A DNA stretch of 64,000 bases from Luteitalea sp. TBR-22 (GTDB lineage Bacteria; Acidobacteriota; Vicinamibacteria; Vicinamibacterales; Vicinamibacteraceae): the NCBI RefSeq assembly GCF_016865485.1, contig NZ_AP024452.1, positions 3,370,501-3,434,500 of the forward strand, in the 5' to 3' direction. Positions within the stretch are counted from its first letter, which is position 1. Each line of letters starts with the position of its first letter. The notes beneath the pieces are model-generated. The model saw only the letters and a list, made by a program, of their open reading frames with translations, searched no databases and was not told where the DNA came from. Positions 1 through 64,000 of this stretch are shown here, piece by piece. The translations under genes and the position numbers were made by a program.

Positions 1-1
1 G

Positions 2-1579
2 ATGCTCGACGCGGGTCGCGCCCTGACCGACGCCGACTACAAGGAGCACGTCCCCGCCTACGCCCTGGCCTATCGCAACCGGGCCAACGACCGGATCCGC
101 GAGACGCGACCGCGACAGAAGGACTGCTACGCCTGCACCGAGTACAACTACGACTGGTTCGTCAACGACAACGACGAGCCCTACACCACGCCCAACGGCA
201 AGCCGTTCTCGTGGCAGGGCCGCACCCGCATCATCGGCGGGCGCACCAACGTGTGGGGTCGCCAGAGCTACCGCTTCAGCGACTACGACTTCAAGGCCGC
301 CAGCCTCGACGGCCACGGCATCGACTGGCCGATTTCCTACAAGGACCTCGAGTCCTACTACGACCTCGTCGAGGACTACGTCGGGATTTCGGGCCAGGCC
401 GAGAACGACCCGATGCTGCCCGACAGCCGTTTCCACCCGGCGATGGGCATGAGTTGCGCCGAGCACCACGTGCGAGGCGTGCTGAAGAAGGCCTTCAATC
501 GCACGCTGACGATCGGCCGCGCCGCCAACATCACCAAGCCGCTCAACGGCCGCGCGCCGTGCCACTACTGCGGGCCGTGCGAGCGCGGCTGCCAGACGCA
601 CTCGTACTTCAACTCGGCGTTCACCACCGTGGCCGACGCGCTCAAGACCGGCAAGTGCACGCTGGTGCAGAACGCGATGGTCTACCAGGTGCTGATGGAC
701 GCGAGCGGCAAGAAGGCCCGCGGCGTGTCCTACATCGACCGCACCACGCGGCAGCTGAAGGAAGTCAACGCGCGCGTCGTGATCCTCGCCGCGCAGGCAC
801 TCGAGTCGGTGCGCATCCTGCTCAACAGCGCGCCGGGCGGCCTGGCCAACAGCAGCGGCGTGCTCGGCAAGTACCTCATGGACCACACCTGGGTGGCCGG
901 CGGCGCGTCGGCCGAGTTCCCGGATCACCCGACGAAGCCGAGCGTCAACGGGCCCAACCGCCCCAACGGCACCTACACGATCCGCTTCCGCAACCGGCCG
1001 GGGGAAGCGAAGCACAAGGACTTCCTGCGCGGGTACGGCTACCAGGGCGGCGGCTCGGCGGGCTTCAACTTCGCGGCGCCGGGCTTCGGCGCGGCCTACA
1101 AGCAGGCCGTCAAGGACAACGCGCTCACCGAGTTCCGGTTCGCTGGCTTCGGCGAGGTGCTCCCCTACGAGGACAATCACGTCTCGATCGACCCCAACGT
1201 CGTCGATGCGTTCGGCATCCCGGTGCTGCGCATCTCGATGGAGTGGAAGGAGAACGAGAAGAAGATGATCCCCGACATGGGGTACGCCGCCGCCGAGATG
1301 CTCGAGGCCGCCGGCGGCAAGAACATCAGACCGTTCTTCTTCCTCGATCGCGTGCCGGGCTACGGCATCCACGAGATGGGCATCGCGCGCATGGGAGCCG
1401 ACCCGAAGAACTCGGTCCTCAACCAGTTCCAGCAGACGCACGACATCCCGAACCTGCTGGTCACCGACGCGTCCGGCTTCACGTCGGGCGGCTGCCAGAA
1501 CCCGACGCTCACCATCATGGCGCTCACGGTGCGCTCCACCGATCACCTGATGGAAGAGATGAAGAAGGGGAACGTGTAG
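2..1579 (+). CDS. GMC-family oxidoreductase, 5' end outside window
   Basis: Flavin-dependent GMC oxidoreductase that probably oxidises a sugar, glycoside or other alcohol and passes electrons to a carrier. The 525 visible residues lack the N-terminal FAD-binding GxGxxG segment, which the next gene has; the window edge cuts the gene about 60-65 codons in, so the apparent first Met is internal. Visible: a cysteine cluster APCHYCGPCERGC (CxxCxxCxxxC) that could hold an Fe-S centre, as in some bacterial glucose/glycoside dehydrogenases of this family, and the C-terminal catalytic pair, His in GYGIHEMG and Asn in GCQNPTLTIMAL. It shares long identical stretches with the following gene, so the two are a tandem duplication. 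The substrate is not readable from sequence. Confidence 0.9.
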   Translation: MLDAGRALTDADYKEHVPAYALAYRNRANDRIRETRPRQKDCYACTEYNYDWFVNDNDEPYTTPNGKPFSWQGRTRIIGGRTNVWGRQSYRFSDYDFKAASLDGHGIDWPISYKDLESYYDLVEDYVGISGQAENDPMLPDSRFHPAMGMSCAEHHVRGVLKKAFNRTLTIGRAANITKPLNGRAPCHYCGPCERGCQTHSYFNSAFTTVADALKTGKCTLVQNAMVYQVLMDASGKKARGVSYIDRTTRQLKEVNARVVILAAQALESVRILLNSAPGGLANSSGVLGKYLMDHTWVAGGASAEFPDHPTKPSVNGPNRPNGTYTIRFRNRPGEAKHKDFLRGYGYQGGGSAGFNFAAPGFGAAYKQAVKDNALTEFRFAGFGEVLPYEDNHVSIDPNVVDAFGIPVLRISMEWKENEKKMIPDMGYAAAEMLEAAGGKNIRPFFFLDRVPGYGIHEMGIARMGADPKNSVLNQFQQTHDIPNLLVTDASGFTSGGCQNPTLTIMALTVRSTDHLMEEMKKGNV

Positions 1580-1588
1580 AACCACGGT

Positions 1589-1656
1589 GGTAGGGCGGCG
1601 TGTCCCCACGCCGCCGTTGGTCATGACAGCGGCGCGGTGGGACACCGCGCCCTACC
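1589..1656. repeat. GTAG/CTAC palindromic repeat, type A, two hairpins
   Basis: The gap between the two GMC genes holds two facing hairpins. Left stem GGCGGCGTG/CACGCCGCC with loop TCCC, preceded by GGTAG; right stem GGCGCGGTG/CACCGCGCC with loop GGA, followed by CTACC. Whole element is an imperfect inverted repeat. Related copies lie at 23127, 53056, 41109 and 63901. Confidence 0.75.
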
Positions 1657-1682
1657 TTCCCGGCCGCCTCCGTAGGGCACCA

Positions 1683-3392
1683 ATGCAGACAGCACAGGCC
1701 ACCACCGCCAGCGTCGCCGGCAAGACCTTCGACGTCGTCATCGTCGGCTCCGGGGCGTCGGGCGGGTGGGCCGCCAAGCGTCTCAGCGAGGCGGGCCTGC
1801 AGGTGTGCCTGCTCGAGGCCGGACGCGCCCTCACCGATGCCGACTACAAGGAACACGTCCCGGCCTACGCCCTCGAGTACCGCAACCGCGCCGACCAGGT
1901 GATGCGCCGCACGCGGCCGAAGCAGAAGGACTGCTACGCCTGCCGCGAGTGGAACTACGACTGGTTCGCCAACGACATCGACGAGCCGTACACCACGCCG
2001 GGCGACAAGCCGTTCGCCTGGATGGGGCGCATGCGCGTGGTCGGTGGCCGCACCAACGTGTGGGGTCGACAGAGCTATCGGCTCGGCGACATCGACTTCA
2101 AGGCCGCCAGCCTCGACGGCCATGGCGTCGACTGGCCCTTGTCTTATGCGGACCTCGCTCCTTACTACGACATCGTCGAGGACTACGTCGGCATCACGGG
2201 GATGAACGAGGGCGCCGACGCGGTCGTGCCCGACGGACGATTCCACCCGCCGATGGGCATGTCGTGCGTCGAGCATGCCGTCCGTAACCGGCTGCGCACG
2301 CAGTTCGGCCGCACGATGACGCTGGGGCGCTCGGCGAACATCACGAAGCCGCTGAACGGACGCGCGCCGTGCCACTACTGCGGGCCGTGCGAGCACGGCT
2401 GCGCCACGCACTCCTACTTCAACGCCGCGTTCACCACCGTCGCCGACGCGGTGAAGACGGGGCGCACGACGCTGGTGACCGGCGCGATGGCGGCGCAGGT
2501 CCTCACCGACCCCGCGACCAACCGCGCCCGCGGCATCCTGTACGTCGATCGCACGACGCGCCAGGCGCGCGAGGTGTACGGCAAGGTCGTGATCCTCGCG
2601 GCGCAGGCGCTCGAGTCGACGCGCCTGCTGCTCAACAGCGCCCCCGGCGGGCTGGCCAACCGCAGCGGCGTGCTCGGCAAGTACCTCATGGACCACATCT
2701 CGGGTGGCGGTGCGAGTGCGGAGTTCCCCGATCTCGCGGGCACCGTGATGGGACCCGACAGTCCCAGGCGCCCGAACGGCATCTACCTGATGCGGTTCCG
2801 CAATCTCCCCGGCAGGCCCGACACCAAAGCTCCCGATTTCCTGCGCGGCTACGGGTATCAGGGCGGCGGCAGCACGGCCCTGCGCAGCAGCGCGCCCGGG
2901 TTCGGCGCAGCGTACAAGGCGGCGCTGAAGGAGCCGGTGACGTCGTTCAGTCTCGGTGGCTTCGGCGAATGCCTGCCGCGCGAGGAGAACCACGTCGCCA
3001 TCGACCGCGACGTCGTCGATGCGTGGGGCATCCCGGTGCTGCGCGTGTCGATGCGTTGGAGCGACAACGAGTACGCGATGCGCCGCGACATGGCCGTGCA
3101 GGCGGCCGAGATGCTCGACGCGCTCGGTGGCAGGAACATCCAGCTGCGATTGAACCAGCGCCAGGTGCCCGGCTACGGCATCCACGAAGTCGGCACGGCC
3201 CGCATGGGGGCCGATCCGAAGACGTCGTTCCTGAACCAGTTCCAGCAGGCGCACGAGATTCCGAACCTGCTCGTGACCGATGGGTCGGGCTTCCCCTCCA
3301 TCGCCTGCCAGAACCCGACGCTCACGATCATGGCGCTCACGGTCCGCAGTTGCGACCACCTGCTCGAACAGCTGCGAACAAGGAGCTTGTAG
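1683..3392 (+). CDS. GMC-family oxidoreductase (second tandem copy)
   Basis: Complete 569-residue paralogue of the preceding gene. The ATG at 1683 is chosen because it places the FAD dinucleotide-binding motif VIVGSGASGGWAA about 20 residues from the start; the longer open frame upstream runs through the palindromic repeat. The cysteine cluster APCHYCGPCEHGC (about residue 230), His in GYGIHEVGTARMG and Asn in ACQNPTLTIMAL are conserved, so it should bind FAD, probably an Fe-S cluster, and be active. No export signal is visible. Neighbouring rhamnosidase and TonB receptor genes suggest a role in plant- or exopolysaccharide-derived sugar oxidation, which is inference. The stop TAG is followed at once by a short heptamer array. 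Confidence 0.92.
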   Translation: MQTAQATTASVAGKTFDVVIVGSGASGGWAAKRLSEAGLQVCLLEAGRALTDADYKEHVPAYALEYRNRADQVMRRTRPKQKDCYACREWNYDWFANDIDEPYTTPGDKPFAWMGRMRVVGGRTNVWGRQSYRLGDIDFKAASLDGHGVDWPLSYADLAPYYDIVEDYVGITGMNEGADAVVPDGRFHPPMGMSCVEHAVRNRLRTQFGRTMTLGRSANITKPLNGRAPCHYCGPCEHGCATHSYFNAAFTTVADAVKTGRTTLVTGAMAAQVLTDPATNRARGILYVDRTTRQAREVYGKVVILAAQALESTRLLLNSAPGGLANRSGVLGKYLMDHISGGGASAEFPDLAGTVMGPDSPRRPNGIYLMRFRNLPGRPDTKAPDFLRGYGYQGGGSTALRSSAPGFGAAYKAALKEPVTSFSLGGFGECLPREENHVAIDRDVVDAWGIPVLRVSMRWSDNEYAMRRDMAVQAAEMLDALGGRNIQLRLNQRQVPGYGIHEVGTARMGADPKTSFLNQFQQAHEIPNLLVTDGSGFPSIACQNPTLTIMALTVRSCDHLLEQLRTRSL

Positions 3393-3393
3393 G

Positions 3394-3414
3394 GGCTGGG
3401 CGCTGGGCGCTGGG
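3394..3414. repeat. Heptamer tandem array (cGCTGGG x3)
   Basis: Three 7-bp units (GGCTGGG, CGCTGGG, CGCTGGG) directly follow the stop codon of the second GMC gene. It is one of seven arrays in the window that share a 7-bp period but not a unit sequence. Confidence 0.6.
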
Positions 3415-3429
3415 GCCTGAGCAGCAGAC

Positions 3430-3545
3430 GTAGCCGTCGACCTCCCCCACGTGTAGCCGTCGACCTCCCCCACGTGTAGCCGTCGACCTTCAGGTCGACG
3501 GTCAGTGATCCGTCGCTGAGCGTCGCGCAAGCGCGACGCCTACAC
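3430..3545. repeat. GTAG/CTAC palindromic repeat, type B, with 23-nt direct repeats
   Basis: GTAGCCGTCGACC is repeated three times at an exact 23-nt spacing (3430, 3453, 3476). The third copy continues into the perfect hairpin GTCGACCT/AGGTCGAC. A second hairpin, GTCGCGC-AA-GCGCGAC, closes the element before CTACAC. It fills the convergent gap between the GMC and rhamnosidase genes and could end transcription on either strand. Confidence 0.75.
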
Positions 3546-3546
3546 G

Positions 3547-5925
3547 TCATTTGACAATCACCTGCGTGCCAGCCCGGAGCGGCGTGCGCTCGCTGCCCCA
3601 CACGAACTCGCCATCGACACCGGCGGGCAGCGTCACCTCGGCCTCGACGCCCGAGCCGCGGCGCTCGAGTCGCACGTCCACGAAGCCCTTCGGGTGCGGC
3701 ACCCGCCCGGACACCCTGGTGAGCGCGCCGAGGTGTGGCTCGATCACCACGCGGCGGAAGCCGGGCGCGGCGCTGTCGACGCCGAGCACCGTGCGCAGGA
3801 ACTCGATGTTCGGACTGGCGCCCCACGCGTGCGCGTCCGACCGCGTCGGTTCCGCCCTCTCGGCCCACGTCGTGAGGCCGAGGTCGAGCATGCGGCGCCA
3901 CTCCCCCAACAGGTCCAGGTACCGGTCACCGAGGCCGCCACGGACCACGGCCTGGTGCACGTAGTACCTGAAGTAGATCGATGCGGGCGCCATGTCTGCG
4001 TCGCTCAGCATCCGCCCGGCCAGCGCAGCCTGCTCCGCCGTGTCGACGACGCCGGCGAGCAGGGCCAGTGCTTGCGTGTGTTGCGAGATGCGACTGCCGT
4101 CGCCGACATCGGCGAACACGCGTCGCTCCGGCTGCCAGTAGCGACGACGGACGGCCTCGCGCAACTGCCCCGCCGAGGCGAGGTACGCCTCGGCCTGCGC
4201 CCGCGCGCCGAGCGCCGACTCGAGATCGGCCGCGTACTGGTATGCGAGCAGCAGCTGCAGGTCGAGCGGCGCCGACTCGCCGGCCTTGCCCACTGGCGGC
4301 ACGCCGTTGGGCCACGCGTCGACCCAGTCGACGAAGTTCCACCAGCCGACGTCTCGCAGGTGGCCGTCGGGCCCTTGCCTCGCCGCAAAGTACTCGAGCA
4401 CGGCCCGCATGCCCGGCAGCTGCGCGCGGACGAACGCCTCGTCGTCCTGGTAGCGCCAGTAGTCGTGGACCATGCCGATCCACCACAACGAGAACGGCGG
4501 GATGTACTGCGGCAGGCGCGAGGGCGCGCGGCTGAACGTGAGGCCCTCGAACGTGCGCGAGGCGTCGAGCGCCTCGATGGCCTGGCGTGCGAGCCGGCCG
4601 TCGCCGCTCATGAAGTACGAGACGAGGGCCTGGATCCGCGTGTCGCCGGCGTACTGCAACTGCTCGTAGTACGGGCAGTCCATGTACGTCTCGTGGGCGC
4701 ACACGCGGGCCGTGCGCCAGCCGACCTCGAGCATCCGGTCGAGGTCGGCGCGATCGGCGGCGAAGCGGGCGGTCTGCTCGAACGGATAGCTGGTGGCCAC
4801 CGACCGGACGTCGTGCACCACCATCGGCTCCGCGGCGGTCTCGATCGTCAGCTCGACGTACCGATACGTGCGCCACCACAGCGGCCGGAACACGCGACGG
4901 GCACCGCCGTCGGGAAGGAACTCATCGCCGTAGCCGGCCAACGTCTTGCCGGCGACCTCGTCGCGATGCCCCTTGGCGTTGCCCTTCGGTCCCGCGTAGA
5001 GCGCCTCGGCGTAGCGCACGCCGATGCGCGCCCCCCTGCCGCCCGACACTTCCAGCTCCGGGTAGGCCGTGGTCAGCAGCGTACGGTCCAGCAGGATGCG
5101 CCGGCGCTCGCGGGCACCGACGCGAATGTCCACCGGCACGGCCGGGAACCCCTCCGGGATGCCGGCGGTGGCCGTCTCGCGATGCCGGGCGATGCGCTCC
5201 ACCCGCTCCTCCATCAGCGGGATCCCCCGCGGGACGAGCATGTGACGACTGGCGGCGTCGCGCGCCTCCCGCGGACGGGCCGGCGGCCCGGCGACGGCCG
5301 GCGACCATCCCGCCGCGTCGAAGTCGGGCTGCTCCCATCCCCACGGATACTGCGTGCCGTCGACACGCTCGGCGGCCCCGGCCGCCCAGTAGCCGCGCAC
5401 CGTGGCGAAGTCCACGGTCACCGGCGTGTACGCCGCATTGCGCGTCGCCACCCAATGGGACGGCGTGTCGACGACACGCTCGGCGGGGCCGTCCCCCTGC
5501 ACCATCAGCCCCGTCTGCCAGGTGTGCTGCGCCAGCGGCGCGTGCTCGCCGAGGTTCCAGACCACGGCCGCCAGCACGTTGCGCCCGGCCCGCAGCTGCG
5601 GGGCGAGGTCGATGGTCTCGTAGGGCCAGGCCGACAGGTGCCCGCGGGCGGGTCCCGAGACCACGCGCGTGCCGTTCACGAACAACTGGTAGCGATTGTC
5701 GGCGCTGACGTGCACCACGAACCGCGCCGGCACCGTCGGGAGGTCGAACGCGCGACGGAAGTGGTACACGCCGTAGGCAAACGGGGAAGCGTCCGCTGGC
5801 GCCGCCCAGCGCGCGGTCCACTCGGACGGGGCCGCCGGGGGTGCGGCGCTCGCCGGGTCGGTGTTCCCGGGGCCTCCCGACAGCACCAGCACCAACGCGA
5901 CGACCGTGGCGATTGGACGGGACAC
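3547..5925 (-). CDS. Secreted alpha-L-rhamnosidase-like glycoside hydrolase (GH78 type)
   Basis: About 792-residue exported hydrolase expected to release terminal L-rhamnose from plant or bacterial glycans. A GTG start at 5925 is preferred: GAGGAG lies 6 nt upstream and the product then begins with a typical signal peptide (VSRPIATVVALVLVLSG, then Ala-rich cleavage region). An N-terminal beta-sandwich (around residues 60-170, motif VHVSADNRYQLFVNG) precedes a further sandwich and the (alpha/alpha)6 barrel, which carries the family signature DCPYYEQLQYAGDTR. The C-terminal beta-sandwich begins near IEPHLG. It is divergent from the TonB receptor gene, a layout typical of polysaccharide-use loci. 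GH106-like or unsaturated-rhamnogalacturonan activity cannot be excluded, but the barrel motif favours GH78. Confidence 0.85.
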   Translation of the reverse strand: MSRPIATVVALVLVLSGGPGNTDPASAAPPAAPSEWTARWAAPADASPFAYGVYHFRRAFDLPTVPARFVVHVSADNRYQLFVNGTRVVSGPARGHLSAWPYETIDLAPQLRAGRNVLAAVVWNLGEHAPLAQHTWQTGLMVQGDGPAERVVDTPSHWVATRNAAYTPVTVDFATVRGYWAAGAAERVDGTQYPWGWEQPDFDAAGWSPAVAGPPARPREARDAASRHMLVPRGIPLMEERVERIARHRETATAGIPEGFPAVPVDIRVGARERRRILLDRTLLTTAYPELEVSGGRGARIGVRYAEALYAGPKGNAKGHRDEVAGKTLAGYGDEFLPDGGARRVFRPLWWRTYRYVELTIETAAEPMVVHDVRSVATSYPFEQTARFAADRADLDRMLEVGWRTARVCAHETYMDCPYYEQLQYAGDTRIQALVSYFMSGDGRLARQAIEALDASRTFEGLTFSRAPSRLPQYIPPFSLWWIGMVHDYWRYQDDEAFVRAQLPGMRAVLEYFAARQGPDGHLRDVGWWNFVDWVDAWPNGVPPVGKAGESAPLDLQLLLAYQYAADLESALGARAQAEAYLASAGQLREAVRRRYWQPERRVFADVGDGSRISQHTQALALLAGVVDTAEQAALAGRMLSDADMAPASIYFRYYVHQAVVRGGLGDRYLDLLGEWRRMLDLGLTTWAERAEPTRSDAHAWGASPNIEFLRTVLGVDSAAPGFRRVVIEPHLGALTRVSGRVPHPKGFVDVRLERRGSGVEAEVTLPAGVDGEFVWGSERTPLRAGTQVIVK

Positions 5926-6013
5926 GACGGACTCCTCGGGACGGGCGGGCCAGGGCCCGACGGCCATGGACCAAGGCGGGCGCGACGGCGGCCGCAACGC
6001 AATCTTTTCGCAA

Positions 6014-6045
6014 TTGACATCGTTCTGTGACGGACTGACTATAGG
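6014..6045 (+). promoter_or_regulatory. Possible promoter for the TonB receptor gene
   Basis: A perfect -35 hexamer TTGACA (6014-6019) is followed by the only A/T-rich stretch nearby, GACTATAGG (6037-6045). Spacing to the best -10 matches is 17-20 nt, so the -10 is uncertain. It sits in the divergent gap with the rhamnosidase gene. AAGGAG (6075-6080) before the ATG at 6087 is the ribosome-binding site. Confidence 0.4.
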
Positions 6046-6086
6046 CGGGCAACTTGTCAGACCACTCGGCTACTTAAGGAGTCACG

Positions 6087-9000
6087 ATGTCGCTCGACTT
6101 GCGATCGCGGGCCCAACGAACGTTGTGGACGCTCGCGCACGCCTGCCTCATTCTCGGCCTCGGCGTCCTTCCCGCCGCCGCCCAGAACATCACCGGCCGC
6201 ATCGACGGCCATGTCAGTGACAGCTCCGGCGGCGTCCTCCCCGGCGCCACCGTGACCGTCCTCAACGAAGGCACCGGCTTCACCCGCACGGTCGTCACCG
6301 ACGAGAACGGCCTGTTCACCGTCACGAGCCTCCCGGTCGGCGCCTACAGCGTCACGGCCGAGCTGCAGGGGTTCCGACGCCAGCAGAAGACGGGCATCCA
6401 GTTGGGCGCCGACGCCCGCATCACCACCGACTTCGCGCTCGGCGTGGGTGAACTGACCGAGTCGGTCGAAGTCACCGCGGTCGCCGGCGAAGTGGTCAAC
6501 CGCACCTCGGGCGAAGTCTCGCGCACCATCGACCAGACGCAGATCAAGGATCTGGCCTTCAACGGCCGCAACTACCTCGAGCTGGCGTCGCTCATCCCCG
6601 GCGCCGTCGCCACCGACTTCGACCCCCTGGCGCTCGCCACGAGCTTGAGCGTCACCGGGCAGTCGATCAATGGCAACCGCGGCAACACCAACAACCTGAC
6701 CGTCGACGGCACGTCGAACCTCGACTCCGGCTCCAACGGCTCGCAGATCAACAACGTGAGCCTGAGCTTCATCGACCAGGTCAAGATCCAGACCTCGAAC
6801 TTCTCCGCCGAGCAGGGCCGCAACTCCGGCGCCGTCGTCAACGTCGTGACGCGCAGCGGCACCAACCGCTTCCGCGGCACCGCCCGCTACGACATCCGCG
6901 ACGAGAAGTTCGACGAGCCGAACTACTTCGCCCCGCGCGACGCCAGCGGCAACCGCACCAAGCCGCCCCTCGAGTTCCGCAACTTCGAGGGCGCCCTCGG
7001 CGGCCCGATCCTGAAGAACAAGCTGTTCTTCTTCGGCGGCCAGCAGTACCGCACCATCAACCGGTTCACCAACCCGAACCGCGTCACCGTGCCGACGACG
7101 GCCGAACTCAATGGCGACCTCTCGTTCCGCCTGCGCGGCGCCGACGGCATCGTCGGCACGGCCGACGACGGCATCCTCCGCGACCCGCAGACCGGGCAGC
7201 AGTTCCCGGGCAACGTGATCCCGCAGAGCCGGATCACCCCCGATGGCCGCGCGTTTGCCAACATCTACCGCGCCATGCAGGGCAAGGCGGCCTCGTTCAC
7301 CGACACACCGACGGCCAACAACGCGACGTTCCAGGAGTACAACCCGTTCGAGCAGCGGCAGGACATCATCCGCATCGACTGGCAGGCGACGCAGAAGCAG
7401 CGTATCTACGGCCGCTACATCCACGACGAGTACAACCTGGTCGAGCCGTTCGGCACCTTCTCGGGGGCCTCGATGCCCACCGTGCCGACCGACCGCTCGC
7501 GTCCGGGCACCAGCTACCAGATCGGCCACACGTACGTGCTGAGCACCAACTTCATCAACGAGGCCAAGGTCGGCGCCTCGTGGAACGGTCAGCGCATCAA
7601 GCCGGTCGGTGACTTCTGGCTGCGCGACACGTTCGGGTTCCAGTATCCCGAGTTGTTCAACGAGCCCGGCTACGTGGCAGGCGGCATCCCCAACGTGTCG
7701 CTGGCCGGCTTTGCCGGGGTGACGGGCCCGAACTTCGCGCTCCTCTCGCCCACCACCGACATCACCTTCCAGGACACGATCACCTGGATCAAGGGCAACC
7801 ACTCGGTGCGCACGGGCGTGGCCATCTCGCGCAACCGCAAGGACCAGAACGGCCGCGGCAACTACTTCGGGTCGGTGAACTTCAACAGCGGCGGCAACCC
7901 CAACAGCACGGGCAACTCGGTCGGCGACATGCTGCTCGGCAACTTCCGCACGTACGACGAGGCCTCGGCCGACCCGGTCGGCTTCTTCCGCTTCACCACG
8001 TATCAGGGCTTCGTGTCCGACACGTGGCGCGTGCGCAACAACCTGAGCCTCGAGGTCGGCCTCCGGTACGAGTACTCGACGCCCACCTACACGTCGGGCA
8101 ACAACCTCGTGAACTTCGACCCGTCGCGGTACGACCCGAACCAGGCCGTCATCGTGCGCACCAACGGCCTGCTCGTCCCCGGCGTCGGCAACCGCTTCAA
8201 CGGCCTGGTCATGGCCGGAGACGGCATCCCCGCGGATCAGGTCGGCCGCGTCGACCTGATCAGTGGTGGTGACTACGACAAGATTCCGTTCGGCGCGCCG
8301 CGCGGGTTGTACGAAGCGCAGCACCTGTTCATGCCCCGTTTCAGCTTCGCGTACTCGCTCAACCCGGAGACGGCCATCCGCGGCGGCGTCGGCCTGTTCT
8401 ACGACAAGCCCGAAGGCAACGTCGTGTTCTCGCAGCTGAACCTGCCGCCGGTGCTCGCCAACACGGTGTACGAGAACTTCAACATCGCCAACCCGTCGAG
8501 CGGCGCGGCCGGCGCGGTGGGCGCGGTGGGCACGATCAACGCGATCGACCCCAACATGAAGCTGCCGTACCAGACCAACTACAGCATCGGCGTGCAGCGC
8601 CAGTTCGGGCGAGGCTACTTCGCCGAGGCCACGTACGTCGGCAACACGGGCCGCAGCCTGATCCGCCAGCCCGACATCAACCGCGCCAGCTTCGACGCCC
8701 TGCGCGCCAACGCCGCGCTGCCCGCCGCCGAGCGCGTCTCGGAGAATTTCCTGCGGCCCTACAAGGGCTACTCGTCGATCCGGATGCGCGTCAGCGACGC
8801 GAGCTCGCAGTACCACTCGATGCAGTTGTACGGCGCCAAGCGCAGCGGCGACTTCCAGTTCACCATCTCGTACACGCTCGGTCGCGTGCTCACCAACGCC
8901 AGCGGCAACGGCGACAACGACACGGTCGACGGCGCCAACGACCTGGACTTCTTCTACGGCCCGGCGACGTTCGACCGTCGTCACGCGTTCATCAACACGC

Positions 9001-9476
9001 TGACCTACCGCATTCCGTGGCTGCGTGATCGCGGCGGCGTCCTCGAGGCGGTCCTCGGCGGCTGGGAGGCCAGCAGCAAGTACCGGTGGCAGTCGGGCCA
9101 GTACCTGACGCCGGTCGGCAACTCGTCGATCGGCAGCCGCCGCGCCGAGTACGTCGGCGGCGAGGTGGACATCGACGGCGACGAGAGCCGCTGGTTCAAC
9201 ACGTCGGCCTTCGCCAACCCGCCCGAGGATCGGCGCGGCTCGGCGACCGTGGGCCAGATCGAGGGCCCGGCGTTCTCGCAGATGGACATCTCGCTGCGCA
9301 AGAACTTCCGGTTCGGCGGCCGCTACAACCTGACGCCGATCTTCGACTGCTTCAACCTGTTCAACACGGTGAACCTGCAGAACCCCAACGTGAACGCCAA
9401 CGACGTCGCGTTCGGCACCATCACCGGCGCGCAGCCGCCGCGCCAGTTCCAGTTCGGCGTCCGGTTCGACTTCTGA
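6087..9476 (+). CDS. Oar-like TonB-dependent outer membrane receptor with carboxypeptidase-regulatory domain
   Basis: 1129-residue outer membrane beta-barrel transporter, probably for oligosaccharides or other large nutrients. The ATG has AAGGAG 6 nt upstream. A signal peptide (residues 1-32, ending PAAAQ) leads into a carboxypeptidase-regulatory-like Ig fold (GRIDGHVSDSSGGVLPGATV through LPVGAYSVTAEL), then a plug region (about 120-250; GNRGNTNNLTVDG, SAEQGRNSGAVVNV) and a long barrel. The last residues FQFGVRFDF end in Phe, the usual C-terminal signal for BamA insertion. This architecture is expanded in Acidobacteriota and is often paired with carbohydrate enzymes, as with the divergent rhamnosidase here. 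The ligand is unknown. Confidence 0.9.
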   Translation: MSLDLRSRAQRTLWTLAHACLILGLGVLPAAAQNITGRIDGHVSDSSGGVLPGATVTVLNEGTGFTRTVVTDENGLFTVTSLPVGAYSVTAELQGFRRQQKTGIQLGADARITTDFALGVGELTESVEVTAVAGEVVNRTSGEVSRTIDQTQIKDLAFNGRNYLELASLIPGAVATDFDPLALATSLSVTGQSINGNRGNTNNLTVDGTSNLDSGSNGSQINNVSLSFIDQVKIQTSNFSAEQGRNSGAVVNVVTRSGTNRFRGTARYDIRDEKFDEPNYFAPRDASGNRTKPPLEFRNFEGALGGPILKNKLFFFGGQQYRTINRFTNPNRVTVPTTAELNGDLSFRLRGADGIVGTADDGILRDPQTGQQFPGNVIPQSRITPDGRAFANIYRAMQGKAASFTDTPTANNATFQEYNPFEQRQDIIRIDWQATQKQRIYGRYIHDEYNLVEPFGTFSGASMPTVPTDRSRPGTSYQIGHTYVLSTNFINEAKVGASWNGQRIKPVGDFWLRDTFGFQYPELFNEPGYVAGGIPNVSLAGFAGVTGPNFALLSPTTDITFQDTITWIKGNHSVRTGVAISRNRKDQNGRGNYFGSVNFNSGGNPNSTGNSVGDMLLGNFRTYDEASADPVGFFRFTTYQGFVSDTWRVRNNLSLEVGLRYEYSTPTYTSGNNLVNFDPSRYDPNQAVIVRTNGLLVPGVGNRFNGLVMAGDGIPADQVGRVDLISGGDYDKIPFGAPRGLYEAQHLFMPRFSFAYSLNPETAIRGGVGLFYDKPEGNVVFSQLNLPPVLANTVYENFNIANPSSGAAGAVGAVGTINAIDPNMKLPYQTNYSIGVQRQFGRGYFAEATYVGNTGRSLIRQPDINRASFDALRANAALPAAERVSENFLRPYKGYSSIRMRVSDASSQYHSMQLYGAKRSGDFQFTISYTLGRVLTNASGNGDNDTVDGANDLDFFYGPATFDRRHAFINTLTYRIPWLRDRGGVLEAVLGGWEASSKYRWQSGQYLTPVGNSSIGSRRAEYVGGEVDIDGDESRWFNTSAFANPPEDRRGSATVGQIEGPAFSQMDISLRKNFRFGGRYNLTPIFDCFNLFNTVNLQNPNVNANDVAFGTITGAQPPRQFQFGVRFDF

Positions 9477-9487
9477 CGTCGTTCCTT

Positions 9488-9517
9488 CGGCCGGCCCGGG
9501 GCACCCCGGGTCGGCCG
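9488..9517 (+). terminator. Strong hairpin after the TonB receptor gene
   Basis: Arms CGGCCGGCCCGGGG and CCCCGGGTCGGCCG pair over 14 bp with one G-U, starting 12 nt after the receptor stop. Only a broken T tract follows (GTTCGTTCC), so it is a likely but not classical intrinsic terminator. Confidence 0.6.
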
Positions 9518-9591
9518 GTTCGTTCCGTGCGGCCATCGATTGGCTGGCGGAACGCCGGGCCGCGCGGTAGTCTGGCCTGCGTCACACGCCA

Positions 9592-11304
9592 ATGGGCCAG
9601 CCCACCGCATCGCCTGATGCCTCATCGTCGCGCCCTGGCCGCTCGCCCCTGATCGCGCCCGCCCTTCAGGCGGTTGCCGCCATCGGCATGCTCGTCGCCG
9701 TCCTCACCTGGGCCACCGGCGGCTTCCAGACCTCGCTGGCCGGGCTCCGCCTCTCGTCATCGCACGTCCTGCGCCCGTTCGTCCTCGCGAGCCTCGCGTG
9801 GCTGGCCGGCCGCGCCCTCTCCGGCAGGGCGGCCCTCCCGTGGCCGGGCGCCGCCCGTCCCTGGCTGGTCGTCGCCCTCGCGGCGCAGGTCGCGTTCGTC
9901 GGCGTGCACCTGGCTCCGTACGCTGCGGCAGCCGACATGTACGGCTACGTGCAGCAGGCGTTCGACTGGCGCGCCGGCTCGCTGGTGCATCCCGAGTGGG
10001 TGACCGGACTCGGCGATCTGTATGCCGGCGCTGCCGTGCCCCTGGGCTATGTCTTCCGCTCGGCGCCGGTCCCCGCAGCCGTCGCGTTGTATCCGCCGGG
10101 CACGTCCCTGCACATGGCGCTGGCGAGCCTGGCGCATCCCTGGGCGATGTACCTCGTCTCGCCGCTGGCGGCCCTCGCGATGGTCTGGGGCACCTGGGCG
10201 CTCGGCCGACAACTCGGCGACGAGCGCACGGGGCCGGTGGCCGCACTGCTGGTCGCCACCTGCCCCATCGTCCTGGCCCAGGCGATCGTGCCGATGAGCG
10301 ACACCCTGGCCGCGGCGTACTGGACGGGCAGTTTCGTGTGCGCCGGTCGCGGGCCTGCCGGGCGTCGATGGGTCGCCGCGCTGCTGGCAGGGGCCCTGGC
10401 AGGCGCGGCCATCCTGGTGCGACCCAACCTCGCTCCTCTGGCCGCAGCCATCGCCTTGCGGGCCGTGCAGGTGCAGGGCTGGCGCGTCGCGAGCCTCGCC
10501 GTCACCGCGATGCTGCCCGCCGTCGGGTGGCTCGCCTGGCACCAGGCGACCCTCTATGGGGCGCCACTGGCCACAGGCTACGGCGCGCCCGGCCAACTGT
10601 TCTCGGTCGCACACGTGCCGACCAACCTTGCGCGCTACACCATGTGGCTGTGGCAGGCGCTGTCGCCGGTGACCGTCCTGGGCGGCGTCGCCTGGCTCGT
10701 CGGTCTGGTCCGCACCTCCCGCGTGCCCGCGGCGGTGGTGCTGCTTGCCGGCACCACGGTCGGGCTGTACCTCGTGTACCTGCCGTGGCCTCACTGGACG
10801 TTTGCCCGCTTCCTGCTTCCTGCCCTGCCCGTGCTGGTGGTGGGCGCGGTGATCACGTGGTCGGCGCTGACGGCGGCGCGGCCGTTGGTCTTCGCAGGGC
10901 TCGTGCTCATCGCCCTGGGCTGGCAACTGCACTTCACGGAGCGATCGGAGCTGCGGCACACGCGCACGGCGATGTCGCGGTTCGCCGAGTTGCCGGACCG
11001 GTTGAAGGCGGCCGGCCTCGACGGCGCGTTCGCCGCCACCCGACTCCACAGCGGCAGCCTCAGGTTCTACGGCGGACCACGCACGGTGCGCTGGGATCTC
11101 ATCTCGCGCGACGAGCTCGCTGCCGCGGCGCGCGCCGCGCGTGCGCAGGGGCGCAGGGCACTGCTCATCGACGACTCGGATGACCGCGACGCCTTCGAGG
11201 CGGCGTTCGGCCCGCTCACGTGCTGGGTGGATCCGGCAGCGCCACTGCTGACGCTCGAACGGCACGCGCAGGTACGTGTGTTCGCCCTGCAGCCGTCCTG
11301 CTGA
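9592..11304 (+). CDS. Polytopic membrane glycosyltransferase (GT-C fold)
   Basis: 570-residue integral membrane protein with about ten hydrophobic segments and a soluble C-terminal portion from about residue 440. The first lumenal loop has ADMYGYVQQAF, reminiscent of the acidic loop of ArnT/PMT-type (GT39/GT83) transferases, and VALYPPGTSLHMALA follows. The GT-C reading means transfer of a sugar from a polyprenyl-phosphate donor to an envelope acceptor, but donor and acceptor cannot be read. The start is the first ATG, with no clear Shine-Dalgarno. It ends 20 nt before the nth start, so co-transcription is possible, although nth has its own -10-like box. Confidence 0.65.
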   Translation: MGQPTASPDASSSRPGRSPLIAPALQAVAAIGMLVAVLTWATGGFQTSLAGLRLSSSHVLRPFVLASLAWLAGRALSGRAALPWPGAARPWLVVALAAQVAFVGVHLAPYAAAADMYGYVQQAFDWRAGSLVHPEWVTGLGDLYAGAAVPLGYVFRSAPVPAAVALYPPGTSLHMALASLAHPWAMYLVSPLAALAMVWGTWALGRQLGDERTGPVAALLVATCPIVLAQAIVPMSDTLAAAYWTGSFVCAGRGPAGRRWVAALLAGALAGAAILVRPNLAPLAAAIALRAVQVQGWRVASLAVTAMLPAVGWLAWHQATLYGAPLATGYGAPGQLFSVAHVPTNLARYTMWLWQALSPVTVLGGVAWLVGLVRTSRVPAAVVLLAGTTVGLYLVYLPWPHWTFARFLLPALPVLVVGAVITWSALTAARPLVFAGLVLIALGWQLHFTERSELRHTRTAMSRFAELPDRLKAAGLDGAFAATRLHSGSLRFYGGPRTVRWDLISRDELAAAARAARAQGRRALLIDDSDDRDAFEAAFGPLTCWVDPAAPLLTLERHAQVRVFALQPSC

Positions 11305-11311
11305 CGCCTGC

Positions 11312-11317
11312 TACCAT
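11312..11317 (+). promoter_or_regulatory. TAnnnT box 7 nt before nth (leaderless-type -10)
   Basis: TACCAT ends 7 nt upstream of the nth GTG and no Shine-Dalgarno is visible. A transcript starting about 7 nt after this box would begin at or next to the start codon. No good -35 is seen. Confidence 0.4.
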
Positions 11318-11324
11318 CCTTGGC

Positions 11325-12203
11325 GTGCCCCGCCGCGCGGCCCCCGCCTCCCCGACACCTGCTGCCGAGTCCGTACCGTTCGTGGACGCGCGAGCCGTCC
11401 TCGAGCGCTTGTTGCGGCACTACCCGGCTCCCGACACGGAACTGGCGTACCGCAACGCCTTCGAACTGCTCATCGCCACCGTCCTCTCGGCACAGTCCAC
11501 CGACAGGCGCGTCAACGAGACGACGCCGGCGCTGTTTGCCCGCTACCCCGACGCGCCTGCCCTCGCTGCCGCCGACCCGGCCGACGTCGAGCCGCTGATC
11601 CACGCCACCGGCTTCTTCCGGGTCAAGGCCAAGGCGATCATCACGCTGTCGCAACGCCTCGTCGCCGAGCATGCGGGCGACGTGCCGGCCGACATGGCTG
11701 CCCTCACGGCGCTGCCCGGCGTCGGTCGCAAGACCGCCAACGTCGTTCTCGGGCACGCCCTGGGCGTCCCGGGATTGCCGGTGGACCGGCATGTGCTGCG
11801 CGTGGCCGAACGCATCGGCCTCACGCACGAGACGACGCCGGAGGGTGTCGAGCGCGACCTGTGTGCGGCGCTGCCGCCCGCCGACTGGACGCGCCTGTCC
11901 GACGGCCTCATCCTCCACGGTCGGCGCGTGTGTCGGCCCAAGCCGCAGTGCGACGCGTGCGAGGTTGCCGACGTATGCCGGTATCCGTTCAAGGTGGGCG
12001 GACTGCGGCCGCTCGACCTCGTGGCGCCGGTGAAGAAGCGCGCCAGGGCGGCAGCATCCGGGAACATCGCTGACCGTCGACCTGGAAGGTCGACGGCCAC
12101 GAACCCACAACCTCCGAAGGCCGAAGGCCGCATGACGAAGGCCGTCCCCAAGGCCGTCCCGCCGCCCGTCAAGGCGAAGCCGGCGAAGGGCGGTGCCCGA
12201 TGA
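11325..12203 (+). CDS. nth: Endonuclease III (DNA glycosylase/AP lyase) with repeat-derived tail
   Basis: Base-excision repair enzyme that removes oxidised pyrimidines and cleaves abasic sites. The helix-hairpin-helix LPGVGRKTANVV carries the catalytic Lys and VDRHVLRV the catalytic Asp. The Fe-S loop reads CRPKPQCDACEVADVC, spacing Cx5Cx2Cx5C, one residue shorter in the first gap than the usual Cx6. A GTG at 11325 is used because the longer frame overlaps the glycosyltransferase gene. The enzyme core ends near residue 245; the last ~45 codons are not conserved-looking: they run through a type-B palindrome (12074-12096) and a Lys/Pro-rich stretch to a TGA that overlaps the next ATG by 4 nt. 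Total 292 residues against about 210-230 for the family. Confidence 0.93.
   Translation: MPRRAAPASPTPAAESVPFVDARAVLERLLRHYPAPDTELAYRNAFELLIATVLSAQSTDRRVNETTPALFARYPDAPALAAADPADVEPLIHATGFFRVKAKAIITLSQRLVAEHAGDVPADMAALTALPGVGRKTANVVLGHALGVPGLPVDRHVLRVAERIGLTHETTPEGVERDLCAALPPADWTRLSDGLILHGRRVCRPKPQCDACEVADVCRYPFKVGGLRPLDLVAPVKKRARAAASGNIADRRPGRSTATNPQPPKAEGRMTKAVPKAVPPPVKAKPAKGGAR
12074..12096. repeat. Type-B palindrome inside the nth coding sequence
   Basis: Perfect 10-bp arms CCGTCGACCT/AGGTCGACGG with loop GGA, the same hairpin found between genes elsewhere in the window. Here it is translated in frame near the C terminus of Nth. Confidence 0.8.
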
Positions 12204-12598
12204 CCCGCGACGAGTTCGCCAGCCTGATCGAGGAGGCCCTCGCGTTGATCCCGCCGGACTTCCGAGACGCGATGCGCAACATCGCGATCATCGTCGAGGA
12301 TCATCCGCCGCAGGAGATCCTCCACGAGATGGAGATCGAGCCGCCCGACACGCTCTACGGGCTGTACCTCGGCACGCCGATCACCGAGCGCCAGTGGGGC
12401 GACGGCAATCGCGAACCCGACCAGATCGTGCTGTACCAGGGGCCGCACGAGGAGGACGCCGTCAACGAGGACGACCTGGTCGCGATGGTCGCCGAGACCC
12501 TCATCCACGAGGTCGGCCACTACTTCGGCATGTCCGAAGAGGAGATCATGGAGGTCGAGGAGAAGTTCTGGGCGGAGCAGGACGGGGGCGGCGACTAG
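12200..12598 (+). CDS. Small zincin-like metallopeptidase family protein
   Basis: 132-residue protein of the small bacterial zincin family (PF06262-like). The zinc-binding helix HEVGHYFGMSEEE gives the HExxH pair plus a downstream acidic ligand, and the flanking EIEPPDTLYGLYLGTP is typical of the family. The in vivo substrate of these cytosolic proteins is generally unknown. The start codon overlaps the nth stop (ATGA) and its stop overlaps the rsmA start (TAGTG), so translation of nth, this gene and rsmA is probably coupled. Acidic overall (Glu/Asp-rich), with no signal peptide. Confidence 0.88.
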   Translation: MTRDEFASLIEEALALIPPDFRDAMRNIAIIVEDHPPQEILHEMEIEPPDTLYGLYLGTPITERQWGDGNREPDQIVLYQGPHEEDAVNEDDLVAMVAETLIHEVGHYFGMSEEEIMEVEEKFWAEQDGGGD

Positions 12599-13386
12599 TG
12601 CAGGCCCGCAAGCGCTTCGGCCAGCACTTCCTCGAGCCGGCCTGGATCGCCAAGATCGTCGCGGCCGTCGCGCCGAAGGCCGGGGAGGTGTTCCTCGAGG
12701 TCGGCCCGGGCCGCGGCCAGTTGACCGAGCCGATCGCGCGCACCGGCGCCGTGGTGCATGCGGTCGAGATCGACCGCGACCTCGTCGCCGCGTTACGGGC
12801 GCGAGCCATCCCGGGCGTCCACGTGCACGAGGGAGACTTCCTCGACGTGCCGCCGGAGGTCTGGTTCGCGGGGGAACGTCCGTACCGGATGGCCGCCAAC
12901 CTCCCCTACAACGTCTCGACGCCCATCCTCGGCCGCCTGCTCCGCCATGCCCGCGCCGGCCGGCTCGCCGACGCGTTCCTGATGCTGCAGAAGGAGGTCG
13001 CCGACCGACTGGTGGCCGTCCCTGGGACGCGCGACTACGGGCCGCTGGCCATCGCCATGGCTCAGCAGGCCGACGTCAGCCGCGTGCTCGTGCTGCCGCC
13101 CGGCGCCTTCCGGCCGCCGCCGAAGGTCCACTCCGCGGTGGTGCGGATGGTCTTCAGGCCCGACCGCGTCCCCGTCGCCGATCCGGCGCGCCTCGACGCG
13201 CTCGTCCGCCACGTGTTCACGCAGCGCCGCAAGATGCTCTCGAGCAGCCTCGGGGCGTTGGCGCGGGGCGAGGGCGCCGACGCGGGCGCGTGGTTGCGCG
13301 CCACCGACATCGACGGCACGCGCCGCCCCGAGACACTGACGCTCGAGGAATTCGCCCGCCTGGCCGACGCGTCCCGGGCGTTGTAG
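12598..13386 (+). CDS. rsmA: 16S rRNA (adenine1518/1519-N6)-dimethyltransferase
   Basis: KsgA/RsmA dimethylates two adjacent adenines in helix 45 of 16S rRNA late in 30S assembly, using S-adenosylmethionine. Start GTG at 12598 (shared base with the preceding stop) yields the typical N terminus QARKRFGQHFLE. Motif I is VGPGRGQLTEPI, the acidic motif II HAVEIDRDL and the catalytic NLPYNVSTPIL follow. Length 262 residues is normal. The stop TAG is the TAG of the GTAG repeat that begins immediately there, so the 3' end of the gene and the start of the palindrome coincide. Confidence 0.95.
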   Translation: MQARKRFGQHFLEPAWIAKIVAAVAPKAGEVFLEVGPGRGQLTEPIARTGAVVHAVEIDRDLVAALRARAIPGVHVHEGDFLDVPPEVWFAGERPYRMAANLPYNVSTPILGRLLRHARAGRLADAFLMLQKEVADRLVAVPGTRDYGPLAIAMAQQADVSRVLVLPPGAFRPPPKVHSAVVRMVFRPDRVPVADPARLDALVRHVFTQRRKMLSSSLGALARGEGADAGAWLRATDIDGTRRPETLTLEEFARLADASRAL

Positions 13387-13480
13387 GCGTCGACCTGCCC
13401 GTCGCGCAAGCGCGACGGCTACACCATGGGTAGGGCGGCGTGTCCCCCTGGATGTAGGCGTCGGCCTTGGCCGACGCGCC
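13383..13480. repeat. Cluster of GTAG/CTAC palindromes (types B, A, B)
   Basis: Three elements in a row after rsmA. 13383-13424: GTAG...hairpin CCGTCGCGC-AA-GCGCGACGG...CTAC. 13428-13450: a decayed type-A half (GGTAGGGCGGCGTGTCCCC). 13454-13480: GTAG plus hairpin GCGTCGGCC-TT-GGCCGACGC. The first GTAG supplies the rsmA stop codon. Confidence 0.75.
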
Positions 13481-13490
13481 CATTCAACTG

Positions 13491-13499
13491 TGCTATCTT
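13491..13499 (+). promoter_or_regulatory. Possible extended -10 promoter for the RNase J-ftsK-amidase run
   Basis: TGCTATCTT (TGn plus TATCTT) is the only good -10 between the repeats and the RNase J gene. No convincing -35 lies 16-18 nt upstream. It would give a leader of 160 nt or more; I see no named riboswitch in it. Confidence 0.35.
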
Positions 13500-13663
13500 C
13501 TTGCACGTTGTAGGACTTAGCGGTTTCAGCCCAACCCAGTGGGTCTGATTCCAGAGCGCCGGTCCTGGCTCCCGCCAGTCCCCCGGCTGTCCGTGTCCGC
13601 TGGCCCGGTCCCCCACCTTCGACCGGTGCACGTGGCGCAGCGCGTGTGAGTTCCGGACGCGGC

Positions 13664-15397
13664 ATGTCGCTGCGATCGGACGTGCTGTCGGCTCACGCCG
13701 ACGCTCTGGTGATTCGACGCGAGATGACCGTACCCGAGGCGCAGGCCCTGCCTGTCGACGTGGTGCCCCTTGGCGGGCTCCGCGAGTTCGGCATGAACAC
13801 GATGGCGATCACGTGTGGCGAGACCACCATCGTGATCGACGCCGGGGTCATGTTCGCCGAGCCGGACCTGCCCGGCGTGGACCTCGTGGTCCCCGACCTG
13901 GCGTACCTCGAGGGCCTCGGCCGCAAGGTCGACGCCGTGTTCCTCACGCACGGCCACGAGGATCACATCGGCGGGCTGCCCTACCTCATGCCGCTGGTCG
14001 CCGGCCCCGTGTACGGGTCGAAGCTGGCCCTGGCGCTGGTCGAGCACCGCCTCGAGCAGCACGCCATCGACGTGCGCGACCGGCTCAAGCCCGTCGCCCC
14101 CGGGGATCGCGTCCAGGTCGGCCCGTTCACCATCGAGTGCCTGCGCGTCACGCACAGCATGCCCGACTGCCTGGCGCTGGCGATCCACACGCCGCAGGGC
14201 GTGCTCGTGCACACCGGCGACTTCAAGATCGACCACACGCCGCTCGACGGCGATCGCACCGACCTGCCGCGACTGGCCGAACTCGGCCAGCAGGGCGTGC
14301 TCGCGCTGTTTGCCGACTCGACCAATGTCGATCGCCCCGGCGTTGCCGGCTCGGAACGCGACGTGATCGACGGCTTCGAGGAGATCTTCACCTCGACCGC
14401 CGGAAAGATCGTCGTCGCGATGTTCGCCTCGAGCATCCACCGGATGCAGGTGATCGTCGACCTCGCCGCGCAGTTCGACCGGCACGTGGCCTTCGTCGGC
14501 CGCGGCATGATCGACAACTCCGAGACCGCGCAGCGCCTCGGCTACCTGCGCATCCCGCAGGGCGTCGCCATCCGCGACTCCGAGGTGCGCGACTTCCCCG
14601 CCAGCGACGTCGTGTGCATCACCACCGGCACGCAGGGCGAGCCGGCCGCGGCGTTGTCGCGCATCGCCATCGACGACCACCGCTTCGTGAAGGTCGATGA
14701 CGACGACGTGGTGGTGTTCTCGGCGCGGGCGATTCCGGGCAACGAGCGCGCCATCGGCCGCGTCATGAACCACCTGGCGGTGCGCGGCGCCGACGTGATC
14801 TACGAGGGCCAGAAGCACGTCCACGTGTCGGGCCACGGCCACGTCGAGGAGCTGAAGCTGATGCACTCGCTGGTGCGGCCGAAGTACTTCGTGCCGATCC
14901 ACGGGGAGTACCGTCAACTGGCGCGGCACGCGCGCGTCGCGCAGGCGGTGTCGCGCACCACCGACGTGATGGTGATCGACAACGGCGACGTGCTGCGCTT
15001 CGACCGCGAGGGCGCCACCGTCGCCGGGCGGGCCGAGGTCGGCCGGCGCCTGATCGACGGCACGCGCACCGGCGAGGTCGCCGACGAGGTGCTGCGCGAT
15101 CGCCGGCACCTGGCCGGCGACGGGCTGATCGTGCCGATGCTCGCCGTCAACATGCAGACGGGCGCGCTGCAGGGCACGCCGGAGATCATCACGCGCGGCT
15201 TCGTGGTGGACGAGTCCTCCGAGCAGTTGCTGCGTGACGCGACGACGATGATCCGCGACGCCGTGCTGGCGGCCTCGGTCGAGGAACGGACGGACGTGGG
15301 GTTGCTGCGGGAGCGCGTGCGCGCGGAACTGCAGCGGGTGATGCGGCGCAAGGCGGGGCGACGCCCGCTGATCGTGCCGGTGGTGATGGAGATCTGA
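13664..15397 (+). CDS. rnj: Ribonuclease J (metallo-beta-lactamase/beta-CASP RNase)
   Basis: Processes and degrades mRNA and matures rRNA by 5'-3' exo- and endonuclease action. The metallo-beta-lactamase zinc motif HGHEDHIGG (around residue 95), HTGDFKID, the beta-CASP region (ADSTNVDRPG, GRGMIDNSE, TTGTQGEPAAALSRIA) and the RNase J-specific HVSGHGHVEELKLM and PIHGEYRQLARHA are all present. Length about 577. The start is uncertain: GTG 13646, ATG 13664 or ATG 13724 are all in frame without a clear Shine-Dalgarno; family N termini usually begin only 10-20 residues before PLGGLREFG, which would fit 13724. The stop shares one base with the ftsK ATG. Confidence 0.93.
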   Translation: MSLRSDVLSAHADALVIRREMTVPEAQALPVDVVPLGGLREFGMNTMAITCGETTIVIDAGVMFAEPDLPGVDLVVPDLAYLEGLGRKVDAVFLTHGHEDHIGGLPYLMPLVAGPVYGSKLALALVEHRLEQHAIDVRDRLKPVAPGDRVQVGPFTIECLRVTHSMPDCLALAIHTPQGVLVHTGDFKIDHTPLDGDRTDLPRLAELGQQGVLALFADSTNVDRPGVAGSERDVIDGFEEIFTSTAGKIVVAMFASSIHRMQVIVDLAAQFDRHVAFVGRGMIDNSETAQRLGYLRIPQGVAIRDSEVRDFPASDVVCITTGTQGEPAAALSRIAIDDHRFVKVDDDDVVVFSARAIPGNERAIGRVMNHLAVRGADVIYEGQKHVHVSGHGHVEELKLMHSLVRPKYFVPIHGEYRQLARHARVAQAVSRTTDVMVIDNGDVLRFDREGATVAGRAEVGRRLIDGTRTGEVADEVLRDRRHLAGDGLIVPMLAVNMQTGALQGTPEIITRGFVVDESSEQLLRDATTMIRDAVLAASVEERTDVGLLRERVRAELQRVMRRKAGRRPLIVPVVMEI

Positions 15398-17811
15398 TGT
15401 CGGCATCCGTGATGTCGCGACGCGCGAGCGAGGCGCTGGGCGTGGCGCTGTTCTTCGGCGCCCTGCTCTGGTTCGTGGCCCTGGTGAGCTACACGCCGGG
15501 CGATCCAGCCTGGTTCTTCTACGCCGGCCCGCCCAAGCAGGCCGCCAACTTCGCCGGCAGCTTCGGCGCCTTCGTGGCCGAGTCGTCGTTCCAGTTGCTC
15601 GGCTATGCCTCGTTCCTCGTGCCCGTGGTGCTGCTGGTCGCGGGCTGGCACTACTTCTGGTGCCGCACGCTCCCGGCCGGCTACACCAAGTCGATCGGCG
15701 CCGTCGTGCTGCTGCTCTGCCTGGCGGCGCTGCTCGGCCTCGCGGTCGGCTCGCCCCGCGCCGGCGACACGTCGGTGCCCGCCGGCGGACATCTCGGCGC
15801 CGTCCTCGCCGATCTCGCCGTCCACTACTTCAACCGCGCCGGCGGCGCCATCGTCATCCTCTCCACCGGCCTGCTGGGATTCATCCTGACGACGCAGGTG
15901 TCGCTCAGCGCCCTGTCGTCGGCTGCCGCCGAGAAGGTGCGGGCGCGGCTGACGACCTGGCAGGAGGCGCGCAAGGCCGCGCAGGAGGTGCGTCGCCGCG
16001 AGGAACAGCGCCGCGAGGTGATGAAGAAGCGGCTGCCCAACGCCTCGCCCGAGGACATCGATCGGATGATCAAGGGCAAGGGCAAGCCGGCCGCGACGAC
16101 ACCGGCGCCCCTTCAGGACCCGACGGAGGCCCTCGAGGAGACGCCGGTGGCCGCCCCGCCCGAGGATCGACGCCGGCCGCGGCCTCGCCCCGGCCCGACG
16201 CCGGCCGCGCCCGTGGCCAGCGCCAGCCCCGATCCCGCGCGCGTCGTGAAGGACCTGCCGGCGATCCGGCCGAAGGTGCCGTCGCGGCCGACGCCGGTGT
16301 CGCTCGACGAACCGGAACTGAAGGCGCCGGCCGAACGCAAGCCGGGCGCCTACACGCTGCCGCCGCTCGCCCTGCTCGACCCGCCGCAGGCCGAGCGCAA
16401 GGTGGACGAGCGCGAGCTGATGGACGCCGCGCGGCAACTGCAGGACAAGTGCCGCGAGTTCTCGGTCGAAGGCGACGTCGTGCAGATCCTGCCCGGTCCG
16501 GTCGTCACGACCTACGAGTTCAAGCCCGATGCCGGCGTCAAGTACAGCAAGATCACCGGCCTGTCCGAGGACCTCTCGCTGGCGATGCGCGCCGAGTCGG
16601 TGCTCATCGATCGCATCCCGGGCCGCAGCACCGTCGGCATCCAGATCCCGAACCCGCAGCGCGAGGCGATCTCCCTGCGCGAGCTGCTCGAGTCGGAGCC
16701 TTACCGCAAGTCGCCCTCGAAGCTGGCCGTCGCGCTGGGCAAGACCATCCACGGCGAGCCGTACGTCAGTGACCTCGCGACGATGCCGCACCTGCTGATC
16801 GCGGGATCGACGGGCACGGGCAAGTCCGTGGGCCTGAACGCGATGCTGACGAGCATCCTGTACCGGGCGACGCCCGATCAGGTGCGCTTCATCATGATCG
16901 ACCCCAAGCGCCTCGAACTCGGCATGTACGAGGACATCCCGCACCTGCTCACGCCAGTCGTGGTGGAGCCCAAGCTCGCCGCCAATGCGCTGCGCTGGGC
17001 CGTGCGCGAGATGGAAGAGCGCTACAAGACGCTCGCGGCGTTCGGCGTCCGCAACATCGAGCAGTTCAACCGCAACCTCAAGGCGGCCATGGAGGCTGGC
17101 GAGGTGCGGACCGACGCCAAGACCGGCGAGCCGTTCAAGCCGCTGCCGTTCGTGGTGGTGGTGATCGACGAGCTGGCCGACCTCATGATGGTGGCCTCCA
17201 ACGAGGTCGAGCAGTCGATCTGCCGCCTCGCGCAGATGGCGCGCGCCGTCGGCATCCACCTGATCCTCGCCACCCAGCGGCCGTCGGTGGACGTGATCAC
17301 CGGCCTGATCAAGGCCAACATGCCGTCGCGCATCTCGTTCCGCGTGTCGTCCAAGGTGGACTCGCGGACGATTCTCGACGCCAACGGCGCCGAGGCCCTG
17401 CTCGGCAAGGGCGACATGCTCTTCCTGCCGCCGGCCTCCTCGCGCGTGATGCGCCTGCACGGCGCCTACATCTCCGAGCAGGAGAGCGCGCGCCTCGCGA
17501 GCTTCCTGCGCAAGCAGGGCCAGCCGACCTACGACCGCTCGATCACCGACGAAGAGAAGTCGGGCGAGGCCGGCGGCGGTGGATTCGACAAGGACGACCT
17601 CTACGACGAGGCGGCGCGGATCGTGGTGTCCAGCGGACAGGCGTCGATCAGCTACCTGCAGCGCCGGCTGCGTATCGGGTTCAGCCGCGCGGCACGCCTC
17701 GTCGACATGATGGAAGCCGAAGGACTCGTCTCGAGCGGCCAGGGCGGCAAGGCCCGCGAGGTGCTCGTGGACAAGGACTACTTCGACGAGGTGGACGCGC
17801 AACTGCGCTGA
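15397..17811 (+). CDS. ftsK: DNA translocase FtsK/SpoIIIE family
   Basis: 804-residue septal DNA pump that clears chromosome ends during division. The N terminus has four to five membrane segments (about residues 12-180), followed by a Pro/Ala-rich linker with a charged helix (about 185-230). The motor carries Walker A AGSTGTGKSVGLN (about residue 470) and Walker B VVVVIDELADLMM. The C-terminal winged-helix gamma domain (about 730-800, DLYDEAARIVVSSGQAS) would read KOPS-like polar sequences. The ATG overlaps the RNase J stop by one base and an amidase gene follows after 9 nt, so a division/cell-separation gene is directly downstream. Confidence 0.95.
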   Translation: MSASVMSRRASEALGVALFFGALLWFVALVSYTPGDPAWFFYAGPPKQAANFAGSFGAFVAESSFQLLGYASFLVPVVLLVAGWHYFWCRTLPAGYTKSIGAVVLLLCLAALLGLAVGSPRAGDTSVPAGGHLGAVLADLAVHYFNRAGGAIVILSTGLLGFILTTQVSLSALSSAAAEKVRARLTTWQEARKAAQEVRRREEQRREVMKKRLPNASPEDIDRMIKGKGKPAATTPAPLQDPTEALEETPVAAPPEDRRRPRPRPGPTPAAPVASASPDPARVVKDLPAIRPKVPSRPTPVSLDEPELKAPAERKPGAYTLPPLALLDPPQAERKVDERELMDAARQLQDKCREFSVEGDVVQILPGPVVTTYEFKPDAGVKYSKITGLSEDLSLAMRAESVLIDRIPGRSTVGIQIPNPQREAISLRELLESEPYRKSPSKLAVALGKTIHGEPYVSDLATMPHLLIAGSTGTGKSVGLNAMLTSILYRATPDQVRFIMIDPKRLELGMYEDIPHLLTPVVVEPKLAANALRWAVREMEERYKTLAAFGVRNIEQFNRNLKAAMEAGEVRTDAKTGEPFKPLPFVVVVIDELADLMMVASNEVEQSICRLAQMARAVGIHLILATQRPSVDVITGLIKANMPSRISFRVSSKVDSRTILDANGAEALLGKGDMLFLPPASSRVMRLHGAYISEQESARLASFLRKQGQPTYDRSITDEEKSGEAGGGGFDKDDLYDEAARIVVSSGQASISYLQRRLRIGFSRAARLVDMMEAEGLVSSGQGGKAREVLVDKDYFDEVDAQLR

Positions 17812-17820
17812 GGACTCCGC

Positions 17821-19806
17821 ATGCGACGCACGATCCGCATCATCGCCACCGCGACCGCCCTCGCGCTCGTCCTCTGCGTCCCCGCCGGGGCCGCGCAGAA
17901 GAAGAAGGCGACGACCAAGAAGACTGCTGCTCCGGCCAGCCAGGTGTCCAAATCGCGCACCGCCCGCGCGGCCTACGACCGGACCCTGGCGCGCGAGCGC
18001 GCCCTGCGCACCTCGCGGCGCAAGGCGCCGCTCTCGCAGATGCGCGCCGTGATCGAGGAGTACGAGGCGATCGCCCGCCGCTGGCCGACCAGCGGCTACG
18101 CCGACAACGCCCTCTGGAACGGCGCCAACCTCGCCTACGACGCCAACATCTCCTATGGCGCGCGCCAGGAGCGCGACAGCGCGATGGAGATGTTGCGCTG
18201 GCTCGTGAAGGAATACCCGTCGAGCTCGTTGGCGCGCGACGCGCAGACCCGGCTGCGCAAGATCAACGCCGCCGCGCCGAAGACGACCAAGGCCGAGCCC
18301 GACAAGCGGAACGCGCGGGCCGAACCGATCACGCCCCCACCGGCGGCCACCGAGCTGGCCAAGGCCAACATCCGCACCGCGGAGGCCGAGCCCGCGCCGC
18401 CCGCCGACATGGACGAGCCCCCGGCCCCGCCTGCCGCGACACCTGCCCCCGCCCCGACGGTGCCGAAGGGGACCGCCCCGAAGGCGCCTGCAGTCACGCG
18501 CGCCGCCGCGAACGCGCCGACCGTGCGCGAGGTGAAGCGCGTCGTGTTGCCCGAGGTCGTGCGCGTCACCATCGAGCTCGATGGCGAGGTGACCTACTAC
18601 GAGGAAGCGCTCCAGAACCCGTCGCGGCTCTTCTTCGACCTGCGCGGCGCGAAACTCGGCCCGGCGGTCGAGGAGGGCGTGCGCGCCTTCGCCGACGGTG
18701 ACGTCGTGCGCGAGGTGCGCGTCGGCAGCCACCCGGGTGGCATCGTGCGCGTGGTCCTCGACACGCAGGGCGTGGCTCGACACAGCCTGTTCACGCTCTA
18801 CAACCCGTATCGCCTCGTGCTCGACATGTACCGGGAGCCGGGGCTCACGCAGAAGATGCCGCCGGCGCTGCCGCCGTCCACGGGAGTCGGCCAGCGGCTG
18901 CCTCCGCCCCTGATCCCTGCACCGAAGACCTCGGTCGCCGCCGTGCTCCCGTCGACGAGGCCGCCAGCGCCACCGCCCGGGCCGGAGACGGCCGTCCGCA
19001 ACGAGCCGCTGCCGACCACGCCCGCCGGGCCCAACGTCACCACGGCCCCGTCGGCGCCCGAGTCCAACAGCTCGGGCAGCTACTCGCTGGCCCGCCAGCT
19101 CGGGTTGGGAGTCTCGCGCATCGTGATCGACCCGGGCCACGGCGGCCACGACGTGGGCTCGCTCGGAGAGGGCATCCGCGAGGCCGAACTCGTGCTCGAT
19201 GTCGCGCTCCGGCTCGAGAAGCTGCTCAAGCAGGAACCCGGCATCGACGTGGTGATGACGCGCCGCACCGACGAGTTCATCGAGCTCGAGGAGCGCACGC
19301 GGATCGCCAACCGACAGAACGCGGATCTGTTCCTGTCGATTCACGCCAACTCGAGCCGCCGCAAGACCGCGCAGGGCGTGGAGACCTTCATCCTCAACTT
19401 CGCCAACAACAGCGACGCCGAGGAAGTGGCCGCGCGAGAGAACGCCATCGCCAAGGGCTCCATGCGGCAGCTCCCCGACATCGTCAAGGCCATCACGCTG
19501 AACAACAAGCTCGACGAGTCGCGCGACCTCGCCGAACTGGTGCAGGGCAACCTCGTCTCGCGACTGCGCAAGAGCGAGGCGGACCTGCCCGATCGCGGCA
19601 TCAAGCAGGCGCCGTTCGTCGTGCTGATCGGCGCGTCGATGCCGAGCGTGTTGTGCGAAATCGGGTTCGTGAGCACGCCCGAGGAAGGGCGTCGCCTCAA
19701 GACGGCGGCGTACCGCCAGGAGATCGCGGAAGCGTTACGTGACGGGTTACTGCGCTACCAGCGTTCGCTGAAGGGCGCGACGACCACCGCAGCCCGCACG
19801 CAGTAG
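17821..19806 (+). CDS. N-acetylmuramoyl-L-alanine amidase with AMIN domain
   Basis: Periplasmic peptidoglycan hydrolase cleaving the amide between MurNAc and the stem peptide, used in daughter-cell separation. GAGGA precedes the ATG. A signal peptide (residues 1-24, ending AGAA) is followed by a Lys-rich stretch, a helical TPR-like region (about 40-140), a Pro/Ala linker, an AMIN domain (about 248-345, VTIELDGEVTYYEE to YRLVLDMYRE) and the Amidase_3 catalytic domain (from about 433, IVIDPGHGGHD; later DLFLSIHANSS and the glutamate in PSVLCEIGFVSTPEEGRRL). The long N-terminal helical part is more than AmiC-type enzymes usually have. The TAG stop coincides with a GTAG repeat. Confidence 0.92.
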   Translation: MRRTIRIIATATALALVLCVPAGAAQKKKATTKKTAAPASQVSKSRTARAAYDRTLARERALRTSRRKAPLSQMRAVIEEYEAIARRWPTSGYADNALWNGANLAYDANISYGARQERDSAMEMLRWLVKEYPSSSLARDAQTRLRKINAAAPKTTKAEPDKRNARAEPITPPPAATELAKANIRTAEAEPAPPADMDEPPAPPAATPAPAPTVPKGTAPKAPAVTRAAANAPTVREVKRVVLPEVVRVTIELDGEVTYYEEALQNPSRLFFDLRGAKLGPAVEEGVRAFADGDVVREVRVGSHPGGIVRVVLDTQGVARHSLFTLYNPYRLVLDMYREPGLTQKMPPALPPSTGVGQRLPPPLIPAPKTSVAAVLPSTRPPAPPPGPETAVRNEPLPTTPAGPNVTTAPSAPESNSSGSYSLARQLGLGVSRIVIDPGHGGHDVGSLGEGIREAELVLDVALRLEKLLKQEPGIDVVMTRRTDEFIELEERTRIANRQNADLFLSIHANSSRRKTAQGVETFILNFANNSDAEEVAARENAIAKGSMRQLPDIVKAITLNNKLDESRDLAELVQGNLVSRLRKSEADLPDRGIKQAPFVVLIGASMPSVLCEIGFVSTPEEGRRLKTAAYRQEIAEALRDGLLRYQRSLKGATTTAARTQ

Positions 19807-19911
19807 CCGTTGCGGCATGACCGGCGCCCAAGGGCGACGGCTACACGCGCTGGTTGGCAGCTCGCGTCGGGCGCGCCCGATTGGATGAAGCCGTCGGGCT
19901 TACCCGATGGC
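19803..19911. repeat. GTAG/CTAC palindromes, type B (two, the second decayed)
   Basis: 19803-19846 begins with the GTAG containing the amidase stop and ends with a CGCCC-AA-GGGCG hairpin and CTACAC. 19891-19910 is a degraded hairpin CCGTCGGG...CCCGATGG. Together they fill most of the convergent gap before the small membrane protein gene. Confidence 0.65.
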
Positions 19912-19931
19912 CAGTGATCTTCCCGGAAGAT

Positions 19932-20333
19932 CTACCTGTCGGTGAGTGAGATGTGATCCTCGGCGTCGCGCTCCGGACCGCCCCACCCCAGGCGGTGCTT
20001 GACGAACACGAGCACCGCGCCCAGCAGCGCCCCGAGCACCAGCGCGGCAATCACCGCCACGGCGACGATGCCGAGCGAGCCGAGCAGGACGTCGGCCACG
20101 CCGGTGCCCTGGGTCACCGGGCCGACCTGGACGCGAACCTCGTCCTTCTGGATCGACATCAGCGGCACGTCGCGGGGCGCTTCACCCGGCCGGCGCAGGG
20201 TGCCCTTGCCGGCGGGCGTGCCCGTGGGTGACGCGGTCTCTCGCGGTGGTGGCACCGACTCCTGCGTCGCCGCCGGCGTGGCCGGCGTGGCCGGTGTGGC
20301 AGGCGACGTCGTCGGCGCCTGGGGAACCGCCAT
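19932..20333 (-). CDS. Small membrane protein of unknown function, downstream of pepA
   Basis: 133-residue protein not recognised as a known family. It starts with a Pro/Thr/Ala-rich, probably disordered region (residues 1-55), followed by a short polar segment and one strong transmembrane helix (about 85-112, GIVAVAVIAALVLGALLGAVL), then a charged tail ending HISLTDR. It begins 3 nt after the pepA stop on the same strand, so it is almost certainly co-transcribed and possibly translationally coupled. Topology would place the Pro-rich part on one side and a 20-residue tail on the other side of the inner membrane. Confidence 0.7.
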   Translation of the reverse strand: MAVPQAPTTSPATPATPATPAATQESVPPPRETASPTGTPAGKGTLRRPGEAPRDVPLMSIQKDEVRVQVGPVTQGTGVADVLLGSLGIVAVAVIAALVLGALLGAVLVFVKHRLGWGGPERDAEDHISLTDR

Positions 20334-20336
20334 CGA

Positions 20337-21884
20337 TTACGCCCAGCTCCCCGCCGAGCGCGCCAGTTCGATCAGGGTACGCACGGCGACGCCCGTCGGG
20401 CCCTTCGGCTGATACGGCTTCGGCTCGTCGGCCCACGCCGTGCCGGCGATGTCGAGGTGCGCCCATGCCGCGTCGCCGGCGAACGCCTTGAGGAAGATGG
20501 CTGCGCTGATCGCCCCACCGTACCGCGTGCCGGCGGCATTGACCATGTCGGCGATGTCGCTCTTGAGCAGTTCCTTGTAGTCGTCGGTCATCGGCAGCGG
20601 CCACAGGAAGTCGCCACCGCGCGTCCCGGCCTCGCGCACGGCGTCGCGCCAGGTGTCCGGCGTACCGAACAGCCCCGAGGCGACGCGCCCGAGGGCGACC
20701 GCGCAGGCGCCGGTGAGGGTCGCGATGTCCACCAGGTGCGTGGCGCCCAGTTGCCGGGCGTACCACAGGGCATCGCCCAGGATCAGTCGTCCCTCGGCGT
20801 CGGTGTTGGTGATCTCGACGGTGAGACCACTGGCGCCCGTCAGGACGTCGCCGGGGCGGAACGCCGTGCCGCTGGGCATGTTCTCCACCGAAGGGATGAC
20901 GCCGATGACCTTGCACGGCGCACCGACCCGCGCCAGTGCGTGGAAGGCGCCCAGGACGGCCGCGCCACCGCACATGTCGTACTTCATGCGGTCCATGTTG
21001 TCGGCGGGCTTGATCGAGATGCCGCCGGTGTCGAACGTCACGGCCTTCCCCACCAGGCCGAGCACCGGGGCTGCCGCGGGTGCGTCCTGCGACTCCCGAC
21101 TCCCGACTCCCGACTCCCGATTGGCATCGGGTTCGTACGTCAGCACGATCATCCGGGGTGCGTTGACACTCCCCTGTGCGACGCCGAGCAGCAGTCCCAT
21201 CTGCTTGTCGCGCAGTGCCGCCTCGTCGAGCACCTCGACCGACACCGGCGTGCCCGCGAACAGCTCGACGGCCCGCTCGGCCAGCACCGCTGGCGTCAGG
21301 ACGTTTGGCGGCTCGTGCGCCACGGCGCGAGCCACGTTGGTCGCCTCGCCGAGGACGCCGCCGAGCGCGACCGCATCGGCCAGCGTCGAGGCCGCACCCT
21401 CGCTCACCACGATGGCGGCCGACTGCAGGTCGGCCAGCTTGCGATCCTTCGTCTTGTAGGCGTCGACATGGAAGGCCGCCAGCGTCAGGCCCTCCGCCAG
21501 GGCACGCACGTGCTCCTCGGCCTGCAAGGCCCCCGACGCGAGAACCGCGACATGCCCCTGTCCGCGGCTGCGCGCCGCCAGGCCGGCGGTCGTGCCGAGC
21601 CGTCGCGCCACGTCGGTGGACATCGACGCTCCGGAGCCCGCGCCGAGCAACAGCACGCGCGGCGACGCCAGCTCGTCGGCACGGAGCCAGTGCATCTCGA
21701 ATGGTTCGCCCTTCAACTCCTTGCCGTCGCGGAGAGCGCCGATGGCCGCCGTCAGCCCGTCGGGAAGCGCCGGTACCGTGCCCTCGGAAGGGACCGGGAC
21801 GACCACGACGTCCGCCTGGACGTCGGCCGGAGCCGCGACGACGAGCCGCAGCGTGGGCATGGTGTAGAACTCGCGCGAAGGCAT
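20337..21884 (-). CDS. pepA: Leucyl aminopeptidase (M17 family)
   Basis: Cytosolic two-metal aminopeptidase that recycles peptides. The M17 signature NTDAEGRL lies near residue 360, and the metal/catalytic lysine region VGKAVTFDTGGISIKP and MKYDMCGGAAV are intact. The N-terminal macrodomain-like half is present. Length 515 residues is normal, but between LTYEPDAN and APAAAPVLGLVGK lies RESGVGSRES, encoded by four perfect GACTCCC heptamers (on the plus strand). This falls in the interdomain/loop segment just before the catalytic core and keeps the frame. ATG at 21884 has a TAGAAT box 8 nt upstream and only a weak AGGG, so the mRNA may be leaderless. Confidence 0.95.
   Translation of the reverse strand: MPSREFYTMPTLRLVVAAPADVQADVVVVPVPSEGTVPALPDGLTAAIGALRDGKELKGEPFEMHWLRADELASPRVLLLGAGSGASMSTDVARRLGTTAGLAARSRGQGHVAVLASGALQAEEHVRALAEGLTLAAFHVDAYKTKDRKLADLQSAAIVVSEGAASTLADAVALGGVLGEATNVARAVAHEPPNVLTPAVLAERAVELFAGTPVSVEVLDEAALRDKQMGLLLGVAQGSVNAPRMIVLTYEPDANRESGVGSRESQDAPAAAPVLGLVGKAVTFDTGGISIKPADNMDRMKYDMCGGAAVLGAFHALARVGAPCKVIGVIPSVENMPSGTAFRPGDVLTGASGLTVEITNTDAEGRLILGDALWYARQLGATHLVDIATLTGACAVALGRVASGLFGTPDTWRDAVREAGTRGGDFLWPLPMTDDYKELLKSDIADMVNAAGTRYGGAISAAIFLKAFAGDAAWAHLDIAGTAWADEPKPYQPKGPTGVAVRTLIELARSAGSWA
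21091..21118. repeat. Heptamer array (GACTCCC x4) inside pepA
   Basis: Four perfect 7-bp units within the pepA coding sequence. The same unit occurs six times at 56257-56298. Twenty-eight bases is not a multiple of three, yet the flanking codons are in frame, so a gain or loss of one unit would frameshift pepA. Confidence 0.85.
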
Positions 21885-21892
21885 GACCCTGA

Positions 21893-21898
21893 ATTCTA
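21893..21898 (-). promoter_or_regulatory. TAnnnT box 8 nt before pepA (leaderless-type -10)
   Basis: TAGAAT (within TATAGAATTC) ends 8 nt before the pepA ATG. No convincing -35 is present at 16-18 nt. Confidence 0.45.
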
Positions 21899-21935
21899 TA
21901 CCGCCGGCCCCCGACGGTCCCCGGCCCGCCGGAAT

Positions 21936-21943
21936 GCTACGAT
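21936..21943 (+). promoter_or_regulatory. Extended -10 promoter for the PKD-like protein gene
   Basis: The A/T-rich spot AATGCTACGATG contains the extended -10 TGCTACGAT (TGn plus TACGAT), about 36 nt upstream of the ATG at 21980. A GGAG ribosome-binding site (21973-21976) follows, so unlike pepA this gene has a normal leader. Confidence 0.4.
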
Positions 21944-21979
21944 GCCTGTAGTGGCAGGTGCTCGGACGAGGACGGAGCG

Positions 21980-22435
21980 ATGATGCGCACGATGGCAGCA
22001 GCGGTCCTGGCAGTGGTGTCCGGCGTGGCCCTGGCCGCCCAGGGTTCCGCGCAGGACAAGGACGCCAGGGCGACCCGCGACGAGGGGCGCCCCGAGATCA
22101 ACATCAAGGTCACGCCGCTCATCGCCTTCTCCCCGGCGAAGGTCACGGTGCGCGCCGAGATGAAGGGTGGCGCACTCGATTACGAGCCGTACTACTGCCC
22201 CACCATCGTCTGGGACTGGGACGACGGCACGTCATCGGAGAACACGGCCGACTGCGCTCCGTACGAGCCCGGCAAGAGCGAGATCCGGCGGTACTACAGC
22301 AGCACCCACACGTACGAGATGGCCGGCCGCTACACCGTGCGCTTCCGCATGAAGAAGGGCGACAAGGTGGTGGGCGGGCAGGCGACCCTCGTGCAGGTGC
22401 GCGCCGGCATCCGCGACCCTTCCGAACTGCCGTAG
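21980..22435 (+). CDS. Secreted PKD-like single-domain protein
   Basis: 151-residue exported protein. A signal peptide (MMRTMAAAVLAVVSGVALAAQG) is followed by one immunoglobulin-like fold with PKD features: IVWDWDDGTSSENTADC, SSTHTYEMAGRYTVRF and KKGDKVVGG. PKD folds usually mediate protein-protein or carbohydrate contact at the cell surface. Two cysteines (in YYCPT and ADCAPY) could form a disulfide around the WDWDDG loop. No catalytic residues are seen and no partner is obvious from the neighbours (pepA upstream and divergent, CoA-transferase downstream and convergent). Confidence 0.75.
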   Translation: MMRTMAAAVLAVVSGVALAAQGSAQDKDARATRDEGRPEINIKVTPLIAFSPAKVTVRAEMKGGALDYEPYYCPTIVWDWDDGTSSENTADCAPYEPGKSEIRRYYSSTHTYEMAGRYTVRFRMKKGDKVVGGQATLVQVRAGIRDPSELP

Positions 22436-22453
22436 CACCGATCGCGGCGCCGT

Positions 22454-23101
22454 TCAGAAACGCGCCAGCGGTTCGTCGATGCGGAAGGCCGCGCTCGTCA
22501 GGCGGTGCACCTGCTCCAGCGACGCGTCCTCGGCGATCTCGCGCAGCACCAGTCCGTCGCCGGTCACGTCGAACACGGCGAGCTCGGTGACGATCCGGTG
22601 CACCACCTGCACGCCGGTCAGCGGGAGGGTGCAGCGCGGCACGATCTTGGGCTGGCCGTCGCGCGTGGCGTGCTCCATCGCGATGACCACCCGCCGCGCC
22701 CCCGCCACCAGGTCCATCGCCCCGCCCATCCCCTTGACCATCTTGCCGGGCACCATCCAGTTGGCCAGGTTCCCCTGCTCGTCGACCTCGAGGGCACCGA
22801 GGACGGTGAGGTCGATGTGCCCGCCGCGCACCATCGCGAACGACTCGGCACCGTTGAAGAAGGCAGCCCCCGGCAGCGCCGTCACGGTCTCCTTGCCGGC
22901 GTTGATCAGGTCGGCGTCGACCTCGGCCTCCGACGGGTACGGGCCCACGCCGAGCAGGCCGTTCTCCGAGTGCAGCACGATGTCGATCCCCGGCGGCACG
23001 TGGTCGGCCACCAGCGTCGGCAGCCCGATGCCCAGATTCACGTAGTCGCCGTCCTTCAACTCGGCGGCCACACGACGGATGATGCGGTCACGTTTGTCCA
23101 T
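22454..23101 (-). CDS. 3-oxoacid CoA-transferase subunit B
   Basis: Beta subunit of a two-subunit family I CoA-transferase that moves CoA between a short acyl-CoA (for example succinyl-CoA) and a 3-oxo acid such as acetoacetate. The catalytic glutamate lies in the signature SENGLLG (about residue 47), preceded by [16 protein letters not shown]. Length 215 is typical of ScoB/AtoA. It follows the alpha-subunit gene on the same strand after 84 nt that contain a type-A palindrome, so the operon has been invaded by the repeat. The substrate acid cannot be fixed from sequence. Confidence 0.92.
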
Positions 23102-23126
23102 GGACTCACCGGCTCATGACGGATCA

Positions 23127-23190
23127 GGTAGGGCGCGGTCTCCGACCGCGCCGTTGGTCGCTACGGCGGGGTGGGACACCCCGCCCTACC
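23127..23190. repeat. GTAG/CTAC palindromic repeat, type A, two hairpins
   Basis: Between the two CoA-transferase genes. Left stem GGCGCGGTC/GACCGCGCC with loop TCC after GGTAG; right stem GGCGGGGTG/CACCCCGCC with loop GGA before CTACC. Placement inside an operon argues against an efficient terminator, or implies reduced expression of subunit B. Confidence 0.8.
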
Positions 23191-23881
23191 CCTGTGCTGT
23201 GATGCGTTTCTCGATGCGCTTCTCGTACGGGCCGCCGCGCAGCACGTGCGTGACGTAGATCCCGGGCGTGACGACGACGTCCGGATCGATGTCGCCGGGC
23301 GCGACGAGTTGCTCGACCTCGGCGATCGTGACGCGCGCCGCCGTCGCCATCACCGGGTTGAAATTGCGGGCGGTGCGGCGGTACACGAGATTGCCGTGCG
23401 TGTCGCCGAGGTGTGCCTTCACGAAGGCGAAGTCGGCGCGCAGGGGGGACTCGAACACGTAGTGCACGCCGTCGATCTCCCGGGTCTCCTTGCCCTCCGC
23501 CACGACGGTGCCGTAGCCGGTCGGCGTGAAGAAGCCGCCGATCCCTGCGCCGCCCGCCCTGATGCGCTCGGCGAACGTGCCCTGCGGAATGAGCTCGACC
23601 TCCAGTTCCCTGGTGAGGAACTGGCGCTCGAACTCCTTGTTCTCGCCGACGTAGGTGCTCACCATCTTGCGCACCTGGCGCGCCTTCAGCAGGATGCCGA
23701 TGCCGAAGTCGTCCACCCCGGCGTTGTTGCTGATCACGGTCAGGTCCCGCGTGCGCCGGCGATGGAGCGCGGCGATGAGGGTTTCGGGAATGCCACAGAG
23801 CCCGAACCCGCCCATCATGATGCTGGCACCATCAGGAATCAGGGCGACGGCCTCGTCGGCGCTCGCGATCTGCTTATTCAT
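23186..23881 (-). CDS. 3-oxoacid CoA-transferase subunit A
   Basis: Alpha subunit of the same family I CoA-transferase (ScoA/AtoD type). The CoA-binding glycine-rich motif MMGGFGLCGIPE, NNAGVDDFGIG, and the conserved YVGENKEFERQ, TPTGYGT and FNPVMATAA segments are present; 231 residues is normal. It is the first gene of the transcript: TATACT lies 10 nt upstream of the ATG, and no clear Shine-Dalgarno is seen. Subunits A and B together form an alpha2beta2 enzyme of ketone-body or branched-chain acid catabolism. Confidence 0.92.
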   Translation of the reverse strand: MNKQIASADEAVALIPDGASIMMGGFGLCGIPETLIAALHRRRTRDLTVISNNAGVDDFGIGILLKARQVRKMVSTYVGENKEFERQFLTRELEVELIPQGTFAERIRAGGAGIGGFFTPTGYGTVVAEGKETREIDGVHYVFESPLRADFAFVKAHLGDTHGNLVYRRTARNFNPVMATAARVTIAEVEQLVAPGDIDPDVVVTPGIYVTHVLRGGPYEKRIEKRITAQG

Positions 23882-23891
23882 GGCTTATGGA

Positions 23892-23897
23892 AGTATA
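23892..23897 (-). promoter_or_regulatory. TAnnnT box 10 nt before the CoA-transferase A gene
   Basis: TATACT, a five-of-six match to the consensus -10, ends 10 nt before the ATG, predicting a leader of about 3 nt. The -35 position falls into the heptamer array at 23903-23930. Confidence 0.5.
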
Positions 23898-23902
23898 AGC
23901 AT

Positions 23903-23930
23903 GATCGCGGATCGGGGATCGCGGATCGGG
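23903..23930. repeat. Heptamer array (GATCGCG/GATCGGG alternating, 4 units)
   Basis: Units GATCGCG, GATCGGG, GATCGCG, GATCGGG, then a degenerate GGCCGGG. It abuts the -10-like box of the CoA-transferase operon, so array length would alter what sits at the -35 position. Confidence 0.7.
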
Positions 23931-23947
23931 GGCCGGGACCAACAGGA

Positions 23948-24015
23948 CCGCCGACCTGAAGGTCGGCGGCCACGACCTTCAGGTGCGTAGGCGTCGACCT
24001 TCAGGTCGACGCACC
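23948..24015. repeat. GTAG/CTAC palindromes, type B (two)
   Basis: 23948-23969: perfect hairpin CCGCCGACCT/AGGTCGGCGG. 23987-24015: GTAG plus GCGTCGACCT/AGGTCGACGC. They lie directly after the last gene of the aromatic supra-operon and could act as its 3' end. Confidence 0.75.
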
Positions 24016-24017
24016 GT

Positions 24018-25421
24018 CTACAATTCGCGATCCACCGGAATCTTCGCGTCGTACTGCTCCTGTCGATACGGCACGAAGCCGACGCGCTGGTAGTTGCGGA
24101 CCGCGGCCGGGTGGTCGAGCGAACAGGTGTGGAGCCACACGCGCTCCGGCTGGCTGGCCCACGCCTCGCGTGCCGCGACCGTCAACAGGGCCGGGCCGAG
24201 ACGCTGGCCGATGAACTCGGGGAGCAGGCCGAAGTAGCAGATCTCGACCTCGTGCGCGGTCCGGTGCAACTCGAAGTAGCCCGCCGGCGTGCCCGCCACC
24301 GTCAGCAGCCAGATCTCGATCCCGCCCGACGCGAGATGCTCGGCAACGCGCGCGTCACTCCAGTCCCACCGGTCGATCCAGTGCCACGGACGTCCGACCT
24401 CGCGGTACAGGTATCGGTACAGCGAGCCCGGCACGACATCGAGGCGGCGCACCACGGCATCCACGTCCGGGAACGCGAACGGCACGACCTGGCTCGCCGC
24501 GCGCATCTCGAGGAACGTGCGGGTCGCCGGACGGTGCAGCAGGCGCGACGACGGGCGGGCCGGCCGCTGGCTCTCGAACGTCGTCCGCCACCGCCGCCCG
24601 TCCTGCAGCACAGGCTGCATGGCCGAGGCGTCGCCAGCGAGCATGTCCGGGGTCGGCAACGCGGCGCGCAAGGCGTCGAGCGCCTGGCCGACGTACGTGG
24701 CGTTGGTGGCCAGGATGTCCAGCCACAGCGCCGGCGCACTGCCGGCCAGTCGCGTGGTGTCCACCAGCCCCGGGCCGGCGAACTGCAGGCCGTCGCTGGT
24801 GACGGCCCTGCCGGTGACGGCCATGAGCGTGCTGCTCACGACCTGCGGCAGGTGGCTCACGTACGCCATCACGTGGTCGTGCTCGTCGGCGCCCATCACG
24901 ACCGGGCGCGCGCCGATGCCCACGACCAGTTGCGTCAGTCGCGCCAGCGCCTCGCCCACCGCACCGGGTCCGAGGGGACTCTCGGCGTCGGGCGTGAGGA
25001 TCCACGGGCGACCGAGGAAGAGTCCGGCGTCGGCGTGCGCGAAGCCGCTGTGCGTGCTGCCCGACATCGGATGCCCGCCGAGGAAGCACACGCCGGCGTG
25101 CGTCCGGGCGTGCCGCACCATCGCGCCCTTCGTGCTGCCGAGATCGGTGACGACGGTCGGCGCAGCCACGTACGGGGCGAAGGCGTCGAGCAGGCGCAGG
25201 TTCTCCAGCACCGGTGCGCCCAGCACCACGAGATCGGCCTCGGCCGCCGCGGCCGGTGACGACACGAGCGTGAAGTGCGCCTTCACGCGTGGGTCGGCCG
25301 CCGGGTCGAGCACGGTGATCGCCACCTCCGGCCACACGGCGCGGATGGCCAGTCCGAGCGACCCGCCGACCAGCCCGCAGCCGACGAGCAGGACGCGGTC
25401 GAAGGGCGCCGGATCGCTCAC
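24018..25421 (-). CDS. tyrA: Prephenate dehydrogenase fused to a GNAT acetyltransferase domain
   Basis: Last gene of the aromatic supra-operon; 467 residues in one frame. Residues 1-285 are TyrA: NAD-binding [13 protein letters not shown], an Asp at the end of beta-2 (VLDPAADP) favouring NAD over [12 protein letters not shown], catalytic His in GGHPMSGS, and [14 protein letters not shown]. The enzyme oxidatively decarboxylates prephenate to 4-hydroxyphenylpyruvate for tyrosine. From about residue 300 a GNAT fold begins ([53 protein letters not shown]), with the Q/RxxGxA-type acetyl-CoA loop as IGQRLGPAL. The acetyl acceptor is unknown. The GTG start overlaps the DAHP synthase stop by 4 nt (GTGA). 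No ACT regulatory domain is seen. Confidence 0.88.
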
Positions 25422-26467
25422 TGGCCCCAACCGCGACGCGCCACCGGCTCCTGGCAGATGCTGCGGCCGATCGCCGGGGCGATGATGCGCAGTTCGGCCA
25501 TCAGCCGCTCGAACTGCCCGGGGAACATCGACTGCGCGCCGTCGCTGAGCGCGTTGTCGGGGTCGCAGTGGACCTCGATCAGCAACCCGTCGGCGCCCGC
25601 GGCGACCGCGGCGCGCGCCATCGGCGCGACCTTGTCGCGCCGGCCCGTGCCGTGGCTCGGGTCCACGAAGATCGGCAGGTGACTGAGCTTCTTCACGACG
25701 GGGATCGCCGAGATGTCCAGCGTGTTGCGCGTGTAGCTCTCGAAGGTGCGGATGCCCCGCTCGCAGAGGATCACGTCCATGTTGCCGCCGGCCAGCACGT
25801 ATTCGGCCGACAGCAGCCACTCCTCGATCGTCGCCGAGATCCCGCGCTTGAGGAGCACCGGTCGTCGCACCTTGCCGAGTTCCCGCAGCAGCGTGAAGTT
25901 CTGCATGTTGCGGGCGCCGACCTGGTAGATGTCGACGTACTTGCCCATCACCTCGATCTGGCTGACGTCCATCACCTCGGACACCAGCTTGAGCCCGTGC
26001 TCGTCGGCGCCGGCGCGAAGCAGCTTCAGCCCCTCCTCGCCGAGCCCCTGGAAGCTGTATGGCGAACTCCGCGGCTTGAACGCGCCGCCACGCAGCACCT
26101 TGGCGCCGGCGCGCCGCACCGCCGCCGCCGTCGTCATGACCTGTTGTTCGTTCTCCGCCGAGCACGGCCCGGCCATCACGATCACCTCGTCGCCGCCGAT
26201 GCGCAGGTCGCCGACGGTGACCACCGTGTCCTCGTTCTTGAACGTGCGGCTGGCCAGCTTGTAGGGCTCGGTGATGCGCATCACCTCCTGCACGCCGTCG
26301 AGCACCTCGAGCAGCCGCGGATCGTGCTTGCCCTGGCCGCCGACCGCGCCGATCACGGTGCGCAGCGACCCGGTGGATCGATGCACGTCGAACCCCATCT
26401 GGACCAGTTGCGCGACAACGCGCTGGATCTGGTCCTCGCTCGCGCGTTCCTCCATCACCACGACCAT
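25418..26467 (-). CDS. aroF: 3-deoxy-7-phosphoheptulonate synthase (type I-beta)
   Basis: First step of the shikimate pathway: phosphoenolpyruvate plus erythrose 4-phosphate to DAHP. An N-terminal ferredoxin-like domain (about residues 1-70) typical of type I-beta enzymes could bind Tyr or Phe for feedback control. The barrel carries [34 protein letters not shown] and the metal/substrate motif [16 protein letters not shown] at 26467 is chosen over an upstream in-frame TTG; the product is 349 residues. A 94-nt gap with a degenerate heptamer array separates it from the chorismate mutase gene, the largest gap within the supra-operon, so a second internal promoter is possible. Confidence 0.93.
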
Positions 26468-26552
26468 GTCAGTACTCGCTTTCAGGAACCACAATGGACG
26501 GCCCTGGTCATCGGGCCGTCGGCCTTCGTATCGCTTCGGCGTTCCACATGCC

Positions 26553-26587
26553 GCGTTCGGCGTTCGGCGTTCAGTGTCCGGCGTCAG
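26553..26587. repeat. Degenerate heptamer array (GCGTTCG, 5 units)
   Basis: Units GCGTTCG, GCGTTCG, GCGTTCA, GTGTCCG, GCGTCAG in the gap between chorismate mutase and DAHP synthase genes. The unit differs from other arrays but the 7-bp period is the same. Confidence 0.55.
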
Positions 26588-26590
26588 CCG

Positions 26591-26896
26591 TCACTCCCGC
26601 TTCCCTTCGTCCTGCGCTTGCGCGGTGACGCGCTCGAGGCGCCTGGCCTCGTCGATGATGCGCTCGAAGAGCCGCATCACGGCGTCGCCGTCGAGGGGCC
26701 CCGGGTTCACGCGCCGCACGTGGTCCAGCACGTCCTTCTCGCGGCCCGGCTGGTAGATCGCCATGCCGATGCGCCGCTTGATCTCGCCGATCTCCAGCGC
26801 GCACGCAGCACGCTCGTTCAACAGCCCGACGATCTGCTCGTCGAGCGCGTCGATCCGATCGCGCAGCGCGCGCATGCGCCAGTCGGGGTCGGTCAT
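26591..26896 (-). CDS. Monofunctional chorismate mutase (AroQ class)
   Basis: 101-residue all-helical chorismate mutase converting chorismate to prephenate. The first helix RIDALDEQIVGLLNERAACA carries the two arginines used for the carboxylates, KRRIGMAIYQPGREKDVL carries the active-site lysine and arginine, and FERIIDEARRLE the C-terminal helix. The ATG overlaps the trpA stop (ATGA). Placing it between trpA and DAHP synthase/tyrA puts the branch to Phe/Tyr in the same transcript as the Trp branch. No prephenate dehydratase gene is in the window. Confidence 0.9.
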   Translation of the reverse strand: MTDPDWRMRALRDRIDALDEQIVGLLNERAACALEIGEIKRRIGMAIYQPGREKDVLDHVRRVNPGPLDGDAVMRLFERIIDEARRLERVTAQAQDEGKRE

Positions 26897-27696
26897 GGCC
26901 GTGCCTCCCGTCCGGTGAGCCAGCGCACGAACCCGCGGACCTCGTCGGCCAGTTGCGGCGACTGGCCGTGCCTGGCGACCTGCGCCACCAGGGCGCTGCC
27001 GACGACGGCCGCGTCGGCGTACCTGCCGACGTCGCGGATGTGCTCGGGCCTCGACAGGCCGAAGCCCAGCGCGATCGGCAGCGTCGAGTCCTGCCGCAGG
27101 CGCTCGACCAACTGCCGCGCGTCGTCGGCCACCTGCTCGCGCACGCCGGTCACGCCCAGCCGCGAGATGGCGTAGAGGAAGCCCTTGCCGAGCGCATCGG
27201 CCTTGCGCACGCGCTCGGCGGTGGTCGTCGGCGAGAGCAGGAAGATGGGCGCGAGCCCGTGAGCGACGAGCACGTCTCGCGTCGGGCCGGCCTCCTCGAG
27301 CGGCAGATCGAGCAGCAGCACGCCGTCGACGCCGACCTCGGCGGCACGGGCGGCGAAGGCCTCGATGCCGAAGCGGACGACGGGATTGGCGTAGCTGAAG
27401 AGCACGAGCGGCGCCTCGACGTCCTTGCGCAGGTCGCCGACCAGGTCGAGCACCCCGCGCAGCGTCGCGCCGGCCCGCAACGCCCGCTCCGACGCGCGCT
27501 GGATCTCGGGGCCGTCGGCCAGCGGGTCGGAGAACGGCACGCCGATCTCGATCACGTCCGCGCCGCCCTCGTCGATCGCCCTGATGACCTCGCCGGATCG
27601 CTCCAGCGTGGGGTCGCCGCCCGAGACGAAGGCGACAAGCCCGGTGCGTCGATCGGTCTTCATCCGCGCGAAGGCCTGTTCGATCCGCGTGCTCAT
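26893..27696 (-). CDS. trpA: Tryptophan synthase alpha subunit
   Basis: TIM-barrel subunit that cleaves indole-3-glycerol phosphate to indole and glyceraldehyde 3-phosphate. Catalytic Glu and Asp sit in [16 protein letters not shown]; the phosphate-binding region is [12 protein letters not shown] plus AAVVGSALV. Length 267 is normal. The ATG overlaps the trpB stop by 4 nt, and its own stop overlaps the chorismate mutase start, so translation is coupled on both sides. Confidence 0.95.
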
Positions 27697-28937
27697 GCCT
27701 GATCTCCGAGCAGGTGCTGGATGCTCTGCACGTCCTTGTCGCCGCGTCCGGAAAGGTTGACCACGACGATCCCCTCGGGGCCGACCTCGTGCGCCACCTG
27801 CTCGACGGCGGCAATCGCGTGCGCCGACTCCAGCGCCGGCAGGATGCCCTCGAGTTGGCCGAGCCGCTGGAAGGCGGCCAGCGCCTCCGGATCGGTGGCG
27901 TAGCGGTACTCGGCGCGCTTCTTCTGCAGCAGGTCGGCGTGCTCAGGGCCGACCGCGGCGTAGTCGAGGCCTGCCGACACCGAATGGGTCAGCGAGATGT
28001 TGCCGGCCTCGTCCTGCAGCACCCACGTGCGCGTGCCTTGCAGCACGCCCGGCACGCCGCCGGCGAAACGCGCCGCATGGCGTCCCGCCACGATCCCTTC
28101 CCCGCCGGCCTCGACGCCGATCAGGCGCACCGACGGATCGGCCACGAACGCGTCGAACAGGCCCATCGCGTTGCTGCCGCCGCCGACGCAGGCGAGGGCG
28201 GCATCGGGCAGTCGTCCGTAGGTCGCCAGGCACTGCGCCCGCGCCTCCTCGCCGATCACCGACTGGAACTCGCGCACCATCAGCGGGTACGGGTGCGGGC
28301 CGAGCGCCGACCCGAGCAGGTAGTACGTGTCGCGCACGGTGGCGACCCAGTCACGCATCGCCTCGTTGATCGCATCCTTCAGCGTCCGCGCGCCGGAGTC
28401 GACGCCCCGGACCTCGGCGCCGAGCATCCGCATCCGGAACACGTTCAGCGCCTGGCGGGCCATGTCGTCGACGCCCATGTACACGACGCATTGCAGCCCG
28501 AGCAGCGCGCACACGGTCGCCGTGGCCACCCCGTGCTGCCCCGCGCCGGTCTCGGCCACGATGCGCGTCTTGCCCATGCGGCGCGCCAGCAGCGCCTGCC
28601 CGAGGGCGTTGTTGATCTTGTGGGCACCGGTGTGCGCGAGGTCTTCCCGCTTGAGCAGGATCGTCGCGCCGCCACAGGCCTCCGTCAGGCGCCGTGCCTC
28701 GTACAGTGGCGTCGGCCGCCCCACGAACTGCCGCAGGAGGTGCTCGAACTCGGCGATGAACGCCTCGTCGCGACGCACCGCCAGGTACGCCTCCTCGAGC
28801 GCCTGAATCGGCGCCACGAGCGTCTCGGGCACGAACCGCCCGCCGAACTCGCCGAAGTACCCGCGGGCATCGGGGTCGCGACGGCCGAACACCGGTCGTC
28901 CCCCTTGTTGCTGCCCTGTCGTCATCATCGCGTCCAT
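27693..28937 (-). CDS. trpB: Tryptophan synthase beta subunit
   Basis: PLP enzyme that condenses indole with serine. The PLP lysine is in [13 protein letters not shown], the substrate loop in [11 protein letters not shown] and the phosphate loop in [13 protein letters not shown] at 28937 is used: AAGGTG lies 6 nt upstream and an extra Gly/Arg-rich extension of the open frame overlaps trpF. The product is 414 residues, of the TrpB1 type that pairs with TrpA. It starts 5 nt after the trpF stop, one of the few non-overlapping joints of the operon. Confidence 0.95.
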
Positions 28938-28942
28938 TCCAT

Positions 28943-29551
28943 TCACCTTGCCTCGCGCACGGCCTGCACGAATGCCCTCACCTTGCCCGGATCCTTCACG
29001 CCCGGCGCCTGCTCCACGCCCGACGCCACATCCACGCCCCACGGGCGCACCATCCGCACCGCATCACCGACGTTGTCGGGCGTCAGGCCGCCCGCCAGCA
29101 CCAGGCGGCGCGTCGCCGCGATCGCCCTGGCCGCCTCCCAGTCCACCGTGCGTCCCGTGCCGCCGATCGTGACCGGGTCGTGCGCGTCCACGAGGATGGC
29201 GGCACGTGCCTGCTGCCACGGGCTGTCGGCGTAGGCCTCGACGGGCATCGCCTTGAGGACCGGCCGCGGGAACCTCGCCCAGTCCAATGGGGTCTCCTGC
29301 CCGTGCAGTTGCACCGCCGACAGGCCCACCGCGTCGGCGATGCTGCGCACCTGATCGGGCGTCTCGTCGACGAACACGCCGACCGTCGCCACCAGCGGCG
29401 GCACCACCCGGGTGATCGCCCGGGCCCGCTCGACGTCGACGGCGCGCCTGCTGCCCGGCCAGAAGATCAGCCCGATCGCGTCGGCGCCCGCGTCCAGCGC
29501 CAGGAGCGCGTCGTCGACCGACGTGATCCCGCAGATCTTGATGCGGGTCAC
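28943..29551 (-). CDS. trpF: Phosphoribosylanthranilate isomerase
   Basis: Catalyses the Amadori rearrangement of N-(5-phosphoribosyl)anthranilate. The catalytic Cys is in the N-terminal [11 protein letters not shown] and the catalytic Asp in [10 protein letters not shown]; the phosphate sites are [10 protein letters not shown] and [15 protein letters not shown]. The GTG start at 29551 overlaps the trpC stop (GTGA). The product has 202 residues, a normal single-domain length, so trpC and trpF are separate here, unlike the enterobacterial fusion. Confidence 0.95.
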
Positions 29552-30417
29552 CGCGAGGCCTCCAGCGCGGCGGTCGCCTCCGCGAGGACCCGCGCCAGGC
29601 CGGCGCCGGGGTCGGCCTCGGTCATGAAGCGCTCGCCGATGAGGAACGCCCCGTAGCCCGCGTCGCTCAAGGCCGCCAGGTCCGCCCCGGAACGCAGGCC
29701 GCTCTCCGCGACGCGCACGGTGGCCGACGCGATGAGGGGCGCCACCCGGTATGACGTGTCCAGCGACACCGCCAGCGTCTTCAGGTTGCGGTTGTTCACC
29801 CCGACGACCGCCGCGCCGGCGTCGATGGCGCGGCGCGCCTCGTCCTCGTCGTGCACTTCGGTGAGCACGTCGAGGCCGACTTGCGCCGCGTAGCCGAGCA
29901 GCCGCTGCAACGCCGCCTGCTCGAGCGCCGCGACGATCAGCAGCACCGCCGACGCGCCAGCCACGGAGGCCTCGGCGATCTGGTACTCGTCGACGACGAA
30001 GTCCTTGCGCAGCAGCGGCAGCGCGGGGTGGGCAGCGTGAACCGCCTCGAGGTGATCGAGCTGGCCGTCGAAGAAGCCCGGTTCGGTGAGCACGGAGATG
30101 GCCGCCGCGCCCGCGCGCCCGTAGCTGCCGGCAATCGCCACGGGGTCGTAGTCGTGGCGCAGCACCCCCCTGGACGGCGACCGCCGCTTGCATTCGGCGA
30201 TCACGCGGATGCCCGGCGCCTGCAGCGCGCGCGTGAACGCGCCGTTCGTCCCGGACGGGCCCCCTGACGGGTCACTTGCCGGACGCGGGGTCGCGGCGCG
30301 ATCGATGAGCACGCGTTCCAGGTCGGCGAGGCTCCGGCGCTCCCGCGCCACCTCCACGCGACGACGCGCGGCGGCGACGATGGTGTCGAGCACGGACGGG
30401 GTGGCGGGCATCGTCAT
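29548..30417 (-). CDS. trpC: Indole-3-glycerol phosphate synthase
   Basis: Closes the indole ring in tryptophan synthesis. Motifs: IAECKRRSPSRG with the substrate-binding Lys, LLRKDFVVDEYQI with the catalytic Lys, VGVNNRNLKTL, and AESGLRSGADL. The 289-residue product begins at an ATG that overlaps the trpD stop by 4 nt (ATGA). A Pro/Ser/Gly-rich insertion (about residues 46-60, ASDPSGGPSGTN) in the N-terminal helical extension is slightly longer than usual. Confidence 0.95.
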   Translation of the reverse strand: MTMPATPSVLDTIVAAARRRVEVARERRSLADLERVLIDRAATPRPASDPSGGPSGTNGAFTRALQAPGIRVIAECKRRSPSRGVLRHDYDPVAIAGSYGRAGAAAISVLTEPGFFDGQLDHLEAVHAAHPALPLLRKDFVVDEYQIAEASVAGASAVLLIVAALEQAALQRLLGYAAQVGLDVLTEVHDEDEARRAIDAGAAVVGVNNRNLKTLAVSLDTSYRVAPLIASATVRVAESGLRSGADLAALSDAGYGAFLIGERFMTEADPGAGLARVLAEATAALEASR

Positions 30418-31441
30418 GCCGTGGCCTCGACGGAGGCCTGCGAGACCTCGACAAGCCGCCGCAACGTGGCGGCCGCCCGGCCGTCGTCGATCGCGGCCGC
30501 GGCGGCGGCGACGCCTTCGGCCACGGCGGGCACGCGGCCGGCGATGAACAGGCCGGCGCCGGCATTGAGGAGGACGATGTCGCGGACCGGTCCGGGTTCG
30601 CCGGCGAGCACGCGACGCGCGACGTCGGCGTTGTAGGCCGCGTCGCCGCCCTTCAGGTCGGCGAGCGTGGCCTTGGCCAGCCCGAACGCGCCGGGGTGCA
30701 CGAAGAACGTGCGCAGCAGCCCGCCGCGGCACTCCGACACCTTCGTGTAGCCGGTCGTCGACAGCTCGTCGAGGCCGTCGGCCGCGTGCACCACCCACAC
30801 GTGCGTCGAGCCGAGCAGGCCGAGCGCCCGCGCGACCAGTTCGGTGAGCTCGGGCCGGGGCACACCGACGAGCTGCCGGGTGGTGCCCGCAGGGTTGGTG
30901 AGCGGCCCGAGCAGGTTGAAGGCGGTGCGCACGCCCAGTTCGCGCCGCACCGGCGCGGCGTGCTTCATGGACGGGTGGAAGGTCGGCGCGAACAGGAACG
31001 CGATGCCCACTTCGTCGAGGCAGCGCGCCACCACGGCCGGCGTGGCGGCGACGTTGACGCCGAGCGCCTCGAAGACGTCGGCGCTGCCGCTGCGACTCGA
31101 CACCGAGCGGTTGCCGTGCTTGGCAACGCGCACGCCGGATGCGGCGAGCACGACGGCCGCCATCGACGAGACGTTCACCGTGCCCGCGTTGTCGCCGCCG
31201 GTCCCGCAGGTGTCGAACACGTCGGCGAAGGCCTGCGGCAGGGGAACGGCCGCGGCGCGCATCGCCCGTGCGAGCCCGACCAGTTCCTCGGGACGCTCGC
31301 CCTTGGATCGCAGCGCCATCAGGAAACCGGCGACCTGCGCCGCCGTGGCCTCGCCGCGCATGATGGCGGCCATCGCGGCGGCGGCCTCGTCGGTGGTGAG
31401 CGGCACGTGCCGCTGCAGTTTCTCGAGCAGGGGCGCGAACA

Positions 31442-31442
<1 letters not shown>
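30414..31442 (-). CDS. trpD: Anthranilate phosphoribosyltransferase
   Basis: Transfers phosphoribose from PRPP to anthranilate. PRPP-binding CGTGGDNAGTVNVS, anthranilate-site KHGNRSVSSRSGSAD, and the metal-binding DE pair in ADGLDELS are visible. The 342-residue product starts at an ATG that shares one base with the trpG stop (TGATG). It is a stand-alone enzyme, not fused to trpG. Confidence 0.95.
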
Positions 31443-32008
<566 letters not shown>

Positions 32009-32010
32009 GG

Positions 32011-33525
32011 CTACCCGGCGTGGCGCCCGAGCGACTGGGCGAGTTCGAGCGCACCGAGCACGGCACGCGCCTTGTTCAGGGTTTCTTCGTACTCGGCGGC
32101 CGGGTGGCTGTCGGCCACGATGCCGGCGCCGGCCTGCACGAAGGCGAGGCCATCGCGCATCCAGACGGTCCGGATGGCGATGCAGCAATCGAGGTTGCCG
32201 GCGAAGTCGAGGTAGCCGACCGCGCCCGCGTACACGCCGCGCGGCCGCCCCTCGAGTTCCGCGATGATCTCCATCGCCCGGATCTTCGGGGCGCCCGACA
32301 CGGTGCCGGCCGGGAAGCACGACACCAGCGCGTCGAGCCGGTCGGCGTCGTCGGCCAGCGTGCCGACCACGCGCGACACCAGGTGCATGACGTGCGAGTA
32401 GCGCTCGAGCGTCATGAACTGCGGCACCCGCACCGAGCCGTACTGGCAGACGCGCCCGAGGTCGTTGCGCCCGAGGTCGACCAGCATCACGTGCTCGGCA
32501 CGTTCCTTCTCGTCGCGCTTCAGCTCCTCACCGAGGCGCAGGTCCTCCTCGTGGGTGCGGCCGCGCGGACGCGTTCCGGCGATCGGGTGCGTCTCGGCCT
32601 GCCCGGCCTCGACGCGCACCAGCATCTCGGGCGACGAACCGACGATGGAGAGGTCGCCGACGCGCATGAAGTACATGTACGGCGAGGGGTTCACGTGGCG
32701 CAGCGCGCGGTACACCGTGAAGGGGTCGGCGTCGAGCTGCACGTCGAACCGTTGCGACAGCACCACCTGGTAGATGTCGCCCTTCTTGATGTAGGCCTGC
32801 GCGGTGCGGACGGCCTGCTCGAAGTCCTCGCGCCTGGTCAGCGGCGTGACCACCGGCGGCGCCGGCGCCGCCTCGCCCCCGGCGATCGGCTGCGCGTGGG
32901 CCTGCTCGAGCTCGCGTTGCAGGAAGTCGAGCCGGGCGTTGGCGAACTGGTACAGCGAGGCCAGGTCGTCGCTGGGCGCGATGCGCGCATTGGCGATGAG
33001 CAGGATGCGGTGCTTCACGTGGTCGAACGCGAGCACCGTGTCGAAGAGCATGAAGGCCGCCTCGTCGCGCGGATCCTGCGCGGCCCGGTAGGCCTGCCAC
33101 GTCTCCTGCAGCTTGGGCTCGAACCACGGCGCTGCGTCGTAGCCGAAGAACCCGACGGCGCCGCCGGTGAAGCGCGGCAGGCCCGGCACGAAGGGCGACC
33201 GGTACTCCGCCATGATGCGCCGCAGCGCCGAGACGAACGTCTCGTCGAGGGCCGACACCTGCCCCCCCTGCTCCATCACGGCCTTGCCGTCGCGGGCCCG
33301 CAGGACCAGGAACGGGTCCTTGCCGAGGAACGAGTAGCGCGCCACCTGCTCGCCGCCCTCGACGCTCTCGAACAGGAACGCGTAATCGGAGTGTTCCGCA
33401 ACGCGCAGGAACGCCGAAACGGGCGTGAGCAGGTCGGCCAGCAGCTCGCGGCACACCGGCACGAAGGTGCCGCGGCCGGCGAGATCGACGAATTCCTCGA
33501 ACGTGGTCTGGGTCATCGCGGACAT
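32011..33525 (-). CDS. trpE: Anthranilate synthase component I
   Basis: Converts chorismate plus ammonia to anthranilate. The N-terminal allosteric motif is [18 protein letters not shown], equivalent to the LLES tryptophan-binding element, so feedback inhibition by Trp is expected. The chorismate-binding domain has [40 protein letters not shown] and [13 protein letters not shown] at 33525 is preferred for GGAGA 4-5 nt upstream; the alternative ATG at 33516 would give the 4-nt ATGA overlap with aroDE seen elsewhere. Length 504. Confidence 0.95.
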
Positions 33526-35012
33526 GGGGTCTCCGGCACGAGGGCCAGCTGGGGGGCCTCGGCATGGATGGCGGCGCGCATGGCGTCGAGCGGCGGGGCG
33601 ACGCCGAACCAGGTGGCCACCTGCACGCCCGCCTGGCCAATCAGCATCTCGAGCCCGCCGAGGGTGTCGCACCCCGCAGCCGCCGCCTCGCGCAGCAGCC
33701 GGGTGCGCCCCGGGTTGTAGACGAGGTCGTACACGAGGCCACCGCTCGTCAGGCGGTCGGCGTCGATGGGCGTGGCGTCGCTGGCGCCGTCGTGCGACGC
33801 GGTGCCGACCGGCGTCGTGTTGACCAGCACGTCCCAGGTGCCGGGCTCGGGACTGGCCTGGCCGGCGCGGGCGCCGAGCGCCACGAGCTGCTCGGCCTGC
33901 TCGCGGCGACGCGCATGCACCGTGGGCGCCGCCCCGGCGTCGACCAGGCCGGCGACGACGGCCCGGGCGGCGCCGCCGGCGCCGAGCACCGCGACCCGCA
34001 GGCCCGACAGGACCCGGCCGGTGCGCGCGAGCCGGTCGCGCAACGGCTGGAGGAAGCCCTCGACGTCGGTGTTGCGCGCGGCCCAGCCGCCCTCCACGCG
34101 GGTCAGCGTGTTGGCGGCGCCGAGGCGCGTCGCCAGCTCGTCGGCGCGGACGGCCGCCGCCAGCGCATCGAGCTTGAACGGCGCGGTGACGCTGAGGCCG
34201 CGGACGTCGAGCGCCTCGGCCATCGTGAGCAGGTCGCCGATGTCCTGCGCCTCGAAGGGGACGTACACGCCATCGACGCCGAGCGCGCGAAGCGCCGCGT
34301 TGTGCAGCGTCGGCGACCAGGAGTGGCTGATGGGCCGCCCCGCGACGCCGAACACCTGCGTGGTCGGTCCCTGCTGCCCGACGCGGTAGCGCGCGCGCAT
34401 CACCTCCGGACGCACCTGCCCCGGCGCAACGGCCGCTCCGCCGTACGTCCAGTGCGATCCCAACCGGGAGGGCAGCAGGCGCGACGGCAGGCCCACCGGG
34501 CCCATCGCGATGAGCACCAGCGGCACGTCGCCAGCGGCCGGAGCCGCCGCGCGGAATGCGAGCTGGTCGGTGAGGCGGGTCGGCGTGACCGCCAGCTTCA
34601 CGACGCCCGGCCGGCGCGCCGCCATCGCCGAGACCAGAGCGGCCAGGTCGGCCGGCATCCCCTTGAAGTCGTGTCGCGACAGGATCACCCGCCCCGGGAA
34701 CGCCGCGATGAAGTCGTCGGCAAAGGGCGCGTCCCACTCGACGTCCACGTAGGCCGCGCCGTGCGTCAGCGCCTCGCGCAGGCGCGCCTCGCGCGCCGAC
34801 TCCTCGCCCTCGAATCGCCCGCCTTCGCGGACCGGCCGGAACGTCACCACGGCCCGGCTCGCGGCCTCCCCCATCACCTCGGCCACCGGCAACGGCGGCA
34901 ACCGGTCGAGCCTGAGCTCCACCAGGTCGGCAACGCGCAGCGCCTCGGCCCGCGCGGCGGGCAGGGCGTCGACGCTCAGGTCGGCCAGGGTGGAGACGAG
35001 GGTGGTCGGCAT
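33513..35012 (-). CDS. Bifunctional 3-dehydroquinate dehydratase / shikimate dehydrogenase
   Basis: 499-residue fusion carrying out two consecutive shikimate steps. Residues 1-220 are a type I (class I aldolase) dehydroquinase with the catalytic His in VILSRHDFKGMP and the Schiff-base Lys in VVKLAVTPTR. Residues 221-499 are AroE: FGVAGRPISHSWSPTLHN, catalytic Lys in SVTAPFKLDAL, GAANTLTR, catalytic Asp in RNTDVEGF, NADP-binding VAVLGAGGAARAVVAG. The order AroD-AroE is the same as in plant DHQ-SDH. It is the first structural gene after the Trp attenuator, so a general-pathway enzyme is placed under tryptophan control together with trpEGDCFBA. Confidence 0.93.
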   Translation of the reverse strand: MPTTLVSTLADLSVDALPAARAEALRVADLVELRLDRLPPLPVAEVMGEAASRAVVTFRPVREGGRFEGEESAREARLREALTHGAAYVDVEWDAPFADDFIAAFPGRVILSRHDFKGMPADLAALVSAMAARRPGVVKLAVTPTRLTDQLAFRAAAPAAGDVPLVLIAMGPVGLPSRLLPSRLGSHWTYGGAAVAPGQVRPEVMRARYRVGQQGPTTQVFGVAGRPISHSWSPTLHNAALRALGVDGVYVPFEAQDIGDLLTMAEALDVRGLSVTAPFKLDALAAAVRADELATRLGAANTLTRVEGGWAARNTDVEGFLQPLRDRLARTGRVLSGLRVAVLGAGGAARAVVAGLVDAGAAPTVHARRREQAEQLVALGARAGQASPEPGTWDVLVNTTPVGTASHDGASDATPIDADRLTSGGLVYDLVYNPGRTRLLREAAAAGCDTLGGLEMLIGQAGVQVATWFGVAPPLDAMRAAIHAEAPQLALVPETPCPR

Positions 35013-35019
35013 ACGTGAA

Positions 35020-35047
35020 GTCTCGGGACTCAGGGTTCAGGGCTCAG
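35020..35047. repeat. Degenerate heptamer array between attenuator and aroDE
   Basis: Units GTCTCGG, GACTCAG, GGTTCAG, GGCTCAG at 7-bp spacing, lying 8 nt before the aroDE ATG and therefore in its translation-initiation region. Confidence 0.5.
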
Positions 35048-35108
35048 AAAGCATGCTGACGGGCATCTGTGTGTTCTCTGAGCCTCGAGCCGGGGATCTT
35101 TCGTCGTG

Positions 35109-35149
35109 AAAAACAAAAAGCGCCCGTTCGGCGGAGGCCGAAGGGGCGC
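35109..35149 (-). terminator. Trp attenuator terminator (region 3:4 hairpin plus U tract)
   Basis: On the minus strand: arm GCGCCCCTTCGGC, loop CTCC, arm GCCGAACGGGCGC (12 of 13 pairs, one C-C mismatch), then TTTTTGTTTTT. A textbook intrinsic terminator 37 nt downstream of the leader-peptide stop and about 95 nt before aroDE. Its 5' arm can alternatively pair with 35195-35206 inside the leader peptide gene. Confidence 0.92.
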
Positions 35150-35185
35150 CAGGTTCCGGTCGTGACGGTGCTGGTCGATACGCGG

Positions 35186-35299
35186 CTAGACGGCCGCCCC
35201 CTCGGCTCTGGAGCCAGACCACCACCAATACCGCGCCGAAAACGGCACGCGGCTGGAGGCCGGCTGCGAGACGAAGGAGGTGGCGGCGATGACCCGCAT
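35186..35299 (-). CDS. trpL: Trp leader peptide with three consecutive Trp codons
   Basis: 37-codon open frame MRVIAATSFVSQPASSRVPF... containing Tyr-Trp-Trp-Trp at residues 24-27 (Trp codons at 35227-35219) and ending TAG at 35188-35186. It precedes the terminator/antiterminator pair and the aroDE-trp operon on the same strand. Low charged tRNA-Trp would stall a ribosome at the triple Trp, release region 2 and allow read-through; adequate Trp would let the ribosome reach the stop and favour termination. No Shine-Dalgarno is visible; a TACGGT box lies 9 nt upstream, so the leader mRNA may start almost at the ATG. The arrangement matches the enterobacterial logic but not its sequence. Confidence 0.88.
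   Translation of the reverse strand: MRVIAATSFVSQPASSRVPFSARYWWWSGSRAEGAAV
35195..35206 (-). promoter_or_regulatory. Antiterminator segment (region 2) of the Trp attenuator
   Basis: Minus-strand GCCGAGGGGGCG overlaps the last sense codons of the leader peptide, 12 nt after the Trp codons. It pairs over 12 bp (one G-U) with CGCCCCTTCGGC (35137-35148), the 5' arm of the terminator. It can also pair with GCCGCCACCTC near the leader start (10 of 11 bp). A ribosome stalled on the Trp codons would free it; one at the stop codon would cover it. Confidence 0.8.
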
Positions 35300-35308
35300 G
35301 TGAGAGGC

Positions 35309-35338
35309 ACCGTACCAGAGTCGTCCGAACTGCGTCAA
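35309..35338 (-). promoter_or_regulatory. Promoter of the trpL-aroDE-trp supra-operon
   Basis: Minus-strand TTGACG (35338-35333), 18-nt spacer, TACGGT (35314-35309). Initiation about 7 nt further on would fall 2-3 nt before the trpL ATG at 35299. A TrpR-type operator is not recognisable. Confidence 0.5.
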
Positions 35339-35353
35339 CGTGCGTCCAACGTT

Positions 35354-37267
35354 ATGACGCGCGCCACTGGTTCGCTTGACCCCCTCTCCCCCGCGTGTCA
35401 TAACGGCCGAACCTTGCTCTTCCCTGCTTCCTCGCCATCTCGCCTGCGCCGCAGCGTCCTCCTGGTCGCACTGGCCGTCCTGCTGTGCGTCGCGCCCGTG
35501 CCGGCGCGCCTGGCAACGTTCCCGGTGAGCGAGATCAGGCGCGGCCAGGTGGCCGAAGGCCTCACCCGGATGGAGGGCGGCGAGCAGGTCCGGTTCAAGG
35601 CCCACGTCCTCGGCGTGCTCGACGGCGTCGTCGGTCCCCGGCGGCAGGTGATTCTCGCCAGGCTCGAGGGCGCAGGTCTCGAGAACACCGGCGTGATCGC
35701 CGGGATGAGCGGCAGCCCGGTGTACATCGACGGCCGGCTCGTCGGCGCCGTCGCGTACTCGATGGGTCAGTTCCCGAAGGCGCCGATCGCCGGCATCACG
35801 CCGATCGCCGAGATGCAGGACGCGACGTCGATGCCAGCGGCGGGCCTGCGTGCCGTCGCCGCCTGGCCGCTCGACACCACGCTCACGCCCGAGGCGTTGC
35901 GCGAGGCGTTCCTGGCATCCCTGCCGGGGCGCGACGGCATCGCCGTTCCGGCCAGTGCACTGCGCAACCTCGGCGTCGAGTCGACGAGTTCGCCGCTGTT
36001 GCGGCCGATTTCCACGCCCCTGTCGATGAGCGGCTTTGCCCCGGGCATCGGCCGATGGTTGGCCGACACGCTCGGCGAGGCCGGGTTCGCTCCGGTCTCG
36101 GCCGGCGCAGGCGCGTCCGCGGGCGGGGCGGCCGTGGCTGACGGCGGCCCGCTGCAGCCCGGCGACGCGGTGGGCGTGAGCCTGGTGCGGGGCGACCTGT
36201 CGCTCGGCGCGACCGGCACCGTGACCAGCGTCGAGGGCACGCGGGTCCTGGCGTTCGGCCACCCGTTCTTCAACCTCGGGCCGGCGCAGTTGCCGATGAC
36301 CCGCGCGCAGGTCGTCGCGGTGGTGCCGAGCCTGCTGAACTCCATCAAGCTGGCGCAGCTGGGTGACGTGGTCGGCGTGATGGATCAGGACCGGGCGACC
36401 GCGATCGGCGGCACGCTGGGCGTCACGCCCCGGACGATCCCGCTCACCGTCTCGCTGCGCGCCAATGGCAGCGCGGCGCGCACCTTCGCCTTCGAGGTGT
36501 CCGAGGACCAGCTCTTCTCACCGCTCATCGTCTACGCCGCGGTGGCCAACGTGCTGCAGTCGTACCAGCGCGAGATCGGCGCCTCGACGGTGCGCCTCGC
36601 CGGCTCGGCGCAGGTCGGGGCCAGCGTGCTGCGCCTCGACAACGTGTTCGGCGGCGACGGCGCCGTCGCGACGGCCGCCGCGTCGGTGGCCGCCCCGCTG
36701 GCCGCCGTCCTGCGCAGCGACCTCGGCACCCCGCGCCTCGGGCCGATCGCGCTGACCCTCGACACCGAGGAGCGGCAGCGCTCGACCCGCCTCGACCGCG
36801 CCTGGATCGCCGAGCCCCGCCCGCGCGCCGGCGACACGATCACGCTGCGCGCCGAGACGCGCAACTTCCGCAGCACGCCGCAGCTGCACACGCTGTCCAT
36901 CGCGCTTCCCCCGGGCGCCACCGGGACGCTGCAGCTGCAGATCATCGACGGGTCCACGCTCGCGCAGCTCGAGGGACGGCGACGCACGGTCGAACAGGCG
37001 CGCTCGGTCGACGAGCTGGTCGGCCTGCTGAACCAGCAGCGTCGCGGCGACCGCTGGTACGTGCGGCTCGTGCGTCCCGCCGCCGGCTCGGTCGTCAACG
37101 GCCGCGACCTGCCCGCCCTTCCCGGCAGCGTGCTGCAGGTGCTCGGCGCGACCCCCGGCGTGGTCGCCACCTCGCTCGACCAGGACGTGCTCGGCGAATG
37201 GGAGATTCCCGCCGACGCGGTCGCCACCGGGCAGCGCACGATCGCCATCACGCCCCTCGTTCCGTAA
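35354..37267 (+). CDS. Exported SpoIVB-type S55 peptidase domain protein
   Basis: Secreted or periplasmic protein with an S55 (SpoIVB-like) serine peptidase-type domain. A signal peptide/anchor (about residues 33-50, SVLLVALAVLLCVAPVPA) leads into TFPVSEIRRGQVAEGLTR and the catalytic-type motif GVIAGMSGSPVYIDGRLVGA (about 115-134), then GHPFFNLGPAQLPMT. The C-terminal 250 residues look like beta-rich modules (TLRAETRNFRSTPQLHTLSI). S55 proteins in Acidobacteriota and Planctomycetes are usually uncharacterised. The start is ambiguous: ATG 35354 or TTG 35414; a TTGACC-N17-CATAAC promoter (35376-35404) would favour the TTG. It is divergent from the trp leader. Confidence 0.78.
   Translation: MTRATGSLDPLSPACHNGRTLLFPASSPSRLRRSVLLVALAVLLCVAPVPARLATFPVSEIRRGQVAEGLTRMEGGEQVRFKAHVLGVLDGVVGPRRQVILARLEGAGLENTGVIAGMSGSPVYIDGRLVGAVAYSMGQFPKAPIAGITPIAEMQDATSMPAAGLRAVAAWPLDTTLTPEALREAFLASLPGRDGIAVPASALRNLGVESTSSPLLRPISTPLSMSGFAPGIGRWLADTLGEAGFAPVSAGAGASAGGAAVADGGPLQPGDAVGVSLVRGDLSLGATGTVTSVEGTRVLAFGHPFFNLGPAQLPMTRAQVVAVVPSLLNSIKLAQLGDVVGVMDQDRATAIGGTLGVTPRTIPLTVSLRANGSAARTFAFEVSEDQLFSPLIVYAAVANVLQSYQREIGASTVRLAGSAQVGASVLRLDNVFGGDGAVATAAASVAAPLAAVLRSDLGTPRLGPIALTLDTEERQRSTRLDRAWIAEPRPRAGDTITLRAETRNFRSTPQLHTLSIALPPGATGTLQLQIIDGSTLAQLEGRRRTVEQARSVDELVGLLNQQRRGDRWYVRLVRPAAGSVVNGRDLPALPGSVLQVLGATPGVVATSLDQDVLGEWEIPADAVATGQRTIAITPLVP
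35376..35404 (+). promoter_or_regulatory. Possible promoter for the S55 domain gene
   Basis: TTGACC (35376-35381), 17-nt spacer, CATAAC (35399-35404). If used, transcription would begin near 35411, at the in-frame TTG at 35414, making this another near-leaderless gene. Confidence 0.45.
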
Positions 37268-37274
37268 TCATTCC

Positions 37275-39503
37275 ATGACCCTTCCGTCCCGATCGTCGCT
37301 CGCGACGGCCGCGCTCGCGGCCCTCGCCTCGCTGCCCCTGTCGGCCGCCGGCCCCTCACGCTGGGAGGTGACCAGCGTCGAGCACTGGATGGCCGGCCGC
37401 GGCGAGCAGGTCGCCGTGACGCGCGACGGGCGACTGGCGCTCGGACCCGCGTCGCGCGTGCTCCACGAAGCCCCCGTTCCGACGCTGTGGACGGCGGTGA
37501 CCGCTCCCGACGGCACGGCCTACGTCGGCACCGGCAACGAGGGCCAGGTGCTCGCCCTCGCCGGCGACACGACCCGCGTGTTCTGGGACGGCGAGGAACT
37601 CCAGGTCCACGCCCTGGCCTGGCACGGCGACGCACTGCTGGCCGGCACCTCGCCCGACGGGAAGGTGTACCGCATCGCGCGCGACGGCACTGCCAGGGTG
37701 TTCTTCGACCCCGAGGAAACCTACGTCTGGGCGATCGCCGTCGATCGAGAGCAGCAGGTCTACGTGGCCACCGGCGGCAAGGGGCGCGTGTACCGGCTGC
37801 CGAAGGCCGGCGGCACGCCCACGAAGATCTTCGAGAGCGCCGCGGCCAACGTCACCGCGCTCCACGTCACCGACGCCGGCGACGTGTTCGTCGGCACCGA
37901 CAGCCCCGGGCGCCTCTATCGAATCCCGCCGGGCGGCAGGCCATTCGCGCTGCTCGACGGCCCCTACACGCAGGTGCAGGCAATCCGCGCCGATGCGAAG
38001 GGGACCGTGTGGGTGCTGGCCGTCTCACCGGGCGCCACGCCCGCCGCGAGCACGCCCGCGCCGGCCACTTCCTCGTCCACCACATCCGCGCAGGTCTCCA
38101 CCGAGGTGACGGTCGTTGCCGTCGGCGACTCGACGACGGTCAGCGCCACCCCGGCGACCACGGCCACGCCTGCGGCAGGCGCGGGCGGTTCCGGCAAGGG
38201 CGCCATCTACCGAGTCGGCGCCGACGGCCTCGTCGACACGTACTGGGAGGCGACCGGCGAACTGCCGTTCGACCTGCTGCCGACCGACACGGGTCGGCTG
38301 CTGGTGGCTGCCGACAACGGCGTCGTGTACGCGGTCGACGGCGAGCCGGCACGCACCGCACGCCTGGCGCAGGTCCAGGCCCGGCAACTGACGCGGATCA
38401 TCCCGCGCGGCGATCGATACCTGCTCACGGCCTCGAACCCGGGCAAGCTGGTGGAACTGGCGGCGACGCCCGCCGCCACGGGCCAGTACACCTCGGAGGT
38501 GAAGGACGCCACCACCGGCGCCGCGTGGGGCGTGCTCCGCTGGGACGGCGAGCAGCCCACCGGCAGCAGCGCGCGTTTCGCCACGCGCAGCGGCAACACG
38601 TCGACTCCCGACGACACCTGGGCCGACTGGGTCCCGGTGCGCGACGACCAGGGCGTGCTGCGCATCGCCAGCCCCGCCGCACGCTACCTGCAGTGGCGCG
38701 TCGACCTGACGGGCGCGGCCGCCCTCGACCAGGTGACGCTCACCTACCTGCCGCGCAACCAGCGCCCGCGCGTCACCACGTTGACCCTCCACCCGGCGGG
38801 CGTCGTGTTCCAACAGCCCTACGGCACGCAGGAGCCGCCGGACCTCGCCGGCTTCCAGTCGACGACGCCTGCGCCGGCGCGCGACCAGGCCATCGCCGCG
38901 GCGACGCCGACCAGCACCGCCGCGGCGGTCGGCCGCCGCCTGTTCCAGAAAGGCTTCCAGACGTTCCAGTGGGACGCCAGTGATCCCGACAAGGACGACC
39001 TCCGCTTCCAGGTGCTGGTTCGCCGCGTCGGCACCGACACCTGGCGCACGCTCGCCAGGGATCTCGTCGGCAACGTCTACACGTGGGACACGTCGCAGTT
39101 GCCCGATGCGCGATACCTCGTGCGCATCGTCGCCACCGATGGGCGTGCCAATCCGACCGGGACGGCACTCACGGGCGAGAAGGAAGGCGGCCCGATCACG
39201 GTCGACAACACGCCGCCCGTGATCCACGTCCGCCAGGTGCCCACCGACAAGCCGGCCGCAGGACAGCCCGCGCCGACCCGCCTTGCCTTCGAGGTGATCG
39301 ACAGCGCGTCCACGCTCGACCGCGTGGACGTGCTCCTGGCCAACGGGCAGTGGCGCCCGGTCTTCCCTGACGATGGCGTGATGGATGGCCTGCGGGAGAC
39401 GTTCACCGTGCCGCTGGCCGACCTCGGCGACGGCCCGGTGGTGGTACGCGCCACCGACAGCCTCACCAACCTCGCGACGCTCGAAATCGCGCCGAAGCGG
39501 TAG
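37275..39503 (+). CDS. Secreted beta-propeller protein with C-terminal Ig-like modules
   Basis: 742-residue exported protein. A signal peptide (residues 1-25) is followed by six or so WD/NHL-like propeller blades (AYVGTGNEGQVLAL, LLAGTSPDGKVYRI, VYVATGGKGRVYRL, VFVGTDSPGRLYRI, and more after a Thr/Ser/Ala-rich insertion at about 258-305). The C-terminal 300 residues contain a discoidin/CBM-like part (YLQWRVDLTGAAALDQVTLTYL) and Ig-like folds (FQWDASDPDKDDLRFQVLVRR, PPVIHVRQVPTD). No catalytic motif is recognised. It begins 7 nt after the S55 protein gene, so the two are probably one operon and may act together at the cell surface. Confidence 0.78.
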   Translation: MTLPSRSSLATAALAALASLPLSAAGPSRWEVTSVEHWMAGRGEQVAVTRDGRLALGPASRVLHEAPVPTLWTAVTAPDGTAYVGTGNEGQVLALAGDTTRVFWDGEELQVHALAWHGDALLAGTSPDGKVYRIARDGTARVFFDPEETYVWAIAVDREQQVYVATGGKGRVYRLPKAGGTPTKIFESAAANVTALHVTDAGDVFVGTDSPGRLYRIPPGGRPFALLDGPYTQVQAIRADAKGTVWVLAVSPGATPAASTPAPATSSSTTSAQVSTEVTVVAVGDSTTVSATPATTATPAAGAGGSGKGAIYRVGADGLVDTYWEATGELPFDLLPTDTGRLLVAADNGVVYAVDGEPARTARLAQVQARQLTRIIPRGDRYLLTASNPGKLVELAATPAATGQYTSEVKDATTGAAWGVLRWDGEQPTGSSARFATRSGNTSTPDDTWADWVPVRDDQGVLRIASPAARYLQWRVDLTGAAALDQVTLTYLPRNQRPRVTTLTLHPAGVVFQQPYGTQEPPDLAGFQSTTPAPARDQAIAAATPTSTAAAVGRRLFQKGFQTFQWDASDPDKDDLRFQVLVRRVGTDTWRTLARDLVGNVYTWDTSQLPDARYLVRIVATDGRANPTGTALTGEKEGGPITVDNTPPVIHVRQVPTDKPAAGQPAPTRLAFEVIDSASTLDRVDVLLANGQWRPVFPDDGVMDGLRETFTVPLADLGDGPVVVRATDSLTNLATLEIAPKR

Positions 39504-39527
39504 GAAGGGCCGACCAGGCCCCGCCCG

Positions 39528-40328
39528 CTACGTGGAGATGTCGGTCGGCAGCCGGCGCGACGATTGCGGCTTGACCATCGGCGGCCGCACGGTGGTGTGA
39601 CTCACCAGCCACACCAGGCTCACGGCAACGGGACTGCCAGCGCGACTGGCCGGCTGGAAGCGCGCCGAGTCCTCGAGCGACTGGACCAGTTGATGGCTGT
39701 CGGAGCCCTCGAGCAGCGTCGTCTGCTCGATGCGCCCCTCGCGAGTCACCACTGCCGAAATCGCGACCTCGACCTCCTCGTCGTCGGCCGACGAAAGGTC
39801 ATTGGCCAGCATCAGCGGCATGATGGCGTCGGGCGACACACGAGGCGCCTCCATCCCCGGCGCGAGCGGCAGCGGCTCGAGTTCGGTGCCGGGCAGCGCC
39901 ATCATCGTGAACATGGCGCGGAGCGAGTCGGACCGCTCGGCGGCGGGCGCGAACAACACCAGGGCGGCCGCGACACCGGCGCAGACCACCACCGCGGCCG
40001 TCGCGCTCAACCCGGCCCAGACCAGGTGCATGTCGTCGAAGGCCTCGCGCAGGCGCACCGGCCAGGACTGCTCCTGCTCGGCGAGCACGCGACTCACCAC
40101 GGCGCCGGCCAGTCCCCGCCGGATCGGCTCGTCGCCAATCGTGGCCGAGGCCTGCGCCGCGCGGCCGCGCAGCATCTGCCCGAGGTCGTCGAGATCCTCC
40201 AGGACCCGCCGGCAGGCTTCGCACTCCCGCAGGTGCTGGCCGACGTCGATGTCCTCGGTGACCGACAGTTCCCCGTCCCTGTACGCCGACAGGTGCTCGA
40301 CGATGTCGTGACACGCTGTGGTGGTCAT
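39528..40328 (-). CDS. Anti-sigma factor with zinc-binding domain and TonB-C-like output
   Basis: Membrane anti-sigma factor for the ECF sigma encoded just upstream. Residues 1-60 form a zinc-binding anti-sigma domain with HDIVEHLSAYRDGEL and the HxxxCxxC motif HLRECEAC. One transmembrane helix spans about 108-130 (VWAGLSATAAVVVCAGVAAALVLF). The periplasmic part ends with a segment resembling a TonB C-terminal domain (VEVAISAVVTREGRIEQTTLLEG ... LEDSARFQPASRAGSPVAVSLVWLV), an uncommon sensor or transducer for an anti-sigma factor. The ATG overlaps the sigma factor stop (ATGA). The two genes form one transcription unit. Confidence 0.85.
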   Translation of the reverse strand: MTTTACHDIVEHLSAYRDGELSVTEDIDVGQHLRECEACRRVLEDLDDLGQMLRGRAAQASATIGDEPIRRGLAGAVVSRVLAEQEQSWPVRLREAFDDMHLVWAGLSATAAVVVCAGVAAALVLFAPAAERSDSLRAMFTMMALPGTELEPLPLAPGMEAPRVSPDAIMPLMLANDLSSADDEEVEVAISAVVTREGRIEQTTLLEGSDSHQLVQSLEDSARFQPASRAGSPVAVSLVWLVSHTTVRPPMVKPQSSRRLPTDIST

Positions 40329-40939
40329 GACTGCTGCAACTCCGCACGCAGCAACTGGCGCGCCCGCGCCAGCCGCGACTTGACGGTGCCGACGGCGACG
40401 TTCAGCGAGAAGCCGATCTCCTCGTAGCTGAGGCCGTCGATCTCCCGGAGCACGAGGGCCGTGCGCTGGTCGAACGGCAGTTCACGCAGCGCCTGCCACA
40501 CGCGCTCGGCCTGTTCCTTCTGGCGCAACAACCGCTCGGGGCCACATTCATCGGCCGGCGACGCCAGGTCGCCATGCGCCGAGACGTGGACATCAAGGGG
40601 GACCTGCGCCGACTGGTAGCGCCGACGCCACCAGCGTTGTCGGTTGCGGGCCTGGTTGACGACGATGCGGTAGATCCAGGTGCGGAGGGCAGACTGTCCA
40701 CGGAAGCGATCGAGCATCCGGAAGACGGTGAGGAAGACGTCCTGCGACAGATCGAGGGCTTCTTCCTTGTCGCCCAGGAGGTGATAGGCGAGCTGGAACA
40801 CCATGCGCTGGTGGGTCTCCACCAGCTCGGTGCAGGCCAGTTCGTCGCCCGCCAGGCAACGCGACACCAGCGCGGCCTCGGCGTCACTGACACCGGCCCA
40901 GTCGAGTGTGACGGGCTTCATCGACGCTTCCCCTGCCAC
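40325..40939 (-). CDS. ECF-type RNA polymerase sigma factor
   Basis: 204-residue sigma-70 family ECF factor. Region 2 (about residues 30-105) includes HQRMVFQLAYHLLGDKEEAL, DLSQDVFLTVFRML and RTWIYRIVVNQARNRQRWWR; region 4 (about 150-200) includes LPFDQRTALVLREIDGLSYEEIG and a helix-turn-helix LNVAVGTVKSRLARARQLLR. A GTG start at 40939 is chosen because a perfect AGGAGGTGA lies exactly 7 nt upstream; the internal ATG at 40921 has only GGGGA. A GGAAC-N17-GTCC element upstream suggests autoregulation. Regulon unknown. Confidence 0.92.
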   Translation of the reverse strand: MAGEASMKPVTLDWAGVSDAEAALVSRCLAGDELACTELVETHQRMVFQLAYHLLGDKEEALDLSQDVFLTVFRMLDRFRGQSALRTWIYRIVVNQARNRQRWWRRRYQSAQVPLDVHVSAHGDLASPADECGPERLLRQKEQAERVWQALRELPFDQRTALVLREIDGLSYEEIGFSLNVAVGTVKSRLARARQLLRAELQQS

Positions 40940-40975
40940 CCTGCAGTCACCTCCTGAGCGTACCGATGTCTGGTT

Positions 40976-41001
40976 GGACACCGCAACTCACCTTTTGTTC
41001 C
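40976..41001 (-). promoter_or_regulatory. ECF-type promoter of the sigma/anti-sigma operon
   Basis: Minus-strand GGAAC (41001-40997), followed by AAAA, and GTCC (40979-40976) after 17 nt, resembles the common ECF -35/-10 pair. Initiation near 40968 gives a short leader holding AGGAGGTGA before the GTG at 40939. Confidence 0.5.
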
Positions 41002-41108
41002 GGGGCGGCTGCCGGACAAGGTCGGGCGCCGTCTCCGGGGGAGCGCAGGGTCGGGCGCGGTCCCCTTTCGACTCCGCTCAGGGCACGCAACCGCGCCGTC
41101 AGCCGACG

Positions 41109-41132
41109 GCGGGGTGAGGACACCCGGCTACC
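41109..41132. repeat. GTAG/CTAC palindrome, type A half element
   Basis: Hairpin GGGTG-AGGA-CACCC within CGGCGGGGTGAGGACACCCGG followed by CTACC. It lies just after the second permease gene; the rest of the gap (41002-41108) has degraded repeat fragments but nothing I recognise. Confidence 0.5.
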
Positions 41133-41146
41133 TCGAGCGTCAGGCG

Positions 41147-41944
41147 TCACTTCACCCGCCTCGGGTCGATGCGGTCGCGCAGGCCGTCGCCGAGGAAATT
41201 GAAGCCCAGGACGAGCAGGGCGATGGCCATGCCCGGAAAGATCGTCAGGTGCGGCGCGTCGAGGAGGTGCCCCCGGCCGGCATCGAGCATGGCGCCCCAG
41301 CTCGGCGTCGGCGGCTGGACACCAAGGCCGAGAAAGCTCAGTGACGCCTCGGCCACGATGGCGCCCGCCATGCCGAGGGTGGCCTGCACCAGCACCGCAG
41401 GGTACGCCGAGGGCAGCACGTGCCTGGCCAACACCCAGGCGGCCGAGGCCCCGAGGCTGCGCGCCGCCTGCACGTACTCGAACTCGCGTGCCTTGAGCAC
41501 CTGGCCCCGCACCAGCCGCGCGTAGCCGACCCAGCCGATGGCGGCCAGGGCCAGCACCACGTTGCGGAGGCTGGGCCCGAGCGCGGCCACCAGGGCAATC
41601 GCGAGCAGGATGCCCGGGAAAGCCATCAGCACGTCGATGACCCGGCCGATCAGCGTGTCGACCCAGCCCCCGGCATAGCCGGCGACCCCACCGACAAGCA
41701 AGCCGATCGCGGCCGACACCGACACCACCGAGACGCCGACCAGCAGCGAGATGCGCGCGCCCGCGACCAGCCGCGCCAGGATGTCGCGCCCCAGTTCGTC
41801 GAGCCCGAACGGATGCGCCAGCGAGGGACCGGCCAGGCGGAGGGCCAGCTCCTGCGTCCGCGGATCGGAGGCCACCAGCCACGGGCCGGCCACCGCCACG
41901 AGCACCGTCGCCACCACGAGCACGAGGCCGATGCGCAGGTTCAT
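41147..41944 (-). CDS. ABC transporter permease, DppC/OppC type
   Basis: 265-residue inner membrane permease of the peptide/nickel ABC family. Typical N-terminal segment, PFGLDELGRDILARLVAGAR, about five further membrane helices, and the EAA-like cytoplasmic loop ARSLGASAAWVLARHVLPSA. The C terminus LGFNFLGDGLRDRIDPR is diagnostic of DppC. The ATG overlaps the stop of the DppB-type permease gene by 4 nt. No ATPase or periplasmic binding protein gene is in the window, so the transporter must be completed by genes elsewhere or be incomplete. Substrate unknown. Confidence 0.92.
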   Translation of the reverse strand: MNLRIGLVLVVATVLVAVAGPWLVASDPRTQELALRLAGPSLAHPFGLDELGRDILARLVAGARISLLVGVSVVSVSAAIGLLVGGVAGYAGGWVDTLIGRVIDVLMAFPGILLAIALVAALGPSLRNVVLALAAIGWVGYARLVRGQVLKAREFEYVQAARSLGASAAWVLARHVLPSAYPAVLVQATLGMAGAIVAEASLSFLGLGVQPPTPSWGAMLDAGRGHLLDAPHLTIFPGMAIALLVLGFNFLGDGLRDRIDPRRVK

Positions 41945-42900
41945 TCGTACCGGATCCGGGGATCGGCCACGCCGTAGGCCAGGTCGGTGAGCAGGTTGAC
42001 GGCCACGTACGTGACCGCGATGAGCAGGATGCACCCCTGCACCATCGGGTAGTCGCGGAACTGGATCGACTGAATCAGCAGCCGTCCGAGCCCGGGCCAC
42101 GCGAAGATCGTCTCGGTGATGATGGTGCCCGTCAGCACGGCGCCGAACTGCAGGCCGATGATCGTGATGATCGGGATGAGGCCGTTGCGCAGCGCGTGGC
42201 GCAGGACCGTGCGGGTACGCGACAGGCCGCGGGCCCGCGCCGCCCGCACGTAGAGCTCCTTGAGCTCCTCGACCAGGCTGGCCCGTGTCATGCGCGCCAG
42301 GATGGCCGCGAGCGCGAGGCCGAGCGTGAGCGCCGGCAGCACGAGGTACTCGGGCGGCACACGCGGCACCGAGCCGATCAGCATCTCGCTCGACGGTCCG
42401 CGCCCGGAGATCGGCAGCCACCCGAGGGTGACGCCGAACAACAACGCGAGCAACGGCCCGAGCCAGAAGTTCGGCATCGACACCCCCACCAGCGCCAGGG
42501 CCATCGCGGCACTGTCTACCCAGGTGTGGGCGCGCACGGCCGCGAGGATGCCGAGCGGCAACGCCACCACCAGCGCCACGGCCATCGCGGTGACCGCCAG
42601 CAGGACCGTCGCCCCGAGCTTCTCGGAGAGTTCGGTGGTGACCGGCCGGCCCGTGCGCAGCGACTGCCCGAGTCGCCCTCGGACGGCATCGGAGAGGAAG
42701 CGCCCGTACTGCACCGGCAGCGGGTCGTCGAGCCCGAGCTTGCCGCGCAGCGCCGCGACGTCGGCCGGCGTGGCCGCCTCGCCGAGCATCGAGACCGCCG
42801 GGTCGCCCGGCACCAGGTGAATCAACGCAAACACCATCGTCGCCACCCCGAGGAGCACGGGGATGGTGAGAAGGAGCCGACGCACGAGGAAACGCAGCAT
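41941..42900 (-). CDS. ABC transporter permease, DppB/OppB type
   Basis: 319-residue partner of the downstream DppC-type permease. The N terminus LRFLVRRLLLTIPVLLGVATMVFALIH and PGDPAV are typical, with six predicted membrane helices and the EAA loop ARARGLSRTRTVLRHALRNGL. It begins 10 nt after the stop of the sigma-54 activator gene, and a TACCAT box covers that stop, so both a common transcript and a separate start are possible. The activator may control these permeases. Confidence 0.92.
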   Translation of the reverse strand: MLRFLVRRLLLTIPVLLGVATMVFALIHLVPGDPAVSMLGEAATPADVAALRGKLGLDDPLPVQYGRFLSDAVRGRLGQSLRTGRPVTTELSEKLGATVLLAVTAMAVALVVALPLGILAAVRAHTWVDSAAMALALVGVSMPNFWLGPLLALLFGVTLGWLPISGRGPSSEMLIGSVPRVPPEYLVLPALTLGLALAAILARMTRASLVEELKELYVRAARARGLSRTRTVLRHALRNGLIPIITIIGLQFGAVLTGTIITETIFAWPGLGRLLIQSIQFRDYPMVQGCILLIAVTYVAVNLLTDLAYGVADPRIRYE

Positions 42901-42910
42901 GGGTCGGCGC

Positions 42911-44956
42911 CTATGGTAGTCGAGGCCCCTCGTCCGGCTCGTCGAGGCGCAGCCGGCGCACCAGCTTGGAGAGCCCCTGCCTGGTGAGGCCGAGGTCGCG
43001 GGCGGCCAGCGACGGACGGCCGCCGGCCCGCGAGAGCGCGTCGCGGACGTAGGTGGCCTCGAAGGCGCGGCGCGCCGCGTCGAGTCCGGCGCGGGTGACG
43101 TAGGGCGTGGAGGCGTCGGTGCGGCGCAACTCCGGCGGCAGGTCGTCCACGCCGACGCGCCCGCGCGACGGCACGCGGACCGCGAGTGCCGCCAGGGTGT
43201 TCTGCAGTTGCCGGACGTTGCCGGGCCAGTCGTGCTGCGCGAGGGCGTCGAGCACCGGCCCCTCGAGCCGGGCCCGGCTGCCGACGCGCGCGGCGCAGTC
43301 GCGCCAGAAGTGCCGGGCCAGCGCCGGGATGTCCTCGCGGCGCTCGCGCAGGGCCGGCATGCGCACCCGCACCACGTCGAGGCGGTAGAACAGGTCGGCC
43401 CGGAACGTGCCGCGCCGGACCGCCTCTTCCAGCGACACGTTGGTCGCCGCGATCACCCGCACGTCGACCCGGTGTGCCGTGTTCTCGCCGACGCGCCGCA
43501 CTTCCCCGTCCTGCAACACGCGCAACAGCTTGGCCTGCGCGCGGGCGCCCAATTCGCCCACTTCGTCGAGGAAGAGGGTGCCGCCGTCGGCCTCGTCGAA
43601 CAGACCCGTGCGATCGGCGGCAGCGCCGGTGAAGGCACCGCGCACATGGCCGAAGAGCTCGGACTCGATCAGGTCGTCGGGCAGCGCGGCGCAGTTGATG
43701 GCGGCGCAGCGCCGCTGGCGACGAGGCCCGAGCGCGTGGATGGCCCGGGCGGCCAGTTCCTTGCCACAGCCGCTCTCCCCCCGAATCAACACCGGGAACG
43801 GGGCGCGAGCCGCGAGGGCGATCTGCGCGCGCACGTCCCGCATCACGACGCTCTCGCCCACCAGCGTGTCGGCCAGCGGCGAGTTGGCCGCCGACGACGG
43901 CCCCGACGTCGGCACGCGCGAGGAGGCGAGCCGCGCGAAGACCGGCAGCAGCTCCGACCGCGCCACCGCCTCGTCGCGCGTCGGCCAGGTGCCGCAGACA
44001 TGGACGTACAGGTCGTCGCGGGCCTGGTGCCGCCCCGATGCGTGCCAGCCGCTTGTCGAGGCCAGGCCATCCAGGCCGTCCTCGAGGCAGAGACGGCGCC
44101 AGGCGTGCACGGCCTCGGGCGACGGCTCATCGGTGGCCAGCACGCGGACCTCGGTGCCGCGCACTGCGAGGATGCCGGCGCGCCTGGCGCCGGTGTGCCG
44201 TCGCACCGCGCGGCAGGTCACCACGAGGGCGTCTTCGTCGCGCCGCACCTCCTCGAGGGCAGCCGTGACATCGAGCAGTTCGAGATGAGTCATGCGGATT
44301 GGTCCTTCCCTCGACGGTCGACACCAGAGGAACGACGGCGCGGCGGGCCCGCGGCCCCTCGCCCGCCACGCCCGGCGGACGAGCCGACCGTGCGCGGAGG
44401 CCGCCGGCGCGGTTGCGGCGACGATCGGCAGCGCCTCCGCATCGCCGACGACCGGCGTGAACCCCGTCGTGGCCATCGCCGCGACTCGCCCGCCCTGCGC
44501 GACCCAGGAGGCCAGGGCGACCGGCACCTCCTCCTGGCCGGCTGTGACCGCCACGCACAGGGGCGGCCACGCCCGGGCGCTGCGCGCATCGAGCCAACGG
44601 AGCAGCGCGACGTGGACCGGCACCCAGCCGGCGCGCCGGGCCGCGGCCGCCACCCCGCACCAGCCCGCGGCGTCTCCGGCGTGCGTGACACCGATGCTGT
44701 CGGGCGCGGGGTCGGCCAGGTCCGGCACTGCCATCGTGAGATCCGCCGCCACCCCGCTCGAGGCGATCACGCGGTGCGTGCGCCAGCGTCCCAGCCAGTC
44801 CTGGCAGGCCCACTGGTCGAGGATCGAACTCGTGCCGGTCGGCGCCGAGACGATGCCGGGCACGGTGTCGATCCGTACGGACCACCCCGTGGCCAGGTCG
44901 CGCAGGCCCCCCGGCCCGGACAGCAGCCGCCCGCCCCGGATCGACGTCACGTCCAT
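42911..44956 (-). CDS. Sigma-54-dependent transcriptional activator
   Basis: About 681-residue enhancer-binding protein. The AAA+ domain (about residues 380-610) has Walker A GESGCGKELAARAIH, the sigma-54-contacting loop ELFGHVRGAFTGA and Walker B GGTLFLDEVGEL. A Fis-type helix-turn-helix closes the protein (FEATYVRDALSRAGGRPSLAARDLGLTRQGLSKLVRRL). Residues 221-370 could be a divergent GAF-like sensor (LVVTCRAVRRHTGARRAGILAV). Residues 1-220 are not recognised. The open frame continues to 45154 and would overlap aroC; ATG 44956 is the best compromise, although no good Shine-Dalgarno is seen. It lies directly upstream of the two permease genes. Confidence 0.85.
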   Translation of the reverse strand: MDVTSIRGGRLLSGPGGLRDLATGWSVRIDTVPGIVSAPTGTSSILDQWACQDWLGRWRTHRVIASSGVAADLTMAVPDLADPAPDSIGVTHAGDAAGWCGVAAAARRAGWVPVHVALLRWLDARSARAWPPLCVAVTAGQEEVPVALASWVAQGGRVAAMATTGFTPVVGDAEALPIVAATAPAASAHGRLVRRAWRARGRGPAAPSFLWCRPSREGPIRMTHLELLDVTAALEEVRRDEDALVVTCRAVRRHTGARRAGILAVRGTEVRVLATDEPSPEAVHAWRRLCLEDGLDGLASTSGWHASGRHQARDDLYVHVCGTWPTRDEAVARSELLPVFARLASSRVPTSGPSSAANSPLADTLVGESVVMRDVRAQIALAARAPFPVLIRGESGCGKELAARAIHALGPRRQRRCAAINCAALPDDLIESELFGHVRGAFTGAAADRTGLFDEADGGTLFLDEVGELGARAQAKLLRVLQDGEVRRVGENTAHRVDVRVIAATNVSLEEAVRRGTFRADLFYRLDVVRVRMPALRERREDIPALARHFWRDCAARVGSRARLEGPVLDALAQHDWPGNVRQLQNTLAALAVRVPSRGRVGVDDLPPELRRTDASTPYVTRAGLDAARRAFEATYVRDALSRAGGRPSLAARDLGLTRQGLSKLVRRLRLDEPDEGPRLP

Positions 44957-45122
44957 GCCGCTCACGGGTGGACACAGGAGCAAGCCACTCGCCACGCGCG
45001 GCTGCGGCGATTCCGCAGCAATTGCGGCGATCGCGCCGCCCGCCCTGCGGAATCTGCGAGGCCGGGCCGCAGCGGGCGGCGCAGGAACTACCACCGCGAC
45101 GCTGCCCGGCCCGGCCGCCGTG

Positions 45123-45128
45123 TAGAAT
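45123..45128 (+). promoter_or_regulatory. TAnnnT box 9 nt before aroC (leaderless-type -10)
   Basis: TAGAAT, preceded by TG, ends 9 nt before the aroC ATG; there is no Shine-Dalgarno. This short region between the divergent activator and aroC is the only plausible aroC promoter. Confidence 0.5.
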
Positions 45129-45137
45129 CGCGGGTTG

Positions 45138-46358
45138 ATGCTTCGCTTTCTCACCGCCGGTGAATCACACGGGCAGGCTCTCGTTGCGATGGTGGAAGGT
45201 CTGCCCGCCGGCCTTCCGATCGACCAGGAGGCGCTCGCCCGCGAGCTCCGACGCCGGCAGCTCGGCTACGGGCGCGGCCGCCGCATGCAGATCGAGACCG
45301 ATACCGCAGAGATCCTCAGCGGCGTGCGCAAGGGCCAGACCCTCGGCAGTCCGGTGGCGATGCTGATCCGCAATCGCGACTGGAAGAACTGGCAGCAGAC
45401 GATGCATGTCGGGCCGGAGGCGCCGGCCGACGCGACGGGTGCCAGGCGCGCCCCGGTCACCCGGCCGCGGCCCGGCCACGCCGATCTCGCCGGCGCGCTG
45501 AAGTACGACCGCGACGACATGCGCGACATCCTCGAGCGGGCCAGCGCGCGCGAAACCGCGGCGCGCGTCGCGGCCGGTTCGCTGGCCCGGCAGCTGCTGT
45601 CGGCGCTCGACATCCGCATCGTGAGTCACGTGTTCACGCTCGGGGCGGTGTCGGCCGGCGACCCGTTGGCCTGCACGTTCGAGCAGATCGCCGCGATCGA
45701 CGACGAGGCGCCGCTGCACTGCGTGGACGAGGGGGTGCAGCAGCAGATGATCGAGGCCATCGATGCCGCACGCGCCGCGGGCGACACGCTCGGCGGGGCC
45801 TTCGAAGTCGTCGTGCGCGGCCTTCCCGCCGGACTCGGCTCGTACGTGCAGTGGGACCGCAAGCTCGATGGCCGGCTCGCCCAGGCGGTCATGTCGATCC
45901 CGGCGATCAAGGCCGTCGGCATCGGCAAGGGCGTCGGCGTCGCCTCGATCCCGGGCTCGCAGGTGCACGACGAGATCCTCCTGCCTGCCGAGGGTGCGCC
46001 GTCCCGTCCCATCGGCGTCGCTCGCCCGACCAACCGCGCCGGCGGCCTCGAAGGCGGCGTCACCAACGGCGAGGACCTCCGCATCAGCGGCTACATGAAG
46101 CCGATCTCCACGCTGATGAAGCCCCTCCGCTCGGTCGACCTGCAGACGATGCAGGAGTCGCCGGCGGCGATCGAGCGCAGCGACGTGTGTGCGGTGCCGG
46201 CGGCGGCCGTCGTCGCCGAGGCGATGGTCGCCTTCGTCCTTGCCGACGCCGTAATCGAGCGGTACGGCGCCGACACGCTCGACGACATCCGCGCCCAGAT
46301 GCAGCGCGTCGATGCGCGGGTGGCGCAGCGGTTCTCGGGCGCGCCGACCGAAGCCTGA
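45138..46358 (+). CDS. aroC: Chorismate synthase
   Basis: Makes chorismate from 5-enolpyruvylshikimate 3-phosphate with reduced flavin. Signatures: GESHGQALVAMVEGLPAG, GYGRGRRMQIE, RPRPGHADLAGALKY with ERASARETAARVA, and the C-terminal RSDVCAVPAAAVVAEAM. 406 residues, the longer bacterial type. It heads a plus-strand run aroC-def-fmt-rsmB, apart from the aromatic supra-operon 10 kb away. ATG at 45138 follows a TAGAAT box by 9 nt, so translation probably starts at the 5' end of the mRNA. Confidence 0.96.
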   Translation: MLRFLTAGESHGQALVAMVEGLPAGLPIDQEALARELRRRQLGYGRGRRMQIETDTAEILSGVRKGQTLGSPVAMLIRNRDWKNWQQTMHVGPEAPADATGARRAPVTRPRPGHADLAGALKYDRDDMRDILERASARETAARVAAGSLARQLLSALDIRIVSHVFTLGAVSAGDPLACTFEQIAAIDDEAPLHCVDEGVQQQMIEAIDAARAAGDTLGGAFEVVVRGLPAGLGSYVQWDRKLDGRLAQAVMSIPAIKAVGIGKGVGVASIPGSQVHDEILLPAEGAPSRPIGVARPTNRAGGLEGGVTNGEDLRISGYMKPISTLMKPLRSVDLQTMQESPAAIERSDVCAVPAAAVVAEAMVAFVLADAVIERYGADTLDDIRAQMQRVDARVAQRFSGAPTEA

Positions 46359-46361
46359 CGC

Positions 46362-46871
46362 ATGCGCCGGCCGATCCTGCGGTACGGGGACCCGGTCCTC
46401 CACCAGAAGGCCGCGCCCGTCGAGTCGATCACGCCGGCGATCGACACGCTGATCGCCGACATGCGCGAGACGCTGCGCGCCGCGGCGGGCGTCGGCCTGG
46501 CCGCGCCGCAGGTCGGCGAGTCGGTGCGTCTCTGCCTGATCGACCTGTCGGCGGGCTCGCGCGCCGACCAGCTGCTCGTGCTCATCAACCCCGAGATCCT
46601 CGAACGCGATGGCCTGCAGTTGAAGGAAGAAGGCTGCCTCAGCCTGCCGGGCATCGAAGCCACCGTGCCTCGCCCCTTGCGCATGGTCGTCAGGGCGATG
46701 GATGCCGACGGTGACGTGCGCGAGATCCGCGCCGAAGGACTCCTCGCGCGCGCCCTGCAGCACGAGATCGATCACCTCGACGGCGTGTTGTTCCTCGATC
46801 GCCTCCGGCCGGTCTACCGGTGGGCGATCATCCGCCGCATCAAGCGCCTGCGTCGTGCGGGCAAGTGGTGA
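46362..46871 (+). CDS. def: Peptide deformylase
   Basis: Removes the formyl group from nascent polypeptides. All three metal motifs are intact: GVGLAAPQ, EGCLSLPG and QHEIDHLDG. Length 169 residues is normal. It starts 3 nt after aroC and its stop overlaps the fmt start, the usual def-fmt coupling. Confidence 0.96.
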   Translation: MRRPILRYGDPVLHQKAAPVESITPAIDTLIADMRETLRAAAGVGLAAPQVGESVRLCLIDLSAGSRADQLLVLINPEILERDGLQLKEEGCLSLPGIEATVPRPLRMVVRAMDADGDVREIRAEGLLARALQHEIDHLDGVLFLDRLRPVYRWAIIRRIKRLRRAGKW

Positions 46872-47842
46872 GCACGACGGTTCCCGACATGCCCCTCCGC
46901 ATCGCCTTCTTCGGCACCCCGGCCTTTGCCGTGCCGACGCTCGACGCCCTGCTCGCCTCCTCGCACGAGGTGGTCGGGGTGGTCACGCAGCCCGATCGTC
47001 CGCGCGGCCGCGGGCAGCAGGTCAGCGACGCGCCGGTCAAGGAGCGCGCCGTCGTCGCGGGCGTCCCGATCCTGCAGCCCACCAGGCTGAAGGATCCCGT
47101 GTTCCTCGACGCGTTCCGCGCCTGGAACGCCGACCTCGGCGTGGTCGCGGCGTACGGCCGCCTGCTGCCCCAGGTGCTGCTCGACATCCCGCCGCGCGGG
47201 CTCCTCAACGTGCACGCCTCGCTGTTGCCGGCGTGGCGTGGCGCCTCGCCCATCCAGCGTGCCGTCCTCAACGGCGATGCGGTGAGCGGCGTCACCATCA
47301 TGCGCGTGGTGCTCGCCCTCGATGCCGGGGCGATGCTCGCGCGGGTCGAGGTGCCCGTCAGTCCCGACGACACGAGCGGCTCGCTCGAGGCGAGGCTCGC
47401 GGTCGCCGGGGCGTCGCTCCTGCGCGACGTGGTGGATCGCATCGGCCGCGGCGAGTCCGTGGAGGAGGTGCCGCAAGACGACGCGGCCGCGACGCTGGCG
47501 CCGCGCCTCGAGAAGCAGGAGGGGCTCATCGACTGGACGCGGTCGGCGTGGAGCCTGGACTGCCACGTGCGTGGCATGCAGCCGTGGCCGTCGGCCTTCA
47601 CGTACGTCGACGGGCAGCGCCTCGTGGTGCGCGAGGCCAGGGCCGACGACACGCCCGCGGGTGACGTGCCGCCCGGCGGCCTCGTGCGGGTCGACGGCGA
47701 TGCGGCGCTGCTGGCCTGCGGCGACGGGCGCTGCCTGCGGGTCAGCCGCGTGCAACCCGAGGGGAAGCGGGCGATGACGACGCGGGAGTGGCTGCAGGGG
47801 CGACGCGCGGCCGAGCCCCTGCGCGCCGGGATGGCGCCGTGA
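46868..47842 (+). CDS. fmt: Methionyl-tRNA formyltransferase
   Basis: Formylates initiator Met-tRNA with 10-formyl-tetrahydrofolate. The Rossmann N terminus reads RIAFFGTPAFAVPTLDALL; the catalytic region is NVHASLLPAWRGASPIQRAVLNGD with Asn, His and later Asp in ALDAGAMLA. The C-terminal OB domain follows (IDWTRSAWSLDCHVRGMQPWP). A GTG at 46868 gives the 4-nt GTGA overlap with def that is typical of this genome; an ATG at 46889 is the alternative. About 324 residues. Confidence 0.95.
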   Translation: MSTTVPDMPLRIAFFGTPAFAVPTLDALLASSHEVVGVVTQPDRPRGRGQQVSDAPVKERAVVAGVPILQPTRLKDPVFLDAFRAWNADLGVVAAYGRLLPQVLLDIPPRGLLNVHASLLPAWRGASPIQRAVLNGDAVSGVTIMRVVLALDAGAMLARVEVPVSPDDTSGSLEARLAVAGASLLRDVVDRIGRGESVEEVPQDDAAATLAPRLEKQEGLIDWTRSAWSLDCHVRGMQPWPSAFTYVDGQRLVVREARADDTPAGDVPPGGLVRVDGDAALLACGDGRCLRVSRVQPEGKRAMTTREWLQGRRAAEPLRAGMAP

Positions 47843-49176
47843 TTGCGCCCGCGAGGCGCGCCGCCACCGACGTGCTCGTTGCCGTCGAGGCCGGTCGGAT
47901 CGACCTGCCGTCGGCGTTGGCGCAGGCGCACGCCGGGCTTGCCGACGCGCGCGACCGGGCGCTGCTCACGGAGCTGGCCTCTGGCGTCGAACGCTGGCGC
48001 CTCGCGCTCGATTTCGCCATCCACGCCCTCACCAACCGGCAGCCGGCCTCGCTCGATCCGGAGGTGCGCGCGACGCTGCGGCTCGGGCTCTTCCAGTTGC
48101 AGCACGCGACCCGAACCCCGCCATCGGCCGTCGTCAACGACGCGGTCGAGATCGTCAAGCGCGGGCCCACGCGCAGCGCCTCCGGCATGGTGAACGCCGT
48201 GCTGCGCCGCGTGGTGCGCGATGGGTTCCCGCGGCTGCCCGACGCGCCACGGGTGCCGGTCGGCGACCCGCGCTGGCGCGAGCAGGCGCTCGCCTACCTG
48301 GCCATCACCGGATCGCACCCGCGCTGGCTGGTCGAGCGGTGGGTCGACAGGCACGGCTACGACGCGGCCGAGGCCTGGATCCGCCACGACAACACGTCGG
48401 CCGACGTCACCGTCTGGCCGATGCCCGGCCGCGGCGTCCTGCCGGAAGACCTGCACGGGCAGCCGACGCGCTTCGTGCCCGGCGGCCTGGTGCTCGACGC
48501 CGGCAAGGACGCGCTGCCGCTGCTGCGCGAGGCCAGGGCCTACGCTCAGGACGAGGCCTCCGCGGCCGTCGGGCTGGTGGCCGCCACCGTGGCGCGGGGC
48601 CGTGTGCTCGACGCCTGCGCGTCGCCAGGCGGCAAGAGCCTGGTCATGCACGGCCGGCTGCCCGCGGGCAGCCGCCTGATGGCCAACGACTTGCGCGCCC
48701 GGCGTGTGACGCTCCTGGCGCAGACGCTGGCGCGGATCCCGGGCGCTGCCATCCCGGTGCTACGCAGCGACGCGGCGCGCCTGCCGTTCTCGGCAAGCCT
48801 CGATGCCGTCCTGGTGGATGCGCCCTGCTCCGGCCTCGGCACGCTCCGTCGCGAGCCCGACGTCCGCTGGCGGCGCGGCCCCGGTGACCTGCCAGCGCTG
48901 GTGGCCACGCAGCGCGCCCTCATCGAGGAAGGTCTGCGGGCCCTGGCCCCCGGCGGCCGGCTGATCTACGCCACGTGCTCGAGCGAGCCCGAGGAGAACG
49001 AATCGCTGGTAGCCGACGTGCTGGTGGCCCACCCCGAGTTGACGCGCATCGACCTGCGCACGGCAGCGCTGCCCGCCTCGATGGCGCCGCTGCTGACCGA
49101 CGAGGGTGCCCTGCGCACCTGGCCGCACGCGCACGGCCTCGACGCCTTCTACGCCGTGGTCCTGCAGAAGCCTTGA
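47839..49176 (+). CDS. rsmB: 16S rRNA m5C967 methyltransferase (Fmu/RsmB)
   Basis: 445-residue rRNA cytosine-5 methyltransferase. An N-terminal NusB-like RNA-binding domain (about residues 1-135) precedes a catalytic domain with SAM-binding VLDACASPGGKSL, catalytic Cys in VDAPCSGLGTLRREPDVRW and second Cys in LIYATCSSEPEENE. The GTG start overlaps the fmt stop (GTGA). It is the last gene before a 174-nt gap holding two hairpins and the longest heptamer array. Confidence 0.94.
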   Translation: MIAPARRAATDVLVAVEAGRIDLPSALAQAHAGLADARDRALLTELASGVERWRLALDFAIHALTNRQPASLDPEVRATLRLGLFQLQHATRTPPSAVVNDAVEIVKRGPTRSASGMVNAVLRRVVRDGFPRLPDAPRVPVGDPRWREQALAYLAITGSHPRWLVERWVDRHGYDAAEAWIRHDNTSADVTVWPMPGRGVLPEDLHGQPTRFVPGGLVLDAGKDALPLLREARAYAQDEASAAVGLVAATVARGRVLDACASPGGKSLVMHGRLPAGSRLMANDLRARRVTLLAQTLARIPGAAIPVLRSDAARLPFSASLDAVLVDAPCSGLGTLRREPDVRWRRGPGDLPALVATQRALIEEGLRALAPGGRLIYATCSSEPEENESLVADVLVAHPELTRIDLRTAALPASMAPLLTDEGALRTWPHAHGLDAFYAVVLQKP

Positions 49177-49183
49177 CCATGCG

Positions 49184-49258
49184 GTAGCCGTCGCGCTCGC
49201 GCGACGGTCTCTGACCTGGGCTGGCCATGACTGACCGTCGCCCAAGGGCGACGGCTAC
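49184..49258. repeat. GTAG/CTAC palindromes, type B, two hairpins
   Basis: After rsmB: GTAG plus CCGTCGCGC-TC-GCGCGACGG, then CCGTCGCCC-AA-GGGCGACGG plus CTAC. Both stems are perfect 9-bp helices of different sequence. Confidence 0.8.
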
Positions 49259-49269
49259 GACCAACGGCC

Positions 49270-49338
49270 GACTGCCCACTGCCCACTGCCGACTGCCGAC
49301 TGCCGACTGCCGACTGCCCACTGCCGACTGCCGACTAG
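49270..49338. repeat. Heptamer array (GACTGCC/CACTGCC, nearly 10 units)
   Basis: Six GACTGCC and three CACTGCC units plus a final partial GACTAG. The last partial unit runs directly into the TAGAAT box of the PASTA-domain gene. It is one of the two longest arrays in the window. Confidence 0.9.
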
Positions 49339-49341
49339 AAT
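49336..49341 (+). promoter_or_regulatory. TAnnnT box 9 nt before the PASTA gene, fused to the heptamer array
   Basis: TAGAAT ends 9 nt before the ATG at 49351. Its first three bases are the end of the last (partial) heptamer. No Shine-Dalgarno is visible. Confidence 0.45.
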
Positions 49342-49350
49342 GGTGTGCTG

Positions 49351-50085
49351 ATGGAATCGGGTCGAGGGTTCACCGGACGGGTCTGGGGCGCGGGCAAGTT
49401 GCTCGTGCTGCTGGCCTTGCTCGGGCTGACGTACGCCGTCTCGTTCGGCATGGCGATGCGGCTCGCGCTGCGGACGCGCGACGTGCGCGTGCCCGACCTG
49501 CGTGGGCGCACCGTCAACCAGGCCAGTTCCTCGCTCACCGAACTCGGCCTGCCGCTCAAGGTCGAAGAGTCGCGGCGCTCCGACCCGAAGGTACCGGCAG
49601 GCCTCATCCTCGCGCAGGATCCCGTGTCGGGCAGCACCGCTCGTCGCCCGCGCAGCGTGAAGGTGTGGTTGAGTGCCGGGCCGACCGTGAGCCGCGTGCC
49701 CGCCGTGACCGGCCTCACTGAGCGCACCGCGCAGCTGCGCCTCGAGAGTGAGGGGGTCGGCATCCGGGGTCTCGCCGCCATCCGCTCCTCGGCCTTCCCC
49801 GCCGGCATCGTCGTGTCGCAGAACCCGGCGCCCGGCGCCGCGGCCGACACCGTGTCGTTGCTGGTCAACCGCGGCGAGCGGGGTGCCACCTACGTCATGC
49901 CCGACCTGATCGGCGTCAACGCCCAGCGGGCCGCGGAAGTGCTGCGGGTGCGGGGCTTCCGCGTGGCGCTGGTGGCCGAGCAGCCCTACCCCGGCGTTCC
50001 CCCCGGCATCGTCCTGCGACAGTCGCCGCTCGGCGGCTTCCAGATTGCGCCCGGCGACGCCATTTCCCTGGAGGTCAGCCGGTGA
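49351..50085 (+). CDS. Membrane-anchored three-PASTA-domain protein
   Basis: 244-residue protein with one N-terminal transmembrane helix (about 17-38) and three PASTA domains outside the membrane: VRVPDLRGRTVNQASSSL (about 48-113), SRVPAVTGLTERTAQL (about 115-180) and YVMPDLIGVNAQRAAEVL (about 184-244). PASTA domains bind peptidoglycan fragments. Unlike PrkC/PknB or PBP2x it has no kinase or penicillin-binding domain, so it is a stand-alone sensor or scaffold. The stop overlaps the rpe GTG by 4 nt. An in-frame GTG at 49345 is the other possible start. Confidence 0.88.
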   Translation: MESGRGFTGRVWGAGKLLVLLALLGLTYAVSFGMAMRLALRTRDVRVPDLRGRTVNQASSSLTELGLPLKVEESRRSDPKVPAGLILAQDPVSGSTARRPRSVKVWLSAGPTVSRVPAVTGLTERTAQLRLESEGVGIRGLAAIRSSAFPAGIVVSQNPAPGAAADTVSLLVNRGERGATYVMPDLIGVNAQRAAEVLRVRGFRVALVAEQPYPGVPPGIVLRQSPLGGFQIAPGDAISLEVSR

Positions 50086-50765
50086 GCGTGCGTCTCGCGC
50101 CGTCGGTGTTGAGCGCCGACTTCGCCGCGCTCGGCGAAGACGTGCGGAAGGTGGCGGCGGCCGGCGCCGACTGGATTCACGTCGACGTGATGGACGGCCG
50201 CTTCGTGCCCAACATCAGCATCGGCCTGCCCGTCGTCGCGGCCCTGAAGCGGGTGTCGCCGGTGCCCCTCGACGTGCACCTGATGATCGTCGAGCCGGAA
50301 AGGTACGTGGATCAGTTCGTGGAGGCCGGCGCGGCGTCCCTCTCGGTACACGTGGAGGCCACCGACCACCTGCACCGGTTGGTGCATCGGATCCGGCAGC
50401 TGGGCGCTCGGCCGGGCGTGGCGATCAACCCGGCCACCTCCCTCGACACGCTCGCCGAGATCGCGCCCGACCTCGACATCGTCATCCTCATGTCGGTCAA
50501 CCCGGGCTTTGGCGGGCAGGCGTTCATCGAGCGGAGCTACGACCGGCTGCGCCGGCTGCGCGACTTCCTGGATCGGGCGGGGAGCCAGGCCCTGATCACC
50601 GTCGACGGCGGGGTCGATCCCGGTCGGGCCGAAGCCGTGGTCGCCGCGGGAGGCGACGTGCTGGTGGCTGGCGCGGCCGTGTTCGCCGCCGCCGATCCCG
50701 CCGCGGCGATGGCCGACCTGCGGGCCGCCGGCACGCGTGGCTGGCAGGCGCGCGGCGCGCGATGA
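50082..50765 (+). CDS. rpe: Ribulose-phosphate 3-epimerase
   Basis: Pentose phosphate pathway enzyme interconverting ribulose 5-phosphate and xylulose 5-phosphate. Motifs: LAPSVLSADFAALGEDV, WIHVDVMDGRFVPN (metal His and Asp), LDVHLMI, SVNPGFGGQ, and VDGGVDPG. 227 residues. GTG start overlaps the PASTA gene stop; the stop overlaps the thioesterase ATG (ATGA). Pairing of rpe with a PASTA protein is common in bacteria, usually next to rsmB and a kinase/phosphatase; here those signalling genes are absent. Confidence 0.95.
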   Translation: MSVRLAPSVLSADFAALGEDVRKVAAAGADWIHVDVMDGRFVPNISIGLPVVAALKRVSPVPLDVHLMIVEPERYVDQFVEAGAASLSVHVEATDHLHRLVHRIRQLGARPGVAINPATSLDTLAEIAPDLDIVILMSVNPGFGGQAFIERSYDRLRRLRDFLDRAGSQALITVDGGVDPGRAEAVVAAGGDVLVAGAAVFAAADPAAAMADLRAAGTRGWQARGAR

Positions 50766-51163
50766 GCCGGGTGGCGGGCGCTGCCCGCATCCGCGTCCGC
50801 TATGCCGAGACCGACCAGATGGGGGTGGTCTACCACGGCAACTACTTCGCCTGGTTCGAGGTCGGCCGCGTCGAGCTGCTGCGACAGCTCGGCTGGAGCT
50901 ACAAGGCTCTCGAAGCCGACGGCGTGAGCCTGCCCGTCATCGAGGCCACTTGCACGTACCTGCACCCGGCGCGGTACGATGACGAGTTGGAGATCCGGAC
51001 GACGGGCCGCATGGCGAGCGCGCTTCGGGTCGAGTTCACCTATGAGCTGGTCCGGCTGGAGGACGCCCGCGTGCTGGCGACGGCCCGGACGATGCACGTA
51101 CCCGTCAACCGCGACGGGCGGCCCTGCCGCCTGCCGGTGGCGTTGAGGGAGATCTTCTCGTGA
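50762..51163 (+). CDS. Acyl-CoA thioesterase, YbgC/4HBT hot-dog family
   Basis: 133-residue hot-dog thioesterase. The family active-site segment VRYAETDQMGVVYHGNYFAWFE holds the catalytic Asp, with VGRVELLRQLGWSY after it. Such enzymes hydrolyse acyl-CoA or acyl-ACP and in Gram-negatives often cluster with envelope genes (tol-pal). Here the envelope neighbour is bamD, two genes downstream. Starts and stops overlap on both sides by 4 nt. Confidence 0.92.
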   Translation: MSRVAGAARIRVRYAETDQMGVVYHGNYFAWFEVGRVELLRQLGWSYKALEADGVSLPVIEATCTYLHPARYDDELEIRTTGRMASALRVEFTYELVRLEDARVLATARTMHVPVNRDGRPCRLPVALREIFS

Positions 51164-52101
51164 GGGCACTCGTGACCGGCGCGGCGGGCTTCATCGGCTC
51201 GACGCTGACCGACCGCCTGCTGGCGCAGGGCGCCGACGTGGTCGGCATCGATTGCTTCACGGACTACTACCCGCGCGCGCTCAAGGAGACGAACCTTGCC
51301 GGGGCACGCCAGTCGGCGCGCTTCGAACTGGTCGAGGACGACCTGCTCGACACCGACCTGGCGGCCCTGCTCGACGGCGTCACCCACGTCTTCCACCTGG
51401 CCGCGCAGGCCGGCGTCCGCAAGAGCTGGGGCCGCGACTTCAGCGTCTACGTGAGCAACAACATCGCCGCGACGCAACGGCTGCTCGAGGAGTGCGCCGG
51501 CCGGCCGCTCGAGCGCTTCGTCTATGCCTCGACGTCTTCGGTGTACGGCGACGAGGCCCCGATCCCGATGCGGGAGGATCAGCGCTTGCAGCCGCTCTCC
51601 CCGTACGGGGTGTCGAAGCTGGCCGCCGAGCACCTCGGGCACCTGTACTTTGCCAACCATGGGCTGCCGTTCACGGCGTTGCGCTATTTCACCGTGTACG
51701 GCCCCCGCCAGCGGCCCGACATGGGGTTCCATCGCTTCCTCACGGCCGCCATGGCAGGCAAGCCGCTCACGCGCTTCGGCGACGGCGAGCAGACGCGGGA
51801 TTTCACGTACGTGGCCGATGCGGTGACCGCCACGGTCGCGGCGGCCACCCTCGGCGCACCGGGCCGCGTGTACAACATCGGCGGCGGGTCGCGGGTGACC
51901 GTCAACCAGGTGTTCGAGATCATCGGGCGCCTCGTCGGGCGCGCCGTGGAGATCGACCAGCAGCCGCCCCAGAAGGGCGACATGCGCGACACGTACGCGG
52001 ACACGAGCCGGGCGAGGGCCGACCTCGGCTTCGTCCCGTCGGTGACGCTCGAGCAGGGACTGACAGAAGAATACGCATGGCTACGGACCGAACGCGCATG
52101 A
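51160..52101 (+). CDS. NAD-dependent nucleotide-sugar epimerase/dehydratase (extended SDR)
   Basis: 313-residue extended short-chain dehydrogenase acting on a nucleotide sugar. NAD-binding TGAAGFIGSTL, DCFTDYYPRALKETNL, catalytic YASTSSVYG and YGVSKLAAE, and the substrate segment RYFTVYGPRQRPDM. The DYYPRALKETNL stretch resembles UDP-glucuronate 4-epimerases, but UDP-glucose or GDP-mannose chemistry cannot be ruled out. GTG start and TGA stop overlap neighbouring genes by 4 nt. The product probably feeds surface polysaccharide. Confidence 0.88.
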   Translation: MRALVTGAAGFIGSTLTDRLLAQGADVVGIDCFTDYYPRALKETNLAGARQSARFELVEDDLLDTDLAALLDGVTHVFHLAAQAGVRKSWGRDFSVYVSNNIAATQRLLEECAGRPLERFVYASTSSVYGDEAPIPMREDQRLQPLSPYGVSKLAAEHLGHLYFANHGLPFTALRYFTVYGPRQRPDMGFHRFLTAAMAGKPLTRFGDGEQTRDFTYVADAVTATVAAATLGAPGRVYNIGGGSRVTVNQVFEIIGRLVGRAVEIDQQPPQKGDMRDTYADTSRARADLGFVPSVTLEQGLTEEYAWLRTERA

Positions 52102-53060
52102 CGATGGTGATGGCACGTCTCCGGCTGGCAGTGGTGCTCGGCCTCGCGGTGATGGCCGGCGCGTGCGCCACCAAGCGCGGCAACATCCCCACCGGGGTCA
52201 CCGAGCCCGACAAGTACTTGTACGAGCAGGGCCAGGCCTCGATGACCGACCGCAAGTGGTTCACGGCCCGCGAGTACTTCCAGCAGTTGGTGGACGGCTA
52301 CCCGCAGAGCCCGCTGCGCGCCGACGCCAAGCTGGGGCTCGGCGACGCGTACCTCAACGACGGCACCACCGAGGGCAAGCTGCGCGCCGAGCGCGAGTTC
52401 CAGGAGTTCCTGTCGTACTTCCCGACCCACCAGAAGGCCGACTACGCGCAGTTCAAGCTGGCGATGACGCACTTCGAGCAGATGCCGAAGGCCGAGCGCG
52501 ACCAGACCGAGACCAGGGCGGCGCTGGAGCAGTTCGAGGCCTTCCGCACCCGCTACCCCAACAGCCCGTTGATGCCCGACGTCCAGGAAAAGGAACGGAT
52601 CGCGCGCGACCGCCTCAGCGAGTCGATTTACAAGGTGGGCTACTTCTACCACCGGGCCCGCTGGTACCCCGGCGCCATCTCGCGCTTCCGCCAGGTCCTG
52701 CAGGAAGACCCGCAGTTCACCGGCCGCGACGCGGTGTACTACTACCTGGCCGAGGCCCTGGTGACCGTCAGGCTCGAGGCGGAGGCCCTCCCCTTGCTGG
52801 ACAAGCTGGAGGAGGAATTCATCGAGAGCGAGTTCCTCGTCAAGGGCGCGGCGCTGCGGGAGCAGGTCAAGACGACGCTGGCGCAGCGTACGCCCGGCAC
52901 CGAGGGCAGCCCGACGGCCGCCCCTGGAGCGCCCGCAGCCCCCGGAGCGTCGGGTGTGGTGACGCCGCCGGCCCAGGGCACCACCACGACGCCGGTGGTC
53001 AAGCCGGGCACGCCGCCGCCGGCCTCCGGCGTCGACGCCAAGCCCGTCCCTCGCGGGTAG
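52098..53060 (+). CDS. bamD: Outer membrane assembly lipoprotein BamD
   Basis: 320-residue lipoprotein of the BAM complex that inserts outer membrane proteins. ATG at 52098 overlaps the epimerase stop (ATGA) and gives a signal peptide ending in the lipobox MAGAC with Cys23. TPR-like repeats follow: LYEQGQASMTDRKWFTAREY, YPQSPLRADAKLGLGDAYL, AEREFQEFLSYFPTHQKADYA, FRTRYPNSPLMPDV, GYFYHRARWYPGAISRF. An unusual Pro/Ala/Gly/Thr-rich tail (about residues 265-320) extends past the TPRs. The stop TAG belongs to a type-A repeat starting there. Confidence 0.9.
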   Translation: MTMVMARLRLAVVLGLAVMAGACATKRGNIPTGVTEPDKYLYEQGQASMTDRKWFTAREYFQQLVDGYPQSPLRADAKLGLGDAYLNDGTTEGKLRAEREFQEFLSYFPTHQKADYAQFKLAMTHFEQMPKAERDQTETRAALEQFEAFRTRYPNSPLMPDVQEKERIARDRLSESIYKVGYFYHRARWYPGAISRFRQVLQEDPQFTGRDAVYYYLAEALVTVRLEAEALPLLDKLEEEFIESEFLVKGAALREQVKTTLAQRTPGTEGSPTAAPGAPAAPGASGVVTPPAQGTTTTPVVKPGTPPPASGVDAKPVPRG

Positions 53061-53083
53061 GGCGCGGTCTCCGACCGCGCCGT
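53056..53083. repeat. GTAG palindrome, type A single hairpin, abutting bamD stop
   Basis: GGTAG followed by GGCGCGGTC-TCC-GACCGCGCC, identical to the left half at 23127. The TAG is the bamD stop codon. It sits in the convergent 22-nt gap to pgsA and may terminate both. Confidence 0.8.
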
Positions 53084-53643
53084 CAGTCGTTCTTCAGCAC
53101 CGCGCTGAAGCGTCGGTAGTAGTCCACCGCCGACCAGATCGCCAGCGCCAGCATCACCCACAGCGCGACGGTGCCCACCCAGTTCAAGGGGAACGGCACG
53201 CTCGGCGCCAACAGCAATCCGAGAATCGCGGTGACCTGCGCGGCCATCTTGCGCTTGCCGAGGTCGGAGGCCGGCATGGCGACGCCCCGCGCCGTGGCGA
53301 CGCTGCGCAGCCCCGTCACCGCGAGCTCACGGCCGACCAGGATGGTGACCATCCAGGCCGGCGCGCGTTCGAGCTGCACGAGCGAGATGAGCGCGCCGAG
53401 CACGAGGAGCTTGTCGGCGAGCGGATCGAGCCACTGGCCCAGCGCCGTCACCTGGCGATTGCGCCTGGCGAGCCAGCCGTCGGCGAGGTCGGTCAGCGAG
53501 GCCAGGCCGAAGATCAGCGCCCCCAGCCAGTTGTGCCCCAGCCCGGTCCACTCCCAGCTGCGCGGAGGCGTGAGCATCACCACGACCAGGATCGGCACGA
53601 GCACGATCCGCACGGCCGAGAGGATGTTCGGGAGGTTCAGCAT
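53083..53643 (-). CDS. pgsA: CDP-diacylglycerol-glycerol-3-phosphate 3-phosphatidyltransferase
   Basis: Commits CDP-diacylglycerol to phosphatidylglycerol synthesis. The CDP-alcohol phosphotransferase signature DLADGWLARRNRQVTALGQW followed by LDPLADK gives the full DGxxARxnGxxxDxxxD pattern. Four to five membrane helices in 186 residues. TACAAT lies 14 nt upstream of the ATG in the divergent gap with the nucleotidyltransferase gene; no Shine-Dalgarno is obvious. Confidence 0.94.
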   Translation of the reverse strand: MLNLPNILSAVRIVLVPILVVVMLTPPRSWEWTGLGHNWLGALIFGLASLTDLADGWLARRNRQVTALGQWLDPLADKLLVLGALISLVQLERAPAWMVTILVGRELAVTGLRSVATARGVAMPASDLGKRKMAAQVTAILGLLLAPSVPFPLNWVGTVALWVMLALAIWSAVDYYRRFSAVLKND

Positions 53644-53657
53644 GGGCGGGCGGCGCC

Positions 53658-53663
53658 ATTGTA
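53658..53663 (-). promoter_or_regulatory. TACAAT -10 box for pgsA
   Basis: Minus-strand TACAAT ends 14 nt before the pgsA ATG, predicting a leader of about 7 nt. Confidence 0.4.
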
Positions 53664-53694
53664 CCCGTCGGGCTGTGCGCCCCGATGCGTGCGG

Positions 53695-53700
53695 TATGAT
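53695..53700 (+). promoter_or_regulatory. TATGAT -10 box for the nucleotidyltransferase gene
   Basis: TATGAT (five of six to consensus) ends 11 nt before the ATG at 53712, predicting a leader of about 4 nt; no Shine-Dalgarno lies between. Confidence 0.5.
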
Positions 53701-53711
53701 GTCGGGCTGAC

Positions 53712-54764
53712 ATGAAGGCCATCCTGCTGGCCGGAGGCAAGGGCACGCGCCTCCGTCCCCTCACGCTGAACACCCCCAAGCCCATCGTCCCGATCTTCAA
53801 CCGGCCGTTCCTGATGTACCAGCTGGACCAGCTGCGTCGGGTGCCGGAGATCACCGAGGTGATCCTGAGCCTCAACTACCAGCCGAGGCGCATCGAGGAG
53901 ACCTTCGGCGACGGCGAGGCGCTCGGGATCAAGATTTCTTACGCCGTGGAGCCGCAGCCGCTCGGCACCGGCGGGGCCATCAAGTTCTCGGCCCAGACGG
54001 TCCAGGACTCGGTCATCGTGCTCAACGGCGACGTGCTGCAGCAGATCGACCTGCAGGCCGTGATCGCGCGGCACCGCGAGCGCAAGGCGAAGGCGACGAT
54101 CGTGCTGACGCCGGTGGACAACCCCAGCGCGTACGGCCTGGTGGAGACCGACGCCGAGGGCAACGTCAGGCGTTTCCTCGAGAAGCCGAAGGCCGACGAG
54201 ATCACCTGCAACACGATCAACGCCGGCATCTACGTGCTCGAGCCAGAGACGCTCGATCGCATCCCGGCCAACGAGAACTACTCGATCGAGCGCCAGTACT
54301 TCCCGTCGCTGGTGGCCAACGGCGAGACGTTCGTGGCGTACGTCAACGACGGCTACTGGATCGACATCGGCACGCCCGAGAAGTACCGGCAGGTGCACCG
54401 CGACATCATGGACGGTCGCTACCAGGCTGCCCCGTTCCTCGATGCGCCGGGCGGCGTGGTGGACCTCGGCGCCCGCCTGGAAGACGACGTGCAGATCGAG
54501 GGGCCCTGCTTCCTCGACGAGGGCGTGGTGGTCAGGCGCGGCGCGCGCCTCGGCCCGTACGCGGTCCTCGGTCGCCAGTGCCAGGTGGACGACCAGGCGC
54601 AGGTGCGCGACTCGGTGGTGTGGGCCAACACGGTCGTGGGCGCCGAGTCGAGCCTCGACGGCGCGCTGGTCGGCCGCAACTGCCACGTCGGGCGCAACAC
54701 CGTGCTGAGCGAGGGCCGGATGCTCGGCGATCGCAGCACCGTCACCGACTTCAGCAAGCTCTGA
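53712..54764 (+). CDS. Sugar-1-phosphate nucleotidyltransferase with left-handed beta-helix domain
   Basis: 350-residue enzyme making an NDP-sugar, most likely GDP-mannose or a related donor. Pyrophosphorylase signature LLAGGKGTRLRPLTLNTPKP, FNRPFL, LNGDVL (metal-binding Asp), PTPVDNPSAYGL-like region, EKPKADEI and WIDIGTPEKY. The C-terminal 90 residues (GAPGGVVDLGARLEDDVQIE onward) form a hexapeptide/left-handed helix. A phosphohexomutase gene follows after 61 nt; the pair would supply activated hexose for polysaccharide or lipid glycosylation. Confidence 0.9.
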   Translation: MKAILLAGGKGTRLRPLTLNTPKPIVPIFNRPFLMYQLDQLRRVPEITEVILSLNYQPRRIEETFGDGEALGIKISYAVEPQPLGTGGAIKFSAQTVQDSVIVLNGDVLQQIDLQAVIARHRERKAKATIVLTPVDNPSAYGLVETDAEGNVRRFLEKPKADEITCNTINAGIYVLEPETLDRIPANENYSIERQYFPSLVANGETFVAYVNDGYWIDIGTPEKYRQVHRDIMDGRYQAAPFLDAPGGVVDLGARLEDDVQIEGPCFLDEGVVVRRGARLGPYAVLGRQCQVDDQAQVRDSVVWANTVVGAESSLDGALVGRNCHVGRNTVLSEGRMLGDRSTVTDFSKL

Positions 54765-54825
54765 CGCCCCGCCCCGGGGCTTTCGCGCGCCGGGCCCGCG
54801 GGTCCCGGCGCGCCGGGACAGTCGC

Positions 54826-56193
54826 ATGGCAGACGTGAACGTCGTCAACCCCTCGATCTTCAAGGCCTACGACGTGCGGGGCCTCTATCCGTCGGAGGTC
54901 AACGAGACCGCCGCCCATGACATCGGCGGCGCGTTCGTGACCTACCTGAAGGCGAAGCGCATCGCGGTCACGCGCGACATGCGCACTTCGTCGCCCGGCC
55001 TGGCCGACGCGTTCATCGAGGGCGCGCGCCAGCAGGGCTGCGACGTCGTCGATTACGGAATGATGCCGACCGACGTGATGTACTTCGCGGTGTGCCGCGA
55101 CGGGCTGGACGGCGGCGCGCAGATCACCGCGTCGCACAACCCGAAGGAATACAACGGCATCAAGCTCGTGGAGAAGGGCGCCAAGCCGCTCAGCGGCGAG
55201 CAGGGCCTCAAGGAAATCCGCGAGATGATCATGGCCCGCGAGCTGCCGCCGTCGACGCCGACGATCGGCGGCTACGAGCGCGGCGACGTGCTCGACGACT
55301 ACCTCGCGCACATCTTCCGGTTCATCGACCCGTCGATCATCAAGCCGTTCAACTGCGTGCTCGACGCCGGCAGCGGCATGGGCGGGCTCGTCGGTCCGCG
55401 GATCTTCGCGCGGCTCCCCTGCCGGACGACGCACGTGGCGATGGAGGTGGACGGCACGTTCCCCCACCACGAGTCCAACCCGCTCATCGAGGAGAACCGC
55501 CGCACGGCCACCCGCACGGTGCTCGAGCAGAAGGCCGACATCGGCATCGCCTGGGACGGCGACGCTGACCGCTGCTTCTTCATCGACGGGACCGGCGAGT
55601 TCGTGTCGGGCGACTTCGTCACCGCGCTCCTCGCCGAGGCGTTCCTGCTGAAGTTCCCGGGCGAGAAGATCATCTACGACGTCCGTGCCAGCTACGCCGT
55701 GAAGGACATCGTCGGGCAGTACGGCGGGACGGCGATCATGAGCCGCGTGGGTCATGCGTTCATCAAGCAGCGCATGCGCGCCGAGAACGCGATCTTCGGC
55801 GGCGAGGTCACGGGGCACTACTACTTCCGCGACAACTTCTACGCCGACAACGGCTTCATTCCGGTGCTGTTGATCCTGGAGCTGATGTCGCGCAAGGGCA
55901 AGACGTTGGCCGAGCTGCTCGCGCCGCTGCGCGAGAAGTACTTCATCTCCGGCGAGATCAACACGAAGCTGGCGACGATGGAACTGGCCGACGAGAAGAT
56001 CGCGCTGCTCGGCGAGAAGTACAAGGACGCCCACGTGTACCACCTGGACGGCGTGTCGGTGGAGTACCCGGACTGGCACTTCAACGTGCGCAAGTCCAAC
56101 ACCGAGCCGCTGCTCCGCCTCAACCTCGAGGGCGTGACGCAGGCGATCATGGAGCAGCGTCGCGACGAGATCCTGGGCATCATCAGGGGCTGA
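54826..56193 (+). CDS. Phosphomannomutase/phosphoglucomutase
   Basis: 455-residue alpha-D-phosphohexomutase. The phosphoserine loop is QITASHNPKEYNG, the magnesium site WDGDADRCFF, the sugar-binding loop FGGEVTGHYYF and the C-terminal phosphate site RKSNTEPLLR. N-terminal SIFKAYDVRGLYP is typical of AlgC/ManB-type bifunctional enzymes. Placed 61 nt after the sugar-1-phosphate nucleotidyltransferase gene, it probably provides mannose-1-phosphate or glucose-1-phosphate. The intergenic stretch is extremely GC-rich and can fold, but has no T tract. Confidence 0.93.
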   Translation: MADVNVVNPSIFKAYDVRGLYPSEVNETAAHDIGGAFVTYLKAKRIAVTRDMRTSSPGLADAFIEGARQQGCDVVDYGMMPTDVMYFAVCRDGLDGGAQITASHNPKEYNGIKLVEKGAKPLSGEQGLKEIREMIMARELPPSTPTIGGYERGDVLDDYLAHIFRFIDPSIIKPFNCVLDAGSGMGGLVGPRIFARLPCRTTHVAMEVDGTFPHHESNPLIEENRRTATRTVLEQKADIGIAWDGDADRCFFIDGTGEFVSGDFVTALLAEAFLLKFPGEKIIYDVRASYAVKDIVGQYGGTAIMSRVGHAFIKQRMRAENAIFGGEVTGHYYFRDNFYADNGFIPVLLILELMSRKGKTLAELLAPLREKYFISGEINTKLATMELADEKIALLGEKYKDAHVYHLDGVSVEYPDWHFNVRKSNTEPLLRLNLEGVTQAIMEQRRDEILGIIRG

Positions 56194-56201
56194 CATCCGC
56201 C

Positions 56202-56326
56202 GGCAGTGGGCAGTCGGCGGGTCGGCAGTCGACGGCCGCTCGCAGCTGCCGCCTCCGACTCCCGACTCCCGACTCCCGACTCCCGACTCCCGACTCCCGA
56301 CTGCCGACTGCCGACTGCCGACTGCC
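56202..56326. repeat. Inverted heptamer arrays (GGCAGTC ... GACTCCC x6, GACTGCC x4)
   Basis: 56202-56230 carries GGCAGTG, GGCAGTC and GGCAGTC units, the reverse complement of GACTGCC. 56257-56298 has six GACTCCC and 56299-56326 four GACTGCC. The two halves can pair into a long hairpin after the phosphohexomutase gene. Confidence 0.9.
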
Positions 56327-56342
56327 GAGCCTAGACACATGA

Positions 56343-56378
56343 GGGCCCGCCCACGGCTGCTGCCAGGGCGGGCCCTTT
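56343..56378. terminator. Perfect 10-bp hairpin between convergent genes
   Basis: Arms GGGCCCGCCC (56343-56352) and GGGCGGGCCC (56366-56375), 13-nt loop, then TTTCCCG on the plus strand. Likely terminator for the phosphohexomutase transcript and possibly for the opposing gene. Confidence 0.65.
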
Positions 56379-56392
56379 CCCGTTCCCCACGC

Positions 56393-57289
56393 CTACTTGC
56401 AGGTCGCCGCGATCATCTTGACGTTGGTCACGCGGAGCATTCCGGCCATGTCGCCCTGACCGGCCATGCCGGACATCGAGCCCATGGACGACGTGCTGCC
56501 GGTCGTGCTGCCCGTCGTGGTGCCGCTCGTGCTGCCCGTGCCGCCGGCCGCGCCGCTGCCCGTGCTGCCGCTACCCGACGTGCCCTGACCGGTGTAGCCC
56601 GAGCTGCCGCTGCCCGCGCCCGCCGCGCCGCTGCCGGTCGTGCCGGAGCTGCCCGTCGTGCCCGAGCCCGAGTGGAGACCCATGGTGCCGTGGCCGGTCA
56701 ACGTGCCGGTCACCTCGATCTGGTGGCCGACGTGGGCCGCCAGGTTGGTCGAGCCATCGGCCATCAGGTGGTACATGCGCCCGCCCTGCTGCCCGGCGGC
56801 CGAACGCGCGTCGGATTGCCCGCCGGTCGCGCTCGGCATGCCGGTGCGCGAGCTGCCCGAGCCATCGGTCACGCGGAGCACGTACATGCCGCCGCTGGCC
56901 GCCGCGCCCGAGGCGCCGTAGTTGGCCTGGCCGGCCTGGCCGGTCTGGCTGGTGGCGCCCTGCGTCCCGGACGACGTCGTGCCGCTCGAGCCGGTGGTGC
57001 CGCTGCTCCCGGTGCTGGTGCTGCCGGTGGTGCTGCTCCCGGTGGACCCGGTCGAGCCGGTGGCTCCGGTCGACCCGGTGCTGCCGGTGCTGCCGTAGGT
57101 GGACGTGCCGCTGCTGGTCGAGGCGCCCGCGCCGCCGCCGGCCTGCAGACAGCCCTGCACGGTGATCTTCTGCCCCGCTTGCTGCGACGACGAGGTAGCC
57201 GAGGTGCTCGACGAGCCGGCCTGCTGGGCCGCCGCCGTCATGCTCGCCGCCACGGTGAACATCGTCACCCACTGGAATGTGCGCTTCAT
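56393..57289 (-). CDS. Secreted Ser/Thr/Gly-rich low-complexity protein
   Basis: 298-residue exported protein. GGAGGA lies 8 nt before the ATG at 57289. A signal peptide (MKRTFQWVTMFTVAASMTAAAQQ) is followed by three islands of ordered sequence: KITVQGCLQAG (about 40-50), MYVLRVTDGSG/MYHLMADGSTNLAAHVGHQIEVTGTLTGHG (about 133-203) and MLRVTNVKMIAATCK at the end. These read like one small beta-barrel/OB-like domain of the kind common in Acidobacteriota, split by long Gly-Ser-Thr runs (about 55-125 and 205-275). Two cysteines at the outer islands could pair. Function unknown; repeat-rich parts are likely to vary in length between strains. Confidence 0.7.
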   Translation of the reverse strand: MKRTFQWVTMFTVAASMTAAAQQAGSSSTSATSSSQQAGQKITVQGCLQAGGGAGASTSSGTSTYGSTGSTGSTGATGSTGSTGSSTTGSTSTGSSGTTGSSGTTSSGTQGATSQTGQAGQANYGASGAAASGGMYVLRVTDGSGSSRTGMPSATGGQSDARSAAGQQGGRMYHLMADGSTNLAAHVGHQIEVTGTLTGHGTMGLHSGSGTTGSSGTTGSGAAGAGSGSSGYTGQGTSGSGSTGSGAAGGTGSTSGTTTGSTTGSTSSMGSMSGMAGQGDMAGMLRVTNVKMIAATCK

Positions 57290-57619
57290 TGCTTCGTTCC
57301 TCCGTCTTGCCCGGTTGACGCTCCGACTCACGCGAGGCGTGGCCGGGGTGCGGTTCACGGCGAGCCCGTGCCCGCCTCATGCCATCAAGGAGAGGCAAGA
57401 AGCGGACCGCGTCTGGAATCGACCGGCAAGGGAAAACAGCGAAGAAACGGCAGAAAACCTGTAGCTCGGGCCTACAGGCGCGTTCAAAGCGACACAGGCG
57501 GGCGCGCAACCCGGCCTTGCGGTGGCGTCAGGTATCAGCCGCCGGGATGGCCCGGCCCGGCTCGACCGCGAGATGGCGGCGTGCCCGGACCGGAGCACGC
57601 CGCTCATCGGCAACCCGCC
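57290..57619. other. 330-nt gap before the amylase tail
   Basis: No gene is supportable here. It holds a Shine-Dalgarno and presumably a promoter for the Ser/Thr/Gly-rich protein near 57290-57400, and an amylase-side hairpin at 57454-57478. The A-rich part 57400-57460 is the least GC-rich stretch of the area. Confidence 0.5.
57454..57478 (-). terminator. Hairpin plus T tract downstream of the amylase gene
   Basis: Minus-strand CCTGTAG, loop GCCCGAG, CTACAGG, then TTTTC. It lies about 140 nt after the CBM20 stop, with a 7-bp perfect stem. Confidence 0.45.
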
Positions 57620-58228
57620 TCAGTTGCCGCAGGGCGCGACGTTGCGCCACTGCATCACGGTGTCGTTCCACGACTGGACGCCAGAGCTTCCATAGGTCAG
57701 CGTCAGCTGACGGTTCGGGAGCTCGGCACACGAGTCGTCCTTCTCGGTGTACTCCCAGGTGCCGAGCGTGTACTTGTACTCCAGCGCCGTCCCTTCCGTG
57801 CCCGTGAGGGTGATCCGCCATGTGGTGGCGTTCAGGCGCGACAGCACCACACCGCCGGGGTTCCATTCCGGCAGCCCGCCGTCGAGCCGATTGAGGGAGC
57901 CGGCGATGTACACCTGCCGACCGGTGGCCTCGGTGGTCGAGGGAACGGTGACCGTGAATGTGACGGTCACCGTCCGCGCCTGGGCCTTCGCGGCGACCTC
58001 GGCAGACATGGCCGAGCGGTTGAACGACAGGTCGACCGCACGAAGCACGTAGTAGAAGGTCGCCCCGGCAGTGACCGCCGTATCCGTGTAGCTCGTGGCG
58101 CCGGCCACCAGGGCCACCGGCACATACGGTCCACCGCTGGTGGACGCCCGCAGGATCTCGTAACCGTACAGCGACGGATCAGCTGGTCCCATCGACCATG
58201 CGAGGCTGATGCTCGAGGCGGTGGCCCC
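57620..58228 (-). pseudogene. C-terminal fragment of the GH13 amylase: fibronectin III plus CBM20 starch-binding domain
   Basis: Detached 3' part of the amylase gene. Translated in the frame -1 to the upstream part it reads ATASSISLAWSMGPADPSLYGYEILR, completing the FN3 domain whose start (TTAPATPAGVSVVG) lies in the other frame. A CBM20 follows (VTFTVTVPSTTEATGRQVYIAG, GLPEWNPGG, WRITLTGTEGTALEYKYTLG, VMQWRNVAPCGN) and ends at 57620. The break is at a run of four C (plus strand, 58225-58228): five would restore VVGATASS and the full protein. No own start signal is evident, although an internal ATG at 58192 exists. Either a sequencing error in a homopolymer or a real lesion. Confidence 0.85.
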
Positions 58229-61200
58229 ACCACGCTCACGCCTGCCGGCGTGGCCGGCGCCGTCGTGTCGCTACTCGCCTGGACGGTGAGCTTCCCTGCC
58301 GACGCCGGTGCGTAGCCGTTGCCCGTACCGTCGAGGTCGGCGTAGATCCACTCGCCGCCATTCGTGGTGCTGTAGCGATAGGCGTAATCGAACGCCCCGG
58401 TCGCCTCGGGCAACAGGCTCGCCACGAACTCGTCGTTGTTGCCCGCATCGGTGTGGAAGGCGGCATCCACCCACGTCCACGCGCCGGCCGCGGGATCACT
58501 CCCCGAGGGGCCGTATCCGAGTTGTGCCCGCAGCGACGGCGTGGGGCCGGGCTGGTTGGTCACGCCGTCGATCCAGGCCTGCCCGTACACACTGGACGTG
58601 CGGGTCACGGCACTGATCGTGTGCGTGATCGTCGGCGGCCACTGCAGGTTGGCCCACCCGATCGACAGGCGCGGCATGGCACGCACCTCGTTGGACGAGG
58701 CCCCCTCGTTGCCCACCTCGTCGAGGGTGCGGACCACGTAGTAGTACGGCGTGCCGTTGCGAAGCCCGGTATCGGTGAACGTCGTCGTACCCAGGGCAGT
58801 CGACACCGGGGTGAAGCCGCCGCCACTCACCGGACTGCGATGGACGACGTACGCCGCCGCCCCAGGCACGGCACTCCAGGCGAGGGAGACGCGGCCGTCC
58901 TGCTCGGCAGTGACACGGAGGTCCGTGGCGGGCGGGGGCGGCGTCAGGTCGATCGCTCCCGTGAGCAGCAGCAGCGCGCCCTGCGCGGGCACGTCGACCG
59001 TGAGCGCCAGGCCCTCGACCGACACCGTGGCCCCCGGCGCCGCGCCGACGCCATGCGCGACGTGGAAGGAGGTGCCTTCCGGCACGAACCCGCTCATCGG
59101 CACCGCGAACGTCCATGGCGTGTCGCCGCGGTTGATCAGCAACGCTGCCGCGTGCGCGTCGGTGCGACGCCCGAGTGCCACGAGATCGTTGGCGTCATCG
59201 GCGAGCAGCGTGCGCAGGTCGCCGGCGATCAGGGCCGCGGACTGCCGGCGGACGGCGATGAGGGATTGGTAGTGTCCGAACAGGTCGAGGTCGGGCGTGC
59301 CGCCGAGATCCGGCCACGGGTACGTGCGCCGATCATCGGGATCGTCGTCGCCGGTCACGCCCACCTCGTCGCCGTAGTACACGGTCGGCGCCCCCGGCAT
59401 GAAGAACTGGATCATGGACGCCAGCGCGAAGTTCCGCTTCCCCACCGCGAGATTGGCCGGGTTCCATTCCTTGTCGGCGGCCGTTTCCGCACCCGGCGTC
59501 AGCGTCCAGAGCGCGCGTTCGGTGTCGTGGCTATCCAGCAGGTTCATCAGCGCGAAGTACGACGCGGTGGGATAGTTCTCGCGGATGGACTCGAGCCGTG
59601 CCGCGAACTCCGACGGCAGCAGCCGCCGCCCGCTGTCCGGGAACCCCTTGGCATCGAACGGTTGCGGCGCGAGCAACCCGAGCACGGCGTCGCGCAGCCG
59701 ATAGTTCATCGTGGCATCGGCCGTGTCGCCGCGCAGGTGCCGCAGCAGCACCGAGTCCTTCTGCCAGAGCTCGCCGATGATGAGCGCGTCCGCTCGGGTG
59801 TCCTTCACGGCGCTGCGAAACGCTTCCCAGTAGCCCGCCGGGAACGACGTGTCGCCCATGACGTCGAGGCGCCAGCCGGCGGCGCCCTGTCGCAGCCACT
59901 GGCGAGCCACGCTGCCCTGCCCTGTCAGGAAGAAGGCGTGCACGGCCGGCACGGACTTGTTCAGCACCGGCAGGCTGTCGAAGCCGAACCAGCCGGCGTA
60001 AGCGGTGTCGTTGCCTCCCGGAGACGACGGCGCGCACGGGCCGGGTTCGCTCGCCGGCCTGAAGTAGAACCAGGGACGGAAGGGAGAGGCGCCGGATTCG
60101 CAGGCGCCGACCCTCTGGTAGCGCCGGTACCGGTCGAACCAGGATCCGTCGGACGACACGTGATTGAAGACGCCGTCGAGCAGCAGCCGCATGCCGCGCT
60201 GCTGGGTGCGCTTGACGAGGTTCTCCCAGTCCTTGGCCGTGCCAAGGGCCGGGTCGATGCGCAGGTAGTCCTGCGTGTCGTAGCCGTGGTTGGACGCGGC
60301 GTCGAAGATCGGGTTGAGGTAGAGCGTGTTCACGCCGAGGGCCTGCAGGTACTCGACCTGCTGGTCGATCCCGCGGAGATCGCCGCCGAAGTAGTCGCGC
60401 CCGCGCGGCATCTCGACCAGCGGACTCCAGCTCGGCGGCGCGGGATCGAAACGCCACGGGCAGTTGGTCGCGGCATCGGCGTAGTTCCGGCAGTAGCCTT
60501 CGGGCAGGGTCTGCCAGTCGAGCGCGAGCACCGGATCGGCGTAGCGCGCGCTTCCGGTGCGCAGGTCGTTGTTGGCGCGCCCGTTGCGGAAGCGGTCCGG
60601 GAAGATCTGGTAGATGACCGCACCGGGCGCCCAACTCGGGACGGTGAATCCGGGCACGTGGAACAACAGCGCGTAGCTGTAGTCCAGGATGTCGTCGCTC
60701 ACAATCCCGCGTCCGCCATCGAGCGACGGATGGTCGGCGTAGTAGGCCGTGTCGGTGCCGTCGGACACGATGAAGCGGTACCAGAGGGTCTCGGGCTGCC
60801 CCCGCTGGACGGTCGCCTCCCACAAGTCGCACCCGGGACTGCTGGTGGACGATGGCGAGCAGGGCACGTCGCTGGCGACCACCTGCATGGGCAGCACCTG
60901 TTCGGCGCCGGCATCGGTGTCGTAGACCCGCAGCGTGACCGCTGTCACGTCGGCGTGGTAGGTGCGGAAGCGGAGGGTGACGCGAGTTCCGGCCGGCACG
61001 GCGCCGCCCGGGGATCGATACAGGGTGTCGCGCGAGTCGTGCAGCAGGCCGTCCCACTGCACGGTGTTGTCGGGTAGGGGCGCCCCGCCGCTCACCGTCA
61101 GCACGTGCGTGACCGAGTCGTACGAGAAGATCGCGACGCCACTGGCGCCCACCGTGAAGGCGACGTTCGCGCCGTTGAGGGCGCCACCCGCGCCGTAGTT

Positions 61201-61737
61201 CTCGTCCCAGCCCTCGTTGATGGCGACCTTTGCTTCGTACGCCCCGGCCGGCACGCCCGTGGCGGTGAAGGTGTAGGTGCCGTCGCCCTCGGGGTCCTGC
61301 AGCCACGACCGCAGGCATCCCGGGTCCCAGTCAGAGCCGCAGCCCAGCTCGGACTGGTGGCTGCCGGCCACGACGGCGATCACGCTGGTGCGATTGGTCG
61401 TGACCCAGTGCGACTTGTGGTCGTAGTAGAACTTCACGCTCGCGGCGCTGGCGAGCGGGAGCTGGATGTTCGCGCCGCCGGGCCCGCCGTAGCTCTCGTC
61501 CCAGGAGCCGTTCAGTGCCGCCTTGAACTCGTGGGCGCCCGCAGGCACCGTGAACGTCCCCTGCCACACGTCGTCGCCGGCGTCGTACGTCAGGGCGGTG
61601 ACGGCGCATTCGGGCTGCCAGTCACCCGGGCATCCCAGCTCCGACTGGAGGTTGCCGGCGATGGTCACCGAGGTGGGCGCCGGACTCCCCGCGAGGAGGG
61701 GCGGAGCCAGACGTACGGCGGCCAGCAGGCCGCACAC
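57967..61737 (-). CDS. Secreted multidomain GH13 alpha-amylase/pullulanase, frameshifted near its C terminus
   Basis: Exported starch- or pullulan-degrading enzyme. After a short signal-like start (GTG 61737) come two X25-type starch-associated modules (VTIAGNLQSELGCPGDWQPE, about 25-110; VAGSHQSELGCGSDWDPGC, about 118-215), a GH13 N-domain (VTLRFRTYHADVTAVTLRVYD) and a TIM barrel: AVIYQIFPDRFRNG, GVFNHVSSDG, nucleophile Asp in AAGWRLDVMGD (about 622), acid Glu in IIGELWQ (about 652), third acidic residue in LLDSHDTER (about 731). FN3 and a glucoamylase/amylase-associated beta domain follow. From about residue 1170 the frame becomes nonsense (RASASHGRWDQ onward, Arg-rich), because one base is missing at 58225-58228; the true end is at 57620. 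Confidence 0.88.
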   Translation of the reverse strand: MCGLLAAVRLAPPLLAGSPAPTSVTIAGNLQSELGCPGDWQPECAVTALTYDAGDDVWQGTFTVPAGAHEFKAALNGSWDESYGGPGGANIQLPLASAASVKFYYDHKSHWVTTNRTSVIAVVAGSHQSELGCGSDWDPGCLRSWLQDPEGDGTYTFTATGVPAGAYEAKVAINEGWDENYGAGGALNGANVAFTVGASGVAIFSYDSVTHVLTVSGGAPLPDNTVQWDGLLHDSRDTLYRSPGGAVPAGTRVTLRFRTYHADVTAVTLRVYDTDAGAEQVLPMQVVASDVPCSPSSTSSPGCDLWEATVQRGQPETLWYRFIVSDGTDTAYYADHPSLDGGRGIVSDDILDYSYALLFHVPGFTVPSWAPGAVIYQIFPDRFRNGRANNDLRTGSARYADPVLALDWQTLPEGYCRNYADAATNCPWRFDPAPPSWSPLVEMPRGRDYFGGDLRGIDQQVEYLQALGVNTLYLNPIFDAASNHGYDTQDYLRIDPALGTAKDWENLVKRTQQRGMRLLLDGVFNHVSSDGSWFDRYRRYQRVGACESGASPFRPWFYFRPASEPGPCAPSSPGGNDTAYAGWFGFDSLPVLNKSVPAVHAFFLTGQGSVARQWLRQGAAGWRLDVMGDTSFPAGYWEAFRSAVKDTRADALIIGELWQKDSVLLRHLRGDTADATMNYRLRDAVLGLLAPQPFDAKGFPDSGRRLLPSEFAARLESIRENYPTASYFALMNLLDSHDTERALWTLTPGAETAADKEWNPANLAVGKRNFALASMIQFFMPGAPTVYYGDEVGVTGDDDPDDRRTYPWPDLGGTPDLDLFGHYQSLIAVRRQSAALIAGDLRTLLADDANDLVALGRRTDAHAAALLINRGDTPWTFAVPMSGFVPEGTSFHVAHGVGAAPGATVSVEGLALTVDVPAQGALLLLTGAIDLTPPPPATDLRVTAEQDGRVSLAWSAVPGAAAYVVHRSPVSGGGFTPVSTALGTTTFTDTGLRNGTPYYYVVRTLDEVGNEGASSNEVRAMPRLSIGWANLQWPPTITHTISAVTRTSSVYGQAWIDGVTNQPGPTPSLRAQLGYGPSGSDPAAGAWTWVDAAFHTDAGNNDEFVASLLPEATGAFDYAYRYSTTNGGEWIYADLDGTGNGYAPASAGKLTVQASSDTTAPATPAGVSVVGPPPRASASHGRWDQLIRRCTVTRSCGRPPAVDRMCRWPWWPAPRATRIRRSLPGRPSTTCFVRSTCRSTARPCLPRSPRRPRRGR

Positions 61738-61870
61738 GAGGACAGCGACGGTCGTTCGGTCTCTCCGGGCGGGGTCAAGCGTGCTCGCCTCGAGCGAGTG
61801 GCCCGGGAGCGGGCGGCCGGGGCGGGTTCGGCGGCGTGGGATGCCCCGGGGCCAGGGCGAGCCGCGCCGG

Positions 61871-61898
61871 TTGACTTCTGCGGAGTTCCGGGGACAAT
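61871..61898 (+). promoter_or_regulatory. Promoter of tRNA-Gly
   Basis: TTGACT (61871-61876), 16-nt spacer, GACAAT (61893-61898), with initiation expected near 61905, just before the tRNA 5' end at 61918. Confidence 0.55.
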
Positions 61899-61917
61899 AC
61901 TGAAGGTTCCCGCGCGT

Positions 61918-61991
61918 GCGGGCTTAGCATAGTGGTAATGCTCTGGCTTCCCAAGCCAGCTAGACGGGTTCGATTCCCGTAGCCCGCTCCA
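61918..61991 (+). tRNA. tRNA-Gly, anticodon CCC
   Basis: Cloverleaf closes fully: acceptor GCGGGCT/AGCCCGC, anticodon stem CTGGC/GCCAG with loop TTCCCAA giving anticodon CCC, T arm with GGTTCGATTCC, discriminator T and an encoded CCA (61989-61991). Reads GGG codons. No duplication of its 3' end is seen in the window, so there is no sign of an integrated element using this tRNA. Confidence 0.96.
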
Positions 61992-62014
61992 CCAACCCAC
62001 GCTGCATCAACGAC

Positions 62015-62131
62015 CTACAGCTTGCCAACCGGGCTGTTCCCCGATTTCTCCATCGCGAACGGATCAGTCAGCAGGCGGATCGCAGGCTCACGTCCGCCCT
62101 CGGCCAGGTGCATTGTCGTGGACGTGGACAT
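62015..62131 (-). CDS. Possible 38-residue small protein next to tRNA-Gly
   Basis: Short open frame beginning MSTSTTMHLAEGGREPAIRL and ending SPVGKL at a TAG. Codons keep the G/C third-position bias of real genes here. No Shine-Dalgarno is evident, and it starts 18 nt from the opposing gene start at 62149. It could equally be the remnant of a longer gene. Listed as a weak candidate. Confidence 0.25.
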   Translation of the reverse strand: MSTSTTMHLAEGGREPAIRLLTDPFAMEKSGNSPVGKL

Positions 62132-62148
62132 CTGACAGGGGTATCGCC

Positions 62149-62628
62149 GTGGCCGACGCCATCATCCTCCGCTTCTCCCACCCCGCCTTCCCGCCAGGGC
62201 GGGTGCAAGGGTTCTCCTTGATCTGGGCCTTCTACGTGAAGGGCTTCATCCCCGAGACGCATTGCCAGTGCTGCTTCAAGGGGCTCCGCGCGCCGAACTT
62301 CCACTCTCGCAATGCCTCCAGTGGCGTGGACATCATCCTCGACCTCCTGGACGTGTCACCGATCGTCTACATCTGCGGCGTGGCGATGGGACCGGAAGAC
62401 CAGCGGAAGTACCGGAACCTCCATCTGCCTGTCCGGTACGAGGAGGGCTCGACGACGTCAGCGACGACGTACAACGGCTACACGGTCGAAGTGACGAACG
62501 CCAGGGCGCTGCCCATTCCTCCCGTGCCTGACGGCTACAACGGCCTGCCCCCGCACCACACGCGCTGCAAGAACTTCCAGTTCGGGTTGGCGACGTTCGG
62601 CACTCGGCAATCGGCGCCGAGAGCGTGA
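62149..62628 (+). CDS. Hypothetical protein of unknown family
   Basis: 159-residue protein starting at a GTG with AGGGG 7 nt upstream. Third codon positions are almost all G or C, as in real genes of this window. Composition is mixed: an aromatic/hydrophobic N-terminal stretch (GFSLIWAFYVKGFIPE), a cysteine group HCQCCFKGLRAPNFHSR, a hydrophobic DIILDLLDVSPIVYICGVAMG, and HTRCKNFQFGLATFGT at the end. The His/Cys pairs could bind a metal. No family recognised, no membrane segment or signal peptide certain. It lies downstream of tRNA-Gly, next to a gene remnant, so it may belong to an acquired patch. Confidence 0.55.
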   Translation: MADAIILRFSHPAFPPGRVQGFSLIWAFYVKGFIPETHCQCCFKGLRAPNFHSRNASSGVDIILDLLDVSPIVYICGVAMGPEDQRKYRNLHLPVRYEEGSTTSATTYNGYTVEVTNARALPIPPVPDGYNGLPPHHTRCKNFQFGLATFGTRQSAPRA

Positions 62629-62673
62629 CGAGGTTCGAGCAGCACGTGTGGGACGGGCCGAAGTCTGCGCCGC

Positions 62674-63069
62674 TCAGGAGGGCACCGATGGATGCCCGGG
62701 CGCTGCCTTGGCCGACGCCGCCCTGATCAACTCGGCAACGGCGTCAGGCGCTTCAAAGTTGGGTGCGTGCCCCACCCCTTCGATACGATGCAGTCGCGCT
62801 CCCCGGATGCCCTCAACGAGCGCATCGGCGTGTACGGGCGGAGACGTTCTGTCCAGCGTGCCGACAACCACGGTGCAGGGCACCTGTACGACGCCCCTGG
62901 CCAGCAGATGCACGGCACCCGCCGCGGACGCAAGAGTGACGAGCCCTGCGACGAAGAGCGGCATGCATCCGCCTTTCGCAAGTGTTTCGGACCACGCTCC
63001 TCCGACCGACGGGAGCCCGCTCCACCCCTTCGCCGATTCCCGACACAGCAGCAGGACCGGCAGCGACGT
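62674..63069 (-). pseudogene. Remnant of an alpha/beta-hydrolase (C-terminal third)
   Basis: About 130 codons open from the TGA of the preceding gene, without a plausible start at the right place. The end is clearly an alpha/beta-hydrolase: core strand VPCTVVVGTLDRTSPPVHA with the catalytic acid position, and the catalytic His in LHRIEGVGHAPNFEAPDAVAELI. Upstream LLLCRESAKGWSGLPSVGGAW resembles an internal helix. The nucleophile elbow (GxSxG) and oxyanion region are missing, so the product cannot be active. An internal ATG at 62964 would give only 96 residues. Confidence 0.7.
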
Positions 63070-63825
63070 TCAGCCGCCCGTGACCAACGCGTCGGGGATC
63101 TCGTGGCGCTCGCCCGACGGGAACGTGACGATCGTCGTGTCGCCCTTCCGCTCGACCGACATGGCCTCGCTGGCGTCCGACGCCGTCGGCTTGCCCTTCT
63201 CGAACAGGATGTTCCGGACGCCGGCCGTGCCGAGTTCGATCTCCACGGTGGCCGTGCCGTCACGGCCCCGACGAATCACGCCGGCCTTGCACGGCTTGGG
63301 CGTCTTGTCGGTGTCGTACGGATTGGCCACGCACGGGATCGAGGCTTCCGCGTGGCGATGCGTGCCCGGCACGAGCGCATCGGCCGACGAGGCGAGCGGA
63401 CGCAACGGCGCGCCGGTCACGCCGATCGTCAGCGCATAGCTGGTGGCTGCCCCCCGACGGGCGATCGCCCTGATCAGGTAGACGCGCACCTTGTAGTCGC
63501 CGTCGGCAGGCAGGCGGCCCTTGTACGAGGCCGCGCCATCGGAGACGTACATGGCCGCGTCGGCGCTGCCCGGCGGCAGCACGTTGAACGAGGTCGACTT
63601 GTTGGTCGGCGCCAGGGTGACGGTGATCGTCTGGCCGGCCGCCGCCTTGACCACGTAGTCGATGGTCTCGTCACCCTTCAACTGCCCCTTGATCGCCGCC
63701 GACGAGGCGCCGGCCGCGAACGCGACCCGTTCGGCCTTTGGCGGGGGCGGCTGGGCAATGGCGGTCGAGGCCAGCGACAGGGCGCCGAGCGCCACGACCA
63801 GGCACGGACGGATGAGCAAGCGCAT
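63070..63825 (-). CDS. Secreted protein resembling inhibitors of g-type lysozyme (PliG-like)
   Basis: 251-residue exported protein: signal peptide residues 1-25 (MRLLIRPCLVVALGALSLAS then TAIAQ). The first half (about 30-140) is a beta-sandwich with GQLKGDETIDYVVKAAAGQT, TSFNVLPPGSADAAMYV and the conserved LPADGDYKVRVYLIRAIARR, which match my knowledge of periplasmic PliG-type g-lysozyme inhibitors and related PPC-like folds. The second half (about 150-251) carries a cysteine pair (PCVANPYDTDKTPKPC) and a small beta domain (TVEIELGTAGVRNILFEKG). A TAGAGT box lies 6 nt before the ATG. Function as a lysozyme inhibitor is inferred from similarity only. Confidence 0.65.
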   Translation of the reverse strand: MRLLIRPCLVVALGALSLASTAIAQPPPPKAERVAFAAGASSAAIKGQLKGDETIDYVVKAAAGQTITVTLAPTNKSTSFNVLPPGSADAAMYVSDGAASYKGRLPADGDYKVRVYLIRAIARRGAATSYALTIGVTGAPLRPLASSADALVPGTHRHAEASIPCVANPYDTDKTPKPCKAGVIRRGRDGTATVEIELGTAGVRNILFEKGKPTASDASEAMSVERKGDTTIVTFPSGERHEIPDALVTGG

Positions 63826-63831
63826 CCCCTG

Positions 63832-63837
63832 ACTCTA
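63832..63837 (-). promoter_or_regulatory. TAnnnT box 6 nt before the PliG-like gene
   Basis: Minus-strand TAGAGT ends 6 nt before the ATG; the CAGGGG in between is too close to serve well as a Shine-Dalgarno. Confidence 0.35.
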
Positions 63838-63900
63838 GCGTTAGGGCGGCTACAGGCGAAAGCCGATTTCCGCCACGAGCCGTAACGGCAGAGAACGGCC

Positions 63901-63921
63901 GGGTGGGACACCCGGCCCTAC
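63901..63921. repeat. GTAG/CTAC palindrome, type A half element
   Basis: CCGGGTG-GGA-CACCCGG followed by CCTACC. Same loop GGA as the right halves at 1630 and 23165, with a different stem. The remaining 79 nt to the window end show nothing recognisable. Confidence 0.65.
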
Positions 63922-64000
63922 CGGTGTGGAGTCTCGGCCCTGAGCCGCGAACGGGATGGGCCGCGTCGGCCCGCGGCCCGACGGTTGTGTCAGGACCTGA

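Follow-up and report, generated by a model that had tools for sequence, protein, structure and literature searches.

Attenuation of amino acid operons by a translating ribosome is known from Escherichia coli, where the trp operon is preceded by trpL, a leader with Trp codons in which a 2:3 helix competes with a 3:4 helix, the system ending in a terminator with a T tract. The ilvGMEDA and thr leaders of the same organism are multivalent and sense Ile, Val and Leu or Thr and Ile, respectively. Bacillus subtilis, by comparison, regulates an aro-trp-his supraoperon by the TRAP protein. For Trp, attenuators have been described from both Proteobacteria and Actinobacteria, and those of Corynebacterium and Streptomyces combine double or triple UGG codons with a classical antiterminator and terminator (PMC1262725). 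Among the attenuators predicted for Acidobacteria in a survey from 2010, almost none had an assigned function (PMC2965389). No acidobacterial trp attenuator was found in the open literature that we searched, which excludes Lopatovskaya et al. 2010 (cited in PMC4833913); a preliminary description of this DNA likewise knew of no described case in the phylum.

The window analyzed here is a stretch of 64,000 nucleotides from Luteitalea sp. TBR-22, whose genome is a single contig of 6,468,984 bases. The features in front of its fused aroDE gene (Table 1) are best explained, with a probability of about 0.93, by a ribosome-mediated attenuator that would sense charged tRNA-Trp and control an aroDE-trpEGDCFBA-chorismate mutase-aroF-tyrA operon. 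Like the E. coli trp attenuator (trpL; Rfam Trp_leader), the locus has consecutive Trp codons, a short distance from these to region 2, competing 2:3 and 3:4 helices and a T-tract terminator. It differs in that region 2 is encoded within the leader reading frame and followed by the stop codon, the start codon lies almost at the predicted transcript start, aroDE is the first gene, Tyr stands beside Trp, a 1:2 stem lacks support, and the Rfam Trp leader model does not match. With Corynebacterium and Streptomyces it shares the double or triple UGG and a classical antiterminator/terminator outside the Proteobacteria, but their motif gGCC-rGCy-GGCC contrasts with the GAAGAGGC-type found here, and phylum and operon content differ. 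As in the B. subtilis supraoperon, aromatic, trp and tyrA genes (and, in a sister order, his genes) form one unit, which would be controlled by the leader ribosome instead of TRAP. The mechanism itself is classical; new to the open literature searched are the phylum, the target gene, the placement of region 2 in the reading frame and the Tyr codons. An acidobacterial attenuator is hereby given a predicted function that is backed by covariation across an entire order.

Table 1. Features of the attenuator locus and of the operon behind it (positions in the window).
Feature	Position	Strand	Basis
-35 hexamer TTGACG	35333..35338	-	sequence; promoter-like
-10 hexamer TACGGT	35309..35314	-	sequence; 18-nt spacer to -35
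Leader peptide ORF, 37 codons + stop	35186..35299	-	sequence; peptide MRVIAATSFVSQPASSRVPFSARYWWWSGSRAEGAAV
Proposed segment 1 GCCGCCACCTC, probably chance	35277..35287	-	shuffle test, no enrichment in relatives
Control codons Tyr-Trp-Trp-Trp TATTGGTGGTGG, residues 24-27	35219..35230	-	sequence
Region 2, antiterminator strand GCCGAGGGGGCG, within leader ORF	35195..35206	-	sequence + comparison
Region 3, terminator 5' arm, common to both alternative helices	35137..35150	-	sequence + covariation
Region 4, terminator 3' arm	35119..35132	-	sequence + covariation
T tract of intrinsic terminator TTTTTGTTTTT	35109..35119	-	sequence
Dispersed intergenic repeat between attenuator and aroDE	35019..35091	-	genome comparison
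aroDE, fused 3-dehydroquinate dehydratase / shikimate dehydrogenase	33513..35012	-	NCBIfam
trpE	32011..33525	-	NCBIfam
trpG	31442..32008	-	NCBIfam
trpD	30414..31442	-	NCBIfam
trpC	29548..30411	-	ORF reading + operon position
trpF	28943..29551	-	NCBIfam
trpB	27693..28937	-	NCBIfam
trpA	26893..27696	-	NCBIfam
Chorismate mutase	26591..26896	-	NCBIfam
DAHP synthase (aroF type)	25418..26467	-	NCBIfam
tyrA, one open frame with GNAT acetyltransferase-like domain	24018..25421	-	NCBIfam; GNAT by sequence reading

The leader reading frame opens with an ATG at 35299, closes with a TAG at 35188-35186 and is equally long in four congeneric species; the 37 codons and the Tyr-Trp-Trp-Trp run are located exactly as first described. 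Ahead of it, and unmentioned in that description, lies the promoter-like sequence TTGACG-18 nt-TACGGT (35338-35309), and the leader ATG begins 9 nt after the end of the -10 hexamer. TTGAC occupies the -35 place in 78 of the 79 loci with a recognizable promoter. Because in relatives with a clear promoter a median of only 13 nt separates the -10 element from the first in-frame start codon, the leader mRNA, with the transcription start we infer, is probably leaderless or has a very short 5' end. Comparison of the four congeners revealed no codon-position bias in the leader, and hence no coding signal to prove its presumed translation; the N-terminal part of the peptide is not conserved either. 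The latter bears on a possible second role, in trans, of the leader RNA or peptide after its release, for which the trans-acting Trp leader peptide peTrpL of Sinorhizobium offers a precedent (PMC7298713); with an unconserved N-terminus and nothing indicating a target, such an additional role appears improbable.

The terminator hairpin (35150-35119) forms 12 of 13 bp with an energy of approximately -24 kcal/mol and runs directly into the T tract, from the start of which it is 107 nt to aroDE (start 35012). A standard terminator scan missed it, apparently due to the internal mismatch, and terminators were located by a purpose-written search. Region 2 (GCCGAGGGGGCG) pairs with CGCCCCTTCGGC of the terminator 5' arm over 12 bp including one G-U, a pairing that exceeds dinucleotide-shuffled sequences by 5 SD (p ~0.005, the lowest value that 200 shuffles can give). 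Terminator and 2:3 pairing were thus found in the window as the preliminary description had given them. An RNA starting just past a ribosome stalled at the Trp codons is predicted to adopt the antiterminator fold even when the full terminator has been transcribed.

Of 193 genomes of the class, 175 contain a relative of the fused aroDE, and 130 regions upstream of aroDE orthologs in the class were taken, 114 of them from the order Vicinamibacterales. A terminator precedes aroDE in 120 of these 130 regions, with a median energy of about -23.6 kcal/mol in the Vicinamibacterales. Just before region 2, at least two in-frame Trp codons are present at 111 and at least three at 84 of the 114 Vicinamibacterales loci. 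Region 2 lies inside the leader frame in 106 of the 114, most often starting 7-12 nt past the last Trp codon, and is separated from the terminator by 34-49 nt (5th to 95th percentile, 114 loci). The stop codon follows the core of region 2 at a median of 13 nt and precedes the terminator by 27 nt; in the window it is only 6 nt beyond region 2, compared with approximately 13 nt in the typical relative. In a close relative (the MAG Ga0077522, L010 = L219), the leader and the 3' arm of the terminator are present whereas the 5' arm is missing, possibly through natural loss or through a gap in the assembly at this hairpin.

Covariation was assessed in an alignment of 76 loci. Here, the 2:3 helix is 82.5% paired and contains 48 cells changed on both sides, a number reached by none of 500 shuffles, and pairing falls to 38-53% when the helix is slid by 1-3 columns as a control. 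For the 3:4 helix, pairing reaches 95.4%, and 59 cells are changed on both sides. With region 3 being part of both helices, the most telling evidence is a triple change: wherever region 3 has C instead of T at column 134, regions 2 and 4 both have G (12 of 12 rows), with Fisher probabilities of 7e-6 and 5e-6 that are optimistic owing to the relatedness of the rows, although the change occurs in five families (f1, f2, f8, f12, and f13). Triple changes were likewise observed at columns 137 (6 of 6 rows, families f15 and f8) and 136 (5 of 5 rows, family f2). Trp codons and both pairings are hence conserved with compensatory changes, the outcome that had been named in advance as supportive. The refuting case, relatives devoid of the Trp run or of the alternative pairings, was looked for and did not materialize, with just 3 of the 114 loci below two Trp codons.

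A covariance model built from this alignment gave one match in the genome of the window (E = 5.7e-17; next best 0.06). It also recognized, at E below 1e-12 and on the aroDE strand, 36 of 38 aroDE loci from named Vicinamibacterales; many of the matched genomes contributed to the model, and the informative contrast is therefore with 36 aroDE loci of other lineages, none of which was matched (best E 0.14). Of the two remaining named loci, one (L219) is a weak match whose terminator arm is missing and the other (L225) is almost without sequence before the gene. The named carriers of the element belong to the Vicinamibacterales and Vicinamibacteraceae of the Acidobacteriota.

These comparisons bear on two further explanations, namely that a small reading frame lies by chance next to a constitutive terminator, or that TRAP, TrpR or a T-box regulates the operon. 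GC-rich sequence makes such frames common, and three Trp codons in one frame have a chance probability of about 0.04 if only the window is considered. The order-wide conservation and the covariation of both helices, however, make it certain at the level of sequence comparison that the Trp run and the 2:3 pairing exceed chance. As for the known regulators, each was searched for without success: the 6.47 Mb single-contig genome contains no match to PF02081 (TRAP), nothing in it reached the cut-off for TrpR, the Rfam Trp_leader and T-box models were unmatched at the gathering score and up to E 10, and no other plausible Rfam family was matched. We thus regard a chance reading frame or one of these regulators as very improbable. 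What the locus does possess is a cluster of codons for the product of the operon, a terminator, a covarying antiterminator and a spacing compatible with a ribosome, the features that characterize attenuators of the ribosome-mediated class.

In the mechanism that we propose, RNA polymerase would start a few bases ahead of the leader ATG and yield a leaderless or nearly leaderless mRNA. When Trp is scarce, the ribosome would halt on the Trp codons and leave region 2 free or nearly so, and region 2 could pair with region 3 before region 4 exists, in which case no terminator would form and the operon would be transcribed. With Trp in plentiful supply, the ribosome would reach the stop codon a short way beyond region 2 and cover the latter, so that the 3:4 terminator would form and release an RNA of approximately 190 nt in vivo. 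In the full transcript, the antiterminator is the minimum-energy equilibrium fold at only 3 of 112 loci, for which reason a co-transcriptional test was adopted: as long as region 4 is absent, 2:3 is predicted to form at 113 of 114 loci, against a high value of 64% for shuffled controls. When a ribosome occupies the stop codon, the terminator is predicted to form at all 112 loci. As 3:4 is the more stable helix in the full transcript of most relatives, antitermination must be kinetic.

Because region 2 is part of the reading frame and the stop codon follows some 13 nt beyond, the ribosome itself can mask region 2, and this layout indicates direct masking in place of a 1:2 stem. The preliminary description had instead suggested the enterobacterial four-segment version, in which a 1:2 stem rather than the ribosome frees region 3 for termination. 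A pairing of 10-11 bp between 35277-35287 and region 2 does exist in the window; a leader free of ribosomes folds into the 1:2 stem plus the terminator. This pairing is, however, a mere 0.7 SD above shuffles in the window and at chance level across the 114 loci (mean 0.5 SD, median 0.26 SD), and at the 106 loci with region 2 inside the frame the terminating ribosome would cover it anyway. We consider the four-segment version unlikely: the 1:2 stem, which in the enterobacterial arrangement frees region 3 and serves as the pause site, is here no better than chance, and it is not needed as an anti-antiterminator. Of the original proposal of Trp attenuation for an aroDE-trp supra-operon, the control codons, both conserved pairings and the mutual exclusion of 2:3 and 3:4 stand, whereas the 1:2 stem, though it can be drawn, is neither conserved nor above chance.

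The eleven genes from aroDE to tyrA that had been assigned to the operon were confirmed by their ORFs and by NCBIfam. Its last gene encodes a possible TyrA-GNAT fusion, and the same single frame is present at one further locus (L145, G001). Tyr codons occur within two codons of Trp 120 times, compared with 25.5 +/- 4.7 expected from 500 shuffles of codons within leaders (maximum 41), an excess whose independence is overstated by the shuffle as the loci are related, and Tyr adjoins the Trp run at 98 of 114 loci. Both TAT (79) and TAC (41) are used, and Tyr is hence not fixed at the RNA level. Depending on the family, it precedes, interrupts or follows the Trp run (YWWW, WWYW, WWWYY); position varies while content stays, which suggests selection on codon content and makes sensing of Tyr possible. 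Shortage of Tyr might then also relieve termination, in extension of Trp attenuation and not to its exclusion. Such a mixed aromatic sensor would suit an operon whose genes include DAHP synthase, aroDE, chorismate mutase and tyrA besides trp. In one family, Phe takes the place of Tyr beside the Trp run. On the other hand, there is usually one Tyr codon to about three Trp codons, and families f10 and f11 have no Tyr at all; we put this extension at slightly below even odds. The E. coli ilvGMEDA and thr leaders are alike in having more than one kind of control codon matching the products of the pathway, but sense Ile/Val/Leu or Thr/Ile in place of the putative combination of Trp with Tyr. If the extension is correct, a single leader gauges the aromatic supply for the shared shikimate steps, the trp genes and tyrA.

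In family f16, which belongs to a sister order within the class, a His-rich leader, for example MTTPAQNPLGPVWRGSVHHHRHHS or MTIVRRWRATVHHHRYHA, and a terminator stand before aroDE; His-type leaders with one conserved Trp, followed by an aroDE-thiF-his-trp operon, were found at L116, L117, L118, L119, L134, L136, and L141-L144. At L141, the gene order is aroDE, a ThiF protein, a HisRS-like protein, hisG, hisD, an aminotransferase, hisB, two His_biosynth proteins and hisIE, followed by trpE, G, D, C, and F. In this order, the leader of the orthologous aroDE appears to have switched to His where his genes separate aroDE from trpE. Taken jointly, a three-segment, near-leaderless class of attenuators in the Acidobacteriota in which the last codons of the leader form the antiterminator, Trp and Tyr are read together and the sister order has switched to His is a tentative proposal, about which we are a little more doubtful than confident. 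It would provide a testable case of a leader amino acid changing as the operon behind it changes.

Leaders of this kind are not confined to aroDE. The genome of the window has a leader MACRSQHHHHHHHAHVRGTGDGLRAC and a terminator before hisG (L299 6232-6400, G000:C1:6158232), an apparent histidine attenuator that is matched in other species of the genus. Via the model, Trp leaders were found before trpB in other acidobacterial families (L197, L198, L202, and L203), one of these loci having aroF behind trpB, and a compact leader MRATSNWWWYC precedes aroDE-trpE in another family of the phylum (L199). This case aside, 36 loci outside the class contained no attenuator before aroDE. Val/Leu-rich leaders MTRTTILLLLVLVLVLVTQGAN with the same layout of region 2 and terminator (L200, L201, and L205) look like branched-chain attenuators; no leader was found in the examined stretch of the ilv operon in the genome of the window. 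Many of the weakest matches of this wider model search are ordinary terminators. The His, trpB-associated Trp and Val/Leu leaders suggest that ribosome-mediated attenuation is in general use for amino acid operons across this phylum, which is abundant in soil.

The intergenic repeat between the attenuator and aroDE resembles 39 other places in the genome (73-96% identity). Tandem arrays of seven bases (GCCGACT / CCGACTC and similar) occur in the window at 49267-49336, 56255-56328, and 21090-21120, and elsewhere in this genome a GGGAGTC array separates the His attenuator from hisG (L299 ~6395-6450).

Follow-up and report, generated by a model that had tools for sequence, protein, structure and literature searches.

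The trp attenuator of E. coli follows a four-strand logic of Trp codons, a 1:2, a 2:3 and a 3:4 pairing and a U-run, with a 5′ UTR that carries a Shine-Dalgarno (SD) sequence and a strand 2 that lies downstream of the leader ORF. Attenuators whose leader ORF is leaderless have also been reported. In the trpL-trpE(G) system of Sinorhizobium meliloti (rnTrpL, peTrpL; Bae and Crawford 1990, cited in PMC7298713), the trpL transcript is described as starting at the trpL AUG and as being translated into a 14-amino acid peptide before trpE(G) (PMC7298713; PMC10117765). Likewise, trpL1 of Streptomyces lividans is a WWW leader of 18 amino acids, reported to be leaderless, that stands before a monocistronic trpE and is followed by hairpins and a U-rich stretch (PMC8079986). 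Leaderless leader ORFs are also described as attenuators for amino acids other than Trp, namely in mycobacterial polycysteine ORFs (Canestrari 2020, cited in PMC9031893) and in the ilvB leader of Corynebacterium diphtheriae (PMC5784534); the likeness of these two to the locus considered here is in the leaderless ORF and its use for attenuation. Leaderless genes have been predicted in three of three acidobacteria, where they are given as 9.7-19.4% of genes (PMC3160421), and in the literature searched we found no description of the element considered here, nor any mapped transcription start for Luteitalea.

The window (the whole 64,000-nucleotide stretch of Luteitalea DNA that was analysed, to which all positions refer) contains a short leader ORF with clustered Trp codons, trpL, ahead of an aroDE-trpEGDCFBA operon (Table 1). 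The locus has the same four-strand logic as the E. coli attenuator, but it is SD-less and its strand 2 lies inside the ORF, before the stop codon. The 37-amino acid peptide is longer than that reported for S. meliloti, which belongs to another phylum and has trpE(G) in place of the Luteitalea operon. It also differs in length from that of S. lividans trpL1, as does the operon from a monocistronic trpE, and the likeness to trpL1 is one of published description (PMC8079986). Whereas the S. meliloti transcript is reported to start at the AUG, the 9-nt gap between the -10 box and the ATG in Luteitalea suggests a stub of 0-3 nt. The initial annotation had supposed that ribosome loading at the RNA 5′ end would synchronise translation with transcription in a way different from the classical systems. 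Our analysis lends no support to this beyond what leaderless attenuators already show, and the claim is weaker because leaderless trp attenuators have been described in S. meliloti and S. lividans. The novelty lies in a design that lacks the SD across the order and in which the start codon drifts; leaderless trp attenuation itself was already known.

The names of the trp genes are our reading of Pfam domains and of their order. Downstream of trpA, Pfam domains of chorismate mutase, DAHP synthase and prephenate dehydrogenase follow, and at the end of this run of aromatic genes the prephenate dehydrogenase is apparently fused to a GNAT acetyltransferase domain (24018-25421). Between the attenuator and aroDE lies a dispersed intergenic repeat (35022-35091); when the same genome was searched with an 801-base query, 35 of 36 additional matches fell on this repeat.

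Table 1. Features of the trp leader and operon in the window
Feature	Position	Strand	Remarks
-35 box TTGACG	35338-35333	minus	TTGAC or TTGTC kept in family relatives
-10 box TACGGT	35314-35309	minus	18-nt spacer to -35 box
Gap GCCTCTCAC, 9 nt, -10 box to ATG	35308-35300	minus	Length kept while sequence differs in relatives
trpL leader ORF, 37 codons, encoding MRVIAATSFVSQPASSRVPFSARYWWWSGSRAEGAAV and stop	35299-35186	minus	WWW peptide
Strand 1, codons 5-9	35287-35273	minus	Pairs with strand 2 if ribosome is absent; minimum-energy fold, duplex -25.7 kcal/mol
Hairpin with UUUU loop directly before Trp codons	35252-35231	minus	Strong in window's family only
Three Trp codons of trpL	35227-35219	minus	
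Strand 2, inside ORF between Trp codons and stop	35206-35195	minus	Pairs with strand 3 (antiterminator)
Strand 3	35148-35137	minus	12-bp helix with strand 2
Strand 4, 3′ arm of terminator	35132-35120	minus	Pairs with strand 3
T-rich run TTTTTGTTTTT after terminator hairpin	35119-35109	minus	
aroDE, fusion of a type I 3-dehydroquinase with a shikimate dehydrogenase	33513..35012	minus	Pfam; first structural gene after attenuator
trpE, trpG, trpD, trpC, trpF, trpB, trpA, in order	26893..33486	minus	Pfam and gene calls

A promoter matrix was used to score every placement in the window, 511,720 over the two strands, and ranked the trpL promoter first at 20.7 bits, the runner-up having 12.1; a somewhat smaller matrix ranked it second among all placements in 464 kb of the same genome. 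To avoid circularity, the matrix had been trained on 110 trp-leader promoters from outside the window's family. A scan for the promoter consensus that required nine or more matches out of 12 did not pick up the trpL promoter, because TACGGT matches the consensus at only three of six positions. No SD-like motif precedes the trpL ATG (35299-35297, minus strand), and the -10 box stands at a conserved distance from it that would allow a 5′ UTR of 0-5 nt. It had been claimed that TTGACG-N18-TACGGT, 9 nt before the ATG, was the best promoter and that the ATG lacked an SD; the first is borne out by the matrix rank and the second by the sequence and by the counts over the order given below. On the plus strand, a divergent promoter-like site, TTGACC-N17-CATAAC (35376-35404), stands ahead of a gene whose product has a Peptidase_S55 (SpoIVB) domain.

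By the usual spacing, our best guess for the transcription start is A35301, the eighth nucleotide after the -10 box, which would give a 2-nt UTR; a start at A35299, the A of the ATG and the tenth nucleotide, is also possible. Both fall in the range of 35302-35299 that had been put forward for the 5′ end, which seems reasonable as a prediction. The start base could not be fixed from composition, since over the order the enrichment of purines falls on positions 4-5 downstream of the -10 box and not on 7-8, and pyrimidines are enriched at 6-9, which counts against a confident single-base start. The trpL gap has its mode at 9-12 nt over the order, as against 6-8 nt in the other leaderless candidates of the window's own genome, and because the 9-nt gap of the window exceeds the latter, a stub of 1-3 nt is likelier than a strict 5′ AUG. 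The conserved promoter and gap, together with the absence of an SD, make a 5′ UTR of 0-3 nt probable, and the trpL mRNA is probably leaderless in this loose sense.

A protein search with aroDE yielded seven genomes of the family (the window's own included), one Vicinamibacteraceae MAG and 148 of the 162 genomes of the order Vicinamibacterales. We examined the upstream regions of 130 loci, from 129 of these 148 genomes and the MAG, whose leader is identical to that of a genome from another family of the order (G060). In most of the other genomes the match was partial or lay at the end of a contig, and one locus of only 102 bases (L067) had been left out beforehand. A leader ORF with a W cluster was found in 126 of the 130 loci and not in L017, L053, L083 and L096, although the RNA model described below still matches their genomes (G052, on another contig; G149; G136; G133). 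The promoter score was at least 8.5 in 117 of the 126, a value reached by 10.6% of shuffled regions. Leaving out the nine loci with scores <8.5, two with TTG starts only (L123, L125) and L016, because its leader region equals that of L097, we obtained a set of 114 leaders. Within the family, the gap is 9 nt in five of the six genomes with a readable leader and, in the sixth, 10 nt by eye or 12 nt by the script's choice of hexamer, while the nine gap nucleotides themselves diverge in sequence; in the seventh genome (G003), the match is a C-terminal fragment of aroDE at a contig end.

Over the order, in summed counts, no in-frame ATG occurs at 0-7 nt after the -10 box, as opposed to 30 in 200 in-frame slots at 8-12 nt. 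The first ATG or GTG follows the box by 5-13 nt in 53 of the 114 leaders, by 14-19 nt in 20 and by at least 20 nt in 41, and an SD motif precedes it in none, none and three of these, respectively (3/114). When any downstream in-frame start was allowed, 10 of 114 loci (five, zero and five in the three classes) had a candidate start with an SD motif, a point against the leaderless reading. The SD test used a generic anti-SD motif; a survey gives CACCUCCU as the anti-SD for Vicinamibacteria, and in the single contig of the window's own genome (G000) neither 16S rRNA nor its anti-SD was found by an RF00177 match or an anti-SD pattern, possibly through masking. Since short gaps occur in 10 of 14 families, they are not one lineage's accident, though the loci are related and not independent. 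The gap conservation, the matrix rank and the SD counts thus lend good comparative support to the proposal that trpL is leaderless or nearly so. By the same counts, the start lies over 13 nt away from the -10 box in 61 of the 114 leaders, and leaderlessness is therefore not required for the attenuator. There was no trade-off between UTR length and the distance to the Trp codons (correlation -0.09, n = 114).

Elsewhere in the window's own genome, by comparison, an SD motif precedes 81 of 345 called gene starts. A leaderless signature also occurs there: of 213 candidate ATG starts of genes that are first in their unit, 19 have TAnnnT at a distance of 6-9 nt upstream, where internal ATGs would lead one to expect ~0.3. 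Thus, the genome seems to employ both ways of initiation. Genes were called simply by codon usage, with identified genes as seeds, and start sites are approximate; calling trained on long ORFs picked antisense frames and was discarded.

We consider it very likely that the locus is a ribosome-mediated trp attenuator, whose leader mRNA starts 0-3 nt before the AUG, with SD-less initiation by the ribosome at the 5′ end of the RNA. From the promoter and its gap, the ORF, the competing helices, their conservation and the operon, all of which were computed, we infer the exact 5′ end, ribosome loading at that end and the response to tryptophan. Without a ribosome, strand 1, which is made of the first codons, would pair with strand 2, the 3:4 terminator would form, and the operon would be off. 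With charged tRNA-Trp present, the ribosome would reach the stop codon and cover strand 2, and the terminator would form as well. If tRNA-Trp is short, the ribosome would stall on UGGUGGUGG, past strand 1 and before strand 2, the 12-bp 2:3 antiterminator would form, and RNA polymerase would continue into aroDE-trpEGDCFBA.

The two structures are mutually exclusive, strand 2 being freed by a ribosome on the Trp codons and covered by one at the stop. In a partition-function model of the window, a ribosome on the Trp codons gives an antiterminator probability of 0.93-0.95 and a terminator probability of 0.00, while a ribosome at the stop, or none, gives a terminator probability of 0.97; relative to shuffled sequences, the fold of the ribosome-free leader has a z-score of -2.6. 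As the 1:2 helix is predicted to leave the terminator formed when there is no ribosome, the operon should not come on unless a ribosome initiates at the 5′ end, just as strand 1 makes leader initiation necessary in classical attenuators. The complement of strand 1 reads, on the plus strand, GAAGGAGGTGGCGGCGATG (35273-35298), which looks like a strong SD followed by an ATG and opens a four-codon ORF, and is probably a by-product. The hairpin directly before the Trp codons has shuffle z-scores of -1.3 to -3.5 in six family loci and a mean z of ~0 over 114 loci; we therefore rejected it as an order-wide pause signal, and it is a candidate RNA polymerase pause hairpin specific to the family.

Among the relatives, a terminator is present in 123 of 125 loci, and in 98 of 123 the 2:3 complementarity is greater than in almost every shuffle; most loci have their strand 2 between the Trp codons and the stop. 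When transcripts of the relatives were cut before strand 4, strand 3 was paired upstream with a mean probability of 0.74 with the ribosome stalled and of 0.27 with it at the stop. For full transcripts with a stalled ribosome, the equilibrium model gives a mean terminator probability of 0.92 over 123 loci; since the relatives mostly favour the terminator even then, the switch of most of them would have to be kinetic, which argues against a purely equilibrium view, and the clean equilibrium switch modelled for the window is atypical of its relatives. Base triples of strands 2, 3 and 4 covary (A-U-A, G-C-G, U-A-U), as counted in 109 loci preselected for a 2:3 helix of at least 7 bp.

We think it improbable that the conserved promoter is secondary and that a promoter further upstream gives an otherwise ordinary attenuator a longer 5′ UTR without an SD. 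About half of the order's leaders start at least 14 nt after the -10 box with no SD, so that SD-less initiation with a real UTR does occur in the Vicinamibacterales; however, no other minus-strand placement near the leader scores above -0.2 bits, as against 20.7, and a comparison by eye within the genus finds the -35 box, the -10 box and the gap kept and the sequence upstream of them poorly kept. Translation could also begin at an in-frame GTG that is present in the window (codon 18, 60 nt after the -10 box), in which case the spacing of the ATG would be incidental. Such a start has very little to recommend it, as the GTG is absent from the relatives L010, L011 and L012, each of which has its ATG at a gap of 9, no SD is seen before it by eye, and it would leave strand 1 untranslated.

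It is just as hard to believe that the terminator answers to a trans-acting protein or to tRNA binding (T-box), with the ORF incidental. Nothing was found in favour of this. No Rfam family matches the trp-leader locus at its gathering score, and a tRNA gene elsewhere in the window is the only match that passes, which gives no support for a T-box or riboswitch; over the terminator, RF00236 is the only match, below its gathering score. Moreover, UGG clusters precede the switch in 126 of the 130 loci, and the place of strand 2 between the Trp codons and the stop in most loci also speaks against it.

Ribosome-mediated attenuation at an SD-less leader thus remains our preferred reading, and we followed its distribution with a covariance model built from 35 loci, the window left out. 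The model recovers the window with E 1.3e-8, and a search of 161 genomes of the order gave matches in 143. Of 297 genomes sampled evenly over the phylum, 42 match, 30 in the order and 12, weakly, outside it; three of the latter (L191, L193, L196) have a convincing WWW leader. In contrast to the SD-less leaders of the order, L193, which is acidobacterial, has an SD-like GGAG 6 nt before its ATG. One genome (G002; L010:3086-3265) has a trp attenuator without strand 3 of the terminator, either a natural deletion or an assembly fault.

A broader proposal, which we put forward as speculative and rather unlikely, is that the trp attenuator of the Vicinamibacterales dispensed with the SD as a matter of design, in leaders with stubs of 0-5 nt and in those with longer UTRs alike: the start codon would move relative to the promoter while the switch stays, the 1:2 lock of the genus, removed only by a ribosome that loads at the 5′ end, would make 5′-end initiation an input to the switch, and the 9-12 nt mode of the gap, as against 6-8 nt in the other leaderless candidates, would be a tuned stub that sets the rate of loading.

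One survey notes that hardly any predicted attenuator of the Acidobacteria has been linked to a function (PMC2965389); for the trp attenuator described here, a function is proposed. The leaders make a comparative case for leaderless attenuation in the Acidobacteriota, with more than 100 related leaders, nearly all SD-less, whose start codon drifts relative to the same promoter, from a distance of 5 nt to one of over 30 nt. Such a series would allow the effect of 5′-UTR length on ribosome loading and attenuation to be tested.
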